Shown: in pieces, positions 1 through 57,922 of the stretch
Position numbering within the stretch: position 1 is the first letter of the stretch
Layout: each line of letters opens with the position of its first letter
NCBI GenBank assembly: GCA_947625345.1
Contig: CANQNX010000003.1
Coordinates: 1-57,922 of the forward strand
Direction: 5' to 3'
DNA from: Candidatus Gastranaerophilales bacterium
Lineage (GTDB): Bacteria; Cyanobacteriota; Vampirovibrionia; Gastranaerophilales; Gastranaerophilaceae
DNA: 57,922 bases
Program-made: the position numbers and the translations under genes
Notes under the pieces: model-generated
Seen by the model: only the letters and a program-made list of their open reading frames with translations
Database searches by the model: none
What the model was told of the DNA's origin: nothing

Positions 1-93
1 GGCATCTTAAGATTACCACTTAAAACAAATTTTTCAAATACCGAAAGAGTAGTAAACAAAGAGAAAATTTTTCATGATAAAATTAGAATATGA
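1..93 (+). CDS. 3' end of an upstream gene (partial)
   Basis: Frame 1 is open from the first base to a TGA at 91-93, giving a 30-residue C-terminal tail rich in Lys, Arg and Ile. The stop overlaps the ATG of the next gene in an ATGA arrangement, which is typical of translationally coupled genes and is the main reason to accept the reading. Too little remains to assign a family. Confidence 0.5.
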   Translation, partial: GILRLPLKTNFSNTERVVNKEKIFHDKIRI

Positions 94-665
94 CAGAAAT
101 ATTTATCAAAATGAATGAGTTTTTTCAATCAATGGGAGTGGAAGGATTGGCATTAAATTCTTTTATCGAGAGTTTTTTCCTTGTGCCGCCCCCTGATTTT
201 CTGTTAATAGCAATGGATTTAGCAAGTCCGAAAAAAGCAATGTATTATGCTCTTATTTGTACAATTGCTTCCGTATTTGGAGCAATGATTGGATATGCAA
301 TAGGAATATGGGGCGGAAGACCTGCTTTTAACTGGTTGTTCAGAAAAGGGGGTAAAGAAAAATTTGAAGCCGTCGAAAATCTTTATAATAAATACGGAAC
401 AGCTGCCGTATTTTTCTCCGCTTTTACTCCCATTCCATATAAAGTATTCACTATTGCAAGCGGTGTTCTAAAAATGAACTTTTTAAAATTTATAATTTCG
501 AGCTTTTTTGGCAGAGGTTTAAGATTTTTTATAGTAAGCTTGGTTTTAATTTTATTTGGTGAAGCAATAAAAGAATATATTGAACTTGTTATAATCGGTG
601 TAACTTTAATAATAATTTTATTTTTCTTTATCTTATACAAAAAAAGAAAATCATTACTAAAATGA
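90..665 (+). CDS. YqaA/DedA-type VTT-domain membrane protein
   Basis: Integral inner-membrane protein of 191 residues with the SNARE-associated (VTT) fold. A re-entrant stretch near residues 20-45 holds PPPDFLL. A Gly-rich membrane segment follows at about 50-75 and ends in WGGRPAF. The segment FFSAFTPIPYKVFTIASG at about 109-126 matches the conserved core of YqaA-type proteins. Two further hydrophobic helices and a basic tail close the protein. Relatives are linked to membrane homeostasis and lipid or cation transport, but the substrate cannot be read here. The start overlaps the stop of the preceding partial gene by 4 nt. An in-frame ATG at 111 is an alternative start. Confidence 0.8.
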   Translation: MTEIFIKMNEFFQSMGVEGLALNSFIESFFLVPPPDFLLIAMDLASPKKAMYYALICTIASVFGAMIGYAIGIWGGRPAFNWLFRKGGKEKFEAVENLYNKYGTAAVFFSAFTPIPYKVFTIASGVLKMNFLKFIISSFFGRGLRFFIVSLVLILFGEAIKEYIELVIIGVTLIIILFFFILYKKRKSLLK

Positions 666-718
666 ACTTTTAAATTTTCGAATCGTTATAAAAAATGTAA
701 TATAGTATTGTTAGCTGA

Positions 719-746
719 TTGTACAAGGTTAAAAGAATTTTATAAT
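719..746 (+). promoter_or_regulatory. Putative promoter of the tolC-macAB operon
   Basis: TTGTAC at 719-724 and TATAAT at 741-746 are separated by 16 nt, 23 nt upstream of the tolC-like ATG. The hexamers fit sigma-70 consensus well, but AT-rich DNA gives chance matches. Confidence 0.4.
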
Positions 747-769
747 AATAATTAAAACGATAATTTGAT

Positions 770-2188
770 ATGAAAAAATATGTAAAAATATTATTGATAA
801 TACTGTCTTTAATAGTTATAAATACTAAGGCAGAAGCTATAGAAGAAATAACACAAGGTGCAACACTTTCGTTGGAGGATTGCATTAATCTTGCTTTGCA
901 AAACAGTTATGATATTGAAATAGCAAAGCAATACGTAGAAATGTATGATGCAAGAGTTGGGCAAAGTAAAGCAAGTTATTTCCCTTCAATAGGTGCAAGT
1001 GTTGGCAGTGATTTTGCAAATACAGAAACAAAGTACCGTTCTACAAACAGAAAAAATTTTTCCGCACAAGTAGCCTTAAATCAACTTATATACAGTTTTG
1101 GAAAAGTATTTTCTCAGGTAAAAATGCAAAAATTTTATAAAATTGCGGCAGAATACGATTTGGAAGCAACAATATTAGATACTGCCAACAACGTAAAATC
1201 GGCATATTACGGAGTACTTGCGGCTAAAGCCAATATTGATATACAAAAAGCAAACGTATTAGTTAACGAAAGACAATATGACAGAACAAAAGCCTTTTAT
1301 GATGAAGGTCTTGTATCTAAAATAGATTTAGTTAACCAAGAGGTTTATTTAAGTGATGCGAAAATAAATTTAGTAAGCGCTGAAAATACTTATCAAAACT
1401 CTATTATACAATTAAATAATGCCATGTTTATTGTAAATGCTCCTGATTATCAGATAGAAAACACGGAAACATTCAATTTTAAAAATAATTATGCGGAAGT
1501 TAACCTTTTAAATATAGCTAATACAAAAACAAAAGAAGACGGAACAATTGAACCAAAAGAAGCAGTTTTAACCATGCAGGTTGAAAAAACCGACATTCTT
1601 CAAAACTATAAATTTACAAAATACCCCTATACACTTCAGGAATCAATAGAAATTGCATATAAAAAACGACCCGATTTACTTTCCATGGAAGCAACAAAAG
1701 ATGCCGTAAATGAAGCCTTAAAATATTCAAAAAAAGAATATTTCCCAAATTTAACCGGCTCAGTTGGCTATAATTGGCAGAATAATTCATATTACTCTTC
1801 AAACGGACTAACCTTAGGGGCATATCTTTCCACTAATAATTTGAATATTATGGAAACAAAGATGAGAATTAAAGAAAGCAAATCACAGCTCGAAATAGCA
1901 AAAAAGAATGTAGATTCCATAAAACAAAAAATATATTTTGAAGTTCAAAGTGCATATATAAATATGATACAACTTGAAAAAAACATTCCTTTAATGCAAA
2001 CAAAAGTTAAACAGACACTTGAAAACTACGAATTAGCGGATGCAAGATATGAAGTCGGAATGGGTAATTTTATTGAACTTCAGGATGCAAAAGAAAATTA
2101 TAACAATGCGCAAAGGGACTATGTACAAACAATATACAGATATAATGTTGCTTTAACTGACCTTCAAACCGCAATGGGAGAAAGATAA
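770..2188 (+). CDS. tolC: TolC-family outer-membrane efflux channel
   Basis: Outer-membrane channel subunit of a tripartite pump, 472 residues. A signal peptide covers about residues 1-23 (basic MKKY, hydrophobic core, cleavage near KAEA). The mature part begins with LSLEDCINLALQNS, the usual first helix of the outer-membrane efflux fold. A second internal repeat begins near residue 285 (TLQESIEIAYKKRPDL). Long helical stretches end in YNVALTDLQTAMG, as in family members. Its stop overlaps the ATG of the macA-like gene by 1 nt (TAATG), so the genes are co-translated. No clear Shine-Dalgarno precedes the start. The pump substrate is unknown. Confidence 0.9.
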   Translation: MKKYVKILLIILSLIVINTKAEAIEEITQGATLSLEDCINLALQNSYDIEIAKQYVEMYDARVGQSKASYFPSIGASVGSDFANTETKYRSTNRKNFSAQVALNQLIYSFGKVFSQVKMQKFYKIAAEYDLEATILDTANNVKSAYYGVLAAKANIDIQKANVLVNERQYDRTKAFYDEGLVSKIDLVNQEVYLSDAKINLVSAENTYQNSIIQLNNAMFIVNAPDYQIENTETFNFKNNYAEVNLLNIANTKTKEDGTIEPKEAVLTMQVEKTDILQNYKFTKYPYTLQESIEIAYKKRPDLLSMEATKDAVNEALKYSKKEYFPNLTGSVGYNWQNNSYYSSNGLTLGAYLSTNNLNIMETKMRIKESKSQLEIAKKNVDSIKQKIYFEVQSAYINMIQLEKNIPLMQTKVKQTLENYELADARYEVGMGNFIELQDAKENYNNAQRDYVQTIYRYNVALTDLQTAMGER

Positions 2189-3330
2189 TGAAACGATTTA
2201 CAATAATATTTTTAATACTGATAATAATCGCAATACCATTTATATTAAATAAAAAAAATTCTCAAGTAAAATATATAACTGAACCCGTAAAAAAACGAAC
2301 AATTACGAGAATAGTTGAGGCAACAGGTACAATTGAACCGGTAAATACTGTTGATATTGGTTCACAAGTATCAGGTATGATAAATGAAATATACGTAGAC
2401 TATAATTCAGAGGTTGAAAAAGGTCAATTATTAGCACAAATAGACACATCCTTATTTGAAGCACAACTAAAACAGGCAACTGCAAATATAAATAATGCCA
2501 AAGCAACTCTATCTAAAAATCAGGCGATTTTAGAATATGATACTAAAACATACAAAAGGTACAAAAATTTATACTCAAGAAATTTAATATCAAAAAATGA
2601 TTTAGATTCTGCCGAATCTGCGTATAAATCAGATTTAGCTCAAGTATCAGCGGCAAAAGCATCAATAATGCAGGCAGAAGCTAACTATGCAACCGCATCC
2701 GCCAATATGAGATACACTAAAATCATATCACCTGTTAAAGGGATAGTTATTTCAAAAGAAGTAGAAGTAGGACAAACGGTTGCAGCAAGTTTCCAAACAC
2801 CTACTTTATTTACCGTTGCGGAAGATTTAAATAAAATGAAAATTGAAACGAGTGTTTCAGAAGCTGATATAGGCAAAGTGAAAGAAGGTCAGGATGTAGA
2901 ATACACTCTTGACGGTTATCCCGATAGCGTTTTTTACGGAAAAGTAACACAAGTAAGACTTTCACCCGTTACAGAATCTAATGTTGTTACCTATACCGTT
3001 ATAATTGAAGTAGAAAATGAAGAAGGCAAACTCATGCCCGGCATGACAGCTAATGTATCAATAATAACGGATAAAAAAGAGAATGTATTAACCGTACCTA
3101 ATATTGCATTGAAATTCACGACTGTCGACAACAAGCAAAAATATGAAAATAAAGGTATATGGACGGATAGAAAAGGAAAACCCGTAAGAATAGATATAGA
3201 AACAGGTGTAAGTGATGACTCATATACACAAATTATATCCGATAAAATAAAAGAAGGAGATATAGTGTATGTGAAAGCAATAAAGACCGGAAAAGATAAT
3301 AAAAGGGCAATGCGTCCTCCGAGGTTATAA
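2188..3330 (+). CDS. macA: MacA-like periplasmic adaptor (HlyD/RND family)
   Basis: Membrane-fusion protein bridging the inner-membrane ABC transporter and the TolC channel. It has 380 residues, close to E. coli MacA. One N-terminal membrane anchor lies at about 5-20. The barrel-sandwich half motif DIGSQVSGMINEIYVDYNSE is at about 58-77, followed by an alpha-hairpin (about 95-170) and the second lipoyl half (ISPVKGIVISKEVEVGQTV at about 181-199). Beta-barrel and membrane-proximal domains follow. The basic tail (KRAMRPPRL) is typical of neither family form. Placement between tolC and the MacB-like pair supports a MacAB-TolC type pump. Confidence 0.88.
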   Translation: MKRFTIIFLILIIIAIPFILNKKNSQVKYITEPVKKRTITRIVEATGTIEPVNTVDIGSQVSGMINEIYVDYNSEVEKGQLLAQIDTSLFEAQLKQATANINNAKATLSKNQAILEYDTKTYKRYKNLYSRNLISKNDLDSAESAYKSDLAQVSAAKASIMQAEANYATASANMRYTKIISPVKGIVISKEVEVGQTVAASFQTPTLFTVAEDLNKMKIETSVSEADIGKVKEGQDVEYTLDGYPDSVFYGKVTQVRLSPVTESNVVTYTVIIEVENEEGKLMPGMTANVSIITDKKENVLTVPNIALKFTTVDNKQKYENKGIWTDRKGKPVRIDIETGVSDDSYTQIISDKIKEGDIVYVKAIKTGKDNKRAMRPPRL

Positions 3331-3335
3331 CTGAG

Positions 3336-4052
3336 ATGGCATTAATAGAAGTAAAACATGCAATAAAAACATATCAAACAGGAGAAGAAAGCTTTAACGC
3401 TCTTGATGATGTATCATTAAGCATAGAAAAGGGTGAATTTGTAGCGATTATGGGGACATCAGGAAGCGGAAAGTCAACTTGCATGAATATGTTAGGTACA
3501 TTAGATAAACCCAATTCTGGAAGTTATTTTTTAGATGGTGTAGATGTATTGAAATTAAGCCAAGATGAGCTTTCTGATATAAGAAACGTAAAATTAGGGT
3601 TTGTTTTTCAAGGTTTTAACTTAATACCTCGAACAAGCGCACTTGAAAATGTTGAATTACCTATGATATATAAGGGAATAAGCGAAAGTGAAAGACATAA
3701 AAGGGCAAGAGAAGCTTTAAAAATAGTGGGTTTGGAAAAAAGAGAAGATCATATGCCCAATCAAATGTCGGGCGGTCAACAACAAAGAGTTGCAATAGCA
3801 AGAGCAATAGTGAATGATGCTCCTTTAATATTGGCAGATGAACCCACAGGTAATTTAGATACAAAAACAAGCATTGAAGTTATGGAGTTTTTTGTAAATT
3901 TAAACAAAGAAACCGGTAAAACAATAGTATTAGTAACTCATGAACCCGATATTGCGGAATATACAAAGAGAATAATACGTTTTAAAGACGGGAAAATAAT
4001 ATCAGATATGTCAAAAGAAGAATGGTTAAAAACAAAAACAAGGCAAACATAA
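3336..4052 (+). CDS. macB: MacB-type ABC transporter ATPase
   Basis: ATP-binding subunit, 238 residues, of the LolD/MacB class. The Walker A is GTSGSGKS (about 40-47), the Q-loop is in FVFQGFNLIPR, the signature is MSGGQQQRVAIARA (about 143-156), the Walker B is LILADEPTGNLD, and the H-loop is in LVTHEPDIAEY. It starts 5 nt after macA and abuts the permease gene with no gap, so ATPase and permease are separate proteins rather than the fused form of E. coli MacB. The partner genes make an export or mechanotransmission pump most likely. Confidence 0.9.
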   Translation: MALIEVKHAIKTYQTGEESFNALDDVSLSIEKGEFVAIMGTSGSGKSTCMNMLGTLDKPNSGSYFLDGVDVLKLSQDELSDIRNVKLGFVFQGFNLIPRTSALENVELPMIYKGISESERHKRAREALKIVGLEKREDHMPNQMSGGQQQRVAIARAIVNDAPLILADEPTGNLDTKTSIEVMEFFVNLNKETGKTIVLVTHEPDIAEYTKRIIRFKDGKIISDMSKEEWLKTKTRQT

Positions 4053-5282
4053 ATGATAGATATAAAATCAACATTAAAAATGGCTATAAACTCTTTATAC
4101 GTAAACAAGATGCGTTCGGCACTGACAAGTTTAGGTATAATTATCGGTGTGAGTGCGGTTATAATAATGCTGTCAATAGGAACGGGAGCAAGTAAAAAAG
4201 TACAAGAAAATATGGAATCAATGGGAAGTAACATGCTTACCATTCGTTCAGCCTCTGCAAGAACAGGCGGAGTAAGCATGGGAATCGGAACAAGACCCTC
4301 TTTGACGTTAAAAGATGCTATTGCGATTCAAAAAAATATAACGGATGTGGATGCCGTAGCACCTGCTTCTAATGAAGGTAAACAGGTTATGTATGGCAAT
4401 CAAAATTGGCAAACAAGCGTATATGGTACAACTCCGCCATATTTATATATTAAAAATTATGAAATAGAGCTTGGAAGAAGTTTTTCTTTTGAAGATGTTA
4501 AAAATGGGGCAAAAGTAGCAGTAATAGGTTCAACCGTTGCCACCGAATTATTTGGCGATGTTTCTCCCGTTAATAAAGTAATAAGAATAGGTAATGTCCC
4601 GTTCAAAGTCTTGGGAACATTGAAAGCAAAAGGTTCAACAGGTCCTTTTGACCAAGATGATTTAATATTTATTCCCATAACAACAGCACAAAAAAAATTA
4701 TTCGGCGTAAGTTTTCCCGGAACGGTTAATATGATAATTGTTAAAGGATTAGATGCTGATTCTCTCAATAATATTGAAAAAGAAACGGAAGAACTTTTAA
4801 AAATACGACATAATATAGGTAAAAATCAGGTAAATGATTTTGAAATAAGAAATTCCGCAGAATTTCAGGAAAAAATGAAATCAACCGTCAAAACTTTTGC
4901 CATTCTCTTGGCATCAATAGCTTCGGTTTCTCTTTTGGTAGGCGGTATAGGTATTATGAATATAATGCTCGTATCCGTTACGGAAAGAACAAAAGAAATA
5001 GGAATAAGAATGGCAATAGGCGCAAGAGCATCGGATATCAGGGCACAATTTTTGATTGAATCATTTCTTTTATCCATAATAGGCGGTATAATTGGTGTTT
5101 TAACGGGTATAATAGGTGCAAAAGCCATAGAGTTTTTCTCTGACAGCATGAGTGTTTCTATATCACTCTTTTCAATTTTATTATCATTGGGATTTTCAGG
5201 ATTGGTAGGTATTGCTTTCGGATATTATCCGGCATACAAAGCTTCTTTATTAAATCCTATTGATGCTCTAAGGTATGAATAA
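4053..5282 (+). CDS. MacB/FtsX-type ABC transporter permease
   Basis: Inner-membrane permease of 409 residues. One N-terminal membrane helix follows the signature KMRSALTSLGIIIGVSAV (about 20-37). A large periplasmic MacB_PCD domain occupies about 50-270. Three C-terminal helices follow, with the cytoplasmic loop TERTKEIGIRMAIGARASDI (about 310-329) typical of FtsX-like permeases. The C-terminus PIDALRYE is the standard ending for this family. With the preceding genes it forms a complete tripartite pump. Substrate unknown: macrolides, lipoproteins, peptides and envelope glycolipids are all known for relatives. Confidence 0.9.
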   Translation: MIDIKSTLKMAINSLYVNKMRSALTSLGIIIGVSAVIIMLSIGTGASKKVQENMESMGSNMLTIRSASARTGGVSMGIGTRPSLTLKDAIAIQKNITDVDAVAPASNEGKQVMYGNQNWQTSVYGTTPPYLYIKNYEIELGRSFSFEDVKNGAKVAVIGSTVATELFGDVSPVNKVIRIGNVPFKVLGTLKAKGSTGPFDQDDLIFIPITTAQKKLFGVSFPGTVNMIIVKGLDADSLNNIEKETEELLKIRHNIGKNQVNDFEIRNSAEFQEKMKSTVKTFAILLASIASVSLLVGGIGIMNIMLVSVTERTKEIGIRMAIGARASDIRAQFLIESFLLSIIGGIIGVLTGIIGAKAIEFFSDSMSVSISLFSILLSLGFSGLVGIAFGYYPAYKASLLNPIDALRYE

Positions 5283-5356
5283 TTTTTCTTTGCTATTTAT
5301 TGATATATTACTTTATGAGTGATATAAATTTAATATAAACTCAAAAGGGGAACAAT

Positions 5357-7138
5357 ATGGAAAAAAATAATGAAACTTTATATATACTCAGGCACTCTGC
5401 ATCACATATAATGGCACAGGCTGTTCAAAAGCTGTTTCCTTCGGCAAAGCTTGCAATAGGTCCTGCCGTTGATAACGGATTTTATTATGATTTTGACCTT
5501 GATAACCATTCTTTTACCGATGAAGATTTGTCTTTGATTGAAGCTGAAATGAAAAACATTCTTAAACAAAACCTTACTTTTGAGAAATATTTAATACCCG
5601 ATGTTCAAAAACAAATAGATGAATTTAAAGCTCAAGGTGAAATATACAAGGCAGAATTATTGGAAGAACACAGAAATGACAATCCTACCTTATATTTAAC
5701 TAAAGATAAAGAAGGAAATATATTATTTAATGACCTTTGCGCAGGACCGCATGTTCCTAATACCTCATATATAAAGGGAAATGCAATTAAATTATTAAAA
5801 GTTGCAGGTGCATATTGGAGAGGCAATGAAAAAAATAAAATGCTTCAAAGAATCTATGCAACAGCATTTTGGAATAAAGAAGATTTGGAAAAATATTTAA
5901 CATTTTTAGAAGAAGCACAAAAACGTGACCACAGAAAATTAGGAAGCGCCCTTGATTTATTTTCCGTAAGAGAAGAAATCGGAGGAGGACTCGTTCTTTG
6001 GCATCCTAATTTGGCTATAGTTCGTGAAGAAATTGAAAATTATTGGAGAACGGAACACAGAAAAAGAGGTTATGTTATAGTTCATTCTCCTCAAATAGCA
6101 AAATCAAAATTATGGGAATTATCGGGACATATAGATCACTATAGAGAAAATATGTTTTTTATACAAAAAGATAGTGAAGATGATGAACAATATATAGTAA
6201 AACCGATGAACTGCCCGTTTCATATAATGATATATCAATCAAACAGACATTCATATCGTTCACTGCCTTTGAGAATGGCAGAATTAGGAACTGTATACAG
6301 AAGAGAAAAATCAGGTGCTTTATCAGGTTTAACCCGTGTACAAGGGTTTACTCAAGATGATGCGCATATTTTCTGTACTCCGGAGCAATTAGTTGATGAA
6401 ATTAATGCCATCATTGATTTTGTTGCGGATACAATGAAAATATTTAATATGGAATTTGAAGTTGAACTTTCAACCCGTCCCGAAAGCTATGTAGGTGAAC
6501 TTAAAAATTGGGAATTAGCAGAAGCAGGCTTGAAAGAAGCTATGGATAAACGCGGAATGAAATATGAAATCAATGAAGGAGACGGTGCATTCTACGGACC
6601 TAAAATTGATTTCAAAGTTAAAGATGCTATAGGAAGAACATGGCAGTGTGCAACAATTCAATTAGACTTTAATTTACCCGAAAGATTTGAAATAAAATAT
6701 CAGGATAAAGACGGTCAATTAAAGACACCCGTTATGCTTCACAGAGTTATATTCGGCTCTATGGAACGATTCCATGGCATATTAATAGAACATTATGCAG
6801 GAGCATTCCCAATGTGGCTTGCACCTCAACAAGTTTGTGTAGTTCCTATATCAGAACGTCATAACGACTATGCAAAATCTGTTTATGATAAGCTGTTTGC
6901 TTCGGGAATCAGAGTTAAATTGGATGACCGTTCGGAAAGTATGGGTTACAAAATAAGAGAAGCTTTACAAGACCACAAAATACCTTATGTTCTTGTTGTG
7001 GGCGACAAAGAAATTGAAGAAAATAAAGTCGCAGTCAGAATAAGAGGTATTGGTGAAGCAGGAAAATTATCTTTAGATGAATTCATAAATATAGCTAAAG
7101 AAAAAATTTCATCAAAGACTCAAGATTTAACTTTATAA
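5357..7138 (+). CDS. thrS: Threonyl-tRNA synthetase, no TGS domain
   Basis: Charges tRNA-Thr with threonine in the cytoplasm. The 593-residue protein begins almost directly at the editing domain: HSASH near residue 13 and CAGPH near residue 130 are the two halves of the editing zinc-type site. The class II core follows, with MNCPFH, motif 2 (YRREKSGALSGLTRVQGFTQ), DDAHIFC, and motif 3 near GSMERFHGILIEHYAGAFP. The Cys/His/His that bind the catalytic zinc are all visible. The anticodon-binding domain ends the protein. The roughly 60-residue TGS domain of the 642-residue E. coli enzyme is absent. A Shine-Dalgarno AAAGGGG precedes the ATG, which supports this start. Confidence 0.95.
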   Translation: MEKNNETLYILRHSASHIMAQAVQKLFPSAKLAIGPAVDNGFYYDFDLDNHSFTDEDLSLIEAEMKNILKQNLTFEKYLIPDVQKQIDEFKAQGEIYKAELLEEHRNDNPTLYLTKDKEGNILFNDLCAGPHVPNTSYIKGNAIKLLKVAGAYWRGNEKNKMLQRIYATAFWNKEDLEKYLTFLEEAQKRDHRKLGSALDLFSVREEIGGGLVLWHPNLAIVREEIENYWRTEHRKRGYVIVHSPQIAKSKLWELSGHIDHYRENMFFIQKDSEDDEQYIVKPMNCPFHIMIYQSNRHSYRSLPLRMAELGTVYRREKSGALSGLTRVQGFTQDDAHIFCTPEQLVDEINAIIDFVADTMKIFNMEFEVELSTRPESYVGELKNWELAEAGLKEAMDKRGMKYEINEGDGAFYGPKIDFKVKDAIGRTWQCATIQLDFNLPERFEIKYQDKDGQLKTPVMLHRVIFGSMERFHGILIEHYAGAFPMWLAPQQVCVVPISERHNDYAKSVYDKLFASGIRVKLDDRSESMGYKIREALQDHKIPYVLVVGDKEIEENKVAVRIRGIGEAGKLSLDEFINIAKEKISSKTQDLTL

Positions 7139-7146
7139 ACGGAAAA

Positions 7147-8373
7147 TTATTTAACAAGTCTTTCTATAATACCCTTAAGGGCAATTTTGACATGCGCATA
7201 ATTTAATCCGCCTTGCATATATGCAGCATAAGGTTCTCTTAAAGGCCCGTCTGCTGAAAGTTCTATTGTTGAACCTTCAATAAACGATCCGCCTGCCATT
7301 ATAAGCTTATTATCATACCCCGGAACCTCATCGGGAACGGGTGTTAAATATGATTCAACAGGGGAATACATTTGAAGTGTTTTACAAAATTCCAATAACG
7401 GCTCAGGGGCTGAAAATTTTATGGTCTGAATAATATCTGTTCTTATTTCATCAGGTTTCGGAGTAGAAATAAATCCTATATCTTCAAAAACTTGAGAAGC
7501 TAAAATTGAACCCTTCACGGCTTCAGACACAATTGAAGGAGCCATAAATAAGCCCTGAAATATTAACCTTAATTGATTCAGCATTGCTCCGCCTTCTGCA
7601 CCTATACCAGGTGCAGTAAGCCTATAAGCTGACTGATTAACATATTCTTCTTTACCTGCTATATAACCGCCGGCTTCAACTATACCTCCGCCGGGATTCT
7701 TTATTAATGACCCTGCTATTAAATCAGCACCAACCTCTAAAGGTTCTTCTTTTTCCACAAATTCTCCGTAACAATTATCCACGAAGCATATACAATCCGA
7801 ATTTTTAGATTTTACTGTTTCTATTATTTTTTTTATTGTTTTAATATCAAGTGATTTTCTTAAAGAATACCCTCTCGAGCGCTGTATTAAAACCATATTT
7901 ACGGTTTTATCAATTTTATTTTCTATGCCTTTAAAATCAACATCCGTATCGTTAATTAAATCAACTTCATCATATAAAACCCCATGCCCGATTAAAGAAG
8001 CCCTTTTGTCTCCACGTTTACCTATAACTTCTTCCATTGTATCATATGGTGAACCTGCCACGCTGACAAGTTTTTCACCATACCTAAGATTCCCGAACAA
8101 AGCACAAGAGAGTGTGTGAGTTCCCGATACAAAATGATTTCTTACTATTGCCTTTTCAGCCTTAAACACTTGTGCAAAAACTTTGTCTAAGGCTTCTCTG
8201 CCCATATCATCATGCCCGTATCCCGACACACTTGCAAAATGTTCAAGACCTATTTTATTATCATAAAAAGCTTTTAAAACTTTTTCCTGATTATATTCCT
8301 TTATCTCATCGACCTTTTCAAAATATTTTTTTACTTTTTTTTCGGCATTATCAACTATATTTTTTTTATCCAT
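7147..8373 (-). CDS. Met-gamma-lyase-like PLP enzyme (aluminium-resistance YnbB family)
   Basis: Fold-type I PLP-dependent protein of 408 residues in the family annotated as methionine gamma-lyase or aluminium resistance protein. Supporting stretches are ASVSGYGHDDMGREALD (about 48-64), RNHFVSGTHTLSCALFGN, the PLP-lysine region DLIAGSLIKNPGGGIVEAGG (about 238-257) and the C-terminal FIEGSTIELSADGPLREPY. The true substrate of this family is not well established; a C-S lyase activity on sulfur amino acids is inferred. It lies 5 nt downstream of mazG on the same strand, as the last gene of a hisG-mazG run, and faces thrS tail to tail. Confidence 0.85.
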   Translation of the reverse strand: MDKKNIVDNAEKKVKKYFEKVDEIKEYNQEKVLKAFYDNKIGLEHFASVSGYGHDDMGREALDKVFAQVFKAEKAIVRNHFVSGTHTLSCALFGNLRYGEKLVSVAGSPYDTMEEVIGKRGDKRASLIGHGVLYDEVDLINDTDVDFKGIENKIDKTVNMVLIQRSRGYSLRKSLDIKTIKKIIETVKSKNSDCICFVDNCYGEFVEKEEPLEVGADLIAGSLIKNPGGGIVEAGGYIAGKEEYVNQSAYRLTAPGIGAEGGAMLNQLRLIFQGLFMAPSIVSEAVKGSILASQVFEDIGFISTPKPDEIRTDIIQTIKFSAPEPLLEFCKTLQMYSPVESYLTPVPDEVPGYDNKLIMAGGSFIEGSTIELSADGPLREPYAAYMQGGLNYAHVKIALKGIIERLVK

Positions 8374-8378
8374 AACTC

Positions 8379-9143
8379 TTATTTCTTTGTTTCTTCTTTA
8401 GCTTTTTTCCAAAGTTCATCCCATTCTTCCAAGGTAAGATGCTCAAGCTGTTTATTTGAATTATTTTCCATAGATTTAAATCTTTGAATAAATTTTTTAT
8501 TTGCTTTTAAAAGTGCCTGTTCCGCATCAATTTTATTCCATCTTGCAAGATTAACAACGGCAAATAATATATCACCCAATTCATCTTCTTTATCCTCTTG
8601 GGTTTTAGCCTCGCTGAATTCTTTTATTTCCGAGAACACGCAATCATACAAAGATTTTTCATCAGGCCACTCAAATCCGACCTTAACCGCCTTCTTGCTT
8701 ATTTTTTGAGCACTCATTAATGCTGATTGCGAGCGTGATATTCCGTCCATTATTGATTTTCTGTGAGGTTTTTCTTCTTTTTTTAATTTCTCCCAGTTAT
8801 CTAATATTTCCTGAGTTGAGGATACTTTCACATCTCCGAAAACATGAGGATGTCTGTGAATTAATTTATCGGATATACCTTTTGCAACATCTTCTATATT
8901 AAAAGTATTTTCTTCTTTTGCAATTTGAGAATGCAAAACGACTTGAAGTAAAACGTCACCTAACTCCTCTTGAAGATGAACAAAATCATTATCATCAATA
9001 GCGTCAACAGCTTCATAAGCTTCTTCAAGCATATTTCTTTTAAGTGATGAGTGTGTTTGTTCCCTGTCCCACTCACAACCGTTTTCACTTCTCAATATAT
9101 CTATTATTTCTATTAATCTTTCTAAATTAGGATAATTCATCAT
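8379..9143 (-). CDS. mazG: Nucleoside triphosphate pyrophosphohydrolase MazG
   Basis: Hydrolyses (d)NTPs to NMP and PPi, a house-cleaning activity in the cytoplasm. The 254-residue protein has the two tandem MazG domains of the full-length type. The first has EELGDVLLQVVLHSQIA with the metal-binding ExxxD pattern near residue 55. The second has EDELGDILFAVVNLARW near residue 190. The N-terminus LRSENGCEWDREQTHSSL is the classic family opening. Its start overlaps the hisG stop (ATGA), so translation is coupled to hisG. PPi release also connects loosely to the PPi-dependent phosphofructokinase in this window. Confidence 0.93.
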   Translation of the reverse strand: MMNYPNLERLIEIIDILRSENGCEWDREQTHSSLKRNMLEEAYEAVDAIDDNDFVHLQEELGDVLLQVVLHSQIAKEENTFNIEDVAKGISDKLIHRHPHVFGDVKVSSTQEILDNWEKLKKEEKPHRKSIMDGISRSQSALMSAQKISKKAVKVGFEWPDEKSLYDCVFSEIKEFSEAKTQEDKEDELGDILFAVVNLARWNKIDAEQALLKANKKFIQRFKSMENNSNKQLEHLTLEEWDELWKKAKEETKK

Positions 9144-10009
9144 CTCACCATTTGATCAACCGTCATTATCAAAATACCTTTTCCGCCCAACTTTTTTAGC
9201 CTGTCTATACTGTCAAATACCTTATCGGCATCAACAACTACGTGCATTACAACATTTTTATCATCTCCGGATAATGTCATTATTGTAGGGGATGATAATC
9301 CAGGCAGAAAATCACATATTTCTTCTAAAGAATCTTTAGGTACATGTGCCATTAAATATTTTTTTTGTCTTGCATCTATAACTGATTTTATTGCTCTTAA
9401 TATTACCTGTGTTTTTTCCTGTTTTTCTTCGTTAAGATTCTTATTTTGTATAACTATTGCGGTTGATTCCAATATTTTATCTATAATTCTCAGTTTATTT
9501 GATTTTAAGGTGGTTCCTGAAGAAGTTATATCAACAACAACATCACTCAAACCTAATCTCGGAGTAATTTCCGTTGCCCCTGAAACTTCTATAATTTTCG
9601 GATTTTTACCCAATTTTTCAAAATATTCTCTTGCTATATTCGGAAAAGAAGTTGCAACTTTTAAATTTTGAGGTAATTCTTCTGATGTTTGATAAGTATC
9701 CTCTTCTTTAACCGCCACAACCATTTCACAATATCCGAAATCTAAATCCATTATTTTATTAACATCAGATTTTAATTCGCTTAAAATATCAAAGCCCGTA
9801 AAACCCACATCTGCTATTCCATTTTCAACAAACATCGGTATATCTTGTGTTCTTACAAAAATTATCGAATATTTTTTATCTTTTGTGGTTACTTGCAATG
9901 TTCTTTCATCCTTAGAAGGGAAAACAAGTCCGGCACAATTTAATAAATCATATATTTTTTCCGATAACCTGCCCTTATTCGGAATAGCAATTTTTAACAT
10001 ATTTTCCAT
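9140..10009 (-). CDS. hisG: ATP phosphoribosyltransferase, long form
   Basis: First step of histidine biosynthesis: ATP + PRPP to phosphoribosyl-ATP. At 289 residues it is the long, HisZ-independent form. The N-terminal part has IAIPNKGRLSEKIYDLL and the middle has SGATEITPRLGLSDVVVDITSSGTT (positions about 145-169), which covers the PRPP-binding region. The C-terminal 75 residues match the histidine-binding regulatory domain (ending GGKGILIMTVDQMV). No other his gene is in the window. The first of two nearby Met codons was kept; Met4, just before LKIAIP, is the alternative. Confidence 0.93.
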   Translation of the reverse strand: MENMLKIAIPNKGRLSEKIYDLLNCAGLVFPSKDERTLQVTTKDKKYSIIFVRTQDIPMFVENGIADVGFTGFDILSELKSDVNKIMDLDFGYCEMVVAVKEEDTYQTSEELPQNLKVATSFPNIAREYFEKLGKNPKIIEVSGATEITPRLGLSDVVVDITSSGTTLKSNKLRIIDKILESTAIVIQNKNLNEEKQEKTQVILRAIKSVIDARQKKYLMAHVPKDSLEEICDFLPGLSSPTIMTLSGDDKNVVMHVVVDADKVFDSIDRLKKLGGKGILIMTVDQMVR

Positions 10010-10032
10010 CTCTTTACCTATATTCTTAATTA

Positions 10033-11382
10033 TTAATTATCTTCTTTTAATGTTATTACTATATCACTCGTATTACAAAAATTTCTTACGGGATAATGCA
10101 GGTATCTGAGATTTGAAATACCTGCAGCTTTTCTTTGCATTGTTTTTATAATATCCTTAGTAACCTGTATATTAAACACCATTATTTCCGATTTTTCCAC
10201 TTGAGAGGATTTACCGATACAATCAACATCATAACCTGCCGTTTTAAGTTGTTCTCTGAGTTCAAAAGCTTCGGGTTCTTTCTCTCTTGAATAAATTATA
10301 CCTATTGTAATATCATTATTATTTAATTCAACCTTTTTTCTGTATATTAATCTGTCTATTGTCTGTTGAGTTTTTTCAGGGTCAAGTATCCAATAACTGA
10401 TAATACCTTTTTTATTCGGAGCCCCCGGAAGAGTCATAAACTCTACTTTATTCAAATCTATCTCTCTTGCTATAGCTGCATATTGAGACATCTGATATAA
10501 ATTAAGATCCGTTCTTGTATATAAATTCGCTATTTTAAGAGCTTCGGGAATCTTTCTTAAGGCTTCGGGGGATTTTATTTTTTCTATTAATGCCTTTATA
10601 AATTTTTGCTGACGATGAACTCTGCCTATATCTCCCATCGAATCTTTTCTGAATCTCAAATACTCTTCAGCTTCTTTACCGTTTAAAACATAATCACCTT
10701 TGGGAAGATTAATATTTAATTTAGCGCTATAATCTCTGTATTTCATAGGATTATCTATATATATAGGTACACCGCCTATTGCATCTATTAATTTTCTTAC
10801 ACCTTCATTATTGACTATTAAATAATTATGAATTTTTATTCCCAAGGTTTCTTCAATAGTTTTTTTGGTAAGTTCAATACCGCCTAAAGCATATGCCGAA
10901 TTAATCTTTTGTACACCATGCTCATCCGCTAAATACACTTTGCTGTCACGGGGTATTGAAATTGCATTTACACTTTTTCCGTGAACATCTATATTTAAAA
11001 TTATAATCGTATCCGAACGCACGCCTGAAAACGGCATAGTGTTAGGGCCGTTAGAGTCTAAACCCAATATTAATATATTTTGGTATCGGCTAAGCATTTT
11101 AAAATTGAATTTTGTAGGAGTTAAATCAGGTTTTGATTTATCTCTTACCTGTGCTATTTTCATTTGTGTTAAATTCATAACATAAGATTTTATATCTTCA
11201 TAATTATCTACAAGAAGCGTAAAGCACATGCCCAATAAAATTATTAAACATAAAGTTAATAAAAATCTTAAAAATCCGATAATAAAATTATCTTTTTTCT
11301 TTTTCTTATTTTCATGTTTATTATTTTCTTTATATTTTAAGAAAATACTGTATTGTTCGTCTTTATCTCTAAGTTCAGCCAT
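10033..11382 (-). CDS. LytR-CpsA-Psr family protein with LytR_C domain
   Basis: Membrane-anchored, extracytoplasmic enzyme of 449 residues. LCP proteins transfer undecaprenyl-linked glycans to peptidoglycan or other wall acceptors. A short Lys-rich cytoplasmic head (residues 1-32) precedes one membrane helix (about 34-56). The LCP domain (about 85-310) shows NILILGLDS, RSDTIIILNID, SIPRDSKVYL, the conserved INSAYALGG, and YLRFRKDSMGDIGRVHRQQ with the Arg residues that bind the polyprenyl phosphate. The last 90 residues fit a LytR_C domain (DITIGIIYSREKEPEAFELR onwards). It is transcribed divergently from the two-component system. Confidence 0.9.
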   Translation of the reverse strand: MAELRDKDEQYSIFLKYKENNKHENKKKKKDNFIIGFLRFLLTLCLIILLGMCFTLLVDNYEDIKSYVMNLTQMKIAQVRDKSKPDLTPTKFNFKMLSRYQNILILGLDSNGPNTMPFSGVRSDTIIILNIDVHGKSVNAISIPRDSKVYLADEHGVQKINSAYALGGIELTKKTIEETLGIKIHNYLIVNNEGVRKLIDAIGGVPIYIDNPMKYRDYSAKLNINLPKGDYVLNGKEAEEYLRFRKDSMGDIGRVHRQQKFIKALIEKIKSPEALRKIPEALKIANLYTRTDLNLYQMSQYAAIAREIDLNKVEFMTLPGAPNKKGIISYWILDPEKTQQTIDRLIYRKKVELNNNDITIGIIYSREKEPEAFELREQLKTAGYDVDCIGKSSQVEKSEIMVFNIQVTKDIIKTMQRKAAGISNLRYLHYPVRNFCNTSDIVITLKEDN

Positions 11383-11556
11383 TATAAAAAAATTATCCTT
11401 ACGTGCTTGATATTATTGTACTTCAAAAATTATAAATTTTGTACATACACTAATGACTAATATTTTTAATAAACAGATTTAAGCATCAAAATATAAATTA
11501 AATTGTATAAAAAAGTATAATATGTAATAATTAGAAATAAAATAAGGAAAAAAGCT

Positions 11557-12264
11557 GTGCAAAAACTTTTAATTGCGGATGATGATAAAGAAATCAGAGA
11601 ATTATTGGAATTTGATTTATCTCAAAGCGGATACATTGTAGACAGTGCAAAAGACGGTGAAGAAGCGCTGCAAAAAGCTTTAACCAACAATTATGATTTA
11701 ATTTTATTGGATGTAATGATGCCAAAGCTTAACGGTTTTGACGTTTGTCATAACATTCGCTTGTCTAAACCCGATATTCCGATACTTATGCTCACAGCAA
11801 AAGGCACTATCACAGATAAAACTCAAGGATTTAACTCGGGGGCTGATGATTATATCGTGAAACCTTTTGATATTCAGGAGGTTTTATTAAGAGTCAGAGC
11901 TTTAGTAAGAAGAAGTCCTGCCGTAAAATCCAACCAAACATCAAAAGAAATTCTTAACGTAGGAGATATACAAATTTTCCCCGATACTCTTGAAACGGAA
12001 ATAAAAGGGAAACGCATAAAACTCACTCCTACCGAATTTGAAATATTATACTGTCTTATGCAGCATTTTAACAATGCAGTAACTTTAGCTATTCTTTTAA
12101 ACGAAGTATGGGGTTATAACTCTGATGATGACGTAAGAATGCTGAGAGTCCATGTAGGCGGTTTAAGACAAAAAATAGAAAATAATCCTAAAGTACCTCA
12201 ATACTTACATACGGTTACTAATGTCGGTTATAAATTGACACCATACTGTGAAGAAGACGATTAA
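11557..12264 (+). CDS. OmpR-family response regulator
   Basis: DNA-binding response regulator of 235 residues. The receiver domain has the acidic pocket IADDDKE, phospho-acceptor Asp52 in LILLDVMMPKLNG, and Lys in DDYIVKPF. The winged-helix domain has KRIKLTPTEFEILYCLM and a recognition region ending VRMLRVHVGGLRQKIE and VTNVGYKL. The start is GTG, 8 nt after an AAGGA Shine-Dalgarno. It is followed directly by its histidine kinase. Targets are unknown; the divergent LCP gene is an obvious candidate. Confidence 0.93.
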   Translation: MQKLLIADDDKEIRELLEFDLSQSGYIVDSAKDGEEALQKALTNNYDLILLDVMMPKLNGFDVCHNIRLSKPDIPILMLTAKGTITDKTQGFNSGADDYIVKPFDIQEVLLRVRALVRRSPAVKSNQTSKEILNVGDIQIFPDTLETEIKGKRIKLTPTEFEILYCLMQHFNNAVTLAILLNEVWGYNSDDDVRMLRVHVGGLRQKIENNPKVPQYLHTVTNVGYKLTPYCEEDD

Positions 12265-12274
12265 AAGGTTTTTT

Positions 12275-13969
12275 ATGAAATTCAAAAGACTAAAAATTGT
12301 TGAACAAATAATTATAATATCTTTAATCGGCGTCATTGTACCGTCTGTTATTTCTTGGTTTGTTATTAATAATGTCAGCCAGCATTCTTTAAGACAAGAA
12401 TTGGCTAACTCAGCTACCATGTTTGCAAGAATTATTGAAAATAACATTTTTTCGGTTATGAATGTTGAACAACAAAGACTCAAAGAAATTATTATTTCAC
12501 TAAATCATATACCAAATGAAAATCAACAAAATTTATTTTTAAAAGATGTTGCAATTAATTCAAACATATTTAAAAATTTTGAAATTATACGTCCCTCCGA
12601 AAACCCTGACTTTGATAAAGATGACAGAATTATATATGAACCCGATACTGAAAAAACTTGGATAATTGATAAAATTCATGATGATAAATACATTAAAGCC
12701 GAAATAAACACTAAGGTTATAAAAGATAATATTTTAAAAAATGTTCAGGAAGAAAAAAACAGAAGAATATATGTTGTAAATAAAAAAGGAAAACCTGTTT
12801 TTTCCATTAATTACGATGAAGAAGATTTTCAAAGAAGTAAAAAACAGCTTCCGATTAATCTTGTTAACAATATAGCAACAAGGTTTGAAGAAATAAAGAA
12901 CCAGCCACGTGTTTACCTGAAAATGGATGACATAGGTCTTATAATAATTGTAAACACAACGGAACAACTAACTGAATCAACCATAAACAAAGCGAGATTA
13001 AAAATTCTTTTAGCATTTTTAATGGCAGCTTTAGTTACAATATTTTTAACGCTTTTATACAGTTATTACCTTTATTTTAATATAAGACAGCTTTTTAAAG
13101 GTATTATTGCTGTTGAAAGAGGTAATTATAAAAAGCAAATTACCCCCTTAACCAATATATTTACTCCGCGTGAAATAATTTTCTTATCAGAAGAATTCAA
13201 CAGCATGATTTCAGAAATTAACTCAACTTATAAAAAATTACAGGAAAAAAATAAAGAACTTAAGTTATTAGACAGTTTCCGTTCAAATTTAGTCGACACT
13301 GTAAGCCATGAATTAAGAACTCCTTTAACAAGTATAAGAGGATATACTTCAAGACTTTTAAGAACGGATATAGAAATAGATGAACAAACAAAACATAAAT
13401 CTTTATTAATTATAAAGCAGCAATCCGAACGTCTTTCACGTATGATTGAAGATTTACTTGTTATTCCGGATATTGAAGGTGCCAAATTAAATATTAATTT
13501 TGAAGGTGTTAATCTTTTAAATATCATTGAAGATTCTATATACTCGGTTAAAAATATAGAAGACCGAGATATAGAGAATAATGTACCCAATGATTTTCCT
13601 CTTATTTATGCGGATAAAGACCGATTAGAACAGGTCATGATTAACTTAATAAATAATGCAAATAAATATGCATACCCTGATACACCCATAACAATTGATG
13701 CCAAAGTTGATAATGAAAAAGCTATAATAAAAGTATATAATCAAGCTGATTACATAGATAAACATATCCTGAATACTCTGTTTGATAAATTTATAAGATT
13801 AGATGATAAAACCACAAGAACCACAAGAGGAACGGGCTTGGGACTGTATATTGTTAAAGGACTTATTGAAGCAATGAACGGAAATGTTAATTTAAAATCA
13901 ACAATAGACAATGTTTTCACAGCTACAATAGTTTTGCCTGTATATAAAGGAGAATATAATGAATCTTGA
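12275..13969 (+). CDS. Membrane sensor histidine kinase
   Basis: Cognate kinase of the preceding regulator, 564 residues. There are two membrane helices (about 12-33 and 243-268) around a periplasmic sensor of about 200 residues without an obvious named fold. A HAMP-like linker follows (about 268-320). The HisKA box is DTVSHELRTPLTSIRGY with the phosphorylated His near 345. The ATPase part has N-box NLINNANKYA, and G-boxes ending TRGTGLGLYIVKGLIEA. The ATG at 12275 is preferred because AAAAGG lies just upstream; a GTG at 12248 would lie inside the regulator gene and add nine residues. Confidence 0.92.
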   Translation: MKFKRLKIVEQIIIISLIGVIVPSVISWFVINNVSQHSLRQELANSATMFARIIENNIFSVMNVEQQRLKEIIISLNHIPNENQQNLFLKDVAINSNIFKNFEIIRPSENPDFDKDDRIIYEPDTEKTWIIDKIHDDKYIKAEINTKVIKDNILKNVQEEKNRRIYVVNKKGKPVFSINYDEEDFQRSKKQLPINLVNNIATRFEEIKNQPRVYLKMDDIGLIIIVNTTEQLTESTINKARLKILLAFLMAALVTIFLTLLYSYYLYFNIRQLFKGIIAVERGNYKKQITPLTNIFTPREIIFLSEEFNSMISEINSTYKKLQEKNKELKLLDSFRSNLVDTVSHELRTPLTSIRGYTSRLLRTDIEIDEQTKHKSLLIIKQQSERLSRMIEDLLVIPDIEGAKLNINFEGVNLLNIIEDSIYSVKNIEDRDIENNVPNDFPLIYADKDRLEQVMINLINNANKYAYPDTPITIDAKVDNEKAIIKVYNQADYIDKHILNTLFDKFIRLDDKTTRTTRGTGLGLYIVKGLIEAMNGNVNLKSTIDNVFTATIVLPVYKGEYNES

Positions 13970-14390
13970 ATTCATGCGAGAGGCTGTTAAAATTGCCAAA
14001 CAATCTGATAAAGATATCCCCATAGGCTCCGTTATTGTAAAAGACGGTAAAATAATTTCAAAAGCTCATAATGAAAGAGAAAAAAAGCAAGATACAACCT
14101 GCCATTCGGAAATTATAGCAATACAAAAAGCTTGTAAAAAACTCAAAAATTGGCGTTTAACGGATTGCGAAATGTATGTTACTCTTGAACCATGCCCGAT
14201 GTGTGCAAGTGCTATTTTACAGGCACGTATAAAAAAAATATACTTTGGAGCATATGATTTATTAAACGGTGCTTTCGGATCTAAATCCGATATGTCTAAA
14301 ATTATGGAATATAATATTGAAATTAAAGGCGGTATTCTTGAAAAAGAGTGCAGTGAATTATTAAAAAATTATTTTGAAGGATTAAGATAA
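13959..14390 (+). CDS. tadA: tRNA adenosine(34) deaminase
   Basis: Deaminates A34 to inosine in the anticodon of tRNA-Arg. The 143-residue cytidine-deaminase-fold protein has the zinc His and catalytic Glu in CHSEIIAIQKA (most relatives have His-Ala-Glu) and the two zinc Cys in EPCPMCASAILQARI. KNWRLTDCEMYVTLEP is family typical. It overlaps the 3' end of the kinase gene by 11 nt, with the kinase's AAAGGAG acting as its ribosome binding site. Confidence 0.93.
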   Translation: MNLEFMREAVKIAKQSDKDIPIGSVIVKDGKIISKAHNEREKKQDTTCHSEIIAIQKACKKLKNWRLTDCEMYVTLEPCPMCASAILQARIKKIYFGAYDLLNGAFGSKSDMSKIMEYNIEIKGGILEKECSELLKNYFEGLR

Positions 14391-15149
14391 TTGCTTAAAA
14401 CAAAATTAGATTATTACATTGAAAAATATGAAACTAAAGATTTTATTAAAGACGACCCCGTTCAATTTATTCATAAATTTACGAACAAAAATGATATTGA
14501 AATTATTGGCTTTATTGCCTCTTTATATGCTTACGGAAAAAGAGAAGTCTTTATTTCAAAATTAAACCATATTGTAAATGTTATGAAAAATAAACCTTTT
14601 GAATACATTAAGTCTTTTGATGTTAAAGATAATAATGTTTTAAATTGCGATTACAGATTTTCAAAAGACTGTGATTTAAAGGAAGTATTTAAAATTTTAA
14701 ATATGTTATATAAGGAAAATGAATCATTAGAAAGTTTATTCAAATATTCGTACAATCAAAAAAAAGAAATATGGAACATGTTTCAGGGGGTAGCGGATTA
14801 TTTTTATTCAAAAGTCAATGAAAAAAATATTACTAGCGGATTTTATCATTTGTTACCGAACCCTGAAAAGAAAAGCGCACTTAAAAGAATGAATATGCTT
14901 ATGAGATGGTTTGTAAGAAAAAGTGAAGTAGATATAGGCATATGGAATTTTATTGATAAATCCGAATTATTAATTCCATTGGACACTCATGTGGCAAAAA
15001 TAAGCAGAAGCTTAGGTCTTTTGAAAAGGAATGACAACGGATATAACAGCGTTATTGAACTCACAAACAATTTAAAACAATTTGACCCGAAAGATCCAGT
15101 TAAATATGATTTTGCTTTATTCGGCTACGGAGTAAATAACAATATCTGA
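14391..15149 (+). CDS. TIGR02757 (DUF2400) family protein
   Basis: Conserved protein of 252 residues matching the DUF2400/TIGR02757 family of unknown function. Recognisable stretches are DPVQFIHKFTNKNDIEIIGFIASLYAYGKR (about 21-50), KRMNMLMRWFVRKSEVDIGIW near 165-185 and PLDTHVAKISRSLGL near 198-212. The latter two look like a helix-hairpin-helix DNA-glycosylase-like C-terminal half, which is an inference from residue pattern only. It starts at TTG directly after the tadA stop, so it is probably co-translated. It ends base-to-base against the stop of the convergent gene. Confidence 0.85.
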   Translation: MLKTKLDYYIEKYETKDFIKDDPVQFIHKFTNKNDIEIIGFIASLYAYGKREVFISKLNHIVNVMKNKPFEYIKSFDVKDNNVLNCDYRFSKDCDLKEVFKILNMLYKENESLESLFKYSYNQKKEIWNMFQGVADYFYSKVNEKNITSGFYHLLPNPEKKSALKRMNMLMRWFVRKSEVDIGIWNFIDKSELLIPLDTHVAKISRSLGLLKRNDNGYNSVIELTNNLKQFDPKDPVKYDFALFGYGVNNNI

Positions 15150-15944
15150 TTATTTATCCGTTAATAAAAACAAACTTACTATATCATTAATTTGAGTTAT
15201 ACTTTTTTGATATTCCTGAACTGTTTTTTCAAGCTGCATAATATTTGTTTTATACTCTTGAATTTTAAGCAAACATTCTCTCGTGGAAGTATTTAATTCT
15301 TCCTGAACATCTTGAGCTTCTTTTAAAACACTGTTCATTGGAATACCCATAGCCTCAAATGTTTGACGAATTATTTGAGCACCTGTTTGTTTGGTAACAC
15401 CTACAGGTAAAGTTGCAATTAAATTTCTTAATATAGAAATATTTGCAGGAACATTAATATTAGTTTGAGCTTTATCTATTACAGGTTGATTTATCTTTTC
15501 ATTATTTATAGTTATAGTTTGTGTATGATTTAAAACCGTTTGAGTTAATGATTGTTGAGGATTTACTTCAGGTTTTTGCAATTCATTTATAACAGATTGT
15601 TTAATTGCAGGAATCGTTTTTGAAGTATCTTCACTTATAATGTTTGAAATACTTTCTTCTTCACTATGACTGTTATCTTCAATAGTTTCTTTATCATCAT
15701 CTGTTTCTGTTTCAGGCTGATTATTAATTGAAACGGAATTATTTATCTCTTCTTCAACAATCAAGTTTTCAAAATCACTTGATTCTGTTTCAAAATTTTC
15801 CTCTTCATTATTACCATTCAACGGAAGAGAATTACCTATTAATTCTTCATTATCTTCAACAGGTGTAATATCTGCTTCAGCTTGACGTTTTAATGCTTCA
15901 ACTATTTTCTTTCCCACTCCGTCAGGAAGTTGATTTCTAGTCAT
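15150..15944 (-). CDS. Hypothetical acidic protein with C-terminal coiled coil
   Basis: 264 residues, no family recognised. The first 115 residues are very acidic and Asn/Ser-rich, probably disordered, after a basic start (GVGKKIVEALKRQAEAD). Residues about 115-170 are Gln/Thr/Asn-rich. From about 172 a compact segment begins (ISILRNLIATLPVGVTKQTG) and leads into a predicted coiled coil of about 60 residues ending in FLLTDK. No signal peptide or membrane helix is seen. A good Shine-Dalgarno (AGAGGA) precedes the ATG. The layout of a disordered acidic arm plus coiled coil suggests a scaffold or adaptor, which is speculative. Confidence 0.7.
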   Translation of the reverse strand: MTRNQLPDGVGKKIVEALKRQAEADITPVEDNEELIGNSLPLNGNNEEENFETESSDFENLIVEEEINNSVSINNQPETETDDDKETIEDNSHSEEESISNIISEDTSKTIPAIKQSVINELQKPEVNPQQSLTQTVLNHTQTITINNEKINQPVIDKAQTNINVPANISILRNLIATLPVGVTKQTGAQIIRQTFEAMGIPMNSVLKEAQDVQEELNTSTRECLLKIQEYKTNIMQLEKTVQEYQKSITQINDIVSLFLLTDK

Positions 15945-15991
15945 AACTTTTCCTCTTTATTTTTGACAGTATGAATTATATAAAAAAAATA

Positions 15992-16441
15992 TTAATTGTT
16001 CAAGAATTTATCTATTTGTTTTTCATCTAAGTAGTTAGAATAATATCTTCTTTCAAAATTTTCCTCATCAGAAAAATATTTAATTCTGTATACTTTAGCT
16101 ATATGCCAGCCGAATTGAGTTTTAAATGGCTCGGATAAAGTTCTCAACGGCAGTTTTAATACAGCATCATTAAATTCTTTAACTAAGTCAGCAGGTTCTT
16201 TATATCCCAAATCTCCCCCGTTTTTACCCGAAGGACATTGAGAATATTCTTTTGCAAGCTTTTCAAACTCTTCTCCTTTATTAAGGCGTTCTTTTAGTTC
16301 TTTTGCTTCATCCTCAGTTTTTAACAGTATATGTGCAGCTCTATACTCTTTTATATCCGGTGTTTTTTTAAAATATGAAAAAGGGAAATATATACAATAT
16401 ATTACTAATATTATACAAATTAATTTTAAAGCTATTTTCAT
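15992..16441 (-). CDS. Parvulin-type peptidyl-prolyl isomerase, membrane-anchored
   Basis: 149 residues. One N-terminal signal anchor (about 4-25) is followed by a single parvulin (rotamase) domain. Diagnostic parts are AAHILLKTEDEAKELKERL (about 36-54), FEKLAKEYSQCPSGKNGGDLG and PFKTQFGWHIAKV, the standard last strands of the fold. It probably helps fold exported or outer-membrane proteins in the periplasm. It is much shorter than PrsA or SurA because it has no chaperone arms. It lies in a minus-strand run behind the ROK kinase, with spacing of 33 nt. Confidence 0.88.
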   Translation of the reverse strand: MKIALKLICIILVIYCIYFPFSYFKKTPDIKEYRAAHILLKTEDEAKELKERLNKGEEFEKLAKEYSQCPSGKNGGDLGYKEPADLVKEFNDAVLKLPLRTLSEPFKTQFGWHIAKVYRIKYFSDEENFERRYYSNYLDEKQIDKFLNN

Positions 16442-16474
16442 AATTTATCTTACCTTTCAGAACTATATTATACA

Positions 16475-17395
16475 TTAATTCATAAATTTATCACAAGCCA
16501 ATAAAGCTGCACCTATCATACCCGAATAATTTTTAGCTTTTGCAAGAGATAATTTTACTTTTGATACAACCACTTCATCATTTATATTTTTTTCCATTTC
16601 TTTTGTATTGATATATTCTCCCATACCGCCTGATATTACAATCATTTCGGTATCAAAAATATTAACAAGATTTATTAATCCCGAAACTATATCTTTTTGC
16701 CAAATATTAAAAACTTTAATACAATATGCATCTTTTTGTTTTAAACCTTCAACAATATCATAAGTAGTAATATTGTCAGCTGTTTTGTTATTAAATATAC
16801 TTGTTTTAAAAACATTATCACTTAAAGCAACTTCTTTAGCCGTCAATTTTAAACCCGTCCCCGAAGCATAACTTTCATAACAATCTTTTCTATGGCAAGT
16901 ACAGATTCTGCCTCTGTAATTAATTTTCATACTGCCGATTTCACCGGCTCTGCCTGATTTACCTCGCAATAACTTACCTTCAACTATTATACCGCCACCA
17001 ACACCAGTTCCTAAAGTTATCGTGATATTATTATCATAACCTTTTGCGGCACCGACTTTGTATTCCGCCCAAGCTGCGGCATTTGCATCATTTTCCACAT
17101 AAACTGTTTTTTTACTCAGTGATGAAAAGTCTATTGAATTATATCCTTCGGGCAAATTGGGAGTAGATGACTCAACTTTTGTATTTTCTATATTTACGGC
17201 TCCTGCAGTCGCAAATGCAATTAAATCAATCTCAGATTCATATTCTTTTATTATATCTTTAAACTCACCTATTAATCCTTTAATATCTTTTTTTGTGTTT
17301 TTACGTTGAATTTCGGTTAAAAATTCACCTTTTTCATTCACTATTCCATAAACGATTTTTGTGCCGCCGACATCTATTGCCAATACTTTTGTCAT
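16475..17395 (-). CDS. ROK-family sugar kinase, likely glucokinase or ManNAc kinase
   Basis: 306-residue cytoplasmic sugar kinase. The N-terminal phosphate loop is LAIDVGGTKIVYGIV and the catalytic Asp lies in YVENDANAAAWAEY (about 97-110). The second phosphate motif is TLGTGVGGGIIV. The ROK zinc cluster GRICTCHRKDCYESYASG (about 161-178) keeps the Cys ligands. The start overlaps the nanE stop by 1 nt (TAATG). That pairing suggests N-acetylmannosamine phosphorylation (NanK-like) rather than plain glucokinase, but no other sialic acid gene is in the window, so the substrate is open. Confidence 0.88.
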   Translation of the reverse strand: MTKVLAIDVGGTKIVYGIVNEKGEFLTEIQRKNTKKDIKGLIGEFKDIIKEYESEIDLIAFATAGAVNIENTKVESSTPNLPEGYNSIDFSSLSKKTVYVENDANAAAWAEYKVGAAKGYDNNITITLGTGVGGGIIVEGKLLRGKSGRAGEIGSMKINYRGRICTCHRKDCYESYASGTGLKLTAKEVALSDNVFKTSIFNNKTADNITTYDIVEGLKQKDAYCIKVFNIWQKDIVSGLINLVNIFDTEMIVISGGMGEYINTKEMEKNINDEVVVSKVKLSLAKAKNYSGMIGAALLACDKFMN

Positions 17396-18078
17396 TAAAA
17401 TCCTCTTTCAATAAATCTTTTTGTTATAAGCTGCGGACGAGTAACTGCAGAACCGATTACAACACTGTGAGCACCGATTTCAAATGCCTTATCAACTTCT
17501 TCCGGTGTCCAAATTCGTCCCTCCATTACAACAGGAGTTTTAATTTTATCGACTAATGCCTTTAACAAATCAAAATCAGGAGTTTTTAACCCGTTATCCG
17601 TATAGCTTGTATACCCTGATAAGGTTGTAGATACAATATCAAAACCTAAGTTTTCGGCATTTATTCCCTCTTCTAATGTTGATATATCCGCCATTATTAA
17701 CTTATTTTTTGATTTTATATAATTTACAATATCTTCCAAAGAATCTTCTTCTCTTTTTCTTAACGTTGCATCCAATGCTATTATGTCGGCACCTGCCTCT
17801 ATCAAACCTTTAGCAGCTTTTATATTCGGAGTTATATAAACAGTATCTTTCCAATTATCAGGCAATTTTTCAGGCTTTGTAAGCCCTATTACGGGGACAT
17901 CAAACATTTTTTTAGCGTTTCTGACATCTCTTTTTCCTGCAACCCTTAGAGCTTTTGCACCGCCGTTTATTACAGATTGCATCATCGCATTTATACACTC
18001 TTCCTTGTATAAAGGCTCTCCTTTTGCTGCTTGTACCGAAATTATTACCTGATTTTTTATATCATCTGTTATACTCAT
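17395..18078 (-). CDS. nanE: N-acetylmannosamine-6-phosphate 2-epimerase
   Basis: Converts ManNAc-6-P to GlcNAc-6-P, linking ManNAc or sialic acid salvage to glycolysis. TIM-barrel protein of 227 residues from this start. Family stretches are VIISVQAAKGEPLY at the N-terminus, GGAKALRVAG, DVPVIGLTKP, DIIALDATLRKR (about 109-120), LIMADISTLEEG, and VVMEGRIWTPEEVDKAFEIGAHSVVIGSAVTRP (split reading). The ATG at 18078 is chosen because the only strong promoter lies immediately upstream; a GTG at 18105 would sit inside that promoter. The gene is coupled to the downstream ROK kinase. Confidence 0.9.
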   Translation of the reverse strand: MSITDDIKNQVIISVQAAKGEPLYKEECINAMMQSVINGGAKALRVAGKRDVRNAKKMFDVPVIGLTKPEKLPDNWKDTVYITPNIKAAKGLIEAGADIIALDATLRKREEDSLEDIVNYIKSKNKLIMADISTLEEGINAENLGFDIVSTTLSGYTSYTDNGLKTPDFDLLKALVDKIKTPVVMEGRIWTPEEVDKAFEIGAHSVVIGSAVTRPQLITKRFIERGF

Positions 18079-18084
18079 ATATTT

Positions 18085-18113
18085 ATTGTACTTACTCTTA
18101 TTCACACTTGCAA
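18085..18113 (-). promoter_or_regulatory. nanE promoter, leaderless geometry
   Basis: On the minus strand TTGCAA (18113-18108), 17 nt, then TACAAT (18090-18085), then only 6 nt to the nanE ATG. A start of transcription 7 nt after the -10 box would fall on the A of the ATG. No Shine-Dalgarno is present. It sits directly after the terminator of the upstream phosphofructokinase gene, so an own promoter is expected here. Confidence 0.55.
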
Positions 18114-18120
18114 GTTATTA

Positions 18121-18152
18121 AAAAATACCGCTCCCGTAAAGAGCGGTATTTT
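18121..18152 (-). terminator. Rho-independent terminator of the PPi-PFK gene
   Basis: A 12-bp inverted repeat (18122-18133 with 18141-18152, core ATACCGCTC/GAGCGGTAT) with a 7-nt loop. On the minus strand it ends in a run of T. It lies 16 nt past the phosphofructokinase stop and separates that gene from nanE. Confidence 0.75.
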
Positions 18153-18167
18153 ATACCGAATTTTAAA

Positions 18168-19847
18168 TTATACAGCCGTCAACTTTGACGAATTTTCAAG
18201 TTTAAGTGTTTCCGTTGTTATATCGCAAACATCAGAGGGTCCAAAATATTGAATAGAACCGGGGAAAATGTATTTATCTTCATAAGCCCAAGAGGTTCTG
18301 TTCTTTTCAAGTTCTTTAAATACGGGACCATCAAGTTCAACAAGTGCTTTTTTAATAACGGGTTTAAATTCGCCGTGACGTTTTTCCATATTCATCATCA
18401 TTGTTAAAGGAACACCGCCTGCAACCCATTTACTTGCGGGAGCAGAAAGGTTTTTAACTGATGATAAGTAGCCTGTTAAACCGAATTTTAATAAAGCAAA
18501 TGCATTATAACCTAACGAATAGCAATAGTCTGCATCAAAGTTTGACGGGAATGCACATCTGCCTTCATATCCGAAGAAGTGGCATTGAGCCGAGAATTTA
18601 CCCGAGTATGTGCCTTGCTTTTTCATTTCATTTAATCTTGCGCTTACCATTTCAATTAAAAGCTTTTCTGTTTCAATCTTAGAAACCTGAACATTTCCGT
18701 GGGGGTCTCTATCCATAAGCAATTGTTGTTTAATCATGGTAGGAAGCGAAGAAAATACTTCGCTGTCATCTGAATTTAATTTACCTTTTATGATTTCAAA
18801 TTTAGCATTTTCTTCTGCGTTTTTATAGTTATCGTCGTTTTCAAGAGCAGCTAAGGTATCATTTAAGTTTGAAATCATTGATTTAATTTCGGGTATAAAT
18901 TCAATTAAGCCTTCAGGAATTAAGGCAATACCGAAGTTTTTACCCATTTGCGCTCTTTTTGCAACAATTTCAGTCATATTATCAACGATTTGTTTTAAAG
19001 ACATTTTCTTTTGTTCAACTTCTTCAGAAATTAAAGTAATATTCGGCTGAGTTTGAAGTGCAACTTCAAGACCTACGTGGGTTGCGCTTCTGCCCATTAA
19101 TTTAATGAAGTGCCAATATTTTTTAGCACTGTTTGCATCTCTTAAGATGTTGCCTACAAGTTCTGCGTATGTCTTTGTAGCTGTATCAAAACCGAAGGAG
19201 ATTTCTATTTGGTCGTTTTTAAGATCGCCGTCTATGGTTTTGGGGCAGCCTATAACTTGAATGCCTGCATTGTGGTTTACAAACCATTCAGCCAGCATAG
19301 CTGCGTTTGTATTAGAATCATCTCCGCCTATGATTACAACACCTGTAATATTTAAGTCTTTGCATACCTGCCAAGCTTTTTGGAACTGTTCTTCCGTTTC
19401 AAGCTTTGTTCTGCCTGAACCTATAATATCAAAACCGCCGGTATTTCTGTATGCGTTAATTTTTTCATCGGTAAATTCAATGTATTTACCGTCAATAATA
19501 CCAGAGGGTCCGCCTAAGAAACCGTATAATTTATTTTCACTGTTTGCTTGTTTTAAAGCATCATATAACCCTGCAATGACATTATGTCCTCCGGGAGCTT
19601 GTCCGCCTGAAAGAATAACACCTATATTTCTTTTTTCGCTTACTTCTTTATTATTTGAAGTGTTAAATGTTACAACGGGCTTACCGTATGTGTTTTTGAA
19701 TAATTCTTTAATTTGTTCCCTGTCTTTTACTGATTCGGTCTTATTACCTTCAGTCATTGTGAGATTATTTATTCCGCCCGCTAAAGAAGACGGTAATTTG
19801 GGTTGATATTTTAATCTTTCAATTTGAAGTGAAGAAAGTTCTTTCAT
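18168..19847 (-). CDS. pfp: Pyrophosphate-dependent 6-phosphofructokinase
   Basis: Phosphorylates fructose 6-phosphate with PPi, reversible glycolytic step. The 559-residue length is that of the long PPi-PFK class found in plants, spirochaetes and chlamydiae, not the 320-residue ATP enzyme. Key motifs: [18 protein letters not shown] (about 77-94), [14 protein letters not shown] near 174-187 with Asp in place of the Gly that favours ATP, and [11 protein letters not shown] with the Lys of PPi users. [19 protein letters not shown] follows. A Shine-Dalgarno CGGAG precedes the ATG. It is a single-gene unit closed by a terminator. Confidence 0.93.
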
Positions 19848-19962
19848 CTTTTATCTCCGTTCTTTTGTTTCCTTAACAAGTAAATTGTACCACAAACTAT
19901 TATATTTATTAATTACAATCATTTTGGACTTATATAGCAAATTCAGATAAAACGGTCAAATC

Positions 19963-20026
19963 TGTCACCCTGAATTTATTTCAGGGTCTGTTTTATTTGA
20001 GATTCTGAAACAAGTTCAGAATGACA
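19963..20026. repeat. Intergenic palindromic repeat, double-hairpin copy
   Basis: 64-bp element bounded by TGTCA and TGACA. Inside are two hairpins: CCCTGAA/TTCAGGG (19968-19974 with 19980-19986) and TTCTGAA/TTCAGAA (20003-20009 with 20015-20021). The outer ends also pair, so the whole can fold as a three-way cruciform. It resembles short REP or MITE-like intergenic repeats with a TGTCA-CTGAA core seen in other bacteria. The region 19848-20242 holds no gene that I can support. Confidence 0.7.
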
Positions 20027-20038
20027 TGGGGAAAACAT

Positions 20039-20126
20039 GAGATGCTGAAACAGCTACACTTCGTTTCGCATACAAGTTCACAAGGCTCGTACCTCGCCTG
20101 TTCATTTTGTAAAGTTCAGAATGACA
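20039..20126. repeat. Second, interrupted copy of the intergenic repeat
   Basis: The left part GAGATGCTGAAACA (20039-20052) and the right part AAGTTCAGAATGACA (20112-20126) together reproduce the right half of the preceding repeat with one mismatch. They are separated by 59 bp (20053-20111) of more GC-rich sequence with short internal complementarities. An insertion into, or nested expansion of, a repeat copy is the simplest reading. Confidence 0.55.
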
Positions 20127-20242
20127 GAAAGAGTTTATAAAAAGCATATTTGACGGAAATTATATATAAGTCCCATTCATTTATCCTTAAGGGGAATTAT
20201 TTTTTTAATATTTCTTTAAATAATACTTAAAAAGGGTAGAAT

Positions 20243-20599
20243 ATGAAAAAAATTACATACTTTATTATTTTAATTGGTATTTTGATAAATTTTAATTATG
20301 CTTACGCTTATAAATACAGCGAAGAAGATAAAGAAATGTTTTATAACGCTTTTTTGGAAGGATATTTTACGGAAACGGAAAAATCCGTTAATAACTTAAA
20401 TATAGATGCTTCAAAAAAAGCACAATTTTTAAAAGAATTAAAACAAAGAATAGATAAAACCGAACTCATAAATTCATCTTGGAGCTGCATCCAAAAGTAT
20501 CCGATTCAACAAATTGTCGCAGCCTCGGTAATATGTACCGCAGATTGGAATAAATCCCAAACAGAAAAAAATAAAGACCTGTTTGAAATGTTAAAATAA
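20243..20599 (+). CDS. Small exported hypothetical protein
   Basis: 118 residues, no family recognised. A signal peptide covers about 1-22 (MKK start, hydrophobic core, cleavage near AYAY). The mature protein is Lys/Glu-rich and mostly helical, with two Cys (in SWSCIQKY and SVICTADW) that could form a disulfide after export. A Shine-Dalgarno AAAGGG lies 7 nt before the ATG. It stands alone downstream of the repeat region and converges on the aminopeptidase gene. Confidence 0.7.
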   Translation: MKKITYFIILIGILINFNYAYAYKYSEEDKEMFYNAFLEGYFTETEKSVNNLNIDASKKAQFLKELKQRIDKTELINSSWSCIQKYPIQQIVAASVICTADWNKSQTEKNKDLFEMLK

Positions 20600-20625
20600 G
20601 TTTGTCTGAATATTTTTATAAAAAA

Positions 20626-21729
20626 CTATATTAAAAACTTTCCGTTTTCGTAGATTAATACATCATCGGCATATATCTTACCGCCTTGTTTCATATTTTT
20701 AATTAAGTCCCAGTGAAGTCCCGAAACATTTTTTCCGCCGGTATCAGGATATGAAGCACCGACTGCCATATGAATTGAACCGCCGATTTTCTCGTCAAAC
20801 AAAATGTTACCCGTTACATCCTGTATCATTTCATTTGTACCGATTGCAATTTCACCGACAAATCTTGAACCTTCATCCATATCAAGCATGTTATTTAAAT
20901 ATTCTTCACCCTTTTCGGCTTTAGCATCAACTACTTTTCCGCCTTTTAGAGTTAACAATACTTTTTGTGCTTCATTTCCGTGATATATTTGAGGAAAATC
21001 AAAATATATTTGACCTTCCGCACTGTCTTCAACAGGAGATGTATATACTTCACCATCGGGGAAATTACACTCACCTGCACAGCTTTTCCATATTCTTCCT
21101 TTTACATTGAAGGTTATATCTGTTTTTTCACCGGTTATACGAATTTTTGATTTAGTATTTAAATAATTTGCAATCTTTTCTTGTGTTTCACCTATTTCCT
21201 GCCATTTTTTAACGGGGTCGTCAATATGAAGCCAACAAGATTTTATTAAAAATTCAGTGTATTCATCAAGTGACATTTTAGCTTCCTGAGCAAGTGCGTG
21301 TGTCGGGAAATCAGCTATAACCCACTTTAAATCGCCGTCTGCTGACCTTTTTAGCATTTTCTCCGATAAATGTTTCATGGCTCCCGAGCGTTTTGCTAAT
21401 TTTTTAGAATCACATCTCGCCATATTTTTTACATTGAACGGTGCACCGATTGATATAAGATTTTTTGCTTTATCATATTCAAGCTCGGTCATAGGATCAA
21501 CATATTTAAGCTGTTCATCATTAGCATTTTTTATAAATACTTCACTTAATCCCTCAACACCCATTCTTACAACGGGATATGCACCTTTTTGCAAAACCTG
21601 CTTATATATTTCTTTAACTAAGGGCTGTGATTGGTAAGAATCCGTTCTTATTATTGTTAGTTCGCCTTTTTGAACTTTTACGGAATAATCAACCAATACT
21701 TTAGCATATTTTTCCCACAAATTATCCAT
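20626..21729 (-). CDS. M29-family aminopeptidase (AmpS/PepS type)
   Basis: Metal-dependent cytoplasmic aminopeptidase of 367 residues from the chosen start. Metal-binding residues of family M29 are visible: Glu in FVGEIAIGTNEMIQ, Glu in ILFDEKIGGSIHMAVG with its His, and His-Trp-Asp in VSGLHWDLIKNM near the C-terminus. The middle has CNFPDGEVYTSPVEDSAEG, also characteristic. The reading frame extends further upstream into lpxA, but the ATG at 21729 has GAGG at a good distance and begins with a normal family N-terminus. It follows lpxA after 1 nt and is the last gene of the lipid A cluster. Confidence 0.9.
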   Translation of the reverse strand: MDNLWEKYAKVLVDYSVKVQKGELTIIRTDSYQSQPLVKEIYKQVLQKGAYPVVRMGVEGLSEVFIKNANDEQLKYVDPMTELEYDKAKNLISIGAPFNVKNMARCDSKKLAKRSGAMKHLSEKMLKRSADGDLKWVIADFPTHALAQEAKMSLDEYTEFLIKSCWLHIDDPVKKWQEIGETQEKIANYLNTKSKIRITGEKTDITFNVKGRIWKSCAGECNFPDGEVYTSPVEDSAEGQIYFDFPQIYHGNEAQKVLLTLKGGKVVDAKAEKGEEYLNNMLDMDEGSRFVGEIAIGTNEMIQDVTGNILFDEKIGGSIHMAVGASYPDTGGKNVSGLHWDLIKNMKQGGKIYADDVLIYENGKFLI

Positions 21730-21730
21730 A

Positions 21731-22534
21731 TTATACCTCTTCATCAACAAGGTCGTTACATCTTGAAAGATAAATACCTCTTTTTGATTCTCTGATAAAG
21801 TTAACAATTCTCATAACATTTTTATCATTCGGATATTTTTCTTCAATTAATTTTAAGGTTTCCGTTAAAGTATGATTCCTTGATTGAATCATTTTATAAG
21901 CATCTCTGATATTTTTTCTTTCTTCGGGGGTAAAGCCTCTGCGCTTTAAACCTATTGTATTAGGCCCGTGCATAATAGCAGGACGGCCGTCAGCCTTACA
22001 GAAAGGCGGTAAATCCATTCTTGAAGCAGAAAATCCTGAAACAATAACATATTCACCGATTCTTACATTTTGATGATATACACTCATTCCGCCTAAAAAT
22101 GCGCCTTTACCTACATGACAATGTCCGCCGATTGTAGCTAAGTTTGCAAATATTGCCTCATCTTCAACGACGCAGTTATGTGCAACATGGCTTGATGCCA
22201 TAAATAAACATTTGTCACCGACTTTAGTTATTGAACCTTCTTCACCTGCAGCACGATTTATTGTTACATACTCTTTTATTATACAATTTTTACCGATTTC
22301 AACTCCCGTTTTTTGACCTTTATAACTTAAATCCTGAGGAGCAGTACCTAAACTTGCAAACGGATAAATTATTGTTCCTTCGCCTATTTTACAGTATTCA
22401 AGATAAGCATTAGCGATTATCTTTACATTTTCACCCAAAACAACATTTTCTCCGATTATTACGTTGGGACCTATTTCACAACTTTCGGGAATAACCGCAT
22501 CAGGTGATATTATTGCCGTTTTATGAATTGTCAT
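21731..22534 (-). CDS. lpxA: UDP-N-acetylglucosamine acyltransferase
   Basis: First acyl transfer of lipid A synthesis, from hydroxyacyl-ACP to UDP-GlcNAc O3. 267 residues, close to E. coli LpxA (262). The left-handed beta-helix of hexapeptide repeats runs over about 1-185 (for example IGPNVIIGENVVLGENVKI). The catalytic His lies in ASSHVAHNCVV, and VGKGAFLGGMSVYHQNVRIG follows. The helical C-terminus starts at TIGLKRRGFTPEER, a diagnostic string. It lies 11 nt after fabZ on the minus strand. Confidence 0.95.
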   Translation of the reverse strand: MTIHKTAIISPDAVIPESCEIGPNVIIGENVVLGENVKIIANAYLEYCKIGEGTIIYPFASLGTAPQDLSYKGQKTGVEIGKNCIIKEYVTINRAAGEEGSITKVGDKCLFMASSHVAHNCVVEDEAIFANLATIGGHCHVGKGAFLGGMSVYHQNVRIGEYVIVSGFSASRMDLPPFCKADGRPAIMHGPNTIGLKRRGFTPEERKNIRDAYKMIQSRNHTLTETLKLIEEKYPNDKNVMRIVNFIRESKRGIYLSRCNDLVDEEV

Positions 22535-22545
22535 ATCAAATCTCC

Positions 22546-22998
22546 CTATCTGTTACCTACTATTGAAAACATTAAATCAGCTTCAACCGCTAATTGCCCG
22601 TCAACAAACCCTTTTGCATGAGCTTTTGCCAACGGACCTTTAATTTTAACAAGTTCAGCTTCCATGTCAAACCTGTCACCAGGCTTTATTTGTTTTCTGA
22701 ATCTTACACCGTCAATTCCAGCATATAAAAATAACTTATCTTTATATTGTTCTAACGGAACAAGACACCCTGCCGACATTTGAGCCATTGCCTCCAATTG
22801 AAGCACCCCCGGAAAAACGGGATTATTAGGAAAGTGTCCAGTAAAAAATGCTTCATTCATTGTTAAATTCTTATAACCTTTACAATATTTACCGGGTACA
22901 CACTCTGTTATTCTGTCTACCAATAAAAACGGATATCTGTGAGGTATCATATCCATAATTTCCATAATATCAAATTTAACGATTTTATCTTCTGTCAT
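22546..22998 (-). CDS. fabZ: 3-hydroxyacyl-ACP dehydratase FabZ
   Basis: Dehydrates 3-hydroxyacyl-ACP in type II fatty acid synthesis. 150 residues, hot-dog fold. DIMEIMDMIPHRYPFLLVDR is the family opening. The catalytic His and Glu are in FTGHFPNNPVFPGVLQLEAMAQMSAG (read in two parts, about 52-77). The start overlaps the lpxC stop by 1 nt (TAATG). Placement between lpxC and lpxA links acyl supply to lipid A synthesis, as in many Gram-negatives. Confidence 0.95.
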   Translation of the reverse strand: MTEDKIVKFDIMEIMDMIPHRYPFLLVDRITECVPGKYCKGYKNLTMNEAFFTGHFPNNPVFPGVLQLEAMAQMSAGCLVPLEQYKDKLFLYAGIDGVRFRKQIKPGDRFDMEAELVKIKGPLAKAHAKGFVDGQLAVEADLMFSIVGNR

Positions 22999-23804
22999 TA
23001 TACCTCCATTATTATCTTATTTTGTAATTCCTTAGCCACAATAGAATGCACGGTATGTCCGGCTTCTTTAACTGTTATTTCACTTTTTAAATTTAATAAA
23101 TTGCATTTTACAAGGTAAAAATCACCTATCAAGTCCAAAATCTTATGCTTTATAGGCTCAAATTCCGAGTTTAATTCAACCGTATAACCATCATCCGTCA
23201 TTCCTACAGTATTATTTAGACTTGCACCACGAGCATAACCCGCCTTTTGAAGCATTTCAAGTTCACTTAAATATCCAAAAGTTCTCGCCTTCACTATTTC
23301 ATCTAAATTTTCAAGATTTGTACTAACCCACCTGTTTTTTAACTCTTTGTGATTAAAATTTACACCGTATGTAATATTTAGTTTGTCTGAGGGCAAGAGT
23401 ATAAGATGAGTTTTACCGTTTATATAGTATATCGGCTCTTTTATTGTATAAGTTTTTTCGTTAGAAGGCTCTATACCTGCAGATTTAAAGGCATCAACCC
23501 ACATTTTTGAAGAACCGTCAAGTATAGGAACTTCAAAATGTGATAAATAAACATCCAAAGCATTTATTTTGCATATTGCACATGCAGCCATGAAATGCTC
23601 TATCAGCATAATTTGAATATTTCCGTTACCTAAAACAGTACAATGTTGAGTTGATACAACATTTTTTATATCCGCATCAATACATTGACCCGAGAAATGA
23701 AACCGGATACCTGCCTTATCGGAAGGACAGACTCTTGCCTCAGATTCAATTCCGGTCATTAGCCCGACTGATTTTAAAGTTACTTCTTTTTTTATTGTTG
23801 TCAT
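22998..23804 (-). CDS. lpxC: UDP-3-O-acyl-N-acetylglucosamine deacetylase
   Basis: Zinc amidase for the committed step of lipid A synthesis. 268 residues, shorter than E. coli LpxC (305). The first domain has QHCTVLGNGNIQIMLIEHFM with the zinc His, and VPILDGSSKMWVDAF. The second has KHKILDLIGDFYLV with zinc His and Asp, and the catalytic His in EAGHTVHSIVAKEL. The C-terminus is cut close after this motif. The gene lies 6 nt downstream of lpxD and is coupled to fabZ. Confidence 0.94.
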   Translation of the reverse strand: MTTIKKEVTLKSVGLMTGIESEARVCPSDKAGIRFHFSGQCIDADIKNVVSTQHCTVLGNGNIQIMLIEHFMAACAICKINALDVYLSHFEVPILDGSSKMWVDAFKSAGIEPSNEKTYTIKEPIYYINGKTHLILLPSDKLNITYGVNFNHKELKNRWVSTNLENLDEIVKARTFGYLSELEMLQKAGYARGASLNNTVGMTDDGYTVELNSEFEPIKHKILDLIGDFYLVKCNLLNLKSEITVKEAGHTVHSIVAKELQNKIIMEV

Positions 23805-23810
23805 TTAAAA

Positions 23811-24959
23811 TTAATCCTTAAAAAGATGTTCATAGTCTTTGAATTTATTAGCCAAGTCAAATACTACATCTAATTTTTCCCTAAGTGAGTCATAATCCGT
23901 GAATTTGTTTGCCAAATCTTCAGCTTTTTTCATTGTTTTCATATTTTTTATGAAATCTTTACGAGGCATAGCTGGTGCACCGATTAATATTGATTTATCG
24001 GGAAAACTTCTTGTTATTCCTGCTTTTGCCATTATAATAGAATCACTTCCTATTTCTATATGGTCAGCCATACCGACTTGACCTGCTATAACCGTTCTGT
24101 CGCCAATCTTACAGCTTCCTGCAATTCCGACTTGAGAAACAATCATACAGCCTTTACCGATTTTACAATTGTGACCTATTTGAACTAGATTATCTATTTT
24201 TGTCTGCTCGCCGATTACGGTATTTTCTATTGTTCCTTTATCTATACAAGTATTTGCACCTATTTCGACATCATCTTCAATTATAACGGAACCTATTGAA
24301 GGAATTTTATATATTTTTTGATCAGAATTGTCTTCTTTTACATCCCCTTTATCTCTTGCATTTTCAACATTGTTGGGATTTTCCGTAACAAAGCTGAAAC
24401 CGTCAGCCGCTATACTTACACCGTGCTGTAAAATAACTCTGTTTCCTATTATAGCGTTATCTCCGATATTGCATCCGGGGTGAATTAAACAATTTTCACC
24501 CATTTGAACGGAACGTCCTATATATGTATTAGCAAGAATTTTTGAATTTTTTCCTATTGATGCATTTCTTGATATAACTACATTAGGACCGATTGAAACG
24601 TTTTCACCCAATTTTGCTTCAGGATGAATTACTGCCGTAGGATGAATACCGATTGTGCTTTCAGGCGGTATATAAAACAGATGAAGTAATTTCATCATAG
24701 CTAAGCGGGGGCGTTCAGCTTCAATTGTTGATATTAATTCAGATGAAACACCTATCGGAACAAGTGCTGCTTTAGCTTTCGTTTTAGATAAATTCTCTAT
24801 TTCATCTTCATTAAGTGCAAGTGCAAGCGTATTTTCATCCGCTAAAAGAGGCGGCCCTAACCTTGATATTTTAACATCTTCAAGTTTTGTTAAAATACCG
24901 CCGACTATCTCTGATATTTCTTCTAATGAATATTCCTTCATCACATCCGTATCCCTCAT
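23811..24959 (-). CDS. lpxD: UDP-3-O-(3-hydroxyacyl)glucosamine N-acyltransferase
   Basis: Third lipid A step, N-acylation of UDP-3-O-acylglucosamine. 382 residues from this start against about 341 in E. coli. An N-terminal uridine-binding domain (about 1-95) precedes hexapeptide repeats such as [20 protein letters not shown]. The catalytic region is [13 protein letters not shown]. It is followed by an Asn/Asp-rich insertion (about 205-230) that explains part of the extra length. The C-terminal helix is unusually long and repeats NKF.DY twice. The ATG at 24959 follows GAGGA; an upstream TTG at 25007 lies inside the predicted promoter and is rejected. Confidence 0.93.
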
Positions 24960-24986
24960 TAATACATTCCTCTTTTTATCATACTT

Positions 24987-25015
24987 ATTGTAATACGAGC
25001 AAAGCAAAATTACAA
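24987..25015 (-). promoter_or_regulatory. Promoter of the lpxD-lpxC-fabZ-lpxA cluster
   Basis: Minus strand TTGTAA (25015-25010), 17 nt, TACAAT (24992-24987). Predicted transcription start about 20 nt before the lpxD ATG, leaving room for the GAGGA ribosome binding site. Confidence 0.55.
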
Positions 25016-25137
25016 ATAATATGGTAATGATGTTTTTTTTGTAATAAAATTAAAATGTTCGAAAAATTTTCGTGATAAAGAATCTTGCAAGGCAGTGTGC
25101 TGCGATAACAGATTAATTTAACTTTAAGGATAAATTT

Positions 25138-26469
25138 GTGAATAATAAACCGATAGTAGCAATAGTAGGAAGACCAAATGTAGGCAAGTCAACATTCGTT
25201 AACAGACTCTTAGGTGCAAGGCATTCGATAGTTGATGACAAAGCCGGAGTTACACGTGACCGCCTTTATTTTGATGTTCAATGGATGGATAAACCTTTCA
25301 CCATAATTGATACAGGCGGTATTATTCCTCATGACGAAGAAGAAATAATGGTAAATATATTCACTCAGGCAAAAGTTGCTTGTGAAGAAGCAGATAAGAT
25401 TATATTTATTGTTGACGGAAAAGAAGGCATTAACCCTATAGATTATGATATTGCTAACGTGTTGAGAAAAAGCGGTAAACAAGTATTTCTTGCGGTAAAC
25501 AAGTTAGATTCACCCGAAAAATATATTAATACATCGGAGTTTTACTCACTTTCAATAGGTGAACCTTATGCAATATCAGCACTTCATGGCTCAGGCGGAG
25601 TTGGTGACCTTTTGGAAGAATTAACAAAAGATTTTGATTATTTTCAAGAGGAAGAAGAAAAATCAGAAAATATTCGTATTGCTATAGTAGGAAAACCCAA
25701 TGCAGGTAAATCCTCCATAGTAAATGCACTTTTAAATAAAGAAAGAGTTATAGTTTCAGATGTCTCGGGAACAACAAGGGATGCAATTGATTCAAAAGTA
25801 AAATATGAAGGTGAAGAATTCATTTTAGTTGATACCGCAGGCATAAGAAAAAAATCAAAAGTTGATTGGGGTATTGAAAAATTTGCGGTTGACAGAGCAA
25901 TTCGTGCAATAAGAAATTGTGATATTGCACTTTTAGTCATTGATGCTACTCAAAATATATCCGATCAGGATAAAAAAATAGCTTCAACAATAATTGAAGC
26001 TGGAAAAGGCATGATTATTGCAATCAACAAATGGGATTTAATTGAAAATAAAGAATCTGCAACAATAAATAAGTTTGAAAAAGAAATAGAAAAAGAAATG
26101 CCTTTTTTAAGTTTTGTTCCGAAAATATTCATTAGTGCAAAAACAAAACAAAGACTTGTCAGCATATATAAATTAGCAAAAGAAGTTAACAAAGAATGTA
26201 CAAAAAGAGTTTCAACAAGTATACTAAATAAAGTAATAATGGATGCTGTATCTATGAATCCGCCTCTCAGTATAAGAGGTAAAAGATTAAAGCTGTTTTA
26301 TGCGGCTGAAGTAAAAATACAGCCACCCACATTCGTTCTTTTTATTAACAACGAAGATTTATTAAAAGACAACTATTTAAAATACCTTGAAAATAAACTA
26401 AGAGAAGCTTTTGGCTTCAAAGGCACTCCAATAAAAATTCTAAAAAAAGAAAAAGGGGAAAAGAAATGA
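25138..26469 (+). CDS. der: Ribosome-assembly GTPase Der (EngA)
   Basis: Double-GTPase needed for 50S ribosome assembly. 443 residues with two G domains. The first has GRPNVGKSTFVN, DTGG and NKLD. The second has GKPNAGKSSIVN (about 183-194), DTAGIRKKSKVDWGIEKF and NKWDL. The C-terminal KH-like domain (about 350-440) has LFYAAEVKIQPPTFVLFINN. The start is GTG, with TAAGGA 7 nt upstream. The gene overlaps plsY by 4 nt (ATGA), as der-plsY neighbours do in many bacteria. Confidence 0.96.
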   Translation: MNNKPIVAIVGRPNVGKSTFVNRLLGARHSIVDDKAGVTRDRLYFDVQWMDKPFTIIDTGGIIPHDEEEIMVNIFTQAKVACEEADKIIFIVDGKEGINPIDYDIANVLRKSGKQVFLAVNKLDSPEKYINTSEFYSLSIGEPYAISALHGSGGVGDLLEELTKDFDYFQEEEEKSENIRIAIVGKPNAGKSSIVNALLNKERVIVSDVSGTTRDAIDSKVKYEGEEFILVDTAGIRKKSKVDWGIEKFAVDRAIRAIRNCDIALLVIDATQNISDQDKKIASTIIEAGKGMIIAINKWDLIENKESATINKFEKEIEKEMPFLSFVPKIFISAKTKQRLVSIYKLAKEVNKECTKRVSTSILNKVIMDAVSMNPPLSIRGKRLKLFYAAEVKIQPPTFVLFINNEDLLKDNYLKYLENKLREAFGFKGTPIKILKKEKGEKK

Positions 26470-27083
26470 TATTAGATATTATTAAATTAATACTCATATT
26501 TATTACGGCATATTTAATAGGTTCAATACCTACCGGTTTTATAATAGTAAAAAAATTAAAAAATATTGACATAAGACAAATGGGTTCAGGTTCAACCGGA
26601 GCAACAAACGTTAAAAGAATCTTAGGTACTAAATGGTTTTTTATTGTTATGTTGATTGATGCATTAAAAGGTGCTTTACCCGTTATTCTTACAATGAAAT
26701 TTATATATATTTATTCGTTTAATAACGATATAGCTCCTGTAATAGCCGGTGCAGGAGCAGTAATCGGACATTGTAAATCTATTTTCTTAGGATTTACCGG
26801 AGGAAAATCCGTTGCTACCACTTTAGGCTCAATTATTGCCCTGAATCCTATTGTAGGAGCTATAAGTGTTGTGGTATGGGCAATTATAACATTTGCTTCA
26901 AAGTATGTTTCTTTAGGTTCTGTTATAGCTGTTACAATTGTGCCTGTATTAATGAATTACTTGGAGCCAAGCAATTACTATAACATTATTTATGCTTCTT
27001 CTTGTGCGGTTATTGTAATAATCCTTCATCAGACAAATATTAAAAGACTTATTTCCGGAAAAGAAAACAAAGTAAGAAAATAA
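26466..27083 (+). CDS. plsY: Glycerol-3-phosphate acyltransferase PlsY
   Basis: Inner-membrane enzyme transferring acyl from acyl-phosphate to glycerol 3-phosphate, the first step in phospholipid synthesis. 205 residues with five or more membrane segments. The three conserved loop motifs are visible: SIPTGFIIVKKLKNIDIRQMGSGSTGATN in two parts (about 20-48), GHCKSIFLGFTGGKSVATTLG (about 102-122) and a Lys/Ser loop near FASKYVSLGSV. It overlaps der by 4 nt and the malic enzyme gene by 1 nt. Confidence 0.95.
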   Translation: MILDIIKLILIFITAYLIGSIPTGFIIVKKLKNIDIRQMGSGSTGATNVKRILGTKWFFIVMLIDALKGALPVILTMKFIYIYSFNNDIAPVIAGAGAVIGHCKSIFLGFTGGKSVATTLGSIIALNPIVGAISVVVWAIITFASKYVSLGSVIAVTIVPVLMNYLEPSNYYNIIYASSCAVIVIILHQTNIKRLISGKENKVRK

Positions 27084-28588
27084 TGGTAAAGTATAACGGA
27101 ATAAAAATTGTTTCAAAAGTAAAAGCTGAAGATAAAGAGGCTCTTTCAATTATTTATACTCCGGGAGTCGCAGCCTCCTGTTTAAAAATTAAAGACAACG
27201 AAGAAGATGCCTATGATTATACAAATAAAGAAAATTCGGTGGCAGTTATATCTTTTGATTATAAAAAATCTTTGGAACGTTCAATTTTTTTAAAAGATAC
27301 ATTAAATATAGATGCTTACCCTCTTGAAATAAGTTCCTCAAGTAAAGATAAAATTAAATTTGTTGTCGAAAATGTAGAACCGTCATTTGGCGCAATTGAT
27401 TTAAGTTTAATTGAAAATGAAGTAAAAGAAATTAATTTTGATGTAAAAATACCTGTTTTAAAAGGGAAGTGCGAAAATTTAAAAGAATTTTTCTTATGTG
27501 TTTCAAAAAATTTATTTATGTTTAACTTTAAAGATTTAAAAGGGGATGCAGGAGAAAAATCGCTTCAATTAAGGAAAATGGCAGGCGGAGTTATTGAAAC
27601 TGAACTTACTCAAGAAGAACATATAAAACCTGTAGGTATTGTTTCTGACGGCAGTGCCGTTTTAGGTTTGGGAGATATTAAAGGCTTAGCGGGATTACCC
27701 GTTATGGAAGGTAAAGCCGTTTTATTTTATCAGTTAGGCGATGTCAGTGCCATGCCGCTTTGTATCAAGACTCAAAAAACAGATGAAATTATTGAGCTGA
27801 TATTACTACTTCAAAATTCATTTTCGGGTATAAATCTTGAAGATATCAAAGCCCCGAAGTGTTTTGAAATCGAAGACAAATTAATTGAAAAAGCCAATAT
27901 CCCAATATTTCATGATGATCAACACGGAACTGCCATAGTAGTGTTAGCTGCCTTACTAAATGCGCTGCATTTGGCAGGTAAAAAATCAGAGAATATTAAA
28001 ATAGTATTTTCAGGAGCAGGCGCTGCCGCTATAGCCGTATGCAAGCTTCTTTTGGCAGTCGGTATAAAAAATATTATTATGTATGATTATTACGGAATTT
28101 TATATAAAGGCAGAGATAAAAATAATTCAGCACATGAGCAAATTTTAAATTATATAAATCCTGATAATTTTAAAGGAAGTCTTGAAGAGGGGCTAAAAGG
28201 TGCAGATGTATTTATCGGGCTTTCAGCACCGAATATTTTGAATGAAAAAATGATTAAATCAATGAATAATAAACCGATAATCTTTGCGCTTGCCAATCCC
28301 ACCCCCGAAATCATGCCAGATAAAGCAAGAGAATACGGTGCATTCATAAGTGCTTCGGGCAGAAGTGACTTCCCTAATCAAATTAATAATTCACTTGTAT
28401 TCCCCGGATTATTTAAAGGTGTTTTAAAATATAAAATTAAAAATATAACAGAGAAAATTAAATTAAATTGTGCTTTTGCACTTGCCGACATGGTTAAAGA
28501 GAGTGAAATTTCAAGAGATTATATAATTCCTGATGCTTTAAATCCTAACATTCCCATAAAAATTTGTGAAAATGTTAATCTTAATTAA
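27083..28588 (+). CDS. Malic enzyme with an internal partial duplication
   Basis: Oxidative decarboxylation of malate to pyruvate. At 501 residues it is about 100 longer than common short bacterial forms. The catalytic set is complete: Tyr25 in YTPGVA, Lys211 in VMEGKAVLF, Asp278-Asp279 in FHDDQHGTA, then the NAD domain (IVFSGAGAAAIAVCKLL) and ALANPTPEIMPDKA. The extra segment (about 53-150) is not an ACT domain. It reads like a decayed second copy of the malic domain: DAYPLEISSSSKDKIKFVVE and PSFGAIDLSLIENE parallel SAMPLCIKTQKTDEIIELIL and NSFSGINLEDIKAP. The copy lacks the GSAVLGLG and MEGK motifs. Gene overlaps plsY (TAATG). NAD versus NADP use was not determined. Confidence 0.88.
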   Translation: MVKYNGIKIVSKVKAEDKEALSIIYTPGVAASCLKIKDNEEDAYDYTNKENSVAVISFDYKKSLERSIFLKDTLNIDAYPLEISSSSKDKIKFVVENVEPSFGAIDLSLIENEVKEINFDVKIPVLKGKCENLKEFFLCVSKNLFMFNFKDLKGDAGEKSLQLRKMAGGVIETELTQEEHIKPVGIVSDGSAVLGLGDIKGLAGLPVMEGKAVLFYQLGDVSAMPLCIKTQKTDEIIELILLLQNSFSGINLEDIKAPKCFEIEDKLIEKANIPIFHDDQHGTAIVVLAALLNALHLAGKKSENIKIVFSGAGAAAIAVCKLLLAVGIKNIIMYDYYGILYKGRDKNNSAHEQILNYINPDNFKGSLEEGLKGADVFIGLSAPNILNEKMIKSMNNKPIIFALANPTPEIMPDKAREYGAFISASGRSDFPNQINNSLVFPGLFKGVLKYKIKNITEKIKLNCAFALADMVKESEISRDYIIPDALNPNIPIKICENVNLN

Positions 28589-28643
28589 TAAACTGACAAA
28601 ATTTATTTTAACCGTTTTTATAACAGTCGGGAAATAATTAATT

Positions 28644-29795
28644 ATGATAGGCAGAGTTAATTCGTATAACATATTCAGGAATAAACCTTTATTTAATGTT
28701 AAGGGAAACAGTGATAAGAAGGTCATTTTAAAAGACGGTAAAGCTTTTGATGAAGAATACAACAAGTTTACCGGTTCAATTATACATACGGATAAAAATA
28801 ATAATGAGTGGGAGTTAAGATATTGTAACGGGGTTTTAAAGTCATCATTAAAAAATTCTCAACCATACAAAACATATTATAATGATTCTATATATAATGC
28901 AGGTTTATACTGTGATGTAAGATACATAAACGAATCAAGAAAATTCAGTGACGGTACGGAGTTAAAGGAAATACACTATTTCCCTTTTAAAAACGAGAGT
29001 GCAAAAATTATTGAAGATGCAGATTCAAAAGTCCATCTGATTATACATAATCCAAAGCCTATTTATAAAGATGAACCTGTTTACGTATATACAAATTCAG
29101 AGGATAAAAGATATTTTGTATTAAAAAGTGCACAAGGCAAAGACAATTCAGAATTTACAACAAAGAATCAAGCAAGAAAATATTTTAAAAATGAATATGG
29201 AATAGATATTAAAATAGATTCTCTTAAACAGGCAAGACTATTAAAATTAGCGGTAGATACATTTGCGGATGTAAATTATAGAAACAGAGGCAAAAAATTA
29301 TTCGACGGACTGAAAGTCAGAATGTCAAGTGAAGAAAACAGCAAAACAATAGGATATGTTGCTTCCCAATATAGAATATTTAAAATAAGACATCCAAATG
29401 CTGATATAAATGAATTAATAAACAACATTATATTGCTGAACGGCATGCCAATTTTATATCTAAACAAAAATTTTGATTGGAAGAATATGGAAAATGTGAG
29501 AGAAACAGACTATAGGGGCAATTATCATCCAAGCCCTAAAGCAAAATCATCTCTTGAACATGAGTTATCACATTTTATAGCCATAACGGAATCACCGGAA
29601 GCTTCTTATAATTCTTCAAAATTACAACACAATGAAAAAGATATTAAAACTGTTAAAAAAGTAAGTAAATATGCGGTAAAAAATGCTTCCGAGTTTATAG
29701 CAGAGTATATAGCAGGAAGATTAAACGGACAAGAATACGATGAAGATACAACAAAACTCTACAAACAATATTTGGGACCTGATTTATTTATTTAA
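28644..29795 (+). CDS. Hypothetical protein with C-terminal HExxH zincin-like motif
   Basis: 383 residues, no named family recognised and no signal peptide. Residues about 40-70 (FTGSIIHTD...WELRYCNGVLKSS) have the hydrophobic/Gly/Asn-Gly pattern of a MORN- or YwqK-like beta hairpin. The C-terminal part carries HELSH at 306-310 and, about 40 residues later, NASEFIAEYIAG (348-359), a spacing and sequence that fit the third metal ligand of a zincin. A metallopeptidase is therefore inferred, with possible roles in effector release or self-processing. No partner immunity gene is obvious. Follows malic enzyme by 55 nt. Confidence 0.65.
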   Translation: MIGRVNSYNIFRNKPLFNVKGNSDKKVILKDGKAFDEEYNKFTGSIIHTDKNNNEWELRYCNGVLKSSLKNSQPYKTYYNDSIYNAGLYCDVRYINESRKFSDGTELKEIHYFPFKNESAKIIEDADSKVHLIIHNPKPIYKDEPVYVYTNSEDKRYFVLKSAQGKDNSEFTTKNQARKYFKNEYGIDIKIDSLKQARLLKLAVDTFADVNYRNRGKKLFDGLKVRMSSEENSKTIGYVASQYRIFKIRHPNADINELINNIILLNGMPILYLNKNFDWKNMENVRETDYRGNYHPSPKAKSSLEHELSHFIAITESPEASYNSSKLQHNEKDIKTVKKVSKYAVKNASEFIAEYIAGRLNGQEYDEDTTKLYKQYLGPDLFI

Positions 29796-29802
29796 TAAAT
29801 TT

Positions 29803-29811
29803 TGATATAAT
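29803..29811 (+). promoter_or_regulatory. Extended -10 promoter, leaderless geometry
   Basis: TGATATAAT is a perfect extended -10 box. Six nt separate it from the ATG at 29818, so transcription would begin on the start codon. No -35 box and no Shine-Dalgarno are visible. Confidence 0.5.
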
Positions 29812-29817
29812 ACGCAT

Positions 29818-30489
29818 ATGAGGAAATTCGTTGTTTTAATAATATTATTCATATTTACGGTTTTTAGCTTGCCCGCATTGGCAGATATATTACCGTTAAG
29901 TACTAAAAGCGTTAAATATTACGGAATAGGTGTTTTAAATGTACCAAAAAGTTATAAAGTATACAAATATCCGTATTTTGATTCTGTTGTTATAAGAGAA
30001 GTTAATTATGAAAATATCAAACGTTCAGCTATTGTAAATACGGTTGATATGAGAAAAATATCTTATATAGCTTATGTCCCCTCAAGTAATATTGCCCTTT
30101 TAACAGTTGATTTAAATCCGGGAAATGATTGGTATAGTGTATATATTAATCAATCAACGGGAGAAACCGGCTGGATTTATATTGAAGATGAAAATGCTTT
30201 TATGACATACAGAACTTTATTTTATAAGTATGGCAAAAAATACGGTGTAAGAATGTTTAATGATTTATCAAAAGATGAAAAAGTTTTATATTCCAAAGAA
30301 GATAAATCATCTAAAATACTTGAAAATTTAACTTATCCGAAACATATTAATTTTACCGTAATCAGGGGTAACTGGATGTTGGCGGTAGTTAATGACATGA
30401 CAGAACATGCCAAAGTGGGCTGGTTTAATTGGCGAAATGATGACGGAACTTTAAATATGTTCCCGAATTTCAATGAAGTTGATAATTAA
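29818..30489 (+). CDS. Exported SH3-like hypothetical protein
   Basis: 223 residues. A signal peptide covers about 1-22 (MRKF, hydrophobic core, cleavage near PALAD). The mature part has two beta-rich segments with SH3b character: VPKSYKVYKYPYFDSVVIRE ... WYSVYINQSTGETGWIYIED (to about 122) and VLYSKEDKSSKILENL ... GNWMLAVVNDMTEHAKVGWFNW (about 160-210). The repeated W-[MY]-x-V and GWI/GWF patterns are typical. A periplasmic or wall-binding role is inferred. The stop overlaps the convergent gene by 4 nt. Confidence 0.7.
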   Translation: MRKFVVLIILFIFTVFSLPALADILPLSTKSVKYYGIGVLNVPKSYKVYKYPYFDSVVIREVNYENIKRSAIVNTVDMRKISYIAYVPSSNIALLTVDLNPGNDWYSVYINQSTGETGWIYIEDENAFMTYRTLFYKYGKKYGVRMFNDLSKDEKVLYSKEDKSSKILENLTYPKHINFTVIRGNWMLAVVNDMTEHAKVGWFNWRNDDGTLNMFPNFNEVDN

Positions 30490-30752
30490 ACGTTATCTTT
30501 ATCATGATCAGGCAAAGATGCGGAATATTCCGCAAGAATTCTTGATATATCAGAACCCTTGACTACAACTTCCAAAATTAACTGAACATTTATCATAATT
30601 TTATCGGTATATTCCAAAATATCGGTATCAAAAACTTCAAATTCCAAAAAGTCATAACCGACATAATTAATTCTTCCATATCCTTCAGAAGAACCCCATT
30701 TCATGAAAACGAGTTGTTTTTCAAATAACTTTAACTTATCTGCCAATCTCAT
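30486..30752 (-). CDS. Small conserved-looking hypothetical protein
   Basis: 88 residues, no family recognised, no signal peptide or membrane helix. The sequence MKWGSSEGYGRINYVGYDFL and the alternating hydrophobics that follow (LEFEVFDTDILEY, KIMINVQLILEVVV) suggest a small beta-barrel fold. GGGAG lies 11 nt before the ATG, a long spacing. It overlaps the convergent SH3-like gene at the stops by 4 nt and is divergent from the uridine-kinase-like gene. Confidence 0.6.
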   Translation of the reverse strand: MRLADKLKLFEKQLVFMKWGSSEGYGRINYVGYDFLEFEVFDTDILEYTDKIMINVQLILEVVVKGSDISRILAEYSASLPDHDKDNV

Positions 30753-30840
30753 AATGAAACATTCTCCCTATACTTATATAATAATTATTTTAGAAGTTTT
30801 GTCAAATAAAGTATTTTTGTAAATTTTAATTTTAGATTCG

Positions 30841-30880
30841 TTACAAAATGACTAAAAATATTTTGTTTTGTATTTTGTAA
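30841..30880. promoter_or_regulatory. Inverted repeat in a divergent intergenic region
   Basis: TTACAAAAT (30841-30849) and ATTTTGTAA (30872-30880) form a perfect 9-bp inverted repeat with a 22-nt centre, between the divergent 88-residue protein gene and the uridine-kinase-like gene. It may be an operator or mRNA hairpin; chance is possible in such AT-rich DNA. Confidence 0.3.
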
Positions 30881-30921
30881 TGGTATATTACTAAAAAAAT
30901 CAAATAAAAGGAATATCCGAA

Positions 30922-31794
30922 GTGACAAATACATTAAGTCAACAAAGTGAACAAAAAGACAATTTTCATAATAAGTATATAACTTATCCCGAAAGAAACA
31001 TTAACAGAATTGAAGAAGAATTATTTAAAATTTTTGATGAAGAAGTAAATGCCAAAAACCCTGTTGTAATAAGATATAAACACAGTATGATATATAAAAT
31101 GGCTCAGTTTATAGCAGGTGAAATAAAAAGATGCGTATCTGTAGGTATAGCGGGAGAAACAGCCAGCGGAAAATCTACAATTACTTACGATATTATTAAT
31201 ACAATTGAGTTATTTTCAAAATTATTTAACATCGGAAACCTTATAACCCGTGTCAATACTGATGATTATTATTATGACCGTTCGGAAGAAGTTAAAAAGG
31301 CAGGTTCTATGGCAGAATTTGCCAAAAATTATGACTTTGACGTTCCCGAAGCACTTGAACTTGATTTAATGTATAAGCATGTCAAAGAATTAAAATCAGG
31401 TAAGTCCGTTATGCTTCCAAAATATGACATGTCAGGAACAACAATAAGATGGGATAATCACACCTTGGCAAACCCCTCAAGAATAATTATTTCGGAAGGT
31501 TTATTTACCTTAACCGAAAAAGTTAAAGATGCGTTCGATTTTAAAATTTATGTTGACATAAATCCCGAAATACAAAAAGAAAGATTTTTTATAAGAGCAA
31601 AAGAAAGAAACTTAGGTGAATCGGCAAAAAGTATTTATGAAAATGCTTCAAATAAAGCTGAAATATATATACGTCCGACAAGGGAAGATGCAGATATAGT
31701 ACTTTCAGGGGAAGCTGAAAGAAAAAACTACGGAATCTTTTTAAGTAAAATCATTAAAGTCATTGAAAAAATATATTTTTCAAAGCAGGTTTAA
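30922..31794 (+). CDS. Uridine kinase-like P-loop kinase
   Basis: 290-residue P-loop NTPase of the uridine kinase/phosphoribulokinase group. Walker A is GIAGETASGKSTITYD (about 75-90). NTDDYYYDRSEE is the substrate-binding region that follows strand 2 in uridine kinases. PKYDMSGTTIR, IIISEGLFTL (Walker B-like) and RFFIRAKERNLGESAKS (lid) follow in order. The N-terminal 60 residues are extra. Start is GTG after AAGGAATA. It is followed by nadD after 1 nt. Nucleoside salvage is the likely role; the exact substrate is uncertain. Confidence 0.82.
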   Translation: MTNTLSQQSEQKDNFHNKYITYPERNINRIEEELFKIFDEEVNAKNPVVIRYKHSMIYKMAQFIAGEIKRCVSVGIAGETASGKSTITYDIINTIELFSKLFNIGNLITRVNTDDYYYDRSEEVKKAGSMAEFAKNYDFDVPEALELDLMYKHVKELKSGKSVMLPKYDMSGTTIRWDNHTLANPSRIIISEGLFTLTEKVKDAFDFKIYVDINPEIQKERFFIRAKERNLGESAKSIYENASNKAEIYIRPTREDADIVLSGEAERKNYGIFLSKIIKVIEKIYFSKQV

Positions 31795-31795
31795 A

Positions 31796-32395
31796 ATGAG
31801 TATTTGTATATATCCCGGAAGTTTTAACCCGATTCATAATGCACATATTAATGCTGCTTTATTTGTTAAAAAAAAATTTAATTTTGATAAAATAGTTTTT
31901 ATACCCGCATACAGACCGCCTCATAAAGATATTAAAGAGTTTGACGGAGAAAATGCAATGCACAGACTTAATATGGTTGAATTAGCCGTCAAGGAATATG
32001 ATTTCTTTGATGTTTCAGCCATTGAATATACAAGAAATAAACCCTCATATTCTTACGATACCGTCTGTCAAATAAATGATATTATGAAACCCGAGGACAA
32101 GATAAATTTTATTATAGGAACTGATGCCTTCCAATACATTAAAACATGGCATAAAGCAGATGAACTTAAGAAACTTGTTAATTTTATTTTATTTATAAGG
32201 GAAAATTATTTTGATGAAACACCATATAAAAAATTAAAAGAAGAAGGATATAATTACGAATTAATGAATTTAGCTTTTGAAGATATTTCATCAAGTGAAA
32301 TAAGAGAAAGAATTAAGCAAAATAAAGAAATTTGTGATATAGTACCTATAAAAGTTGCGGAATATATTAAGAAGTACAATGTATACAAAATATAG
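31796..32395 (+). CDS. nadD: Nicotinate-nucleotide adenylyltransferase
   Basis: Forms deamido-NAD from NaMN and ATP. 199 residues. The nucleotidyltransferase motif is YPGSFNPIHNAHINAA (residues 6-21). AYRPPHKD, RLNMVELAV, NFIIGTDAFQYIKTWHKAD and the C-terminal ISSSEIRERI are all family strings. The ATG at 31796 lies one base after the preceding stop; an upstream in-frame start inside the kinase gene is less likely. The 3' end overlaps yqeK. Confidence 0.94.
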   Translation: MSICIYPGSFNPIHNAHINAALFVKKKFNFDKIVFIPAYRPPHKDIKEFDGENAMHRLNMVELAVKEYDFFDVSAIEYTRNKPSYSYDTVCQINDIMKPEDKINFIIGTDAFQYIKTWHKADELKKLVNFILFIRENYFDETPYKKLKEEGYNYELMNLAFEDISSSEIRERIKQNKEICDIVPIKVAEYIKKYNVYKI

Positions 32396-32963
32396 TATTG
32401 AAGAAATAGAAGAAAAATTAAAATTGCGCCTGAATGAAGAAAGATATATTCATTCAATAGGTACAATGGAAATGGCAAAAGAACTGTCTGAAAGATTTAA
32501 TAATAATACAGAAAAGGCTATTTTGGCAGGGTTGTTGCATGATTGTGCAAAGTGTATGTCAAAAGAAGAATGTGAAAAATATCAAGAATATTTTGAAGAA
32601 TCGGAAAAATTAAGTTATAAAACTTGGCATGCGCCAATTGGTGCCATTATAGCAAAACAAGATTGGGGAATAAAAGATGATGAAATTCTTTCAGCTATAA
32701 GGTGGCATACTATAGGCAGAAAAAATATGACCGATTTTGAGAAAATTATTTTTTTAGCCGACAAAATGGAAAAAAGAACCCGAGAAGCAGAATACAGAGA
32801 AAAAATAGAAAAAACTTTAAATAAAACCGAAAATCTTGATGCCGCTATGCTTAAATGTTTTAAATTAACCATAAAAAGCTTATTAAAACGAAAACTTCCC
32901 ATTTGTTATCAAACAATAGATGTTTATAATGACTTATTAAAAAAAGTTAAATCAGTTAAGTAA
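32379..32963 (+). CDS. yqeK: HD-domain hydrolase YqeK
   Basis: HD-superfamily metal-dependent hydrolase of 194 residues; characterised YqeK proteins cleave diadenosine tetraphosphate. Metal residues are visible in RYIHSIGTMEMAKELSERF, GLLHDCAKCMS (the HD pair near residue 60), HAPIGAIIA and RWHTIGRKNM. It follows nadD, the usual neighbour, with a 17-nt overlap from the ATG at 32379. The 3' end overlaps tspO on the other strand by 12 nt. Confidence 0.92.
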   Translation: MYTKYSIEEIEEKLKLRLNEERYIHSIGTMEMAKELSERFNNNTEKAILAGLLHDCAKCMSKEECEKYQEYFEESEKLSYKTWHAPIGAIIAKQDWGIKDDEILSAIRWHTIGRKNMTDFEKIIFLADKMEKRTREAEYREKIEKTLNKTENLDAAMLKCFKLTIKSLLKRKLPICYQTIDVYNDLLKKVKSVK

Positions 32964-33341
32964 AAAATATCCGAAATTTAAATAAAATGCGAAACTAATC
33001 CAAATTAAATACGGAACGAGTAACAGAGCCGCAGCTTTTGAATGTTTGAAAAAGAAAATAATCGTTAAAAGCGTAAACAGCCACATAAATATAATAATAA
33101 CTAGAGCTAAACCTATATTTTGCATATTAAAAAAGACCGGAGACCAAGCAAAGTTAAGCAGCATTTGAATTATAAAGAAAATTAAAGGCACAGCTTTTGA
33201 TTTATTCATTCCTCCCCTTAAAAACATTATTAAAGAGAGAGCAATCATAATATAAAGCACTGTCCATACAGGAGCAAACACCGACGAGGGCGGAGCTAAA
33301 AAGGGTTTATTAAGACTGTTGTACCATTCCATATTTTGCAT
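32952..33341 (-). CDS. tspO: TspO/MBR family membrane protein
   Basis: 129 residues, slightly shorter than usual (about 150). The opening MEWYNSLNKPFLAPPSSVF and APVWTVLYIMIALSL are diagnostic, and four or five membrane helices follow, with WSPVFFNMQNIGLA as the conserved middle loop. TspO proteins bind porphyrins and other hydrophobic ligands; the role in this anaerobe-like genome is unknown. Met1 or Met4 could be the start. Confidence 0.88.
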   Translation of the reverse strand: MQNMEWYNSLNKPFLAPPSSVFAPVWTVLYIMIALSLIMFLRGGMNKSKAVPLIFFIIQMLLNFAWSPVFFNMQNIGLALVIIIFMWLFTLLTIIFFFKHSKAAALLLVPYLIWISFAFYLNFGYFLLN

Positions 33342-33443
33342 AATAGAATTATTAACTTTAAAAAAGTTTTTTACATTAACCTATCGGCTAATTTTAGCTT
33401 TTTTAGTGTATAATATTCAAGAGATGTATTTGAGGATATAAAC

Positions 33444-36443
33444 GTGAGTGCCGAATTAACAGCTGATAACAAGTTTGCATTTTCTTTCAAAAAAAATAAT
33501 ATTGATGAAATGTTTCATAATTTAACCGAAAACCCTGTAGGATGCGAAAAAAAAGATTTCAGATTAATGATAAGCACTATATATCAGTTAGTTGAAGATG
33601 AATTTTCATCTACTTTTATCAGCTCAAGCAATGTTATAAAAAATACGGATTTTTATATAATCAAAGATTCAAAACAAACAGAAGTATTTGTCACTCCCAC
33701 TAATAATTTTGACTTTTACTTAAAGTCAAAAGGTTCTATGTACAGATTTCAATCCACAACATATACCATTGAAAAAAACGGTCAACAAACGGAAAAAATA
33801 GGATATAAAGTTCCGCTTGAACTTATTTGGGATTACTTTTCTGGTTTTGATTCAATAATTGAACATCCTAACATAACAGAATCATTTAAAATTTTTAATA
33901 TCATAACTCAGTTTGTAAAAAAATTGGCGGAAAAACTTTATTTCCTTCCGAAAGTTAATAAAACTGATAATTTTTTCCATATAACTTATGAAATGTTTTC
34001 AATCAATGACCAACTTCAAACATCAATAGATGAAGTATATTCATTGAATTTTTCCGAAATATCAAACCTTAAAACCATTGCAAATATCCTTATCGAAGAT
34101 TATTTAAACTATGTAATCTTTAAATTCCTGAAAATTAAAGCATATAAATTTAAAGAAATAGATTCTTCAATATACTTTTTAAAACCGGCAAATAATAAAA
34201 GATATATACGTTCTTTAGATTTAGCCGAAGCAATATCGGAATGGCTTGATGAAATATATATAGGCAAATATCCCGTAAGCCCTCAATTAGATATAGAAAA
34301 ATTAGAGGAAGATAAATTTGTTCTGACAATTTCCGTTAAAGCGAATAACCCAAAATTAAACGAAAAAGAACCTCCTAAACAATTACTTGAAATTTATAAA
34401 GAAGGAGTATATTGGGGATATCAAAATACATATTTGATAAGTATTGTTGAAAAACAATTAAATTACACTTTGAGATATTATAAAGAACTTGAAACTCTAT
34501 TCGAAGATGAAGATAACTTAAAATTGTATCTATCATTAAATGATGTATACAAGTTAATGATACATACCGCATATTACTTAAATAAAGCCGGTATAAACAT
34601 AAACTTCCCGCCAAATTTCGGTAACATAGTAGTTCCGAGAGCCTCTATTAATGCAAAAATTAAAACGGCAAGAGAACAGGATGTATCTGACATTCTTAAC
34701 GGAAAGAATTCTAATATCAGCCTCTCAAGTATTTTTGACTTCTCTTTTCAGGTATCTATCGGTGATGAAAAAATATCCGTTGAGGAATTTGAAAAACTTA
34801 TTGAAAATGCAAACGGAATTATAGAATTTAAAAATAAATACGTATTAATAGACCAAGCAGAAGCTCAATCAATAATAGACAAATTAAAGCATCCTAAAAC
34901 CGATAAAATAACAAGAATGGAAATGCTTCATGCCGCATTTTCAGGGCACTTAAATGAATATGAATTTGATTATGACGAAGCATTTGCAAATATAATTAAA
35001 GATATAGGAAAAACCGTAGAAGTTAATCCGCCCGAAACTTTAAACGGAGAACTGAGACCTTATCAAAAAACAGGTTTAAAATGGCTCTATACAAATACTA
35101 CCAAGGGCTTTGGTTCTTGCATTGCCGATGATATGGGCTTAGGTAAAACTATTCAGGTAATAAGCTTAATTTTAAAACTCAAAGAAGAAAATAAACTAAA
35201 AGCGCCTGTTTTGGTAATATGCCCGACAACGCTTATGGGGAACTGGATAAAAGAGCTTAATATGTTTGCACCAAAACTTAAAGCAAGTGCTTATCATGGC
35301 TTAGAACGTCAATTGGATTTGAAAGCAGACGTTTTAATTACAACCTTTGCAATTTTAAGAATAGATATTGAAGAAATTAAAAAAACAACCTGGGGTATGG
35401 TTGTGGTTGATGAAGCTCAAAATATTAAAAATCCCGATACTTCTCAAACGGTTGCGGTTAAATCTTTAAAATCCGACATTAAAATAGCTATGACAGGTAC
35501 TCCAGTTGAAAATAAACTTACCGAATTATGGAGTATTTTTGATTTCATAAACAAAGGTTACTTGGGCTCTATAAGAGATTTCCAAAAATGCTATGCTATT
35601 CCTATCGAAAGATTTAAACAGTATGAACAGGCTGATAAGTTAAAACTATCCATTTCACCTTTCGTTTTAAGAAGATTGAAAACGGATAAAACTATTATTG
35701 ATGATTTACCGGAAAAAATGGTATTAGATGAATATTGCTATTTAACTAAATCTCAAGCCGCTTTATATGAAAGAACTTTAAATACTTTAATGTCGGATAT
35801 ATCCGGTCAAAAAGGTATAAACAGAAGAGGCATTATATTTAAACTCATTACGGCATTGAAACAAATATGTAACCATCCTTTTCAATACCTTAAATACGGT
35901 GAAATGACAAAGGATGTATCCGGCAAAACGGAAAAATTCATTTCCCTTTTATCCCAAATTCTTCAAAATGATGAAAAAGTTATTGCATTCACACAATATA
36001 AAGAAATGGGGAATATACTTTCAACCATAATACAAAATGAATTAAATATAACACCTTTGTTCTTTCACGGGTCATTAAATACAAACCAAAGACAAAATAT
36101 GCTTCAGGAATTTGAACAGGATTCCGACAAAAAAATAATGTTATTATCATTAAAAGCAGGCGGAACCGGTTTAAATCTGACATCGGCAACTAATGTTATA
36201 CACTATGATTTATGGTGGAATCCTGCAGTAGAAGAACAAGCGACTGACAGAAGTTATCGTATAGGTCAAAATAAAAATGTTATGGTACACAGACTTGTTA
36301 CTTTAGGCACATTTGAGGAAAAAATTGACGAAATGATTAAACAAAAAAAAGAATTAGTTAATTTAGCTGTATTCGAAGGTGAAAAAGTAATTACGGAACT
36401 ATCTGATGATGAAATTTATAATATATTTTCATTAGGCAGTTAA
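33444..36443 (+). CDS. SNF2-family DNA-dependent ATPase
   Basis: 999-residue protein with a complete Snf2 motor in its C-terminal half. Helicase motifs in order: LRPYQKTGLKWLY, ADDMGLGKTIQVISL (about 560-575), VICPTTLMGNWIKEL, VVVDEAQNIKN (about 653-663), MTGTPVENKLTELWSIF, LRRLKTDK, then FTQYKEMG, FFHGSLN, LLSLKAGGTGLNLTSA and ATDRSYRIGQ. The N-terminal 530 residues have no motif that I recognise. It starts at GTG after TTGAGGATA. No restriction, DISARM-like or phage gene is nearby, so a general chromatin/DNA remodelling or repair role is as likely as defence. Confidence 0.9.
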   Translation: MSAELTADNKFAFSFKKNNIDEMFHNLTENPVGCEKKDFRLMISTIYQLVEDEFSSTFISSSNVIKNTDFYIIKDSKQTEVFVTPTNNFDFYLKSKGSMYRFQSTTYTIEKNGQQTEKIGYKVPLELIWDYFSGFDSIIEHPNITESFKIFNIITQFVKKLAEKLYFLPKVNKTDNFFHITYEMFSINDQLQTSIDEVYSLNFSEISNLKTIANILIEDYLNYVIFKFLKIKAYKFKEIDSSIYFLKPANNKRYIRSLDLAEAISEWLDEIYIGKYPVSPQLDIEKLEEDKFVLTISVKANNPKLNEKEPPKQLLEIYKEGVYWGYQNTYLISIVEKQLNYTLRYYKELETLFEDEDNLKLYLSLNDVYKLMIHTAYYLNKAGININFPPNFGNIVVPRASINAKIKTAREQDVSDILNGKNSNISLSSIFDFSFQVSIGDEKISVEEFEKLIENANGIIEFKNKYVLIDQAEAQSIIDKLKHPKTDKITRMEMLHAAFSGHLNEYEFDYDEAFANIIKDIGKTVEVNPPETLNGELRPYQKTGLKWLYTNTTKGFGSCIADDMGLGKTIQVISLILKLKEENKLKAPVLVICPTTLMGNWIKELNMFAPKLKASAYHGLERQLDLKADVLITTFAILRIDIEEIKKTTWGMVVVDEAQNIKNPDTSQTVAVKSLKSDIKIAMTGTPVENKLTELWSIFDFINKGYLGSIRDFQKCYAIPIERFKQYEQADKLKLSISPFVLRRLKTDKTIIDDLPEKMVLDEYCYLTKSQAALYERTLNTLMSDISGQKGINRRGIIFKLITALKQICNHPFQYLKYGEMTKDVSGKTEKFISLLSQILQNDEKVIAFTQYKEMGNILSTIIQNELNITPLFFHGSLNTNQRQNMLQEFEQDSDKKIMLLSLKAGGTGLNLTSATNVIHYDLWWNPAVEEQATDRSYRIGQNKNVMVHRLVTLGTFEEKIDEMIKQKKELVNLAVFEGEKVITELSDDEIYNIFSLGS

Positions 36444-36518
36444 AAAAATTGCAATACCAATTTAAAATATGTAAAATTAAGGATAAGTATACAAAAACTT
36501 ATTTGTAAAGGATAAATT

Positions 36519-37103
36519 ATGGATAATATGAATATCAAAATTTTACATAAGATAAATTTTTCACGTATGCAAAAAGCTAATAAATATTCTTATTTTGTTC
36601 TTTTTGTATGTATATTACTTATAATAGGCATTATTGGTACATTTGCTTACTATATTTCCACCGGAGATATGGATATTAAATATATATTAACCCTTGATAA
36701 GGAATTCTTATTACCTTTAATTTGCTGTTTTTTATTTCCTTTTATATTATTATTTTTAGTATTAAACGGAATAATATATGCACACAAAAACTCAAAATCT
36801 TTTTATACGGGAGAACTTAATTACATAGAATTTTATATCGATAGACTTAATATTTCTTATGTGACTAAAGAAAGCAATAATTATTTAGAAGATATTATAT
36901 ATTACCGTGATATAGATAAATTAATCTTAGACAAAAAACAAAATAAACTTATTATAGAATTTACTAATAAAAATAATGTTATTTTTAACGTTTTATTAAA
37001 CGACACGGAAGATTTTATATCTATAAGAGAAATAACCGAAATCAATAATAAATTTTTTATTATTAACAATTATAATGTAATTAATAATGTAGGCACAGTA
37101 TAA
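36519..37103 (+). CDS. Membrane protein with YcxB-like C-terminal domain
   Basis: 194 residues. Two membrane helices (about 25-47 and 65-88) precede a cytoplasmic beta-rich domain of about 100 residues (KSFYTGELNYIEFYIDRLNIS..., then IIYYRDIDKLILDKKQNKLIIEF). The arrangement and the YRDIDKL string resemble the YcxB-like family, of unknown function. A Shine-Dalgarno AAAGGA precedes the ATG. The C-terminus is Asn-rich. Stands alone between the SNF2 gene and the convergent pfl genes. Confidence 0.65.
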   Translation: MDNMNIKILHKINFSRMQKANKYSYFVLFVCILLIIGIIGTFAYYISTGDMDIKYILTLDKEFLLPLICCFLFPFILLFLVLNGIIYAHKNSKSFYTGELNYIEFYIDRLNISYVTKESNNYLEDIIYYRDIDKLILDKKQNKLIIEFTNKNNVIFNVLLNDTEDFISIREITEINNKFFIINNYNVINNVGTV

Positions 37104-37119
37104 ATATACTCTGATAATT

Positions 37120-37887
37120 TTATTCCGATTCAACATTACTGACAGAGTTTTCATTATTAAAAGCTTTTAAAATGATTTTTTTAGCATATAAAGCCTCTTC
37201 TTTTGTCAAATTTGGTTCATTTTCAAGCGAATAATCAATATTTAAATTTTTATACTTTTCTTTTGCCATATCATGATAAGGAAGCACTTCAATTGCCTTC
37301 ACATTTTTTAAATTAGAAATAAATTTTCCCAATTCCTTCAAATATTCTTCATTAAAAGTAATACTTTTAACAACTACATGTCTAATCCAAACAGGGACAT
37401 TATTATCCGAAAGATATTTTGCAAAATTTAAAACCGATTTATTTGAATGAAGTGTAAGTTTTTTATGCTCTTCATCATTGATATGTTTAATATCAAGCAG
37501 AATAAGGTCAGAATATTTTATTAATTCATCATATTTTTGAGTATTGTTAATATCAAATAAAATACCGGAAGTATCAAGAGCGGTGTGAATATTTTTAAGT
37601 TTAGCCGCTTTAAAAAGTTCAGTTATAAAATCAATTTGCAAAAGAGGTTCACCGCCTGAGACAGTAATTCCGCCGTTTCTTAAGAATTCTTTTACACCGT
37701 TATATTTATTTAAAATATCATCAACAGACATTAACTTATTATTTGAAGTATTCCAAGTATCAGGATTATGGCAATATTTACACCTCATGGGACAACCCTG
37801 CATAAAAACAACCATTCTTATTCCGGGGCCGTCAACAGTACCAAATGTTTCTATTGAGTGAACATTGCCTAAAATGTTATTTTCCAT
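37120..37887 (-). CDS. pflA: Pyruvate formate-lyase activating enzyme
   Basis: Radical SAM enzyme that installs the glycyl radical in pyruvate formate-lyase. About 255 residues. HSIETFGTVDGPGIRMVVF precedes the iron-sulfur Cys motif CPMRCKYCHNPDTW (CxxxCxxC). GGITVSGGEPLLQ, ALDTSGILFD and LILLDIKHIND are standard SAM-binding parts. The ATG at 37887 was preferred to a TTG two codons upstream. It lies 9 nt after the small PFL gene, so all three pfl genes form one unit. Confidence 0.93.
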   Translation of the reverse strand: MENNILGNVHSIETFGTVDGPGIRMVVFMQGCPMRCKYCHNPDTWNTSNNKLMSVDDILNKYNGVKEFLRNGGITVSGGEPLLQIDFITELFKAAKLKNIHTALDTSGILFDINNTQKYDELIKYSDLILLDIKHINDEEHKKLTLHSNKSVLNFAKYLSDNNVPVWIRHVVVKSITFNEEYLKELGKFISNLKNVKAIEVLPYHDMAKEKYKNLNIDYSLENEPNLTKEEALYAKKIILKAFNNENSVSNVESE

Positions 37888-37896
37888 AAACAATAA

Positions 37897-38136
37897 TTAA
37901 CCCAAATGAGAATGGAAAGTTCTTGAAATTACGTCATCCTGCTGTTCTTTGGTTAATTTGTTGAAATTTACGGCATAGCCTGAGACTCTGACAGTTAATT
38001 GAGGATATTTTTCAGGATGAGCCTGAGCATCAATAAGTGTTTCACGGTTAAACACGTTAACATTCAAATGATGACCGCCCTTTTCAACATAACCGTCTAT
38101 AAGATTAATTAAATTTTCTTCTTGAATTGTCGCCAT
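37897..38136 (-). CDS. Separate glycyl-radical domain of pyruvate formate-lyase
   Basis: 79-residue protein equal to the C-terminal end of a normal [23 protein letters not shown], then [18 protein letters not shown] with the radical Gly at residue 53, and [13 protein letters not shown]. It looks like the C-terminal half of GrcA/YfiD but lacks the roughly 48-residue N-terminal extension of that 127-residue protein. A clear Shine-Dalgarno (AAAGGAG) lies between the stop of the large PFL gene and this ATG. Because the large subunit has no glycyl-radical domain of its own, this protein must supply the radical, unlike GrcA, which is a spare part. Confidence 0.9.
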
Positions 38137-38149
38137 AAAACACTCTCCT

Positions 38150-40234
38150 TTATCGAATAAATCTGCCTTCAGCGCAGCCGCAATCAGTATCAATAACTAA
38201 ATCACCCATAAATATTTCATCTTTACCCAAAGCATCAGGTATAATTGAAAAAGTATTTGAAATACCGTCTTGAGCATCATTAAAAGGTAATTTTGCAACT
38301 GATGAAAGTGAAGCGGCAGCACCGTTTGTATCTCTTCCGTGCATCGGATTTGCACCCGGAGCTAAAGGTATTCCTTCTTTTCTTCCGTCAGGTGTATTTC
38401 CGGTTTTCTTTCCGTATACAACATTTGATGTTATTGTTAATATTGACATTGTAGGTATTGAATTTCTGTAGGTGAAATGTTTCCTTATTTTTGACATAAA
38501 GGTTCTGACTATATTTACTGCTATTTCATCAACTCTGTCATCGTTATTACCGTATTTAGGGAAGTCACCCTCAACCTGATAATCAACGACAATACCGTTT
38601 TCATCTCTTATTGTTTTGACTTTTGCATATTTAATAGCGGAAAGGGAATCAGCAACAACCGATAATCCTGCAATACCCGTTGCAAAATATCTTTTAACAT
38701 CTCTGTCCATAAGTGCCATCTGAGCTTTTTCATAACAGTATTTATCGTGCATATAATGAATAATGTTTAGTGCATTTACGTAAAGTCCGGCAAGCCATTC
38801 CATCATATCATCATATTTTTGCATTACTTCATTATAATCAAGATATTCGGATGTAACAGGTCTGTATTTAGGTCCTACCTGTTGTTTAAGCCTTTCATCA
38901 ATACCGCCGTTTATGGCATATAAAAGACATTTTGCAAGATTAGCTCTCGCTCCGAAGAACTGCATTTCTTTACCTAAAACCATTGATGATACACAGCATG
39001 CTATTGCGTAATCATCACCGTGTATCGAACGCATTATATCATCATTCTCATATTGTACGGAGGAGGTTTTAATAGAAATATGTGCACAGTATTCTTTAAA
39101 TAATTTAGGCAAATTAACCGACCATAAAACAGTTAAGTTAGGTTCAGGCGCACTTCCTAAATTTTCTAAAGTATGAAGATATCTGAAAGAATTTTTTGTA
39201 ACCAAAGTTCTTCCGTCAACACCCATACCTCCTATTGATTCCGTAACCCAAGTAGGGTCGCCTGAGAACAATTCATTATACTCGGGAGTTCTCGCAAATT
39301 TTACAAGTCTTAATTTGATAATGAAATTATCAATTAATTCCTGAGCTTGAGCTTCGGTTAATATTCCTCTTTTTAAATCTCTTTCAATATAAATATCCAA
39401 GAAAGTAGATGTTCTGCCTATACTCATAGCAGCGCCGTTTTGCTCTTTAACGGCAGATAAGTATCCGAAATAGAGCCATTGAATTGCTTCTTTTGCATTT
39501 TGAGCAGGTCTTGATATATCAAACCCGTATATTTTACCCAATTCAATCATATCTTTAAGAGCACGAATTTGATCTGATATTTCTTCTCTCAATTGAATTC
39601 TGTCGGGAGTCATGTCTCCCTCTAAAGATTCAAATTGTTCAAGTTTGTCTTCGATAAGTCTGTTAATACCATATAAAGCAACACGTCTGTAATCACCAAT
39701 GATTCTTCCTCTTCCGTAAGCATCAGGCAGACCGGTAATAATAGCGGAGTGTCTTGCAGCTTTCATCTCGGGTGTATAAACATCGAAAACACCTTGATTG
39801 TGAGTTTTTCTGTATTTGGTAAAAATTTCCGAAACTTCAGGGTCAACTTCATAGCCGTATGAATGGCAAGCAGCTTCAGCCATTCTAATACCGCCAAATG
39901 GCTGCATTGAACGTTTAAGAGGTTTATCTGTCTGTAGCCCGACGATTTTTTCTAAAGATTCATCAATGTATCCCGCCTTATGAGAAGTGATTGAGGATAC
40001 AATTTTTGTATCCATATCCAAAACACCGCCGTTTTCATGTTCTTTATCCAATAATTCACGGCATTTTTCCCACAAAAGTCTTACCGCCTCGGTCGGCTGT
40101 TCCAAAAATTCCGCACCACCTTCATAGGGTGTGTAATTCCTTTGAATAAAATCTCTGACATTTATTTCGCTTTGCCATTTCCCCGAAACAAATTCATCTG
40201 TAAAAGAAGCCTCATCAATTTTAGACTCCAACAT
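38150..40234 (-). CDS. pflB: Pyruvate formate-lyase, large part without glycyl-radical domain
   Basis: Catalyses pyruvate + CoA to acetyl-CoA + formate. 694 residues against 760 in E. coli. Strings such as [55 protein letters not shown] and the active-site pair Cys413-Cys414 in [19 protein letters not shown] are intact. The protein follows the family to [11 protein letters not shown] (about 671) and then departs into a short tail with [13 protein letters not shown]. The RVSGY glycyl loop is missing here and is encoded by the next gene. A Shine-Dalgarno GGGGGA precedes the ATG. Confidence 0.93.
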
Positions 40235-40291
40235 TTATATTCCCCCTAATCTCTTTTTCGGCAAACTACTGTTCGAAAAATTTGTTTAATA

Positions 40292-40319
40292 ATTCTACCA
40301 TAAATTAAATACTTTGACA
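40292..40319 (-). promoter_or_regulatory. Putative pflB promoter (extended -10)
   Basis: Minus strand TGTCAA (40319-40314), 16 nt, TAGAAT (40297-40292) preceded by TGG, giving an extended -10 TGGTAGAAT. It lies about 57 nt before the pflB start. On the plus strand the same -35 position reads TTGACA and could serve the divergent CoA-transferase operon with TATAAT at 40339-40344, though the 19-nt spacing is long. Confidence 0.4.
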
Positions 40320-40348
40320 CTAAACTTATATAAATCTTTATAATTTTT

Positions 40349-40366
40349 TTACATATTTAAATGTAA
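40349..40366 (+). promoter_or_regulatory. Palindrome between pflB and the CoA-transferase operon
   Basis: TTACAT-6 nt-ATGTAA, an 18-bp dyad placed just after the TATAAT at 40339-40344. Position right at the expected start of transcription suits a repressor or fermentation regulator site. No matching regulator is in the window. Confidence 0.35.
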
Positions 40367-40425
40367 CTTTTTATCAAACTGTGATAATATGAAATGTAAG
40401 AGGGAAATCAAAAGAGGAAGTACTT

Positions 40426-41076
40426 TTGAAAAAAATAATCACTTCAAAAGAAGCTGCAGATTTGATAAAAGACGGCTCAACCATAATGGTGGGAGGTTTT
40501 TTAAGTTGCGGTGTTCCCGATAAGATTATTGACGAAATTGTGAAATTAAAGAAAAAAAATCTTACACTTATTTGTAATGATACTTCATATCAAGATGCCG
40601 ATAAAGGTTTACTTATAAAAAATAACCTCGTAAAAAAAGTTATAACCACTCACATAGGAACAAATCCGATAACAGGTGAAAAATTGCTTTCCGGTCAAAT
40701 AGAAGTTGAGTTCTACCCAATGGGGACACTAATAGAAAAAATCCACGCAAAAGGTTCAGGCTTAGGCGGAGTTTTAACCCCGACTGGAATCGGTACAATC
40801 CTTGAAGAAGGTAAACAAATTATTGAAATTAAAGGAAAAAAATATATTTTTGAAGAACCCTTAGGTGCTGATTTTGCAATAATCTACGGAACAAAAGCAG
40901 ATAAATACGGTAATGTTAATTTTAGGGGAACAACAAGAAACTTTAATCCGCAAATGGCTACTGCTGCTGATACTGTTATAATTCAAGCAGATGAAATTGT
41001 TGACTGTCTTGACCCGAATGAAGTTGTAATTCCGGGTATTTTTATTGATTACATTGTTGAAAGGGAGAAAAATTAA
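40426..41076 (+). CDS. CoA-transferase subunit A
   Basis: Alpha subunit of a two-subunit family I CoA-transferase (AtoD/CtfA/ScoA type), 216 residues. TIMVGGFLSCGVPDKIIDEIV (split reading), HIGTNPITGEKLLSGQIEVE, FYPMGTLIEKIHAKGSGLGG, and GADFAIIYGTKADKYGNVNF are family strings. It starts at TTG with AGAGGA 7 nt upstream; no ATG fits better. It abuts subunit B with no gap. Acetate, butyrate or acetoacetate are the usual CoA acceptors; placement beside PFL suggests acetyl-CoA/acetate exchange. Confidence 0.9.
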   Translation: MKKIITSKEAADLIKDGSTIMVGGFLSCGVPDKIIDEIVKLKKKNLTLICNDTSYQDADKGLLIKNNLVKKVITTHIGTNPITGEKLLSGQIEVEFYPMGTLIEKIHAKGSGLGGVLTPTGIGTILEEGKQIIEIKGKKYIFEEPLGADFAIIYGTKADKYGNVNFRGTTRNFNPQMATAADTVIIQADEIVDCLDPNEVVIPGIFIDYIVEREKN

Positions 41077-41751
41077 ATGACTGTTATTACTCCTTCCTTA
41101 TCCAAAGATGAAATGAAAAAAACCATAGCAAAAAGAATTGCAAAAGAATTTAAAGCAAATGATGTTGTTACTTTAGGAATCGGACTGCCCACCGAAGCTG
41201 CCAATTATGTATCGGAAGATATGAACATTATTTTTCAATCGGAAAACGGCATTTTAGGTTTGGGTAAAGATCAGCAAGGCCCTGAATATGACAAACAAAT
41301 TGTTAATGCAGGCGGAACATTTGTTAAAACAACAAAAGGTGCTTGTTTTTACGATTCTCAAACAGCTTTCACCATAATGAGAGGCGGTCACATAGATGCC
41401 GTTGTGTTAGGAGCTCTTCAGGTTGATGAAGAAGGAAGTATTGCGAGCTGGCAAATCCCCGGAAAATTTATACCCGGTATCGGAGGTTCAATGGATTTAA
41501 TTGTAGGCTCTAAAAAAGTTATTGTTGCAATGACTCATACCTCCAAAAATGAAATTAAAATAGTGAAAAAATGTACACTCCCTCTAACCGCTTATAAACA
41601 AGCTGACATGATTATTACGGAACGTGCTGTTTTTCAAGTAAGAGAAAACGGTTTAATATTAACGGAAATAAACCCTATCTTTACTTTGGATGATATTAAA
41701 AACTCCACAACTGCCGATTACATAATCAGTTCGTCTCTAAAAAACATGTAA
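41077..41751 (+). CDS. CoA-transferase subunit B
   Basis: Beta subunit, 224 residues. The catalytic Glu lies in IIFQSENGILGLGKDQ (about 50-65), matching the SENG motif of the family. VNAGGTFVKTTKGACFYDSQ, MRGGHIDAVVLGALQVDEEG and GKFIPGIGGSMDLIVGSKKV are typical. The C-terminus AVFQVRENGLILTEI also fits AtoA-type proteins. It ends 15 nt inside the convergent murI gene. The acyl specificity cannot be read from sequence alone. Confidence 0.9.
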   Translation: MTVITPSLSKDEMKKTIAKRIAKEFKANDVVTLGIGLPTEAANYVSEDMNIIFQSENGILGLGKDQQGPEYDKQIVNAGGTFVKTTKGACFYDSQTAFTIMRGGHIDAVVLGALQVDEEGSIASWQIPGKFIPGIGGSMDLIVGSKKVIVAMTHTSKNEIKIVKKCTLPLTAYKQADMIITERAVFQVRENGLILTEINPIFTLDDIKNSTTADYIISSSLKNM

Positions 41752-42552
41752 AATTTTTTCGGAACTTTTTGAAATTTCAATTTTTTGTGCAGATTTAACA
41801 TCATAAAAGAGTTTTGATGCCGATATAAATTTTTCGGGATTTGAACTTACATAAAAAACAGGGTCGAAATTTTTAGTCAAAGAAAGCATATCATCAGATT
41901 TTAAATCGGCTGCAATACTTTGTGCAAAATAAGAAGCAGGATTTATAAATAATTCTTCTTTTTCAAAACGGGTTAAAACTTTTAAAAGATAAGGATAGTG
42001 CGTACAACCCAAAATAATTTTTTCCACATTGTTTTTCATCATTACATCTAAGTTTGTTTTAATATTTTCAACACTTTCAGGTTCATCCATAAGTTTATTT
42101 TCAACTATATTAACCCATTTGGGACAAGCGTATTCATAAACAGCAACACTCGGATTATAAGATGTTATTTCTTTTTTGTAAGCATGCGAATTAATTGTAG
42201 CTAAAGTAGCAAATACACCTATCTTTTTATAATTTTTATCAGCTATTTGTTTGGATACATTTTGAACAACAGGATAAATTTTAAAATTATATTTATTTTT
42301 AAGAATATCATAAGTTAAAGCAGAAGTTGTATTACAAGCCATGACAACAGCTTTAACATTTTTGGACTTAAAGAAATCGAAAATATCGGATGTAATATTA
42401 ACTAACTCTTCAACGGATTTATTACCATAAGGAAGATTTAAAGTATCACCAAAATATATATAATTTTCGTCAGGAAGTAACTTAATCAATTCAGAAAAAA
42501 CGCTTAAGCCGCCAACACCCGAATCAAATACACCTATAGGTGAGTTATCCAT
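41737..42552 (-). CDS. murI: Glutamate racemase
   Basis: Makes D-glutamate for peptidoglycan. 271 residues. The two catalytic Cys are in MACNTTSALTYD (about 70-81) and LGCTHYPYLLKVL (about 180-192). The N-terminus PIGVFDSGVGGLSVFSEL and the Pro/Asp-rich GDTLNLPYGNKS are diagnostic. It begins 3 nt after the stop of the amidase gene, whose end carries a GGAG ribosome binding site. Peptidoglycan synthesis and cleavage are therefore co-transcribed. Confidence 0.95.
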   Translation of the reverse strand: MDNSPIGVFDSGVGGLSVFSELIKLLPDENYIYFGDTLNLPYGNKSVEELVNITSDIFDFFKSKNVKAVVMACNTTSALTYDILKNKYNFKIYPVVQNVSKQIADKNYKKIGVFATLATINSHAYKKEITSYNPSVAVYEYACPKWVNIVENKLMDEPESVENIKTNLDVMMKNNVEKIILGCTHYPYLLKVLTRFEKEELFINPASYFAQSIAADLKSDDMLSLTKNFDPVFYVSSNPEKFISASKLFYDVKSAQKIEISKSSEKILHVF

Positions 42553-42555
42553 ATT

Positions 42556-44601
42556 CTAATGCTCCAGTAAATATTTAACTATACCATCTGCAATTGCCTG
42601 CGCAGAGTTAGTCTGCCTTTGTTTGGACATCAACAAATTTCTTTCTTTTTCATTTGAAATAAAGCCCAACTCAAGAAGAACCGCAGGTGCTTCTGTGTGG
42701 TTTATAACATAAAATTTTGACTTAAACAAGCCTCTGTCATTTGCAACTACATTTGACATTAATTGTTTATGCATAACTTTTGCAAGATAATACCCCGAAT
42801 CCGAATAATAATGAGTTTCTATACCGTTTATTTCACTTTTAACACTCGAATTAATATGAATACTAATATAAATATCGGCATTATTTGAATTCGCAATATC
42901 AACTCTGTCCGATAGTGTTAATGTTTTATCGGTTGAGCGTGTCATAATAATATTTGTTAAACCTTTTTCTCTTAAAATTTCACGAACTTTTAGTGCAATT
43001 TCAAGAGTAAGATTTTTTTCGAGAACCCCATGTCTTTGAGCACCGGTATCATTACCGCCGTGTCCGGGGTCTATAACTATCGTTTTATTTTTTAATTGTT
43101 TAGCAATGTATGTATCAGATTTATCACTTCTTCTTTTTAACCATCCGTCACGTTTTAAGGGTTTTTTATCTTTTATGGTTTCGGTTAAATCTTCTTTTTT
43201 TATGATATCCCCTAACTGCGATTTTAATTTATTATCCGAAGGTAATTTCAAATCGGGCAATGAATCTTTTTTATTATATTCAGGTGTTTGAGAGGTTTTT
43301 TGTTTTGTAAATACAAATCTCAGGTGAGTTGCATCTAATGCTTCATAGCAATCAACAAGTGTGGATACCTCAGCAGGGAAACTCATTTGATACTTATTTA
43401 AACCTAATTTTTTAACTTCAAATCCTGTTTTATTTTCGAGTGCGACATTATTAAACGAAGTTACATCAAATTCCGTTAAATTATAGAATACAACATTAAT
43501 CTTATTTTTCTCTTTTTTTATTGAAAGTATTATGGGGTTAGAAAAAATAATATTTATGACATCGGTTGTATCATTAACTTTTTGTTCTTTAAAATAAGTC
43601 AATTTTGTTAATGATGAAACCGGTTGAAAAGATGCAATATTATTTTTATTTATAAAAGTTATAGCTTCAAGATCTTTTGAATAAACGGGTATATAATTAT
43701 CAGGCATACTTGTTTTTATGACTATTCTTGCCTTTGAGGGTTCAAACTGACCTATTTTGACCGTAGTATTATCAGCGAGTTTAAATTCTTTATCTCTAAG
43801 CTCTTGAAGTACAATAGTATTAGGTAAATCATAAACTATTCTTGAGGGTTCCGACAAAACTATAGGTTTTTGCAGATTAACAACACCAATACCTTCTACT
43901 GTAAAATTATTGTTAAAGACCTTAACTTTATCCAAGAAAAATCTTGATTTCAATCTTGCCTGTTTTTGTTCAATATTAGGTCTTACAAGCTGATTGTCAT
44001 CTTCGTTAAAAGCTTTTTGAACTTTTTTAAATATTTCATCCGTTTGTGTTATGGCTGATGACTCTTCGGGAATTACTACAGCTTTATCATAATAAGATGC
44101 AGCACTCTCTTTTGTTTCTCTGTATATCTGATGTAAATACGGTTGAATAGGCTTTTCATTCGTTAGTTTTATAATAATGTTATTTTTAAATTTTAATACC
44201 TTAATTTGTTTTGAATCATAATGCGGTGATTTCCATATGACAACTCTCACCACATTCGGTTCTGTTGAATTTTGAGCTATTCTTACCTGCTGCATTCTGC
44301 TGTTTTTAACCGTATAAGTTTTATTAGGAAAAGTTAATATCGCATTTTCTATATCAAAAAAAATTCTGTCGGGTTCACTTAACTCACTTTTAATTATTTT
44401 GATATCTGATGTATCTTCGACGGAGGAGGTTCCTAAAAATATTATTGAATCCGAATTATCAAAGTTTATACTGTTTACTTTTAAGCTCTCTATAGCATAA
44501 GCTTTGGAAATTATACTTTCCGAAATCTGATTATTAAAGTATAACGGCATAAAAGATAGTATTATATATATATAAAATAAGGTTAATAATTTTCTTATCA
44601 T
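42556..44601 (-). CDS. N-acetylmuramoyl-L-alanine amidase with AMIN domains
   Basis: Periplasmic zinc amidase that cuts the peptide from muramic acid, needed for daughter-cell separation. 681 residues. An N-terminal signal peptide or anchor (about 1-38) precedes at least two AMIN-type beta domains (about 40-420) that localise such enzymes to septal wall. A Lys/Asp-rich linker follows. The Amidase_3 catalytic domain covers about 503-680: KTIVIDPGHGGNDTGAQ with zinc His, LEKNLTLEIA with zinc Glu, ISIHINSS with zinc His, and VLLELGFISNEKE with the catalytic Glu. It is the first gene of the unit with murI. Confidence 0.93.
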   Translation of the reverse strand: MIRKLLTLFYIYIILSFMPLYFNNQISESIISKAYAIESLKVNSINFDNSDSIIFLGTSSVEDTSDIKIIKSELSEPDRIFFDIENAILTFPNKTYTVKNSRMQQVRIAQNSTEPNVVRVVIWKSPHYDSKQIKVLKFKNNIIIKLTNEKPIQPYLHQIYRETKESAASYYDKAVVIPEESSAITQTDEIFKKVQKAFNEDDNQLVRPNIEQKQARLKSRFFLDKVKVFNNNFTVEGIGVVNLQKPIVLSEPSRIVYDLPNTIVLQELRDKEFKLADNTTVKIGQFEPSKARIVIKTSMPDNYIPVYSKDLEAITFINKNNIASFQPVSSLTKLTYFKEQKVNDTTDVINIIFSNPIILSIKKEKNKINVVFYNLTEFDVTSFNNVALENKTGFEVKKLGLNKYQMSFPAEVSTLVDCYEALDATHLRFVFTKQKTSQTPEYNKKDSLPDLKLPSDNKLKSQLGDIIKKEDLTETIKDKKPLKRDGWLKRRSDKSDTYIAKQLKNKTIVIDPGHGGNDTGAQRHGVLEKNLTLEIALKVREILREKGLTNIIMTRSTDKTLTLSDRVDIANSNNADIYISIHINSSVKSEINGIETHYYSDSGYYLAKVMHKQLMSNVVANDRGLFKSKFYVINHTEAPAVLLELGFISNEKERNLLMSKQRQTNSAQAIADGIVKYLLEH

Positions 44602-44669
44602 ATTATTAATAATAATCTTTCTTCAATGAATATCAAATTTTTAACAAAAAATAAGAAAAGTAAATATTA

Positions 44670-44678
44670 TGCTATTAT
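44670..44678 (+). promoter_or_regulatory. Extended -10 promoter, leaderless geometry
   Basis: TGCTATTAT followed by 6 nt and then the ATG of the glycosyltransferase gene. No -35 and no Shine-Dalgarno are seen. Same spacing as at 29803-29811. Confidence 0.45.
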
Positions 44679-44684
44679 ACAATT

Positions 44685-45668
44685 ATGGATTATAAAAATT
44701 TAAAAATTTTAATTGTAAGATTAGGTGCTATAGGAGATGTAGTTCATACAACGGCACTTTATCGTGCAATTAAAAAACTTGATTCAAACATTCAAATTCA
44801 TTATCTGACAAGCGAATTGATAAAACCACTTTTACAGAAAGATTGTGACTTAGATAAAGTTATAACAATTAATCCTAAATTTAAACTTTTTTCTCCCGAA
44901 TTCAAAGAAATTTCAACCATCCTAAAAAAAGAAAATTATGATGTGGTATTTAATTTACAACCCTCCTTCAAAATTAAATTATTACTCTTCTTATCAAAAA
45001 TTAAAAAACGCTTTTCCTATAAAAAAAGTTTTAAAATACACGCAGTAACTAATTTTTGGCAAACAGGGTTAAAATATTTTCCTCAACTGCAACAAGAAAA
45101 AGATTTAAAAATAATACTGCCTGAAGAGTATATAAACAAAGCACAAGAAAGACTGAAAAATTTGCCTCGACCACTAATCGTAATAAATGCAGGAGGTATA
45201 TTGTCAAAAAGGCAGGGCAGAACTTATCCTGTTGACAAATGGGTAGAGTTGGGAAATAAAATTCAGGAAAAATATAACGGAACAATAATCTTAAACGGAG
45301 CAAAAGAAGATAAAGAACTATTATCACCTTTAGATAAAATTAAAAATTCGATAAACTATATAGGCGAGTTAGAGCTGATAGAATCTTGCGCCGTAATATC
45401 TCAATGTGATTTAATGATATCAGGGGATTCAGGCCCGTTACATATAGCTTCCGCACTAAATGTCAAGTCAATCGGACTTTATGGTTCCATGCCGGAAAAA
45501 AGAACGGGGGTATATTGTAACGGTAAGAATATAGTTTCAAATAAACAATGTGTAGCCTGCAATAAAAGAAAATGCAGATATTTAAAAGGAACCAAAAAGC
45601 TTTATGCACCTTGTATGGAAGAAATTCCAACCGATAAAATCATGGAATGCATATCAGATTTAATCTAG
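44685..45668 (+). CDS. Glycosyltransferase family 9 (heptosyltransferase-like)
   Basis: 327-residue GT-B fold enzyme of the ADP-heptose:LPS heptosyltransferase family. The opening ILIVRLGAIGDVVHTTALYRAI (in two parts) is diagnostic. The second domain has INAGGILSKRQGRTYPVDKW and the donor-binding SGDSGPLHIASALNVKSIGLYG (about 246-267). A Cys cluster near the C-terminus (QCVACNKRKCRYLKG ... PCMEEIP) is typical of the group. LPS core assembly is the likely job, which agrees with the lipid A genes; the sugar is not certain. Confidence 0.88.
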   Translation: MDYKNLKILIVRLGAIGDVVHTTALYRAIKKLDSNIQIHYLTSELIKPLLQKDCDLDKVITINPKFKLFSPEFKEISTILKKENYDVVFNLQPSFKIKLLLFLSKIKKRFSYKKSFKIHAVTNFWQTGLKYFPQLQQEKDLKIILPEEYINKAQERLKNLPRPLIVINAGGILSKRQGRTYPVDKWVELGNKIQEKYNGTIILNGAKEDKELLSPLDKIKNSINYIGELELIESCAVISQCDLMISGDSGPLHIASALNVKSIGLYGSMPEKRTGVYCNGKNIVSNKQCVACNKRKCRYLKGTKKLYAPCMEEIPTDKIMECISDLI

Positions 45669-45870
45669 TGTCGCAACATTACGCTTGCTCGTTTTGTAAC
45701 CTTTTCAATACGCCACTCGCAAATTTTTACTAACACCTTCTGATTATCGTAAAAATTTACTCGGACAATTTAAATAATTAACTTTTATAACATAATTTTC
45801 AATATTTTTTTGAATTATAAACGGAAAAATTATATTATAATATGTGAAAGATTAAAGGCAGAGGAGAAAT

Positions 45871-46200
45871 ATGGATTGTATATTTTGTAAGATTGCAAAT
45901 AAAGAAATACCTGCAGATTTAATTTATGAAGATGAAAATGTAGTTGCCTTTAATGATTTAAACCCGACAGCCCCTGTACATCTTTTGGTAATACCGAAAA
46001 AACATTATTCTTCGCTGAATGATATTGATGAAGAAAAAGTATTCGGTCAAATATTTTCCGCAATACCAAAAATAACAAAAAAATTAGGAATTAAAGAATA
46101 CAGAACAGTTGTAAATACGGGTAAAAGTGCAGGACAGAGCGTTTTCCATATACATGTACATGTTTTGTCAGGCAGAGAATTTACTTGGCCGGCAGGTTAG
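45871..46200 (+). CDS. hinT: HIT-family nucleotide hydrolase (HinT-like)
   Basis: 109-residue histidine-triad protein. DCIFCKIANKEIPADLIYED is the classic opening and the triad is VFHIHVHVLSGR (about 92-103). GQS precedes the triad as in HinT, which hydrolyses nucleoside phosphoramidates. A strong Shine-Dalgarno AGGAG precedes the ATG. The next gene starts 1 nt later. Confidence 0.95.
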   Translation: MDCIFCKIANKEIPADLIYEDENVVAFNDLNPTAPVHLLVIPKKHYSSLNDIDEEKVFGQIFSAIPKITKKLGIKEYRTVVNTGKSAGQSVFHIHVHVLSGREFTWPAG

Positions 46201-46201
46201 T

Positions 46202-46564
46202 ATGAACTATAGTCGTTGGTATGATAAATATGAAAATTTAAAAAACCTTTTAACATTGCTTGAAAAAGTTGACAGTGGCAATGTAGAAATAATTGCGCAA
46301 GACTTTCTTCAGATAATAATTTCAAAATATCAAGATAAATTTGATGCTGCAATCGAAAAAATGAATCAAAATCAAGTACCAAGATATAACAGGTGGTATG
46401 ATAAAAATTATGACCTTCATACCTGTATTGAATTTATAAAAAATATTGATGATGATGCCAGAGAAGAATTAATTAATGATTTTATTATGTCACTCTTAAC
46501 TTTTATAACTAACAATAATCACGCATTTGATGAAAGTGATGAAGAAACCCAAAATGTACAATAA
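46202..46564 (+). CDS. Small protein with two WYD repeats
   Basis: 120 residues, no named family recognised. It is built from two copies of one unit of about 55 residues: NYSRWYDKYENLKNLLTLLE (residues 2-21) and RYNRWYDKNYDLHTCIEFIK (about 61-80), each followed by an acidic helix ending in DFLQIIIS or DFIMSLLT. All-helical and soluble. The ATG at 46202 is used because it lies one base after the hinT stop and starts at the first repeat. It overlaps the start of the SDR gene, so three genes are probably co-translated. Confidence 0.7.
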   Translation: MNYSRWYDKYENLKNLLTLLEKVDSGNVEIIAQDFLQIIISKYQDKFDAAIEKMNQNQVPRYNRWYDKNYDLHTCIEFIKNIDDDAREELINDFIMSLLTFITNNNHAFDESDEETQNVQ

Positions 46565-47282
46565 ACACAATATATTAATAACAGGCGCTTCTAAAGGTAT
46601 AGGCTTAGAAACAGCAAAATATTTAAACAAAAACCATAATATATATATAGTTTCAAGGAATACCGAAAAATTAAAAGAATTGAAAGAAAAATACAATTTT
46701 AAAGGTTATTGCGGAGTTGATTTAACTAATCCTGAGAGTGTAGAAAAATTATACAAGGAATTAACTCCCGAAATAGACGTCATAATAAATAATGCAGGAG
46801 TTTATTATTACAAACAAATAGAAAATTATACCGAAGAAGAAATATTAAACACAATAAGATTAAATAATATTGCACCGATAAAGATTATAAAAAAATATGT
46901 TCCTTATATGAAAGAAAAGAAATGGGGCAGAATAATAAATATAGGGTCAATTTCAGGGGCTGTGGGAGAAGCAAATGCATCAATATATTCAATGACCAAA
47001 TCAGGATTGATGGGATTAACAAAATCTCTTGCTTTAGAGCTTGCCTCGTTTGGAATAACCGTAAATACAATTAATCCGGGGTGGGTAGATACGGAATTAA
47101 TAGAAAATGAAAATTTGGAAGAAGATTTTACAAAAGAAGAAATATTACAAACCATACCCCAAAGAAGATTTGTAAGTCCCGAAGAAATAGCAAGCGCTTG
47201 CGAATATTTAATTTCGGAAAATGCAAGAACTCTTACGGGACAATCAATAAATATATGTGCCGGACTTTCAATAGGTTGTTAA
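46554..47282 (+). CDS. Short-chain dehydrogenase/reductase (FabG-like)
   Basis: About 242 residues, Rossmann-fold oxidoreductase of the classical SDR type. NILITGASKGIGLETAKYL binds the nucleotide, NNAGVYYYKQ follows, and the catalytic Ser-Tyr-Lys lie in IGSISGAVG and ASIYSMTKSGLMGLTKSLAL. PGWVDTELI and the end LTGQSINICAGLS match 3-oxoacyl-ACP reductases. An Asp-type specificity is not clear, and the substrate could be 3-oxoacyl-ACP or a sugar/alcohol. Start choices are 46554 (used), 46539 or 46530; all lie inside the preceding gene. Confidence 0.85.
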   Translation: MYNKHNILITGASKGIGLETAKYLNKNHNIYIVSRNTEKLKELKEKYNFKGYCGVDLTNPESVEKLYKELTPEIDVIINNAGVYYYKQIENYTEEEILNTIRLNNIAPIKIIKKYVPYMKEKKWGRIINIGSISGAVGEANASIYSMTKSGLMGLTKSLALELASFGITVNTINPGWVDTELIENENLEEDFTKEEILQTIPQRRFVSPEEIASACEYLISENARTLTGQSINICAGLSIGC

Positions 47283-47376
47283 AATTATATTTTTAGTTAT
47301 TTAAAATTTAATAATATCTGATAAATTTATAAAAAGTCGGATTTGATTTTTCAAAAATTATTATTAAATATAAAAT

Positions 47377-47871
47377 ATGAGAAAGATATTTGTATTAATA
47401 ATAACAGTGTGTATGTGTATATTACCGAGCTTTGCTGCGGTCATAGAAGGTTCGGTTGCAATGACCGATAAAGTTCCGAGTGCATTTTACGGTGATTGGA
47501 GGGTAATATCTGTTTGTACAAAAACAACAAATAAAGAATTATTTGATACAAAAAGTATGGATATATGGACGCTGACAAGGCAGGGAGATGTAATAACTCT
47601 TATGAATCCCTTATCAGGTGCAAGAGCTGAAATTACGGTAAATGATGTAAAAGGTCAAACCGTAAAATTTGAAAAAAGAACATATTATCCCGATGAAGAA
47701 TCATTAGAAACTCCCATATTAACTTTACATGGTGACAATTTTGAGGGAGTTGATAAAATAAGTATAAAAACTTATAAAAACGGGAAACTTATTAAAGAAG
47801 ATTACGTCGAATTCCAAGTAAAGGGGACAAAAATATCCGGTTCTCCAATATCGGGAATTTTCGGATATTAA
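47377..47871 (+). CDS. Exported hypothetical protein
   Basis: 164 residues, no family recognised. A signal peptide covers about 1-20 (MRKIF, hydrophobic core, cleavage near SFAA). The mature part is beta-rich and resembles a lipocalin-like small barrel: FYGDWRVISVCTKTTN opens it, and alternating strands follow to the Gly/Ser-rich end GSPISGIFGY. No Shine-Dalgarno is visible upstream. It stands between the SDR and trxB genes, 10 nt before the latter's first ATG. Confidence 0.65.
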   Translation: MRKIFVLIITVCMCILPSFAAVIEGSVAMTDKVPSAFYGDWRVISVCTKTTNKELFDTKSMDIWTLTRQGDVITLMNPLSGARAEITVNDVKGQTVKFEKRTYYPDEESLETPILTLHGDNFEGVDKISIKTYKNGKLIKEDYVEFQVKGTKISGSPISGIFGY

Positions 47872-47895
47872 TCAGATTTAATGAGTGAGGGAAAA

Positions 47896-48861
47896 ATGAC
47901 TGAAAAGAAAGAATTAATATATGACTGCCTTATATTAGGTTCGGGGCCGGCAGGTTTTTCTGCCGCAATATATGCTCAAAGAGGAAATTTAAAAACCGCA
48001 ATATTAGATATAAACATGTTTGGAGGTCAACCTTCAAATTACCTTGAAATTGAGAACTATCCCGGATTTTCATCTATATCGGGATACGAACTTATGGAGA
48101 AATTTGAACAACATGCGGATAAGTTTAAAGTTGATAAATTTCCTATGCTTGAAATAGAAAATGTAAATTTGCAAAAAAAAGAGATAGAGACAAAAGATAC
48201 AATATTTAAAGGCAAAACAATCATAATAGCAACCGGAGCACAGGCAAAACAATTAAATATAGAGGGAGAAGCAGAATTTAAAGGCAGAGGAGTCAGTTAC
48301 TGCGCCATTTGTGACGGAGCTTTTTATAAAGATAAAACCTTAGCGGTTGTAGGCGGAGGAAATTCAGCACTTGAAGAAGCCATATATCTTACAAAATTCG
48401 CCAAAAAAGTTTACATTATTCACAGACGTGAAGGATTACGAGCTGACAAATTAGTTTGTAAACGTGCTTGCGAAAACAATAAATTAGAATTTATAATGTG
48501 CACAATTCCTTTAAAAATAGAAGGGACTAAAACCGTAGAAAAGTTGATTTTAAAAGACCTTAACACGGACACAATAAAAGAACTGAATGTGGACGGAGTA
48601 TTTCCGTATATAGGATTAAAACCCAATACAGATATGTTTAACGGTCAATTAGAGCAAAATCAAAACGGATTTATAGAAACAGACGTAAATTTGCAAACAT
48701 CAGTTAAAGGAGTATATGCGGCAGGGGATGTAAGAAATACACCTTTAAGGCAAGTAATAACAGCGGCATCTGACGGGGCAATTTGCGCAAACAGTGCCGT
48801 AAAATATCTTGAAGCTTATGATGACGAATTAAAAAATAAATATCCTTCAAATATAATATAG
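47896..48861 (+). CDS. trxB: Thioredoxin reductase
   Basis: FAD/NADPH flavoprotein that reduces thioredoxin. 321 residues. The FAD motif is CLILGSGPAGFSAAIYAQRG, the redox-active pair is SYCAICDGAFYK (Cys136 and Cys139), the NADPH motif is VVGGGNSALEEAIYLTKFA, and YAAGDVRNTPLRQVITAASDGA ends the FAD site. The HRREGLRADK stretch carries the basic residues expected for NADPH. The ATG at 47896 is preferred because GAGGG lies just before it; the ATG at 47881 has no ribosome binding site. Confidence 0.93.
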   Translation: MTEKKELIYDCLILGSGPAGFSAAIYAQRGNLKTAILDINMFGGQPSNYLEIENYPGFSSISGYELMEKFEQHADKFKVDKFPMLEIENVNLQKKEIETKDTIFKGKTIIIATGAQAKQLNIEGEAEFKGRGVSYCAICDGAFYKDKTLAVVGGGNSALEEAIYLTKFAKKVYIIHRREGLRADKLVCKRACENNKLEFIMCTIPLKIEGTKTVEKLILKDLNTDTIKELNVDGVFPYIGLKPNTDMFNGQLEQNQNGFIETDVNLQTSVKGVYAAGDVRNTPLRQVITAASDGAICANSAVKYLEAYDDELKNKYPSNII

Positions 48862-48941
48862 CGTCAGTTTAAGACTTACATTAATATCTGTCGTAATTTT
48901 TTCTCAGACAATGTATAATAAATTTAAAGAGGAGAATTATT

Positions 48942-49808
48942 ATTTTTGGTCTGAGAAAAAAAGAACCCGAATTTGTTGTAAAAATGCACTATGATAAATC
49001 TAAACCTTTAACAAAAAGAAATATCATAGAGTTTTTAAAATCTTTGGGAATAGAAGTTAAAACTAATACCAAAGCTCGAGGCAATCAAGGAATATATTTG
49101 AAAAACAGAATAGATATCTCCAAAAATCTTAAAGATGAAAGAGCTATAGAAGTCTTGGTGCATGAATTTGCCCACCACATAAATAAAGAAATTGATAAAG
49201 ATTTCTCCAAAAAAGGAAGTTCTCTTCAATTTTTATTTGATACTTCGGATATTGATGAAATTAAAGAAGAACTCTTAAGGGTTACAAATTTAGTTGATAA
49301 AAATTCAAGATTAAAAACCTTTACGGATGCAAAAGAAGAAATATCAACCACAATAAAAAAAATGCAGAATGCAATAAAAAGGGATTATCCTGAATTTTTA
49401 CGTTCAAAAAAATTTACGGAATTTGAAAAATACGTAAAAAACTCTGATGCCAAATATCTTGCAAAATATGATGTGATAAGAATAGTAAAAGGGGTTTTCT
49501 TTAAAAAAGAAAAGATTTTAAGCATAAAAAATCTTGAAACGGATTTCCCCGAAATGCCAAAAGCATTTCAAATATACATAAATTTATGTTCATTAAAAAG
49601 AAAACAAATTAAAATTTCAAACAGAATAAATAAATTAAGTAAATACTATAATAAACCCGAAGAACTTTTTGCAAGGTACGTACAGGGCTATTTTACCCAC
49701 CCCGAAACCGTATCAACAGTGGCACCTGTCACTACTAAAAGATTTATAGATTTGTTAAATAAAGGATATTATAAAGAATTAAAGGATTTATTTGAAATTT
49801 TTATTTAA
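48942..49808 (+). CDS. HExxH zincin-like protein, probable ATT start
   Basis: About 288 residues, no named family. The metal motif LVHEFAHHINKEID (HEFAH, near residues 74-78 counting from the ATT) and the later PEELFARYVQGYF, which can supply the third ligand, suggest a small metallopeptidase. The first ATG (48984) has no Shine-Dalgarno. A strong one, GAGGAG at 48929-48934, points to an ATT at 48942, and the extra 14 residues (FGLRKKEPEFVVK) read like coding sequence in the same open frame. No signal peptide is present. Second HExxH protein in the window. Confidence 0.65.
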   Translation: MFGLRKKEPEFVVKMHYDKSKPLTKRNIIEFLKSLGIEVKTNTKARGNQGIYLKNRIDISKNLKDERAIEVLVHEFAHHINKEIDKDFSKKGSSLQFLFDTSDIDEIKEELLRVTNLVDKNSRLKTFTDAKEEISTTIKKMQNAIKRDYPEFLRSKKFTEFEKYVKNSDAKYLAKYDVIRIVKGVFFKKEKILSIKNLETDFPEMPKAFQIYINLCSLKRKQIKISNRINKLSKYYNKPEELFARYVQGYFTHPETVSTVAPVTTKRFIDLLNKGYYKELKDLFEIFI

Positions 49809-49810
49809 TG

Positions 49811-49839
49811 TTGAAATCTTTAAAAAAAAATATTAAAAT
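49811..49839 (+). promoter_or_regulatory. GH38 promoter, leaderless geometry
   Basis: TTGAAA (49811-49816), 17 nt, TAAAAT (49834-49839), then 6 nt to the ATG at 49846. No Shine-Dalgarno follows. The geometry matches that upstream of nanE. Confidence 0.5.
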
Positions 49840-49845
49840 CGACTT

Positions 49846-52161
49846 ATGAAACAAGTTATCGCTTATGTTCATTCTCATTGGGACAGAGAATGGTATAGAG
49901 AATTTGAAGAATTCAGATTAAGACTGATTGAAGTTGTTGATGAAATCTTATCAGCTTTAGAGAATAATGAAATACCCTGTTTTTATTTTGACGGACAAAC
50001 TTGTGCACTTGAGGATTATCTTGAAATAAGAAAAGATAAACTTGAATTAATTAAAAAATTAATTAAAGAAAAAAAACTGAGAATAGGTCCGTTTTATTGT
50101 TCCGTTGACAGTTTTTTGGTTTCCGGTGAACTTTTTATAAAAAATCTTGAATTGGGAACAGAAAAATCAAAAGAATTAGGTGAAAAAGAGTTTATAGGAT
50201 ATTTATCGGATACTTTCGGACACAGTGAAGCTGTTTGTTATATTTTAAAATATATGAATATTAACAAAGCTTGCCTTTGGAGAGGCTTAGGTGATAAAAA
50301 AGCAGACCTTAACTGGAACGGAATTAATGTATTATATCTTATTCAAGGTTACTTTCAGGATTTTCTGAATTTAAACCTGCCTATTGAGCAAAAAGCAGTA
50401 TATTTAAAGAAATATCTCGATAAAATTTCGAACAAAAGTGGAGATTATATACTTCTTCCGATAGGTGCAGATCATTTAACCATAGCTAAAAATCTAAAAG
50501 AACAAATCGAAGAACTCAACAAAATTTATAAAGAATATAAAATAAAAATTTCAACTCCTTTTGAATATTTTAATAAAATAACAAAACGTGAAAAGGTAAG
50601 AGGTGAATTCTTAGATAACAGCTTAAATTTTACGCTTTCGGGTGTTTATTCTTCAAGAATATATATAAAACAAGCAAATCAACATTCTCAATGGCTTTTA
50701 AGCAGAATAGCAGAACCTTTAAATTCCATTGCTCATCATTTTTATAATGCAAAAAATAAAAAAGAAGAATTGGATTATGCATACAAAACATTAATAAAAA
50801 ATCACGCCCATGACAGCATTTATGGCTGCAGTACAGACAAAGTTCACAGAGAAATGATGACAAGGTTTGAAAATGTTAACACAATCTCAAACGGTATAAT
50901 AAAAAGGTCTTTGAGAGATTTGTCAATGAATGAATCACACTTAAGTGTAATAAATTTATCGGAATATGAGTACAATGGATGTATAAAAATAGTTACGGCA
51001 AAAAAACTTCCCCCTATGATGAATGCCATAAAAGTTAAATCTTACAAGGGTTTTTCGGATAAAAAATTATACAATATTAATGAAATACCTGTAACCGAAG
51101 ACTATACAACAATTAACGAATATTTATCGGATGTTAAAAATTTAAAACCCTTTTCAATAACAAAGATTACGGACAAAAATATAAACAAAGAAATATTTTT
51201 AAAAACAACAAAAAATTCCATTGAAAATCAATACATAAAGTTTGAAGTAAAAGACTCTAAAATAATAATTACAGATAAAAAAACCGATACAAAGTATACC
51301 GACTTTATTACTGTTTCCGACAGAGCTGACATTGGTGACAGTTATAACTTCGGTGCTTTAAAAAATGATAAAGAAATAAAATCTCAATTATTAAATTGGA
51401 AATTAATTGAGTCAAATAATATAAGAGCTGTTTTAAAACTAACACACATAATAAACATACCAAAAGAATCTTCAAAAAAAGGAAGAAGTAAAAAAGTATA
51501 TAAACACAAAATAAACACAGATGTAATTTTATATAATCAAAGTAAATATATTGAATTTAAAACGGATTGGGAGAATAAAAGTAAAAATCATATTTTACAA
51601 ATTAACTTCAAATTAAAAGATAAAATATATAAAACAATAAATGAGGATTTATTCGGAACAACAGAGCGAAAATTCAATCCCGATTACAATATCTGCGATA
51701 ATTTGCCAAAAGAAAAAGGAAAAGAAGTAAACCCGAACACTTCACCAATGCAAAGATTTATGAGCTGCAATAATTTTGGACTTATTACAAAAGGTAATCA
51801 GGAGTATGAAGTTGAAAAGAATTTTATAAAATTAACCTTATTAAGAGCAACGGGAAGAATATCCGAACCTGAAAATCCAAACAGAACAACGCCAGCAGGC
51901 CCGCCGATTGAAACCCCCGAACTTCAATGTATAGGGAAAAACAGTGCAAATTTTGCAATAACATTTACCGTAAATGAGATGTTTAAACTGTCAAACGAAT
52001 TTTATAACTCAACACTGACACTTTTTACAGATATTGAAGATAAAGTATTTTTTAAAACAGAAAACAAGATAGTATATTCCGTAAAAACAAATAACGAAAA
52101 TATACAATTAAGAGTATTTGACAATAATAAAAAAGAAATTTCAAATATCGTAATAAAATAA
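49846..52161 (+). CDS. Glycoside hydrolase family 38 alpha-mannosidase
   Basis: 771-residue retaining alpha-mannosidase. The zinc and substrate motif VHSHWDREWYREFEEFRL is at residues 7-24. The nucleophile Asp lies in GYLSDTFGHSEAVCYIL (about 123-139). ANQHSQWLLSRIAEPL begins the middle helical domain, and NHAHDSIYGCSTDKVHREM (about 320-338) gives the other zinc His. The C-terminal beta domains follow. No signal peptide is seen, so it acts in the cytoplasm, probably on imported mannosides or N-glycan fragments. No mannoside transporter is nearby. Confidence 0.92.
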   Translation: MKQVIAYVHSHWDREWYREFEEFRLRLIEVVDEILSALENNEIPCFYFDGQTCALEDYLEIRKDKLELIKKLIKEKKLRIGPFYCSVDSFLVSGELFIKNLELGTEKSKELGEKEFIGYLSDTFGHSEAVCYILKYMNINKACLWRGLGDKKADLNWNGINVLYLIQGYFQDFLNLNLPIEQKAVYLKKYLDKISNKSGDYILLPIGADHLTIAKNLKEQIEELNKIYKEYKIKISTPFEYFNKITKREKVRGEFLDNSLNFTLSGVYSSRIYIKQANQHSQWLLSRIAEPLNSIAHHFYNAKNKKEELDYAYKTLIKNHAHDSIYGCSTDKVHREMMTRFENVNTISNGIIKRSLRDLSMNESHLSVINLSEYEYNGCIKIVTAKKLPPMMNAIKVKSYKGFSDKKLYNINEIPVTEDYTTINEYLSDVKNLKPFSITKITDKNINKEIFLKTTKNSIENQYIKFEVKDSKIIITDKKTDTKYTDFITVSDRADIGDSYNFGALKNDKEIKSQLLNWKLIESNNIRAVLKLTHIINIPKESSKKGRSKKVYKHKINTDVILYNQSKYIEFKTDWENKSKNHILQINFKLKDKIYKTINEDLFGTTERKFNPDYNICDNLPKEKGKEVNPNTSPMQRFMSCNNFGLITKGNQEYEVEKNFIKLTLLRATGRISEPENPNRTTPAGPPIETPELQCIGKNSANFAITFTVNEMFKLSNEFYNSTLTLFTDIEDKVFFKTENKIVYSVKTNNENIQLRVFDNNKKEISNIVIK

Positions 52162-52254
52162 TAAAAATGTTGCTTTTGGCTTTTTTTCAATATAATATTT
52201 TAAAAGGGAATAAAGGTAGTAAAGAAAAAGATTTTTTATTTTTTCGGAGGAAAA

Positions 52255-53508
52255 ATGTCAAAAAGACGTGTAGTTGTAACAGGCATGGGATGTGTAACTC
52301 CATACGGAATAGGGGTTGATACATTATGGAACAATCTGATACAAGGTAAAAGCGGAATAAAAGAGCACAATCTTGATAAAGATAAACACCTTGTTAAAAT
52401 TGCAGGTCAAGTACCTACTGACATTGACATAGAATCGTATGTCGATTCCAAAGAAGCAAAAAGGCTTGATAAAAGTATAATATATGCTCTTATTGCCTCA
52501 GAAGAAGCATTAAAAGATTCTAATTTAAACTTAGAAGAAGAAGACTTAACCAGAATAGGAACAATAGTATCAACAGCAGCAGGCGGCTTAGTTGTAGTAA
52601 CAACCGGATACAAAGAAATGATGAGCAGAGGTTTTCATAAATGTTCACCTTTTACCGTGCCTATGATGATAGCAAATATGGCATCAGGAAAAGTATCAAT
52701 AAAATACGGATTAAGAGGACCGAGTAAAGCCGTATTATCTGCGTGTGCAACAGGTGCACATTCCATAGGAGATTCATTCAGAACCATTCAATACGGAGAT
52801 GCCGATTTAATGTTTGCAGGCGGAGCCGAATCAAGTGTTTGTGATTTCGGAATAGGCGCATTTACAAGTGCAAGAACTCTTTCAAAAAGCACAAGACCTC
52901 CGGAAGAAGTTTCAAGACCTTATGATAAAGACCGTGACGGATTTGTATTATCTGAAGGTGGCGCCGTATTAATACTCGAAGAAAGAGAACACGCAATAAA
53001 AAGAGGAGCAAGAATTTATGCGGAAATAACCGCATACGGTCAAAGCTCGGATGCGTATGATATGGTAGCACCTGATCCTGAAGGCAGAGGAGCGGAACTT
53101 GCAATAAGAAACTGTCTTAAAGAAGGAAACAAAAAACCCGAAGACATAGATTATATAAATATGCATGGTACAAGTACACATTTAGGAGATTTGGCAGAAT
53201 CAAATACCGTTGCAAGAGTATTTGGCGACAGAAGTAAAAACGGAAATTTATGCGTAAGTTCAACAAAATCGATGACAGGGCACATGTTAGGTGCGGCAGG
53301 CAGCACTGAAGCTATTGTTTCCGTCAAAACAATAACCGAAGGTATAATTCCTCCAACCATAAATATTGTGAACCTTGATCCTGAGGTTGCAGACCTTGAT
53401 TACGTAGCTAATAAAGCAAAAACTAAAACCGTAAATACTGCGTTATCAAATTCCTTCGGATTCGGCGGACATAATGCGGTTTTAATGTTTGAAAAATATA
53501 AAGATTAA
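52255..53508 (+). CDS. fabF: 3-oxoacyl-ACP synthase II
   Basis: Elongating condensing enzyme of fatty acid synthesis. 417 residues. RVVVTGMGCVTPYGIGVDTL is the family opening. The catalytic triad is Cys164 in SACATGAHS, His in MHGTSTHLGD and His in SMTGHMLGAAGSTEA. The end NSFGFGGHNAVLMFEKY is typical. A strong Shine-Dalgarno GGAGGA lies 5 nt before the ATG. No ACP gene lies next to it, unlike the common acpP-fabF pair. A TATAAT at 52191-52196 could be its promoter. Confidence 0.95.
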   Translation: MSKRRVVVTGMGCVTPYGIGVDTLWNNLIQGKSGIKEHNLDKDKHLVKIAGQVPTDIDIESYVDSKEAKRLDKSIIYALIASEEALKDSNLNLEEEDLTRIGTIVSTAAGGLVVVTTGYKEMMSRGFHKCSPFTVPMMIANMASGKVSIKYGLRGPSKAVLSACATGAHSIGDSFRTIQYGDADLMFAGGAESSVCDFGIGAFTSARTLSKSTRPPEEVSRPYDKDRDGFVLSEGGAVLILEEREHAIKRGARIYAEITAYGQSSDAYDMVAPDPEGRGAELAIRNCLKEGNKKPEDIDYINMHGTSTHLGDLAESNTVARVFGDRSKNGNLCVSSTKSMTGHMLGAAGSTEAIVSVKTITEGIIPPTINIVNLDPEVADLDYVANKAKTKTVNTALSNSFGFGGHNAVLMFEKYKD

Positions 53509-53612
53509 CTCACAATTAAAATTTAACACAACAGGTTAATACTTTTTTACTTGTAAAATATCCTTTATAATTATAAAATAAATTGACAGATAGTTTTGAG
53601 GATATTCGAGTT

Positions 53613-55529
53613 ATGATGTATTGTGAAGAAAAAAATAAATCAATTTTTACCGACAAAAAAGCAAAAAAAATAATTAAAAAAGCTCTAAACGTTTTAGGTA
53701 AAAAACATTTGGCATTTATAGCCCACGCAAACAGCTTTCCTTCCGAAGAAGGAAAAAACACAGGTTTTGGCAATGTTAACTCCAATGCCGCAAAAAATTT
53801 AATGGATTATTTATCGGGTATATTTACCGATATTCAATTAGGGCCCTCAGGAAAAACAAAATCAATTGATGCATCACCTTATACAGGTACAATATTTTCA
53901 AATAATCCTTTGTTTATTGACTTAGAACAGTTAACAACAAAACAATGGAATAATATACTATCTGTTGAAACATATAATAAAATTACACAAAATAACCCGA
54001 ATAAAGACACAAACAAAACAGCTTATTCATACATATTTAATATGCAGGAAGAAGCATTAAAAGAAGCATATCAGAACTTTATAAAATCCAATAACAAAGA
54101 TTTGAAGAAGAAATTTGAAAAATATAAAGAAAAAAATAAATTTTGGTTAGAAAAAGATTCATTATATGAAGCATTAATAATTGAACATAATAATGATTAT
54201 TGGCCAATGTGGAATTCGGAAACGGATAAATCATTGTTTAATCCGCAAAATGAAGAGCAAAAAGCACAATATTCAAAGAGAATTGCAGAATTAAAAGAAA
54301 AATATAAAATAGTAATTGATTATTATTCCTTCTGTCAATTTGTAATATCAATACAAAATGAACATTCGAGAGAATATGCAAAATCAAAGGGAATGAAAAT
54401 GATTGCCGACAGGCAAGTAGCATTTTCGGACAGAGATAACTGGGCATATCAGGCATATTTCTTAAAAGGATGGTGTTTGGGTTGTCCTCCCGATTATTTT
54501 TCGGAAGACGGTCAAATGTGGGGATTCCCAGTTATGGATCCTGAAAAAATGTTTAATAAGGACGGCTCATTAGGTGAAGGCGGCATCTTAATGAAACAAC
54601 TTTATAAAAAGATGTTTACCGAAAACCCCGGCGGCGTAAGAATTGACCATATGGTAGGTTTAATAGACCCTTGGGTTTATGTTTCAGGCAAAAAACCGAA
54701 AATAGAAGAAGGTGCCGGAAGACTATATTCTTCACCGGAACACCCTGTTTTATCAAAATATGCAATAGCTAAAGAAGAAGATTTAAACTTAGAAGTAGAG
54801 GCTGATAAAGAAGAAAGAATTCTAAAATTAACGCACGAACAAATAAAACAATACGGCGCTTTCGTTGAAAAGATAGTTATTGCTGCCGCTAAAGAAGTTG
54901 GTTTAAATAAAGATTCAATAGTATGTGAGGATTTAGGTACTTTAACATATCCTGTTGTAAGTGTTATGAAGGAATATGACCTTCAAGGTATGAAATTAAT
55001 ACAGTTTGTAGTACCTGAGAAACCCGAACATCCATACAGATGTAAAAATATAACTCCGAGAAGCTGGGCAATGGTAGGTACACATGATAATGAGCCGATT
55101 AGAATGTGGGCTGATCAAACAATAAATACGGAAGCAGGTTATCTTAACGGAAAAAATCTTGCTCAAGACTTAATGCCTGATGCAACAGATGAAGAAAAAG
55201 AAGCATGCGCTGTCAGATGTTCAAAAGACTCACCATATTTAACGGAAAGAAAATTTGTTGAACTGTTTGCTTGTAAAGCCGAAAATATTCAAATATTCTT
55301 TACTGATTTATTCGGTCTTTATGAGGTTTACAATCGTCCCGGAACTTCAGGAGATCAAAACTGGTCATTAAGAATCCCGAATAATTATGAAGAAGTCTAT
55401 TGCAACAATCTAAAAACGGGAGTTGCATTAAACCTTCCGTTAATCCTCAAACTTGCCATAGAAGCGAGAGGAAAAGAATTTGTTTCAAAAAATCATAATA
55501 TTATAAAAGAACTTGAGAGTTTAATTTAA
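53613..55529 (+). CDS. malQ: 4-alpha-glucanotransferase (GH77)
   Basis: Disproportionates maltooligosaccharides in glycogen or maltose metabolism. About 638 residues. GH77 landmarks: DASPYTGTIFSNNPLFIDLE in place of GSSPY, GCPPDYFSEDGQMWGFPVMD, the nucleophile Asp in VRIDHMVGLIDPWV, acid/base Glu in VCEDLGTLTYPV, and the third carboxylate in MVGTHDNEPI. A long helical insertion (about 105-200) differs from short bacterial forms. The ATG at 53613 follows GAGGA; an upstream TTG at 53583 is less likely. Confidence 0.93.
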   Translation: MMYCEEKNKSIFTDKKAKKIIKKALNVLGKKHLAFIAHANSFPSEEGKNTGFGNVNSNAAKNLMDYLSGIFTDIQLGPSGKTKSIDASPYTGTIFSNNPLFIDLEQLTTKQWNNILSVETYNKITQNNPNKDTNKTAYSYIFNMQEEALKEAYQNFIKSNNKDLKKKFEKYKEKNKFWLEKDSLYEALIIEHNNDYWPMWNSETDKSLFNPQNEEQKAQYSKRIAELKEKYKIVIDYYSFCQFVISIQNEHSREYAKSKGMKMIADRQVAFSDRDNWAYQAYFLKGWCLGCPPDYFSEDGQMWGFPVMDPEKMFNKDGSLGEGGILMKQLYKKMFTENPGGVRIDHMVGLIDPWVYVSGKKPKIEEGAGRLYSSPEHPVLSKYAIAKEEDLNLEVEADKEERILKLTHEQIKQYGAFVEKIVIAAAKEVGLNKDSIVCEDLGTLTYPVVSVMKEYDLQGMKLIQFVVPEKPEHPYRCKNITPRSWAMVGTHDNEPIRMWADQTINTEAGYLNGKNLAQDLMPDATDEEKEACAVRCSKDSPYLTERKFVELFACKAENIQIFFTDLFGLYEVYNRPGTSGDQNWSLRIPNNYEEVYCNNLKTGVALNLPLILKLAIEARGKEFVSKNHNIIKELESLI

Positions 55530-55538
55530 GGGAAAACG

Positions 55539-55901
55539 ATGTTTGAATTAAAAGTTGAAAGTTCATTTTCCGCGGCACATCATCTTTTAAATTATAACGG
55601 TGAATGTGAAAATCAACATGGGCATAATTGGAAGGTTGAAGCATTTTTCAGAGGCAATGAACTTAATAAATCCAACCTTTTAATAGACTTTAAAGTATTA
55701 AAAAAACACCTTAATGCTATACTTGATATGTTAGACCATAAAGACATAAATACCTTAGACGAATTTAAAAATGTCAGTCCTTCAAGTGAAATTTTATCAA
55801 AATTTATATATAAAAAATTAAAAGAAAAAATTTCTGAAACATATAAAGTATCTGTCTGGGAAACAGAAAAAGCATGCGCAAGTTATTTTGAGGAAGATTA
55901 A
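55539..55901 (+). CDS. queD: 6-carboxy-tetrahydropterin synthase
   Basis: Second step of queuosine/7-deazapurine synthesis. 120 residues, T-fold. Zinc and catalytic residues are in SAAHHLLNYNGECENQHGHNW: His15, Cys23, His27 and His29. LIDFKVLKKHLNAILDMLDHKDIN and the final VWETEKACASYFE with the anchor Glu are typical. It follows malQ after 9 nt with AAGGGAA as ribosome binding site and overlaps uppP by 1 nt. Other queuosine genes are outside the window. Confidence 0.94.
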   Translation: MFELKVESSFSAAHHLLNYNGECENQHGHNWKVEAFFRGNELNKSNLLIDFKVLKKHLNAILDMLDHKDINTLDEFKNVSPSSEILSKFIYKKLKEKISETYKVSVWETEKACASYFEED

Positions 55902-56755
55902 TGGGAATATTACAAGCGGTAATATTAGGGATAGTTCAAGGATTAAGCGAATTTCTGCCGATATCAAGCAGCGCACATCTTGTTATTTTTTCTAATTTAT
56001 ACAAAGTATTTATAGACGGAAATCCGACAGAGCAATCATCACAGGAGATTTTTCTTGATATAATGCTGCATTTAGGTACACTCATTGCGGTATTAATATA
56101 TTTTAGAAAAGACTTGTGGGAAATTTTAAAAGCTTTATTTTACGGGATAAAAAATAAAAATTATACCGACACTAATGCAAAGACGGGATTATTTATATTA
56201 ATAGGCACCGTATTTACTGTTTTAATTGCATATCCTCTGCATACATTTGCCGAAGATTTAGTTTTCAGACCTTGCAGTGTGGGTGCTTTATTGGTATTAA
56301 CAGGAATACTTTTATTATTCAGTGAATTTTATTCAAAAAAAATTACGGATAAATCTGATAAAATAGATTTAAAAACCTCAATTATAATGGCAATTGCGCA
56401 GGGTATAGCCGCACTTCCGGGGTTTTCACGCTCGGGGCTTACAATAGCATCCGGCTTGTTATGCAAAAAAGACAGAATAAGTGCTGCTAAATATTCTTTT
56501 TTATTAAGCATTCCGATAATTTTAGGTGCTTCAATGCTCTATCCTTTAATTAAAATTGATTTTAATGAATTAAGTCACTATAATTGGAGTGCAATACTTT
56601 TAGGAACTTTGGTTTCCGCCATTGTGGGTTATTTGTGCATCAAATACTTTTTAAAATTTATAGGAAAATACTCTCTCTCATTTTTCGGATATTATTGTAT
56701 AATAACAGGTATATTAACATTCGGATTTTTTGCATTCATATCAATGGGGTTATAA
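55901..56755 (+). CDS. uppP: Undecaprenyl-diphosphatase UppP (BacA)
   Basis: Recycles undecaprenyl pyrophosphate for peptidoglycan and LPS assembly. 284 residues, about seven or eight membrane helices. The first motif GIVQGLSEFLPISSSAHLVI (about 11-30) and the second, LPGFSRSGLTIASGLLCKKD (about 172-191), form the two halves of the active site with the catalytic Glu, Ser and Arg. It is coupled to queD (TAATG) and lies 2 nt before the nucleoside phosphorylase gene. Confidence 0.95.
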   Translation: MGILQAVILGIVQGLSEFLPISSSAHLVIFSNLYKVFIDGNPTEQSSQEIFLDIMLHLGTLIAVLIYFRKDLWEILKALFYGIKNKNYTDTNAKTGLFILIGTVFTVLIAYPLHTFAEDLVFRPCSVGALLVLTGILLLFSEFYSKKITDKSDKIDLKTSIIMAIAQGIAALPGFSRSGLTIASGLLCKKDRISAAKYSFLLSIPIILGASMLYPLIKIDFNELSHYNWSAILLGTLVSAIVGYLCIKYFLKFIGKYSLSFFGYYCIITGILTFGFFAFISMGL

Positions 56756-56757
56756 AA

Positions 56758-57558
56758 ATGGAATCAGCAATAGATTATATAAAAGAAAAAACAGGTAACT
56801 TTGTGCCCGAAATAGGTATAATATTAGGTTCGGGTTTAGGAGATTTTGCGGATAATTACGAATCAATATCAATTCCGTATAAAGAAATACCGGACTTCAA
56901 ATCATCAAATGTACAAGGACACAAAGGAAGATTGGTATTTGCAAATATTGACGGGAAAAAGGTTGTTATGATGCAGGGAAGGTACCATTTTTACGAAGGA
57001 CATTCAATGCAAACGGTAACATATCCCGTAAAGATATTAAAGAAATTAGGAGTAAAATTTTTAATTATAACAAACGCAGCAGGTGCGGTAAATAAAAATT
57101 ACAAGCCCGGTGAATTAATGTTTATAACCGATCATATAAATTTTATGGGAACAAACCCTCTAATTGGCGAAAATGATGAAGAATTAGGAACAAGATTCCC
57201 CGATATGAGTGAAATATATTCAAAAGAACTCATAGAAAAAGCAATAAAAACAGCAAAAAGACTAAATATAAAATTTCAAAAAGGAGTGTATGTAGCAACA
57301 ACAGGCCCAAGTTATGAAACACCGGCAGAAATAAAAATGTTTTCAATATTAGGTGCAAATGCCGTAGGTATGTCGACTGTTCCTGAGGCTATTGTAGCAA
57401 ATTATTGCGGTTTAAAAGTTTTAGGAATCAGCTGTTTAACAAATTATGCTGCAGGTGTAAGTAAACACCCTTTAAATCATTCCGAAGTAATAGAAACTGC
57501 AGACAAAGTCAAAGATAATTTTAAAAATTTATTATCTGAGCTTATTAAAGAGATATAA
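56758..57558 (+). CDS. Purine nucleoside phosphorylase (trimeric PNP type)
   Basis: Cleaves inosine/guanosine with phosphate for purine salvage. 266 residues. EIGIILGSGLGDFADNYE has the phosphate-binding Ser, VVMMQGRYHFYEGHS and TNAAGAVNKNYKPGELMFITDH follow, and ATTGPSYETPAEIKM gives the Glu of the base site. SCLTNYAAGVS carries the conserved Asn. An upstream extension of the frame exists inside uppP but the ATG at 56758 begins a normal family N-terminus. PunA/XapA-like rather than hexameric DeoD. Confidence 0.94.
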   Translation: MESAIDYIKEKTGNFVPEIGIILGSGLGDFADNYESISIPYKEIPDFKSSNVQGHKGRLVFANIDGKKVVMMQGRYHFYEGHSMQTVTYPVKILKKLGVKFLIITNAAGAVNKNYKPGELMFITDHINFMGTNPLIGENDEELGTRFPDMSEIYSKELIEKAIKTAKRLNIKFQKGVYVATTGPSYETPAEIKMFSILGANAVGMSTVPEAIVANYCGLKVLGISCLTNYAAGVSKHPLNHSEVIETADKVKDNFKNLLSELIKEI

Positions 57559-57922
57559 TTATTCTCTTACATATAAATTTGAATATTCATCATAAGGCAT
57601 TTCTTTTAATTTCTTTTCCAGTGATTTGAATAATAAAATACAAGATTTCCTTGTTCTATATGTATTAAAATGAATACTTTTTTGTCTGTTTTTAAAAGTA
57701 TAATAACATAAATATTGAACAGGAACATTTGTGTATTCAGCATCGCTTCGTTTTTCATATATATATGGTTTAATGTCAGTTATTTTAAAGCTTTCTGCAA
57801 TTTGTTCTTTTTTATTTATAATTGTTGTGATGTATATATTACAATTATTTTCTTTTTTATTGCATGCTATTCTGTACGATGTTTGTGATTGTAATGCTAA
57901 ATATATAAATACGGATATGAAA
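57559..57922 (-). CDS. Hypothetical exported protein, 5' end beyond the window
   Basis: On the minus strand a frame is open from the right edge to a TAA at 57559-57561, giving the last 120 residues of a protein. It begins in a hydrophobic run (FISVFIYLALQS) that could be the end of a signal peptide or anchor. The rest is basic and Tyr-rich, with KPYIYEKRSDAEYTNVPVQY and a C-terminus MPYDEYSNLYVRE. No family recognised. It abuts the stop of the phosphorylase gene, tail to tail. Confidence 0.55.
   Translation of the reverse strand, partial: FISVFIYLALQSQTSYRIACNKKENNCNIYITTIINKKEQIAESFKITDIKPYIYEKRSDAEYTNVPVQYLCYYTFKNRQKSIHFNTYRTRKSCILLFKSLEKKLKEMPYDEYSNLYVRE

Follow-up and report, generated by a model that had tools for sequence, protein, structure and literature searches.

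A conserved -10-like element six nucleotides before the ATG predicts a leaderless nanE mRNA in Gastranaerophilaceae

We identified a putative sigma-70-type promoter six nucleotides before the start codon of nanE, a gene for a putative N-acetylmannosamine-6-phosphate 2-epimerase, in a genome of Candidatus Gastranaerophilales (family Gastranaerophilaceae). The gene occupies positions 17395-18078 on the minus strand of the 57,922-nt stretch of DNA that was analysed, referred to here as the window. Judged from sequence comparisons, this promoter very probably gives rise to a leaderless mRNA that has no Shine-Dalgarno (SD) sequence and begins at, or within about 1 nt of, position 18078. RNA polymerase bound to TTGCAA-17-TACAAT would start at or next to 18078, a site proposed because of the promoter geometry and its conservation, and the nanE message, probably together with that of the adjoining nanK-like gene, would carry neither a 5' leader nor an SD. 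Ribosomes would then bind the 5'-terminal AUG directly in a 70S-type initiation, a step that we propose because of published work on the translation of leaderless mRNAs (PMC5397173, PMC9031893).

The preliminary description of this DNA had reported the pattern TTGCAA-17-TACAAT-6-ATG on the minus strand and the lack of an SD before nanE, and both readings proved exact. The minus strand of the window runs from the -35 element TTGCAA (18113-18108) through a 17-nt spacer to the -10 element TACAAT (18090-18085), whose place is kept in nanE orthologues, and then through AAATAT to the ATG (18078-18076). The first T of TACAAT lies 12 nt before the A of the ATG, and this A, at 18078, is the predicted transcription start. 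The -10 element is thereby spaced for transcription to begin at, or within a few nucleotides of, the start codon, which would be AUG, and no SD-like word was found within its reach in the upstream sequence of the minus strand. In the list of open reading frames, the longest nanE frame opens nine codons 5' of the ATG, at a GTG (18105-18103) lying between the -35 and -10 elements; we rejected it in favour of the ATG, which is backed by the sequence, the nanE orthologues and upstream stop codons.

The nanE product matches NCBIfam NF002231 at 257.8 bits (cut-off 189) and Pfam PF04131 at 195.3 bits (cut-off 27). On its 3' side is a gene for a ROK-family, NanK-like sugar kinase (16475-17395, minus strand), which matches the ROK family only (Pfam PF00480) and stays below the NanK cut-offs of NF003461 (148 versus 283 bits) and NF047821 (123.1 versus 450 bits). 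The ATG of the kinase gene overlaps the nanE stop codon (TAATG), and therefore the two genes probably share one transcript. The 5' neighbour of nanE is pfp (18168-19847, minus strand), encoding diphosphate-fructose-6-phosphate 1-phosphotransferase (TIGR02477, 843.6 bits, cut-off 587.95), which has an SD leader.

An alternative reading is that nanE is transcribed with a leader, by read-through from pfp or from a start further upstream, and is translated from an SD-less ATG, TACAAT being there by chance. We regard this as unlikely. A strong hairpin with a U-run separates the two genes, at about 18152-18120 on the minus strand between the pfp stop codon and the -35 element, in keeping with the earlier placement of the promoter directly after a terminator. 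This rho-independent terminator-like structure of pfp folds at -17.7 kcal/mol (z -4.39), and none of 200 shuffled sequences was as stable. A terminator scan of the minus strand did not list it, probably because the A/U run was absorbed into the stem. By eye, a similar hairpin occupies the same place in L003, where pfp is directly upstream of a nanE with 74% identity. Within the genus, pfp adjoins nanE in the genome of the window and in G026, and in G034 about 3.4 kb separates the two on a single contig; in the other genus genomes that list both genes they are on different contigs, some of these assemblies being fragmented. The genomic neighbourhood is thus no explanation for the conservation of the nanE -10 element. 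The Pfp protein is 98-99% identical in G029, G030, G033 and G039, where NanE reaches only 67-68%; in many other members of the genus Pfp is 84-89% identical. Such high identity may reflect strong constraint or transfer.

What favours a chance occurrence of TACAAT is base composition, since the sampled genome has 30.9% GC and the pattern, taken within the AT-rich window alone, shows no excess over chance. The window holds 6 copies of TAYAAT-N6-ATG, where shuffled sequences hold 3.96 +/- 1.92, and 10 of TAHAAT-N6-ATG, where they hold 7.99 +/- 2.84; promoter-like sites between 14000 and 23000 number 47, with 41.7 +/- 6.2 expected. For this reason the promoter was tested by comparison with relatives, and the weight of the call comes from orthologues and genome-wide counts, not from the window motif alone.

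We found nanE in all but one of the 41 genus genomes and in 115 of 117 sampled genomes of the family. Upstream regions were taken from the 40 genus genomes, from 70 of the 115 in the family sample (36 genera with no more than five genomes each; five of the 70 were already among the 40) and from five loci of named relatives. This gave 110 loci, and 107 distinct rows after L041, L058 and L091 were dropped as duplicates; a -10 hexamer was scored with at most one mismatch. Of the 107 rows, 78 have a -10 box 5-8 nt ahead of the start codon. By distance, there are 45 matches at 6 nt, 26 at 7, 7 at 8 and 11 at 9, followed by 0-6 (mean 2.6) at each of positions 11-33 and a renewed rise to 11 at 35 nt. 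Only one of the 78 rows with a close -10 (L006) has an SD word. Counted by genus label, 32 of 40 labels hold at least one row with a -10 at 5-8 nt, the labels having been typed by hand and four named relatives standing under labels of their own that may repeat a genus. The start codon is ATG in 102 rows, GTG in 4 and TTG in 1 (L022).

We then kept one row per genus label, requiring an ATG start and the absence of a close upstream frame; of these 33 rows, 25 had the -10 at 6-7 nt, as compared with a mean of 1.95 and a maximum of 7 in 2000 shuffles. In these 33 rows the commonest base reaches 70-79% in each of the six -10 columns and does not exceed 70% in any other column from -45 to -1, the highest of which form a T-run at -21 to -17 (61-70%). 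Among the 78 rows with a close -10 there are 21, spread over 12 genus labels, whose start codon has shifted against the aligned start of the protein by -9 to +9 nt with the -10 spacing kept. The -10 is displaced together with the ATG, and therefore what is conserved is the spacing to the start codon and not a position in the gene. A spacing that many genera share, and that follows the start codon when it shifts, speaks against a leadered mRNA with a fortuitous hexamer. A -35-like TTG stands at spacer 17 in 16 of the 78 rows (8 genus labels) and at spacer 18 in 5, with at most 2 at other spacings.

The same rows bear on the start of translation. Were NanE to begin at GTG 18105, the protein would gain nine residues; the frame is open there, the alignment to NF002231 pairs residue 3 of the ATG form with profile position 7, with four profile positions to spare, and 43 of the 107 rows have no in-frame stop within nine codons upstream. 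The other 64 rows do have such a stop, which is evidence against the GTG. Furthermore, this GTG lies inside the promoter with no SD before it, and no conserved peptide was seen by eye upstream of the ATG. A start at the GTG is very unlikely indeed, and the preliminary placement of the nanE start nine codons 3' of the opening of the longest frame stands.

A minority of 29 of the 107 rows have no -10 at 5-8 nt. Twelve of them carry a -10 at 9-10 nt, corresponding to a leader of about 2-4 nt, and one of the twelve (L028) also has an SD. The remaining 17 have no -10 at 5-10 nt, and 7 of these have an SD word. In L027 no -10 was recognisable at a suitable distance. Two loci, L112 and L117, combine a -10 located 22 nt upstream of nanE with an SD word. 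In the four rows with a GTG start (L012, L013, L017 and L019) the ATG has been lost: the GTG follows TATAAT by 9 nt, and ATT stands at the old start position. By eye, CATGGTCAATTTG was seen just upstream of the nanE -10 in L112, L117, L123, L125 and L127, all distant family members; it is perhaps an operator or a -35 variant.

We flagged rows in which any open frame of at least 70 codons ends near the start, a definition that includes chance frames. The 24 flagged rows have the -10 at 5-8 nt in 12 cases, at 9-10 nt in 2 and at neither in 10 (5 of them with an SD); among the 83 unflagged rows the corresponding numbers are 66, 10 and 7. In L042, L043, L044 and L057, nanE lies 9-11 nt behind an open frame and is preceded by an SD (GAGG or AAGG) with no close -10. 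That these copies behind other frames possess an SD, whereas the nanE of the window has none in reach, again argues against a leadered message in the window. There are, on the other hand, 11 rows directly behind a frame of at least 70 codons that have a close -10 and no SD, where read-through is possible. L008 and L010 have nanE 8 nt behind long frames with the -10 kept at 7 nt and no SD, and therefore the contrast between SD and -10 behind other frames is not a rule. In L009 and L011, nanE overlaps the preceding frame and has neither a close -10 nor an SD.

Two further genes, pfp and a miaB-like gene that was named by eye, were chosen for comparison, with 30 loci each taken within the genus. 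After removal of seven duplicates and one short upstream region, 22 distinct pfp rows remained, all with an SD word and none with a -10 at 6-7 nt; 20 of the 25 -10-like matches of pfp lie 31-38 nt upstream, at the end of the scanned range. For the miaB-like gene, from which one duplicate was dropped, 26 of the 29 distinct rows have the -10 at 6-7 nt and none has an SD word. Many rows of this gene (L233-L262; L079, 15742-17061) share GTTTAAAGTATAAT or a near variant. The adjacent pair of nanE and pfp thus has opposite predicted modes of initiation.

Three family genomes were then sampled: G000, the genome of the window; G019, of the same genus; and G107, of another genus. The G000 sample comprised the window plus 20 stretches (457,922 bases) with 397 open reading frames of at least 90 aa, and the -10 words were TA[TCA]AAT, TATTAT or TAATAT. 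Each frame of at least 90 aa was started at its first ATG, for which reason some starts in these counts are wrong. In G000 a -10 word lies 6 nt before the ATG in 26 of 397 frames (p 1.8e-16) and 7 nt before it in 6, where the positions at 2-5 and 9-15 nt give a background of about 3 each. The counts climb again further upstream, to at most 13 in the region of 24-30 nt, as expected of promoters that produce leaders. At 6 nt G019 has 14 of 341 (p 2.9e-6), with single positions further upstream reaching 13, and G107 has 21 of 330 (p 2.3e-12). Internal in-frame ATGs served as a control and have no peak at that distance (6 of 2267 in G000, 7 of 1981 in G019 and 5 of 1997 in G107). Above background, roughly 3-6% of the sampled genes carry a -10 at 6 nt.

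These genes also lack SD words. In G000 none of the 32 genes with the -10 at 6-7 nt has an SD word, as against 223 of 365 others (p 6e-13); the proportions for genes with a close -10 versus others are 0 of 16 versus 171 of 325 in G019 and 2 of 27 versus 185 of 303 in G107. From the three genomes, 73 leaderless candidates were chosen solely by a -10 at 6-7 nt and the lack of an SD. TTG stands at spacer 17 in 15 of them and at spacer 16 in 8, with at most 6 at any other spacing from 10 to 30, although it is absent from the expected spacer in most candidate and nanE rows. Because this unselected TTG is enriched at spacer 16-17, the close hexamer is read as a promoter element, and the evidence points to a -10. 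The earlier proposal of a leaderless nanE mRNA is supported by this -35 signal together with the conserved spacing and the genome-wide peak at 6 nt.

The hexamer could instead act in translation, for example as an S1-binding site, and PMC5397173 names RPS1 binding as a possible cause of the AT-rich bias found before genes that lack an SD. This explanation is distinctly improbable, as the word is TATAAT-like, is sharply placed and is accompanied by the -35 TTG at spacer 16-17, which had not been selected for. A promoter that yields a leaderless nanE mRNA remains the reading that we prefer.

For the family as a whole, we lean towards a two-mode system of initiation in Gastranaerophilaceae, in which a largely gene-specific leaderless set exists beside SD-led genes and the mode is a selected, heritable property of the gene. 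The leaderless set would be the above fraction of roughly 3-6% of sampled genes, with the -10 at 6-7 nt before the ATG, and would include nanE and the miaB-like gene; nanE would be leaderless over some 30 genera, neighbours such as pfp would be SD-led, and nanE copies that follow another gene can have an SD instead. The system is possibly tied to conditions under which the two kinds of mRNA differ in their translation. Against this stands a weak gene-by-gene agreement between the sampled genomes. Among reciprocal best pairs with at least one predicted leaderless member, both members are leaderless in 2 of 7 (G000-G019), 2 of 8 (G000-G107) and 0 of 3 (G019-G107). Several discordant pairs consist of proteins whose first residues fall at different places in the alignment, and differing start choice therefore makes up part of the discordance. 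The weak agreement limits any claim of a fixed set of leaderless genes. Outside the family but within the class, 20 of the 61 nanE matches were inspected by eye and showed no general pattern upstream; small samples from three other families, with a -10 at 6-7 nt in 3 of 106, 0 of 113 and 2 of 93 genes, gave no peak.

Leaderless genes are already known in other bacteria, and nanE is, on the comparative evidence, a well-supported further case. According to PMC3160421, the signal TANNNT about 12 nt upstream of the start marks leaderless genes, is TATAAT-like in low-GC genomes and lies at the usual distance between -10 and transcription start. The nanE box resembles these TA-led genes in its distance of about 12 nt, in the lack of an SD and in having been deduced computationally. 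The list of groups with detected leaderless genes in that paper does not include Cyanobacteria by name, and many cyanobacterial genomes are said there to use neither SD-led nor leaderless genes. In contrast, the signal described here occurs in Gastranaerophilales, a non-photosynthetic cyanobacterial lineage, beside common SD words. In Deinococcus-Thermus, a -10 abutting the open reading frame drives leaderless expression, as tested with reporters (PMC12340547). The arrangement predicted for nanE is the same, but it covers about 30% of open reading frames in that group, compared with the much smaller fraction of sampled genes given above. In the photosynthetic cyanobacterium Synechococcus elongatus UTEX 2973, 19 gTSSs were judged leaderless (PMC6091082); that organism belongs to the same wide phylum and a different class, and its 5' ends were measured.

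In the open-licence PMC literature, we found no paper that pairs "leaderless" with Melainabacteria, Gastranaerophilales, Vampirovibrio or nanE. What is new, then, is a lineage predicted to use leaderless mRNAs for this fraction of its sampled genes, which extends sequence-predicted leaderless expression to Gastranaerophilales. The analysis also corrects the start of nanE and offers a rule for annotating genes in this uncultured gut lineage, namely to look for a -10 box 6 nt ahead of the ATG instead of an SD. Four other genes in the window are predicted to be leaderless, all on the plus strand: 90-665, encoding a VTT-domain protein; 29818-30489, with no Pfam match; 44685-45668, encoding a family 9 glycosyltransferase; and 49846-52161, encoding a GH38-type alpha-mannosidase-like protein, the products being named from Pfam.
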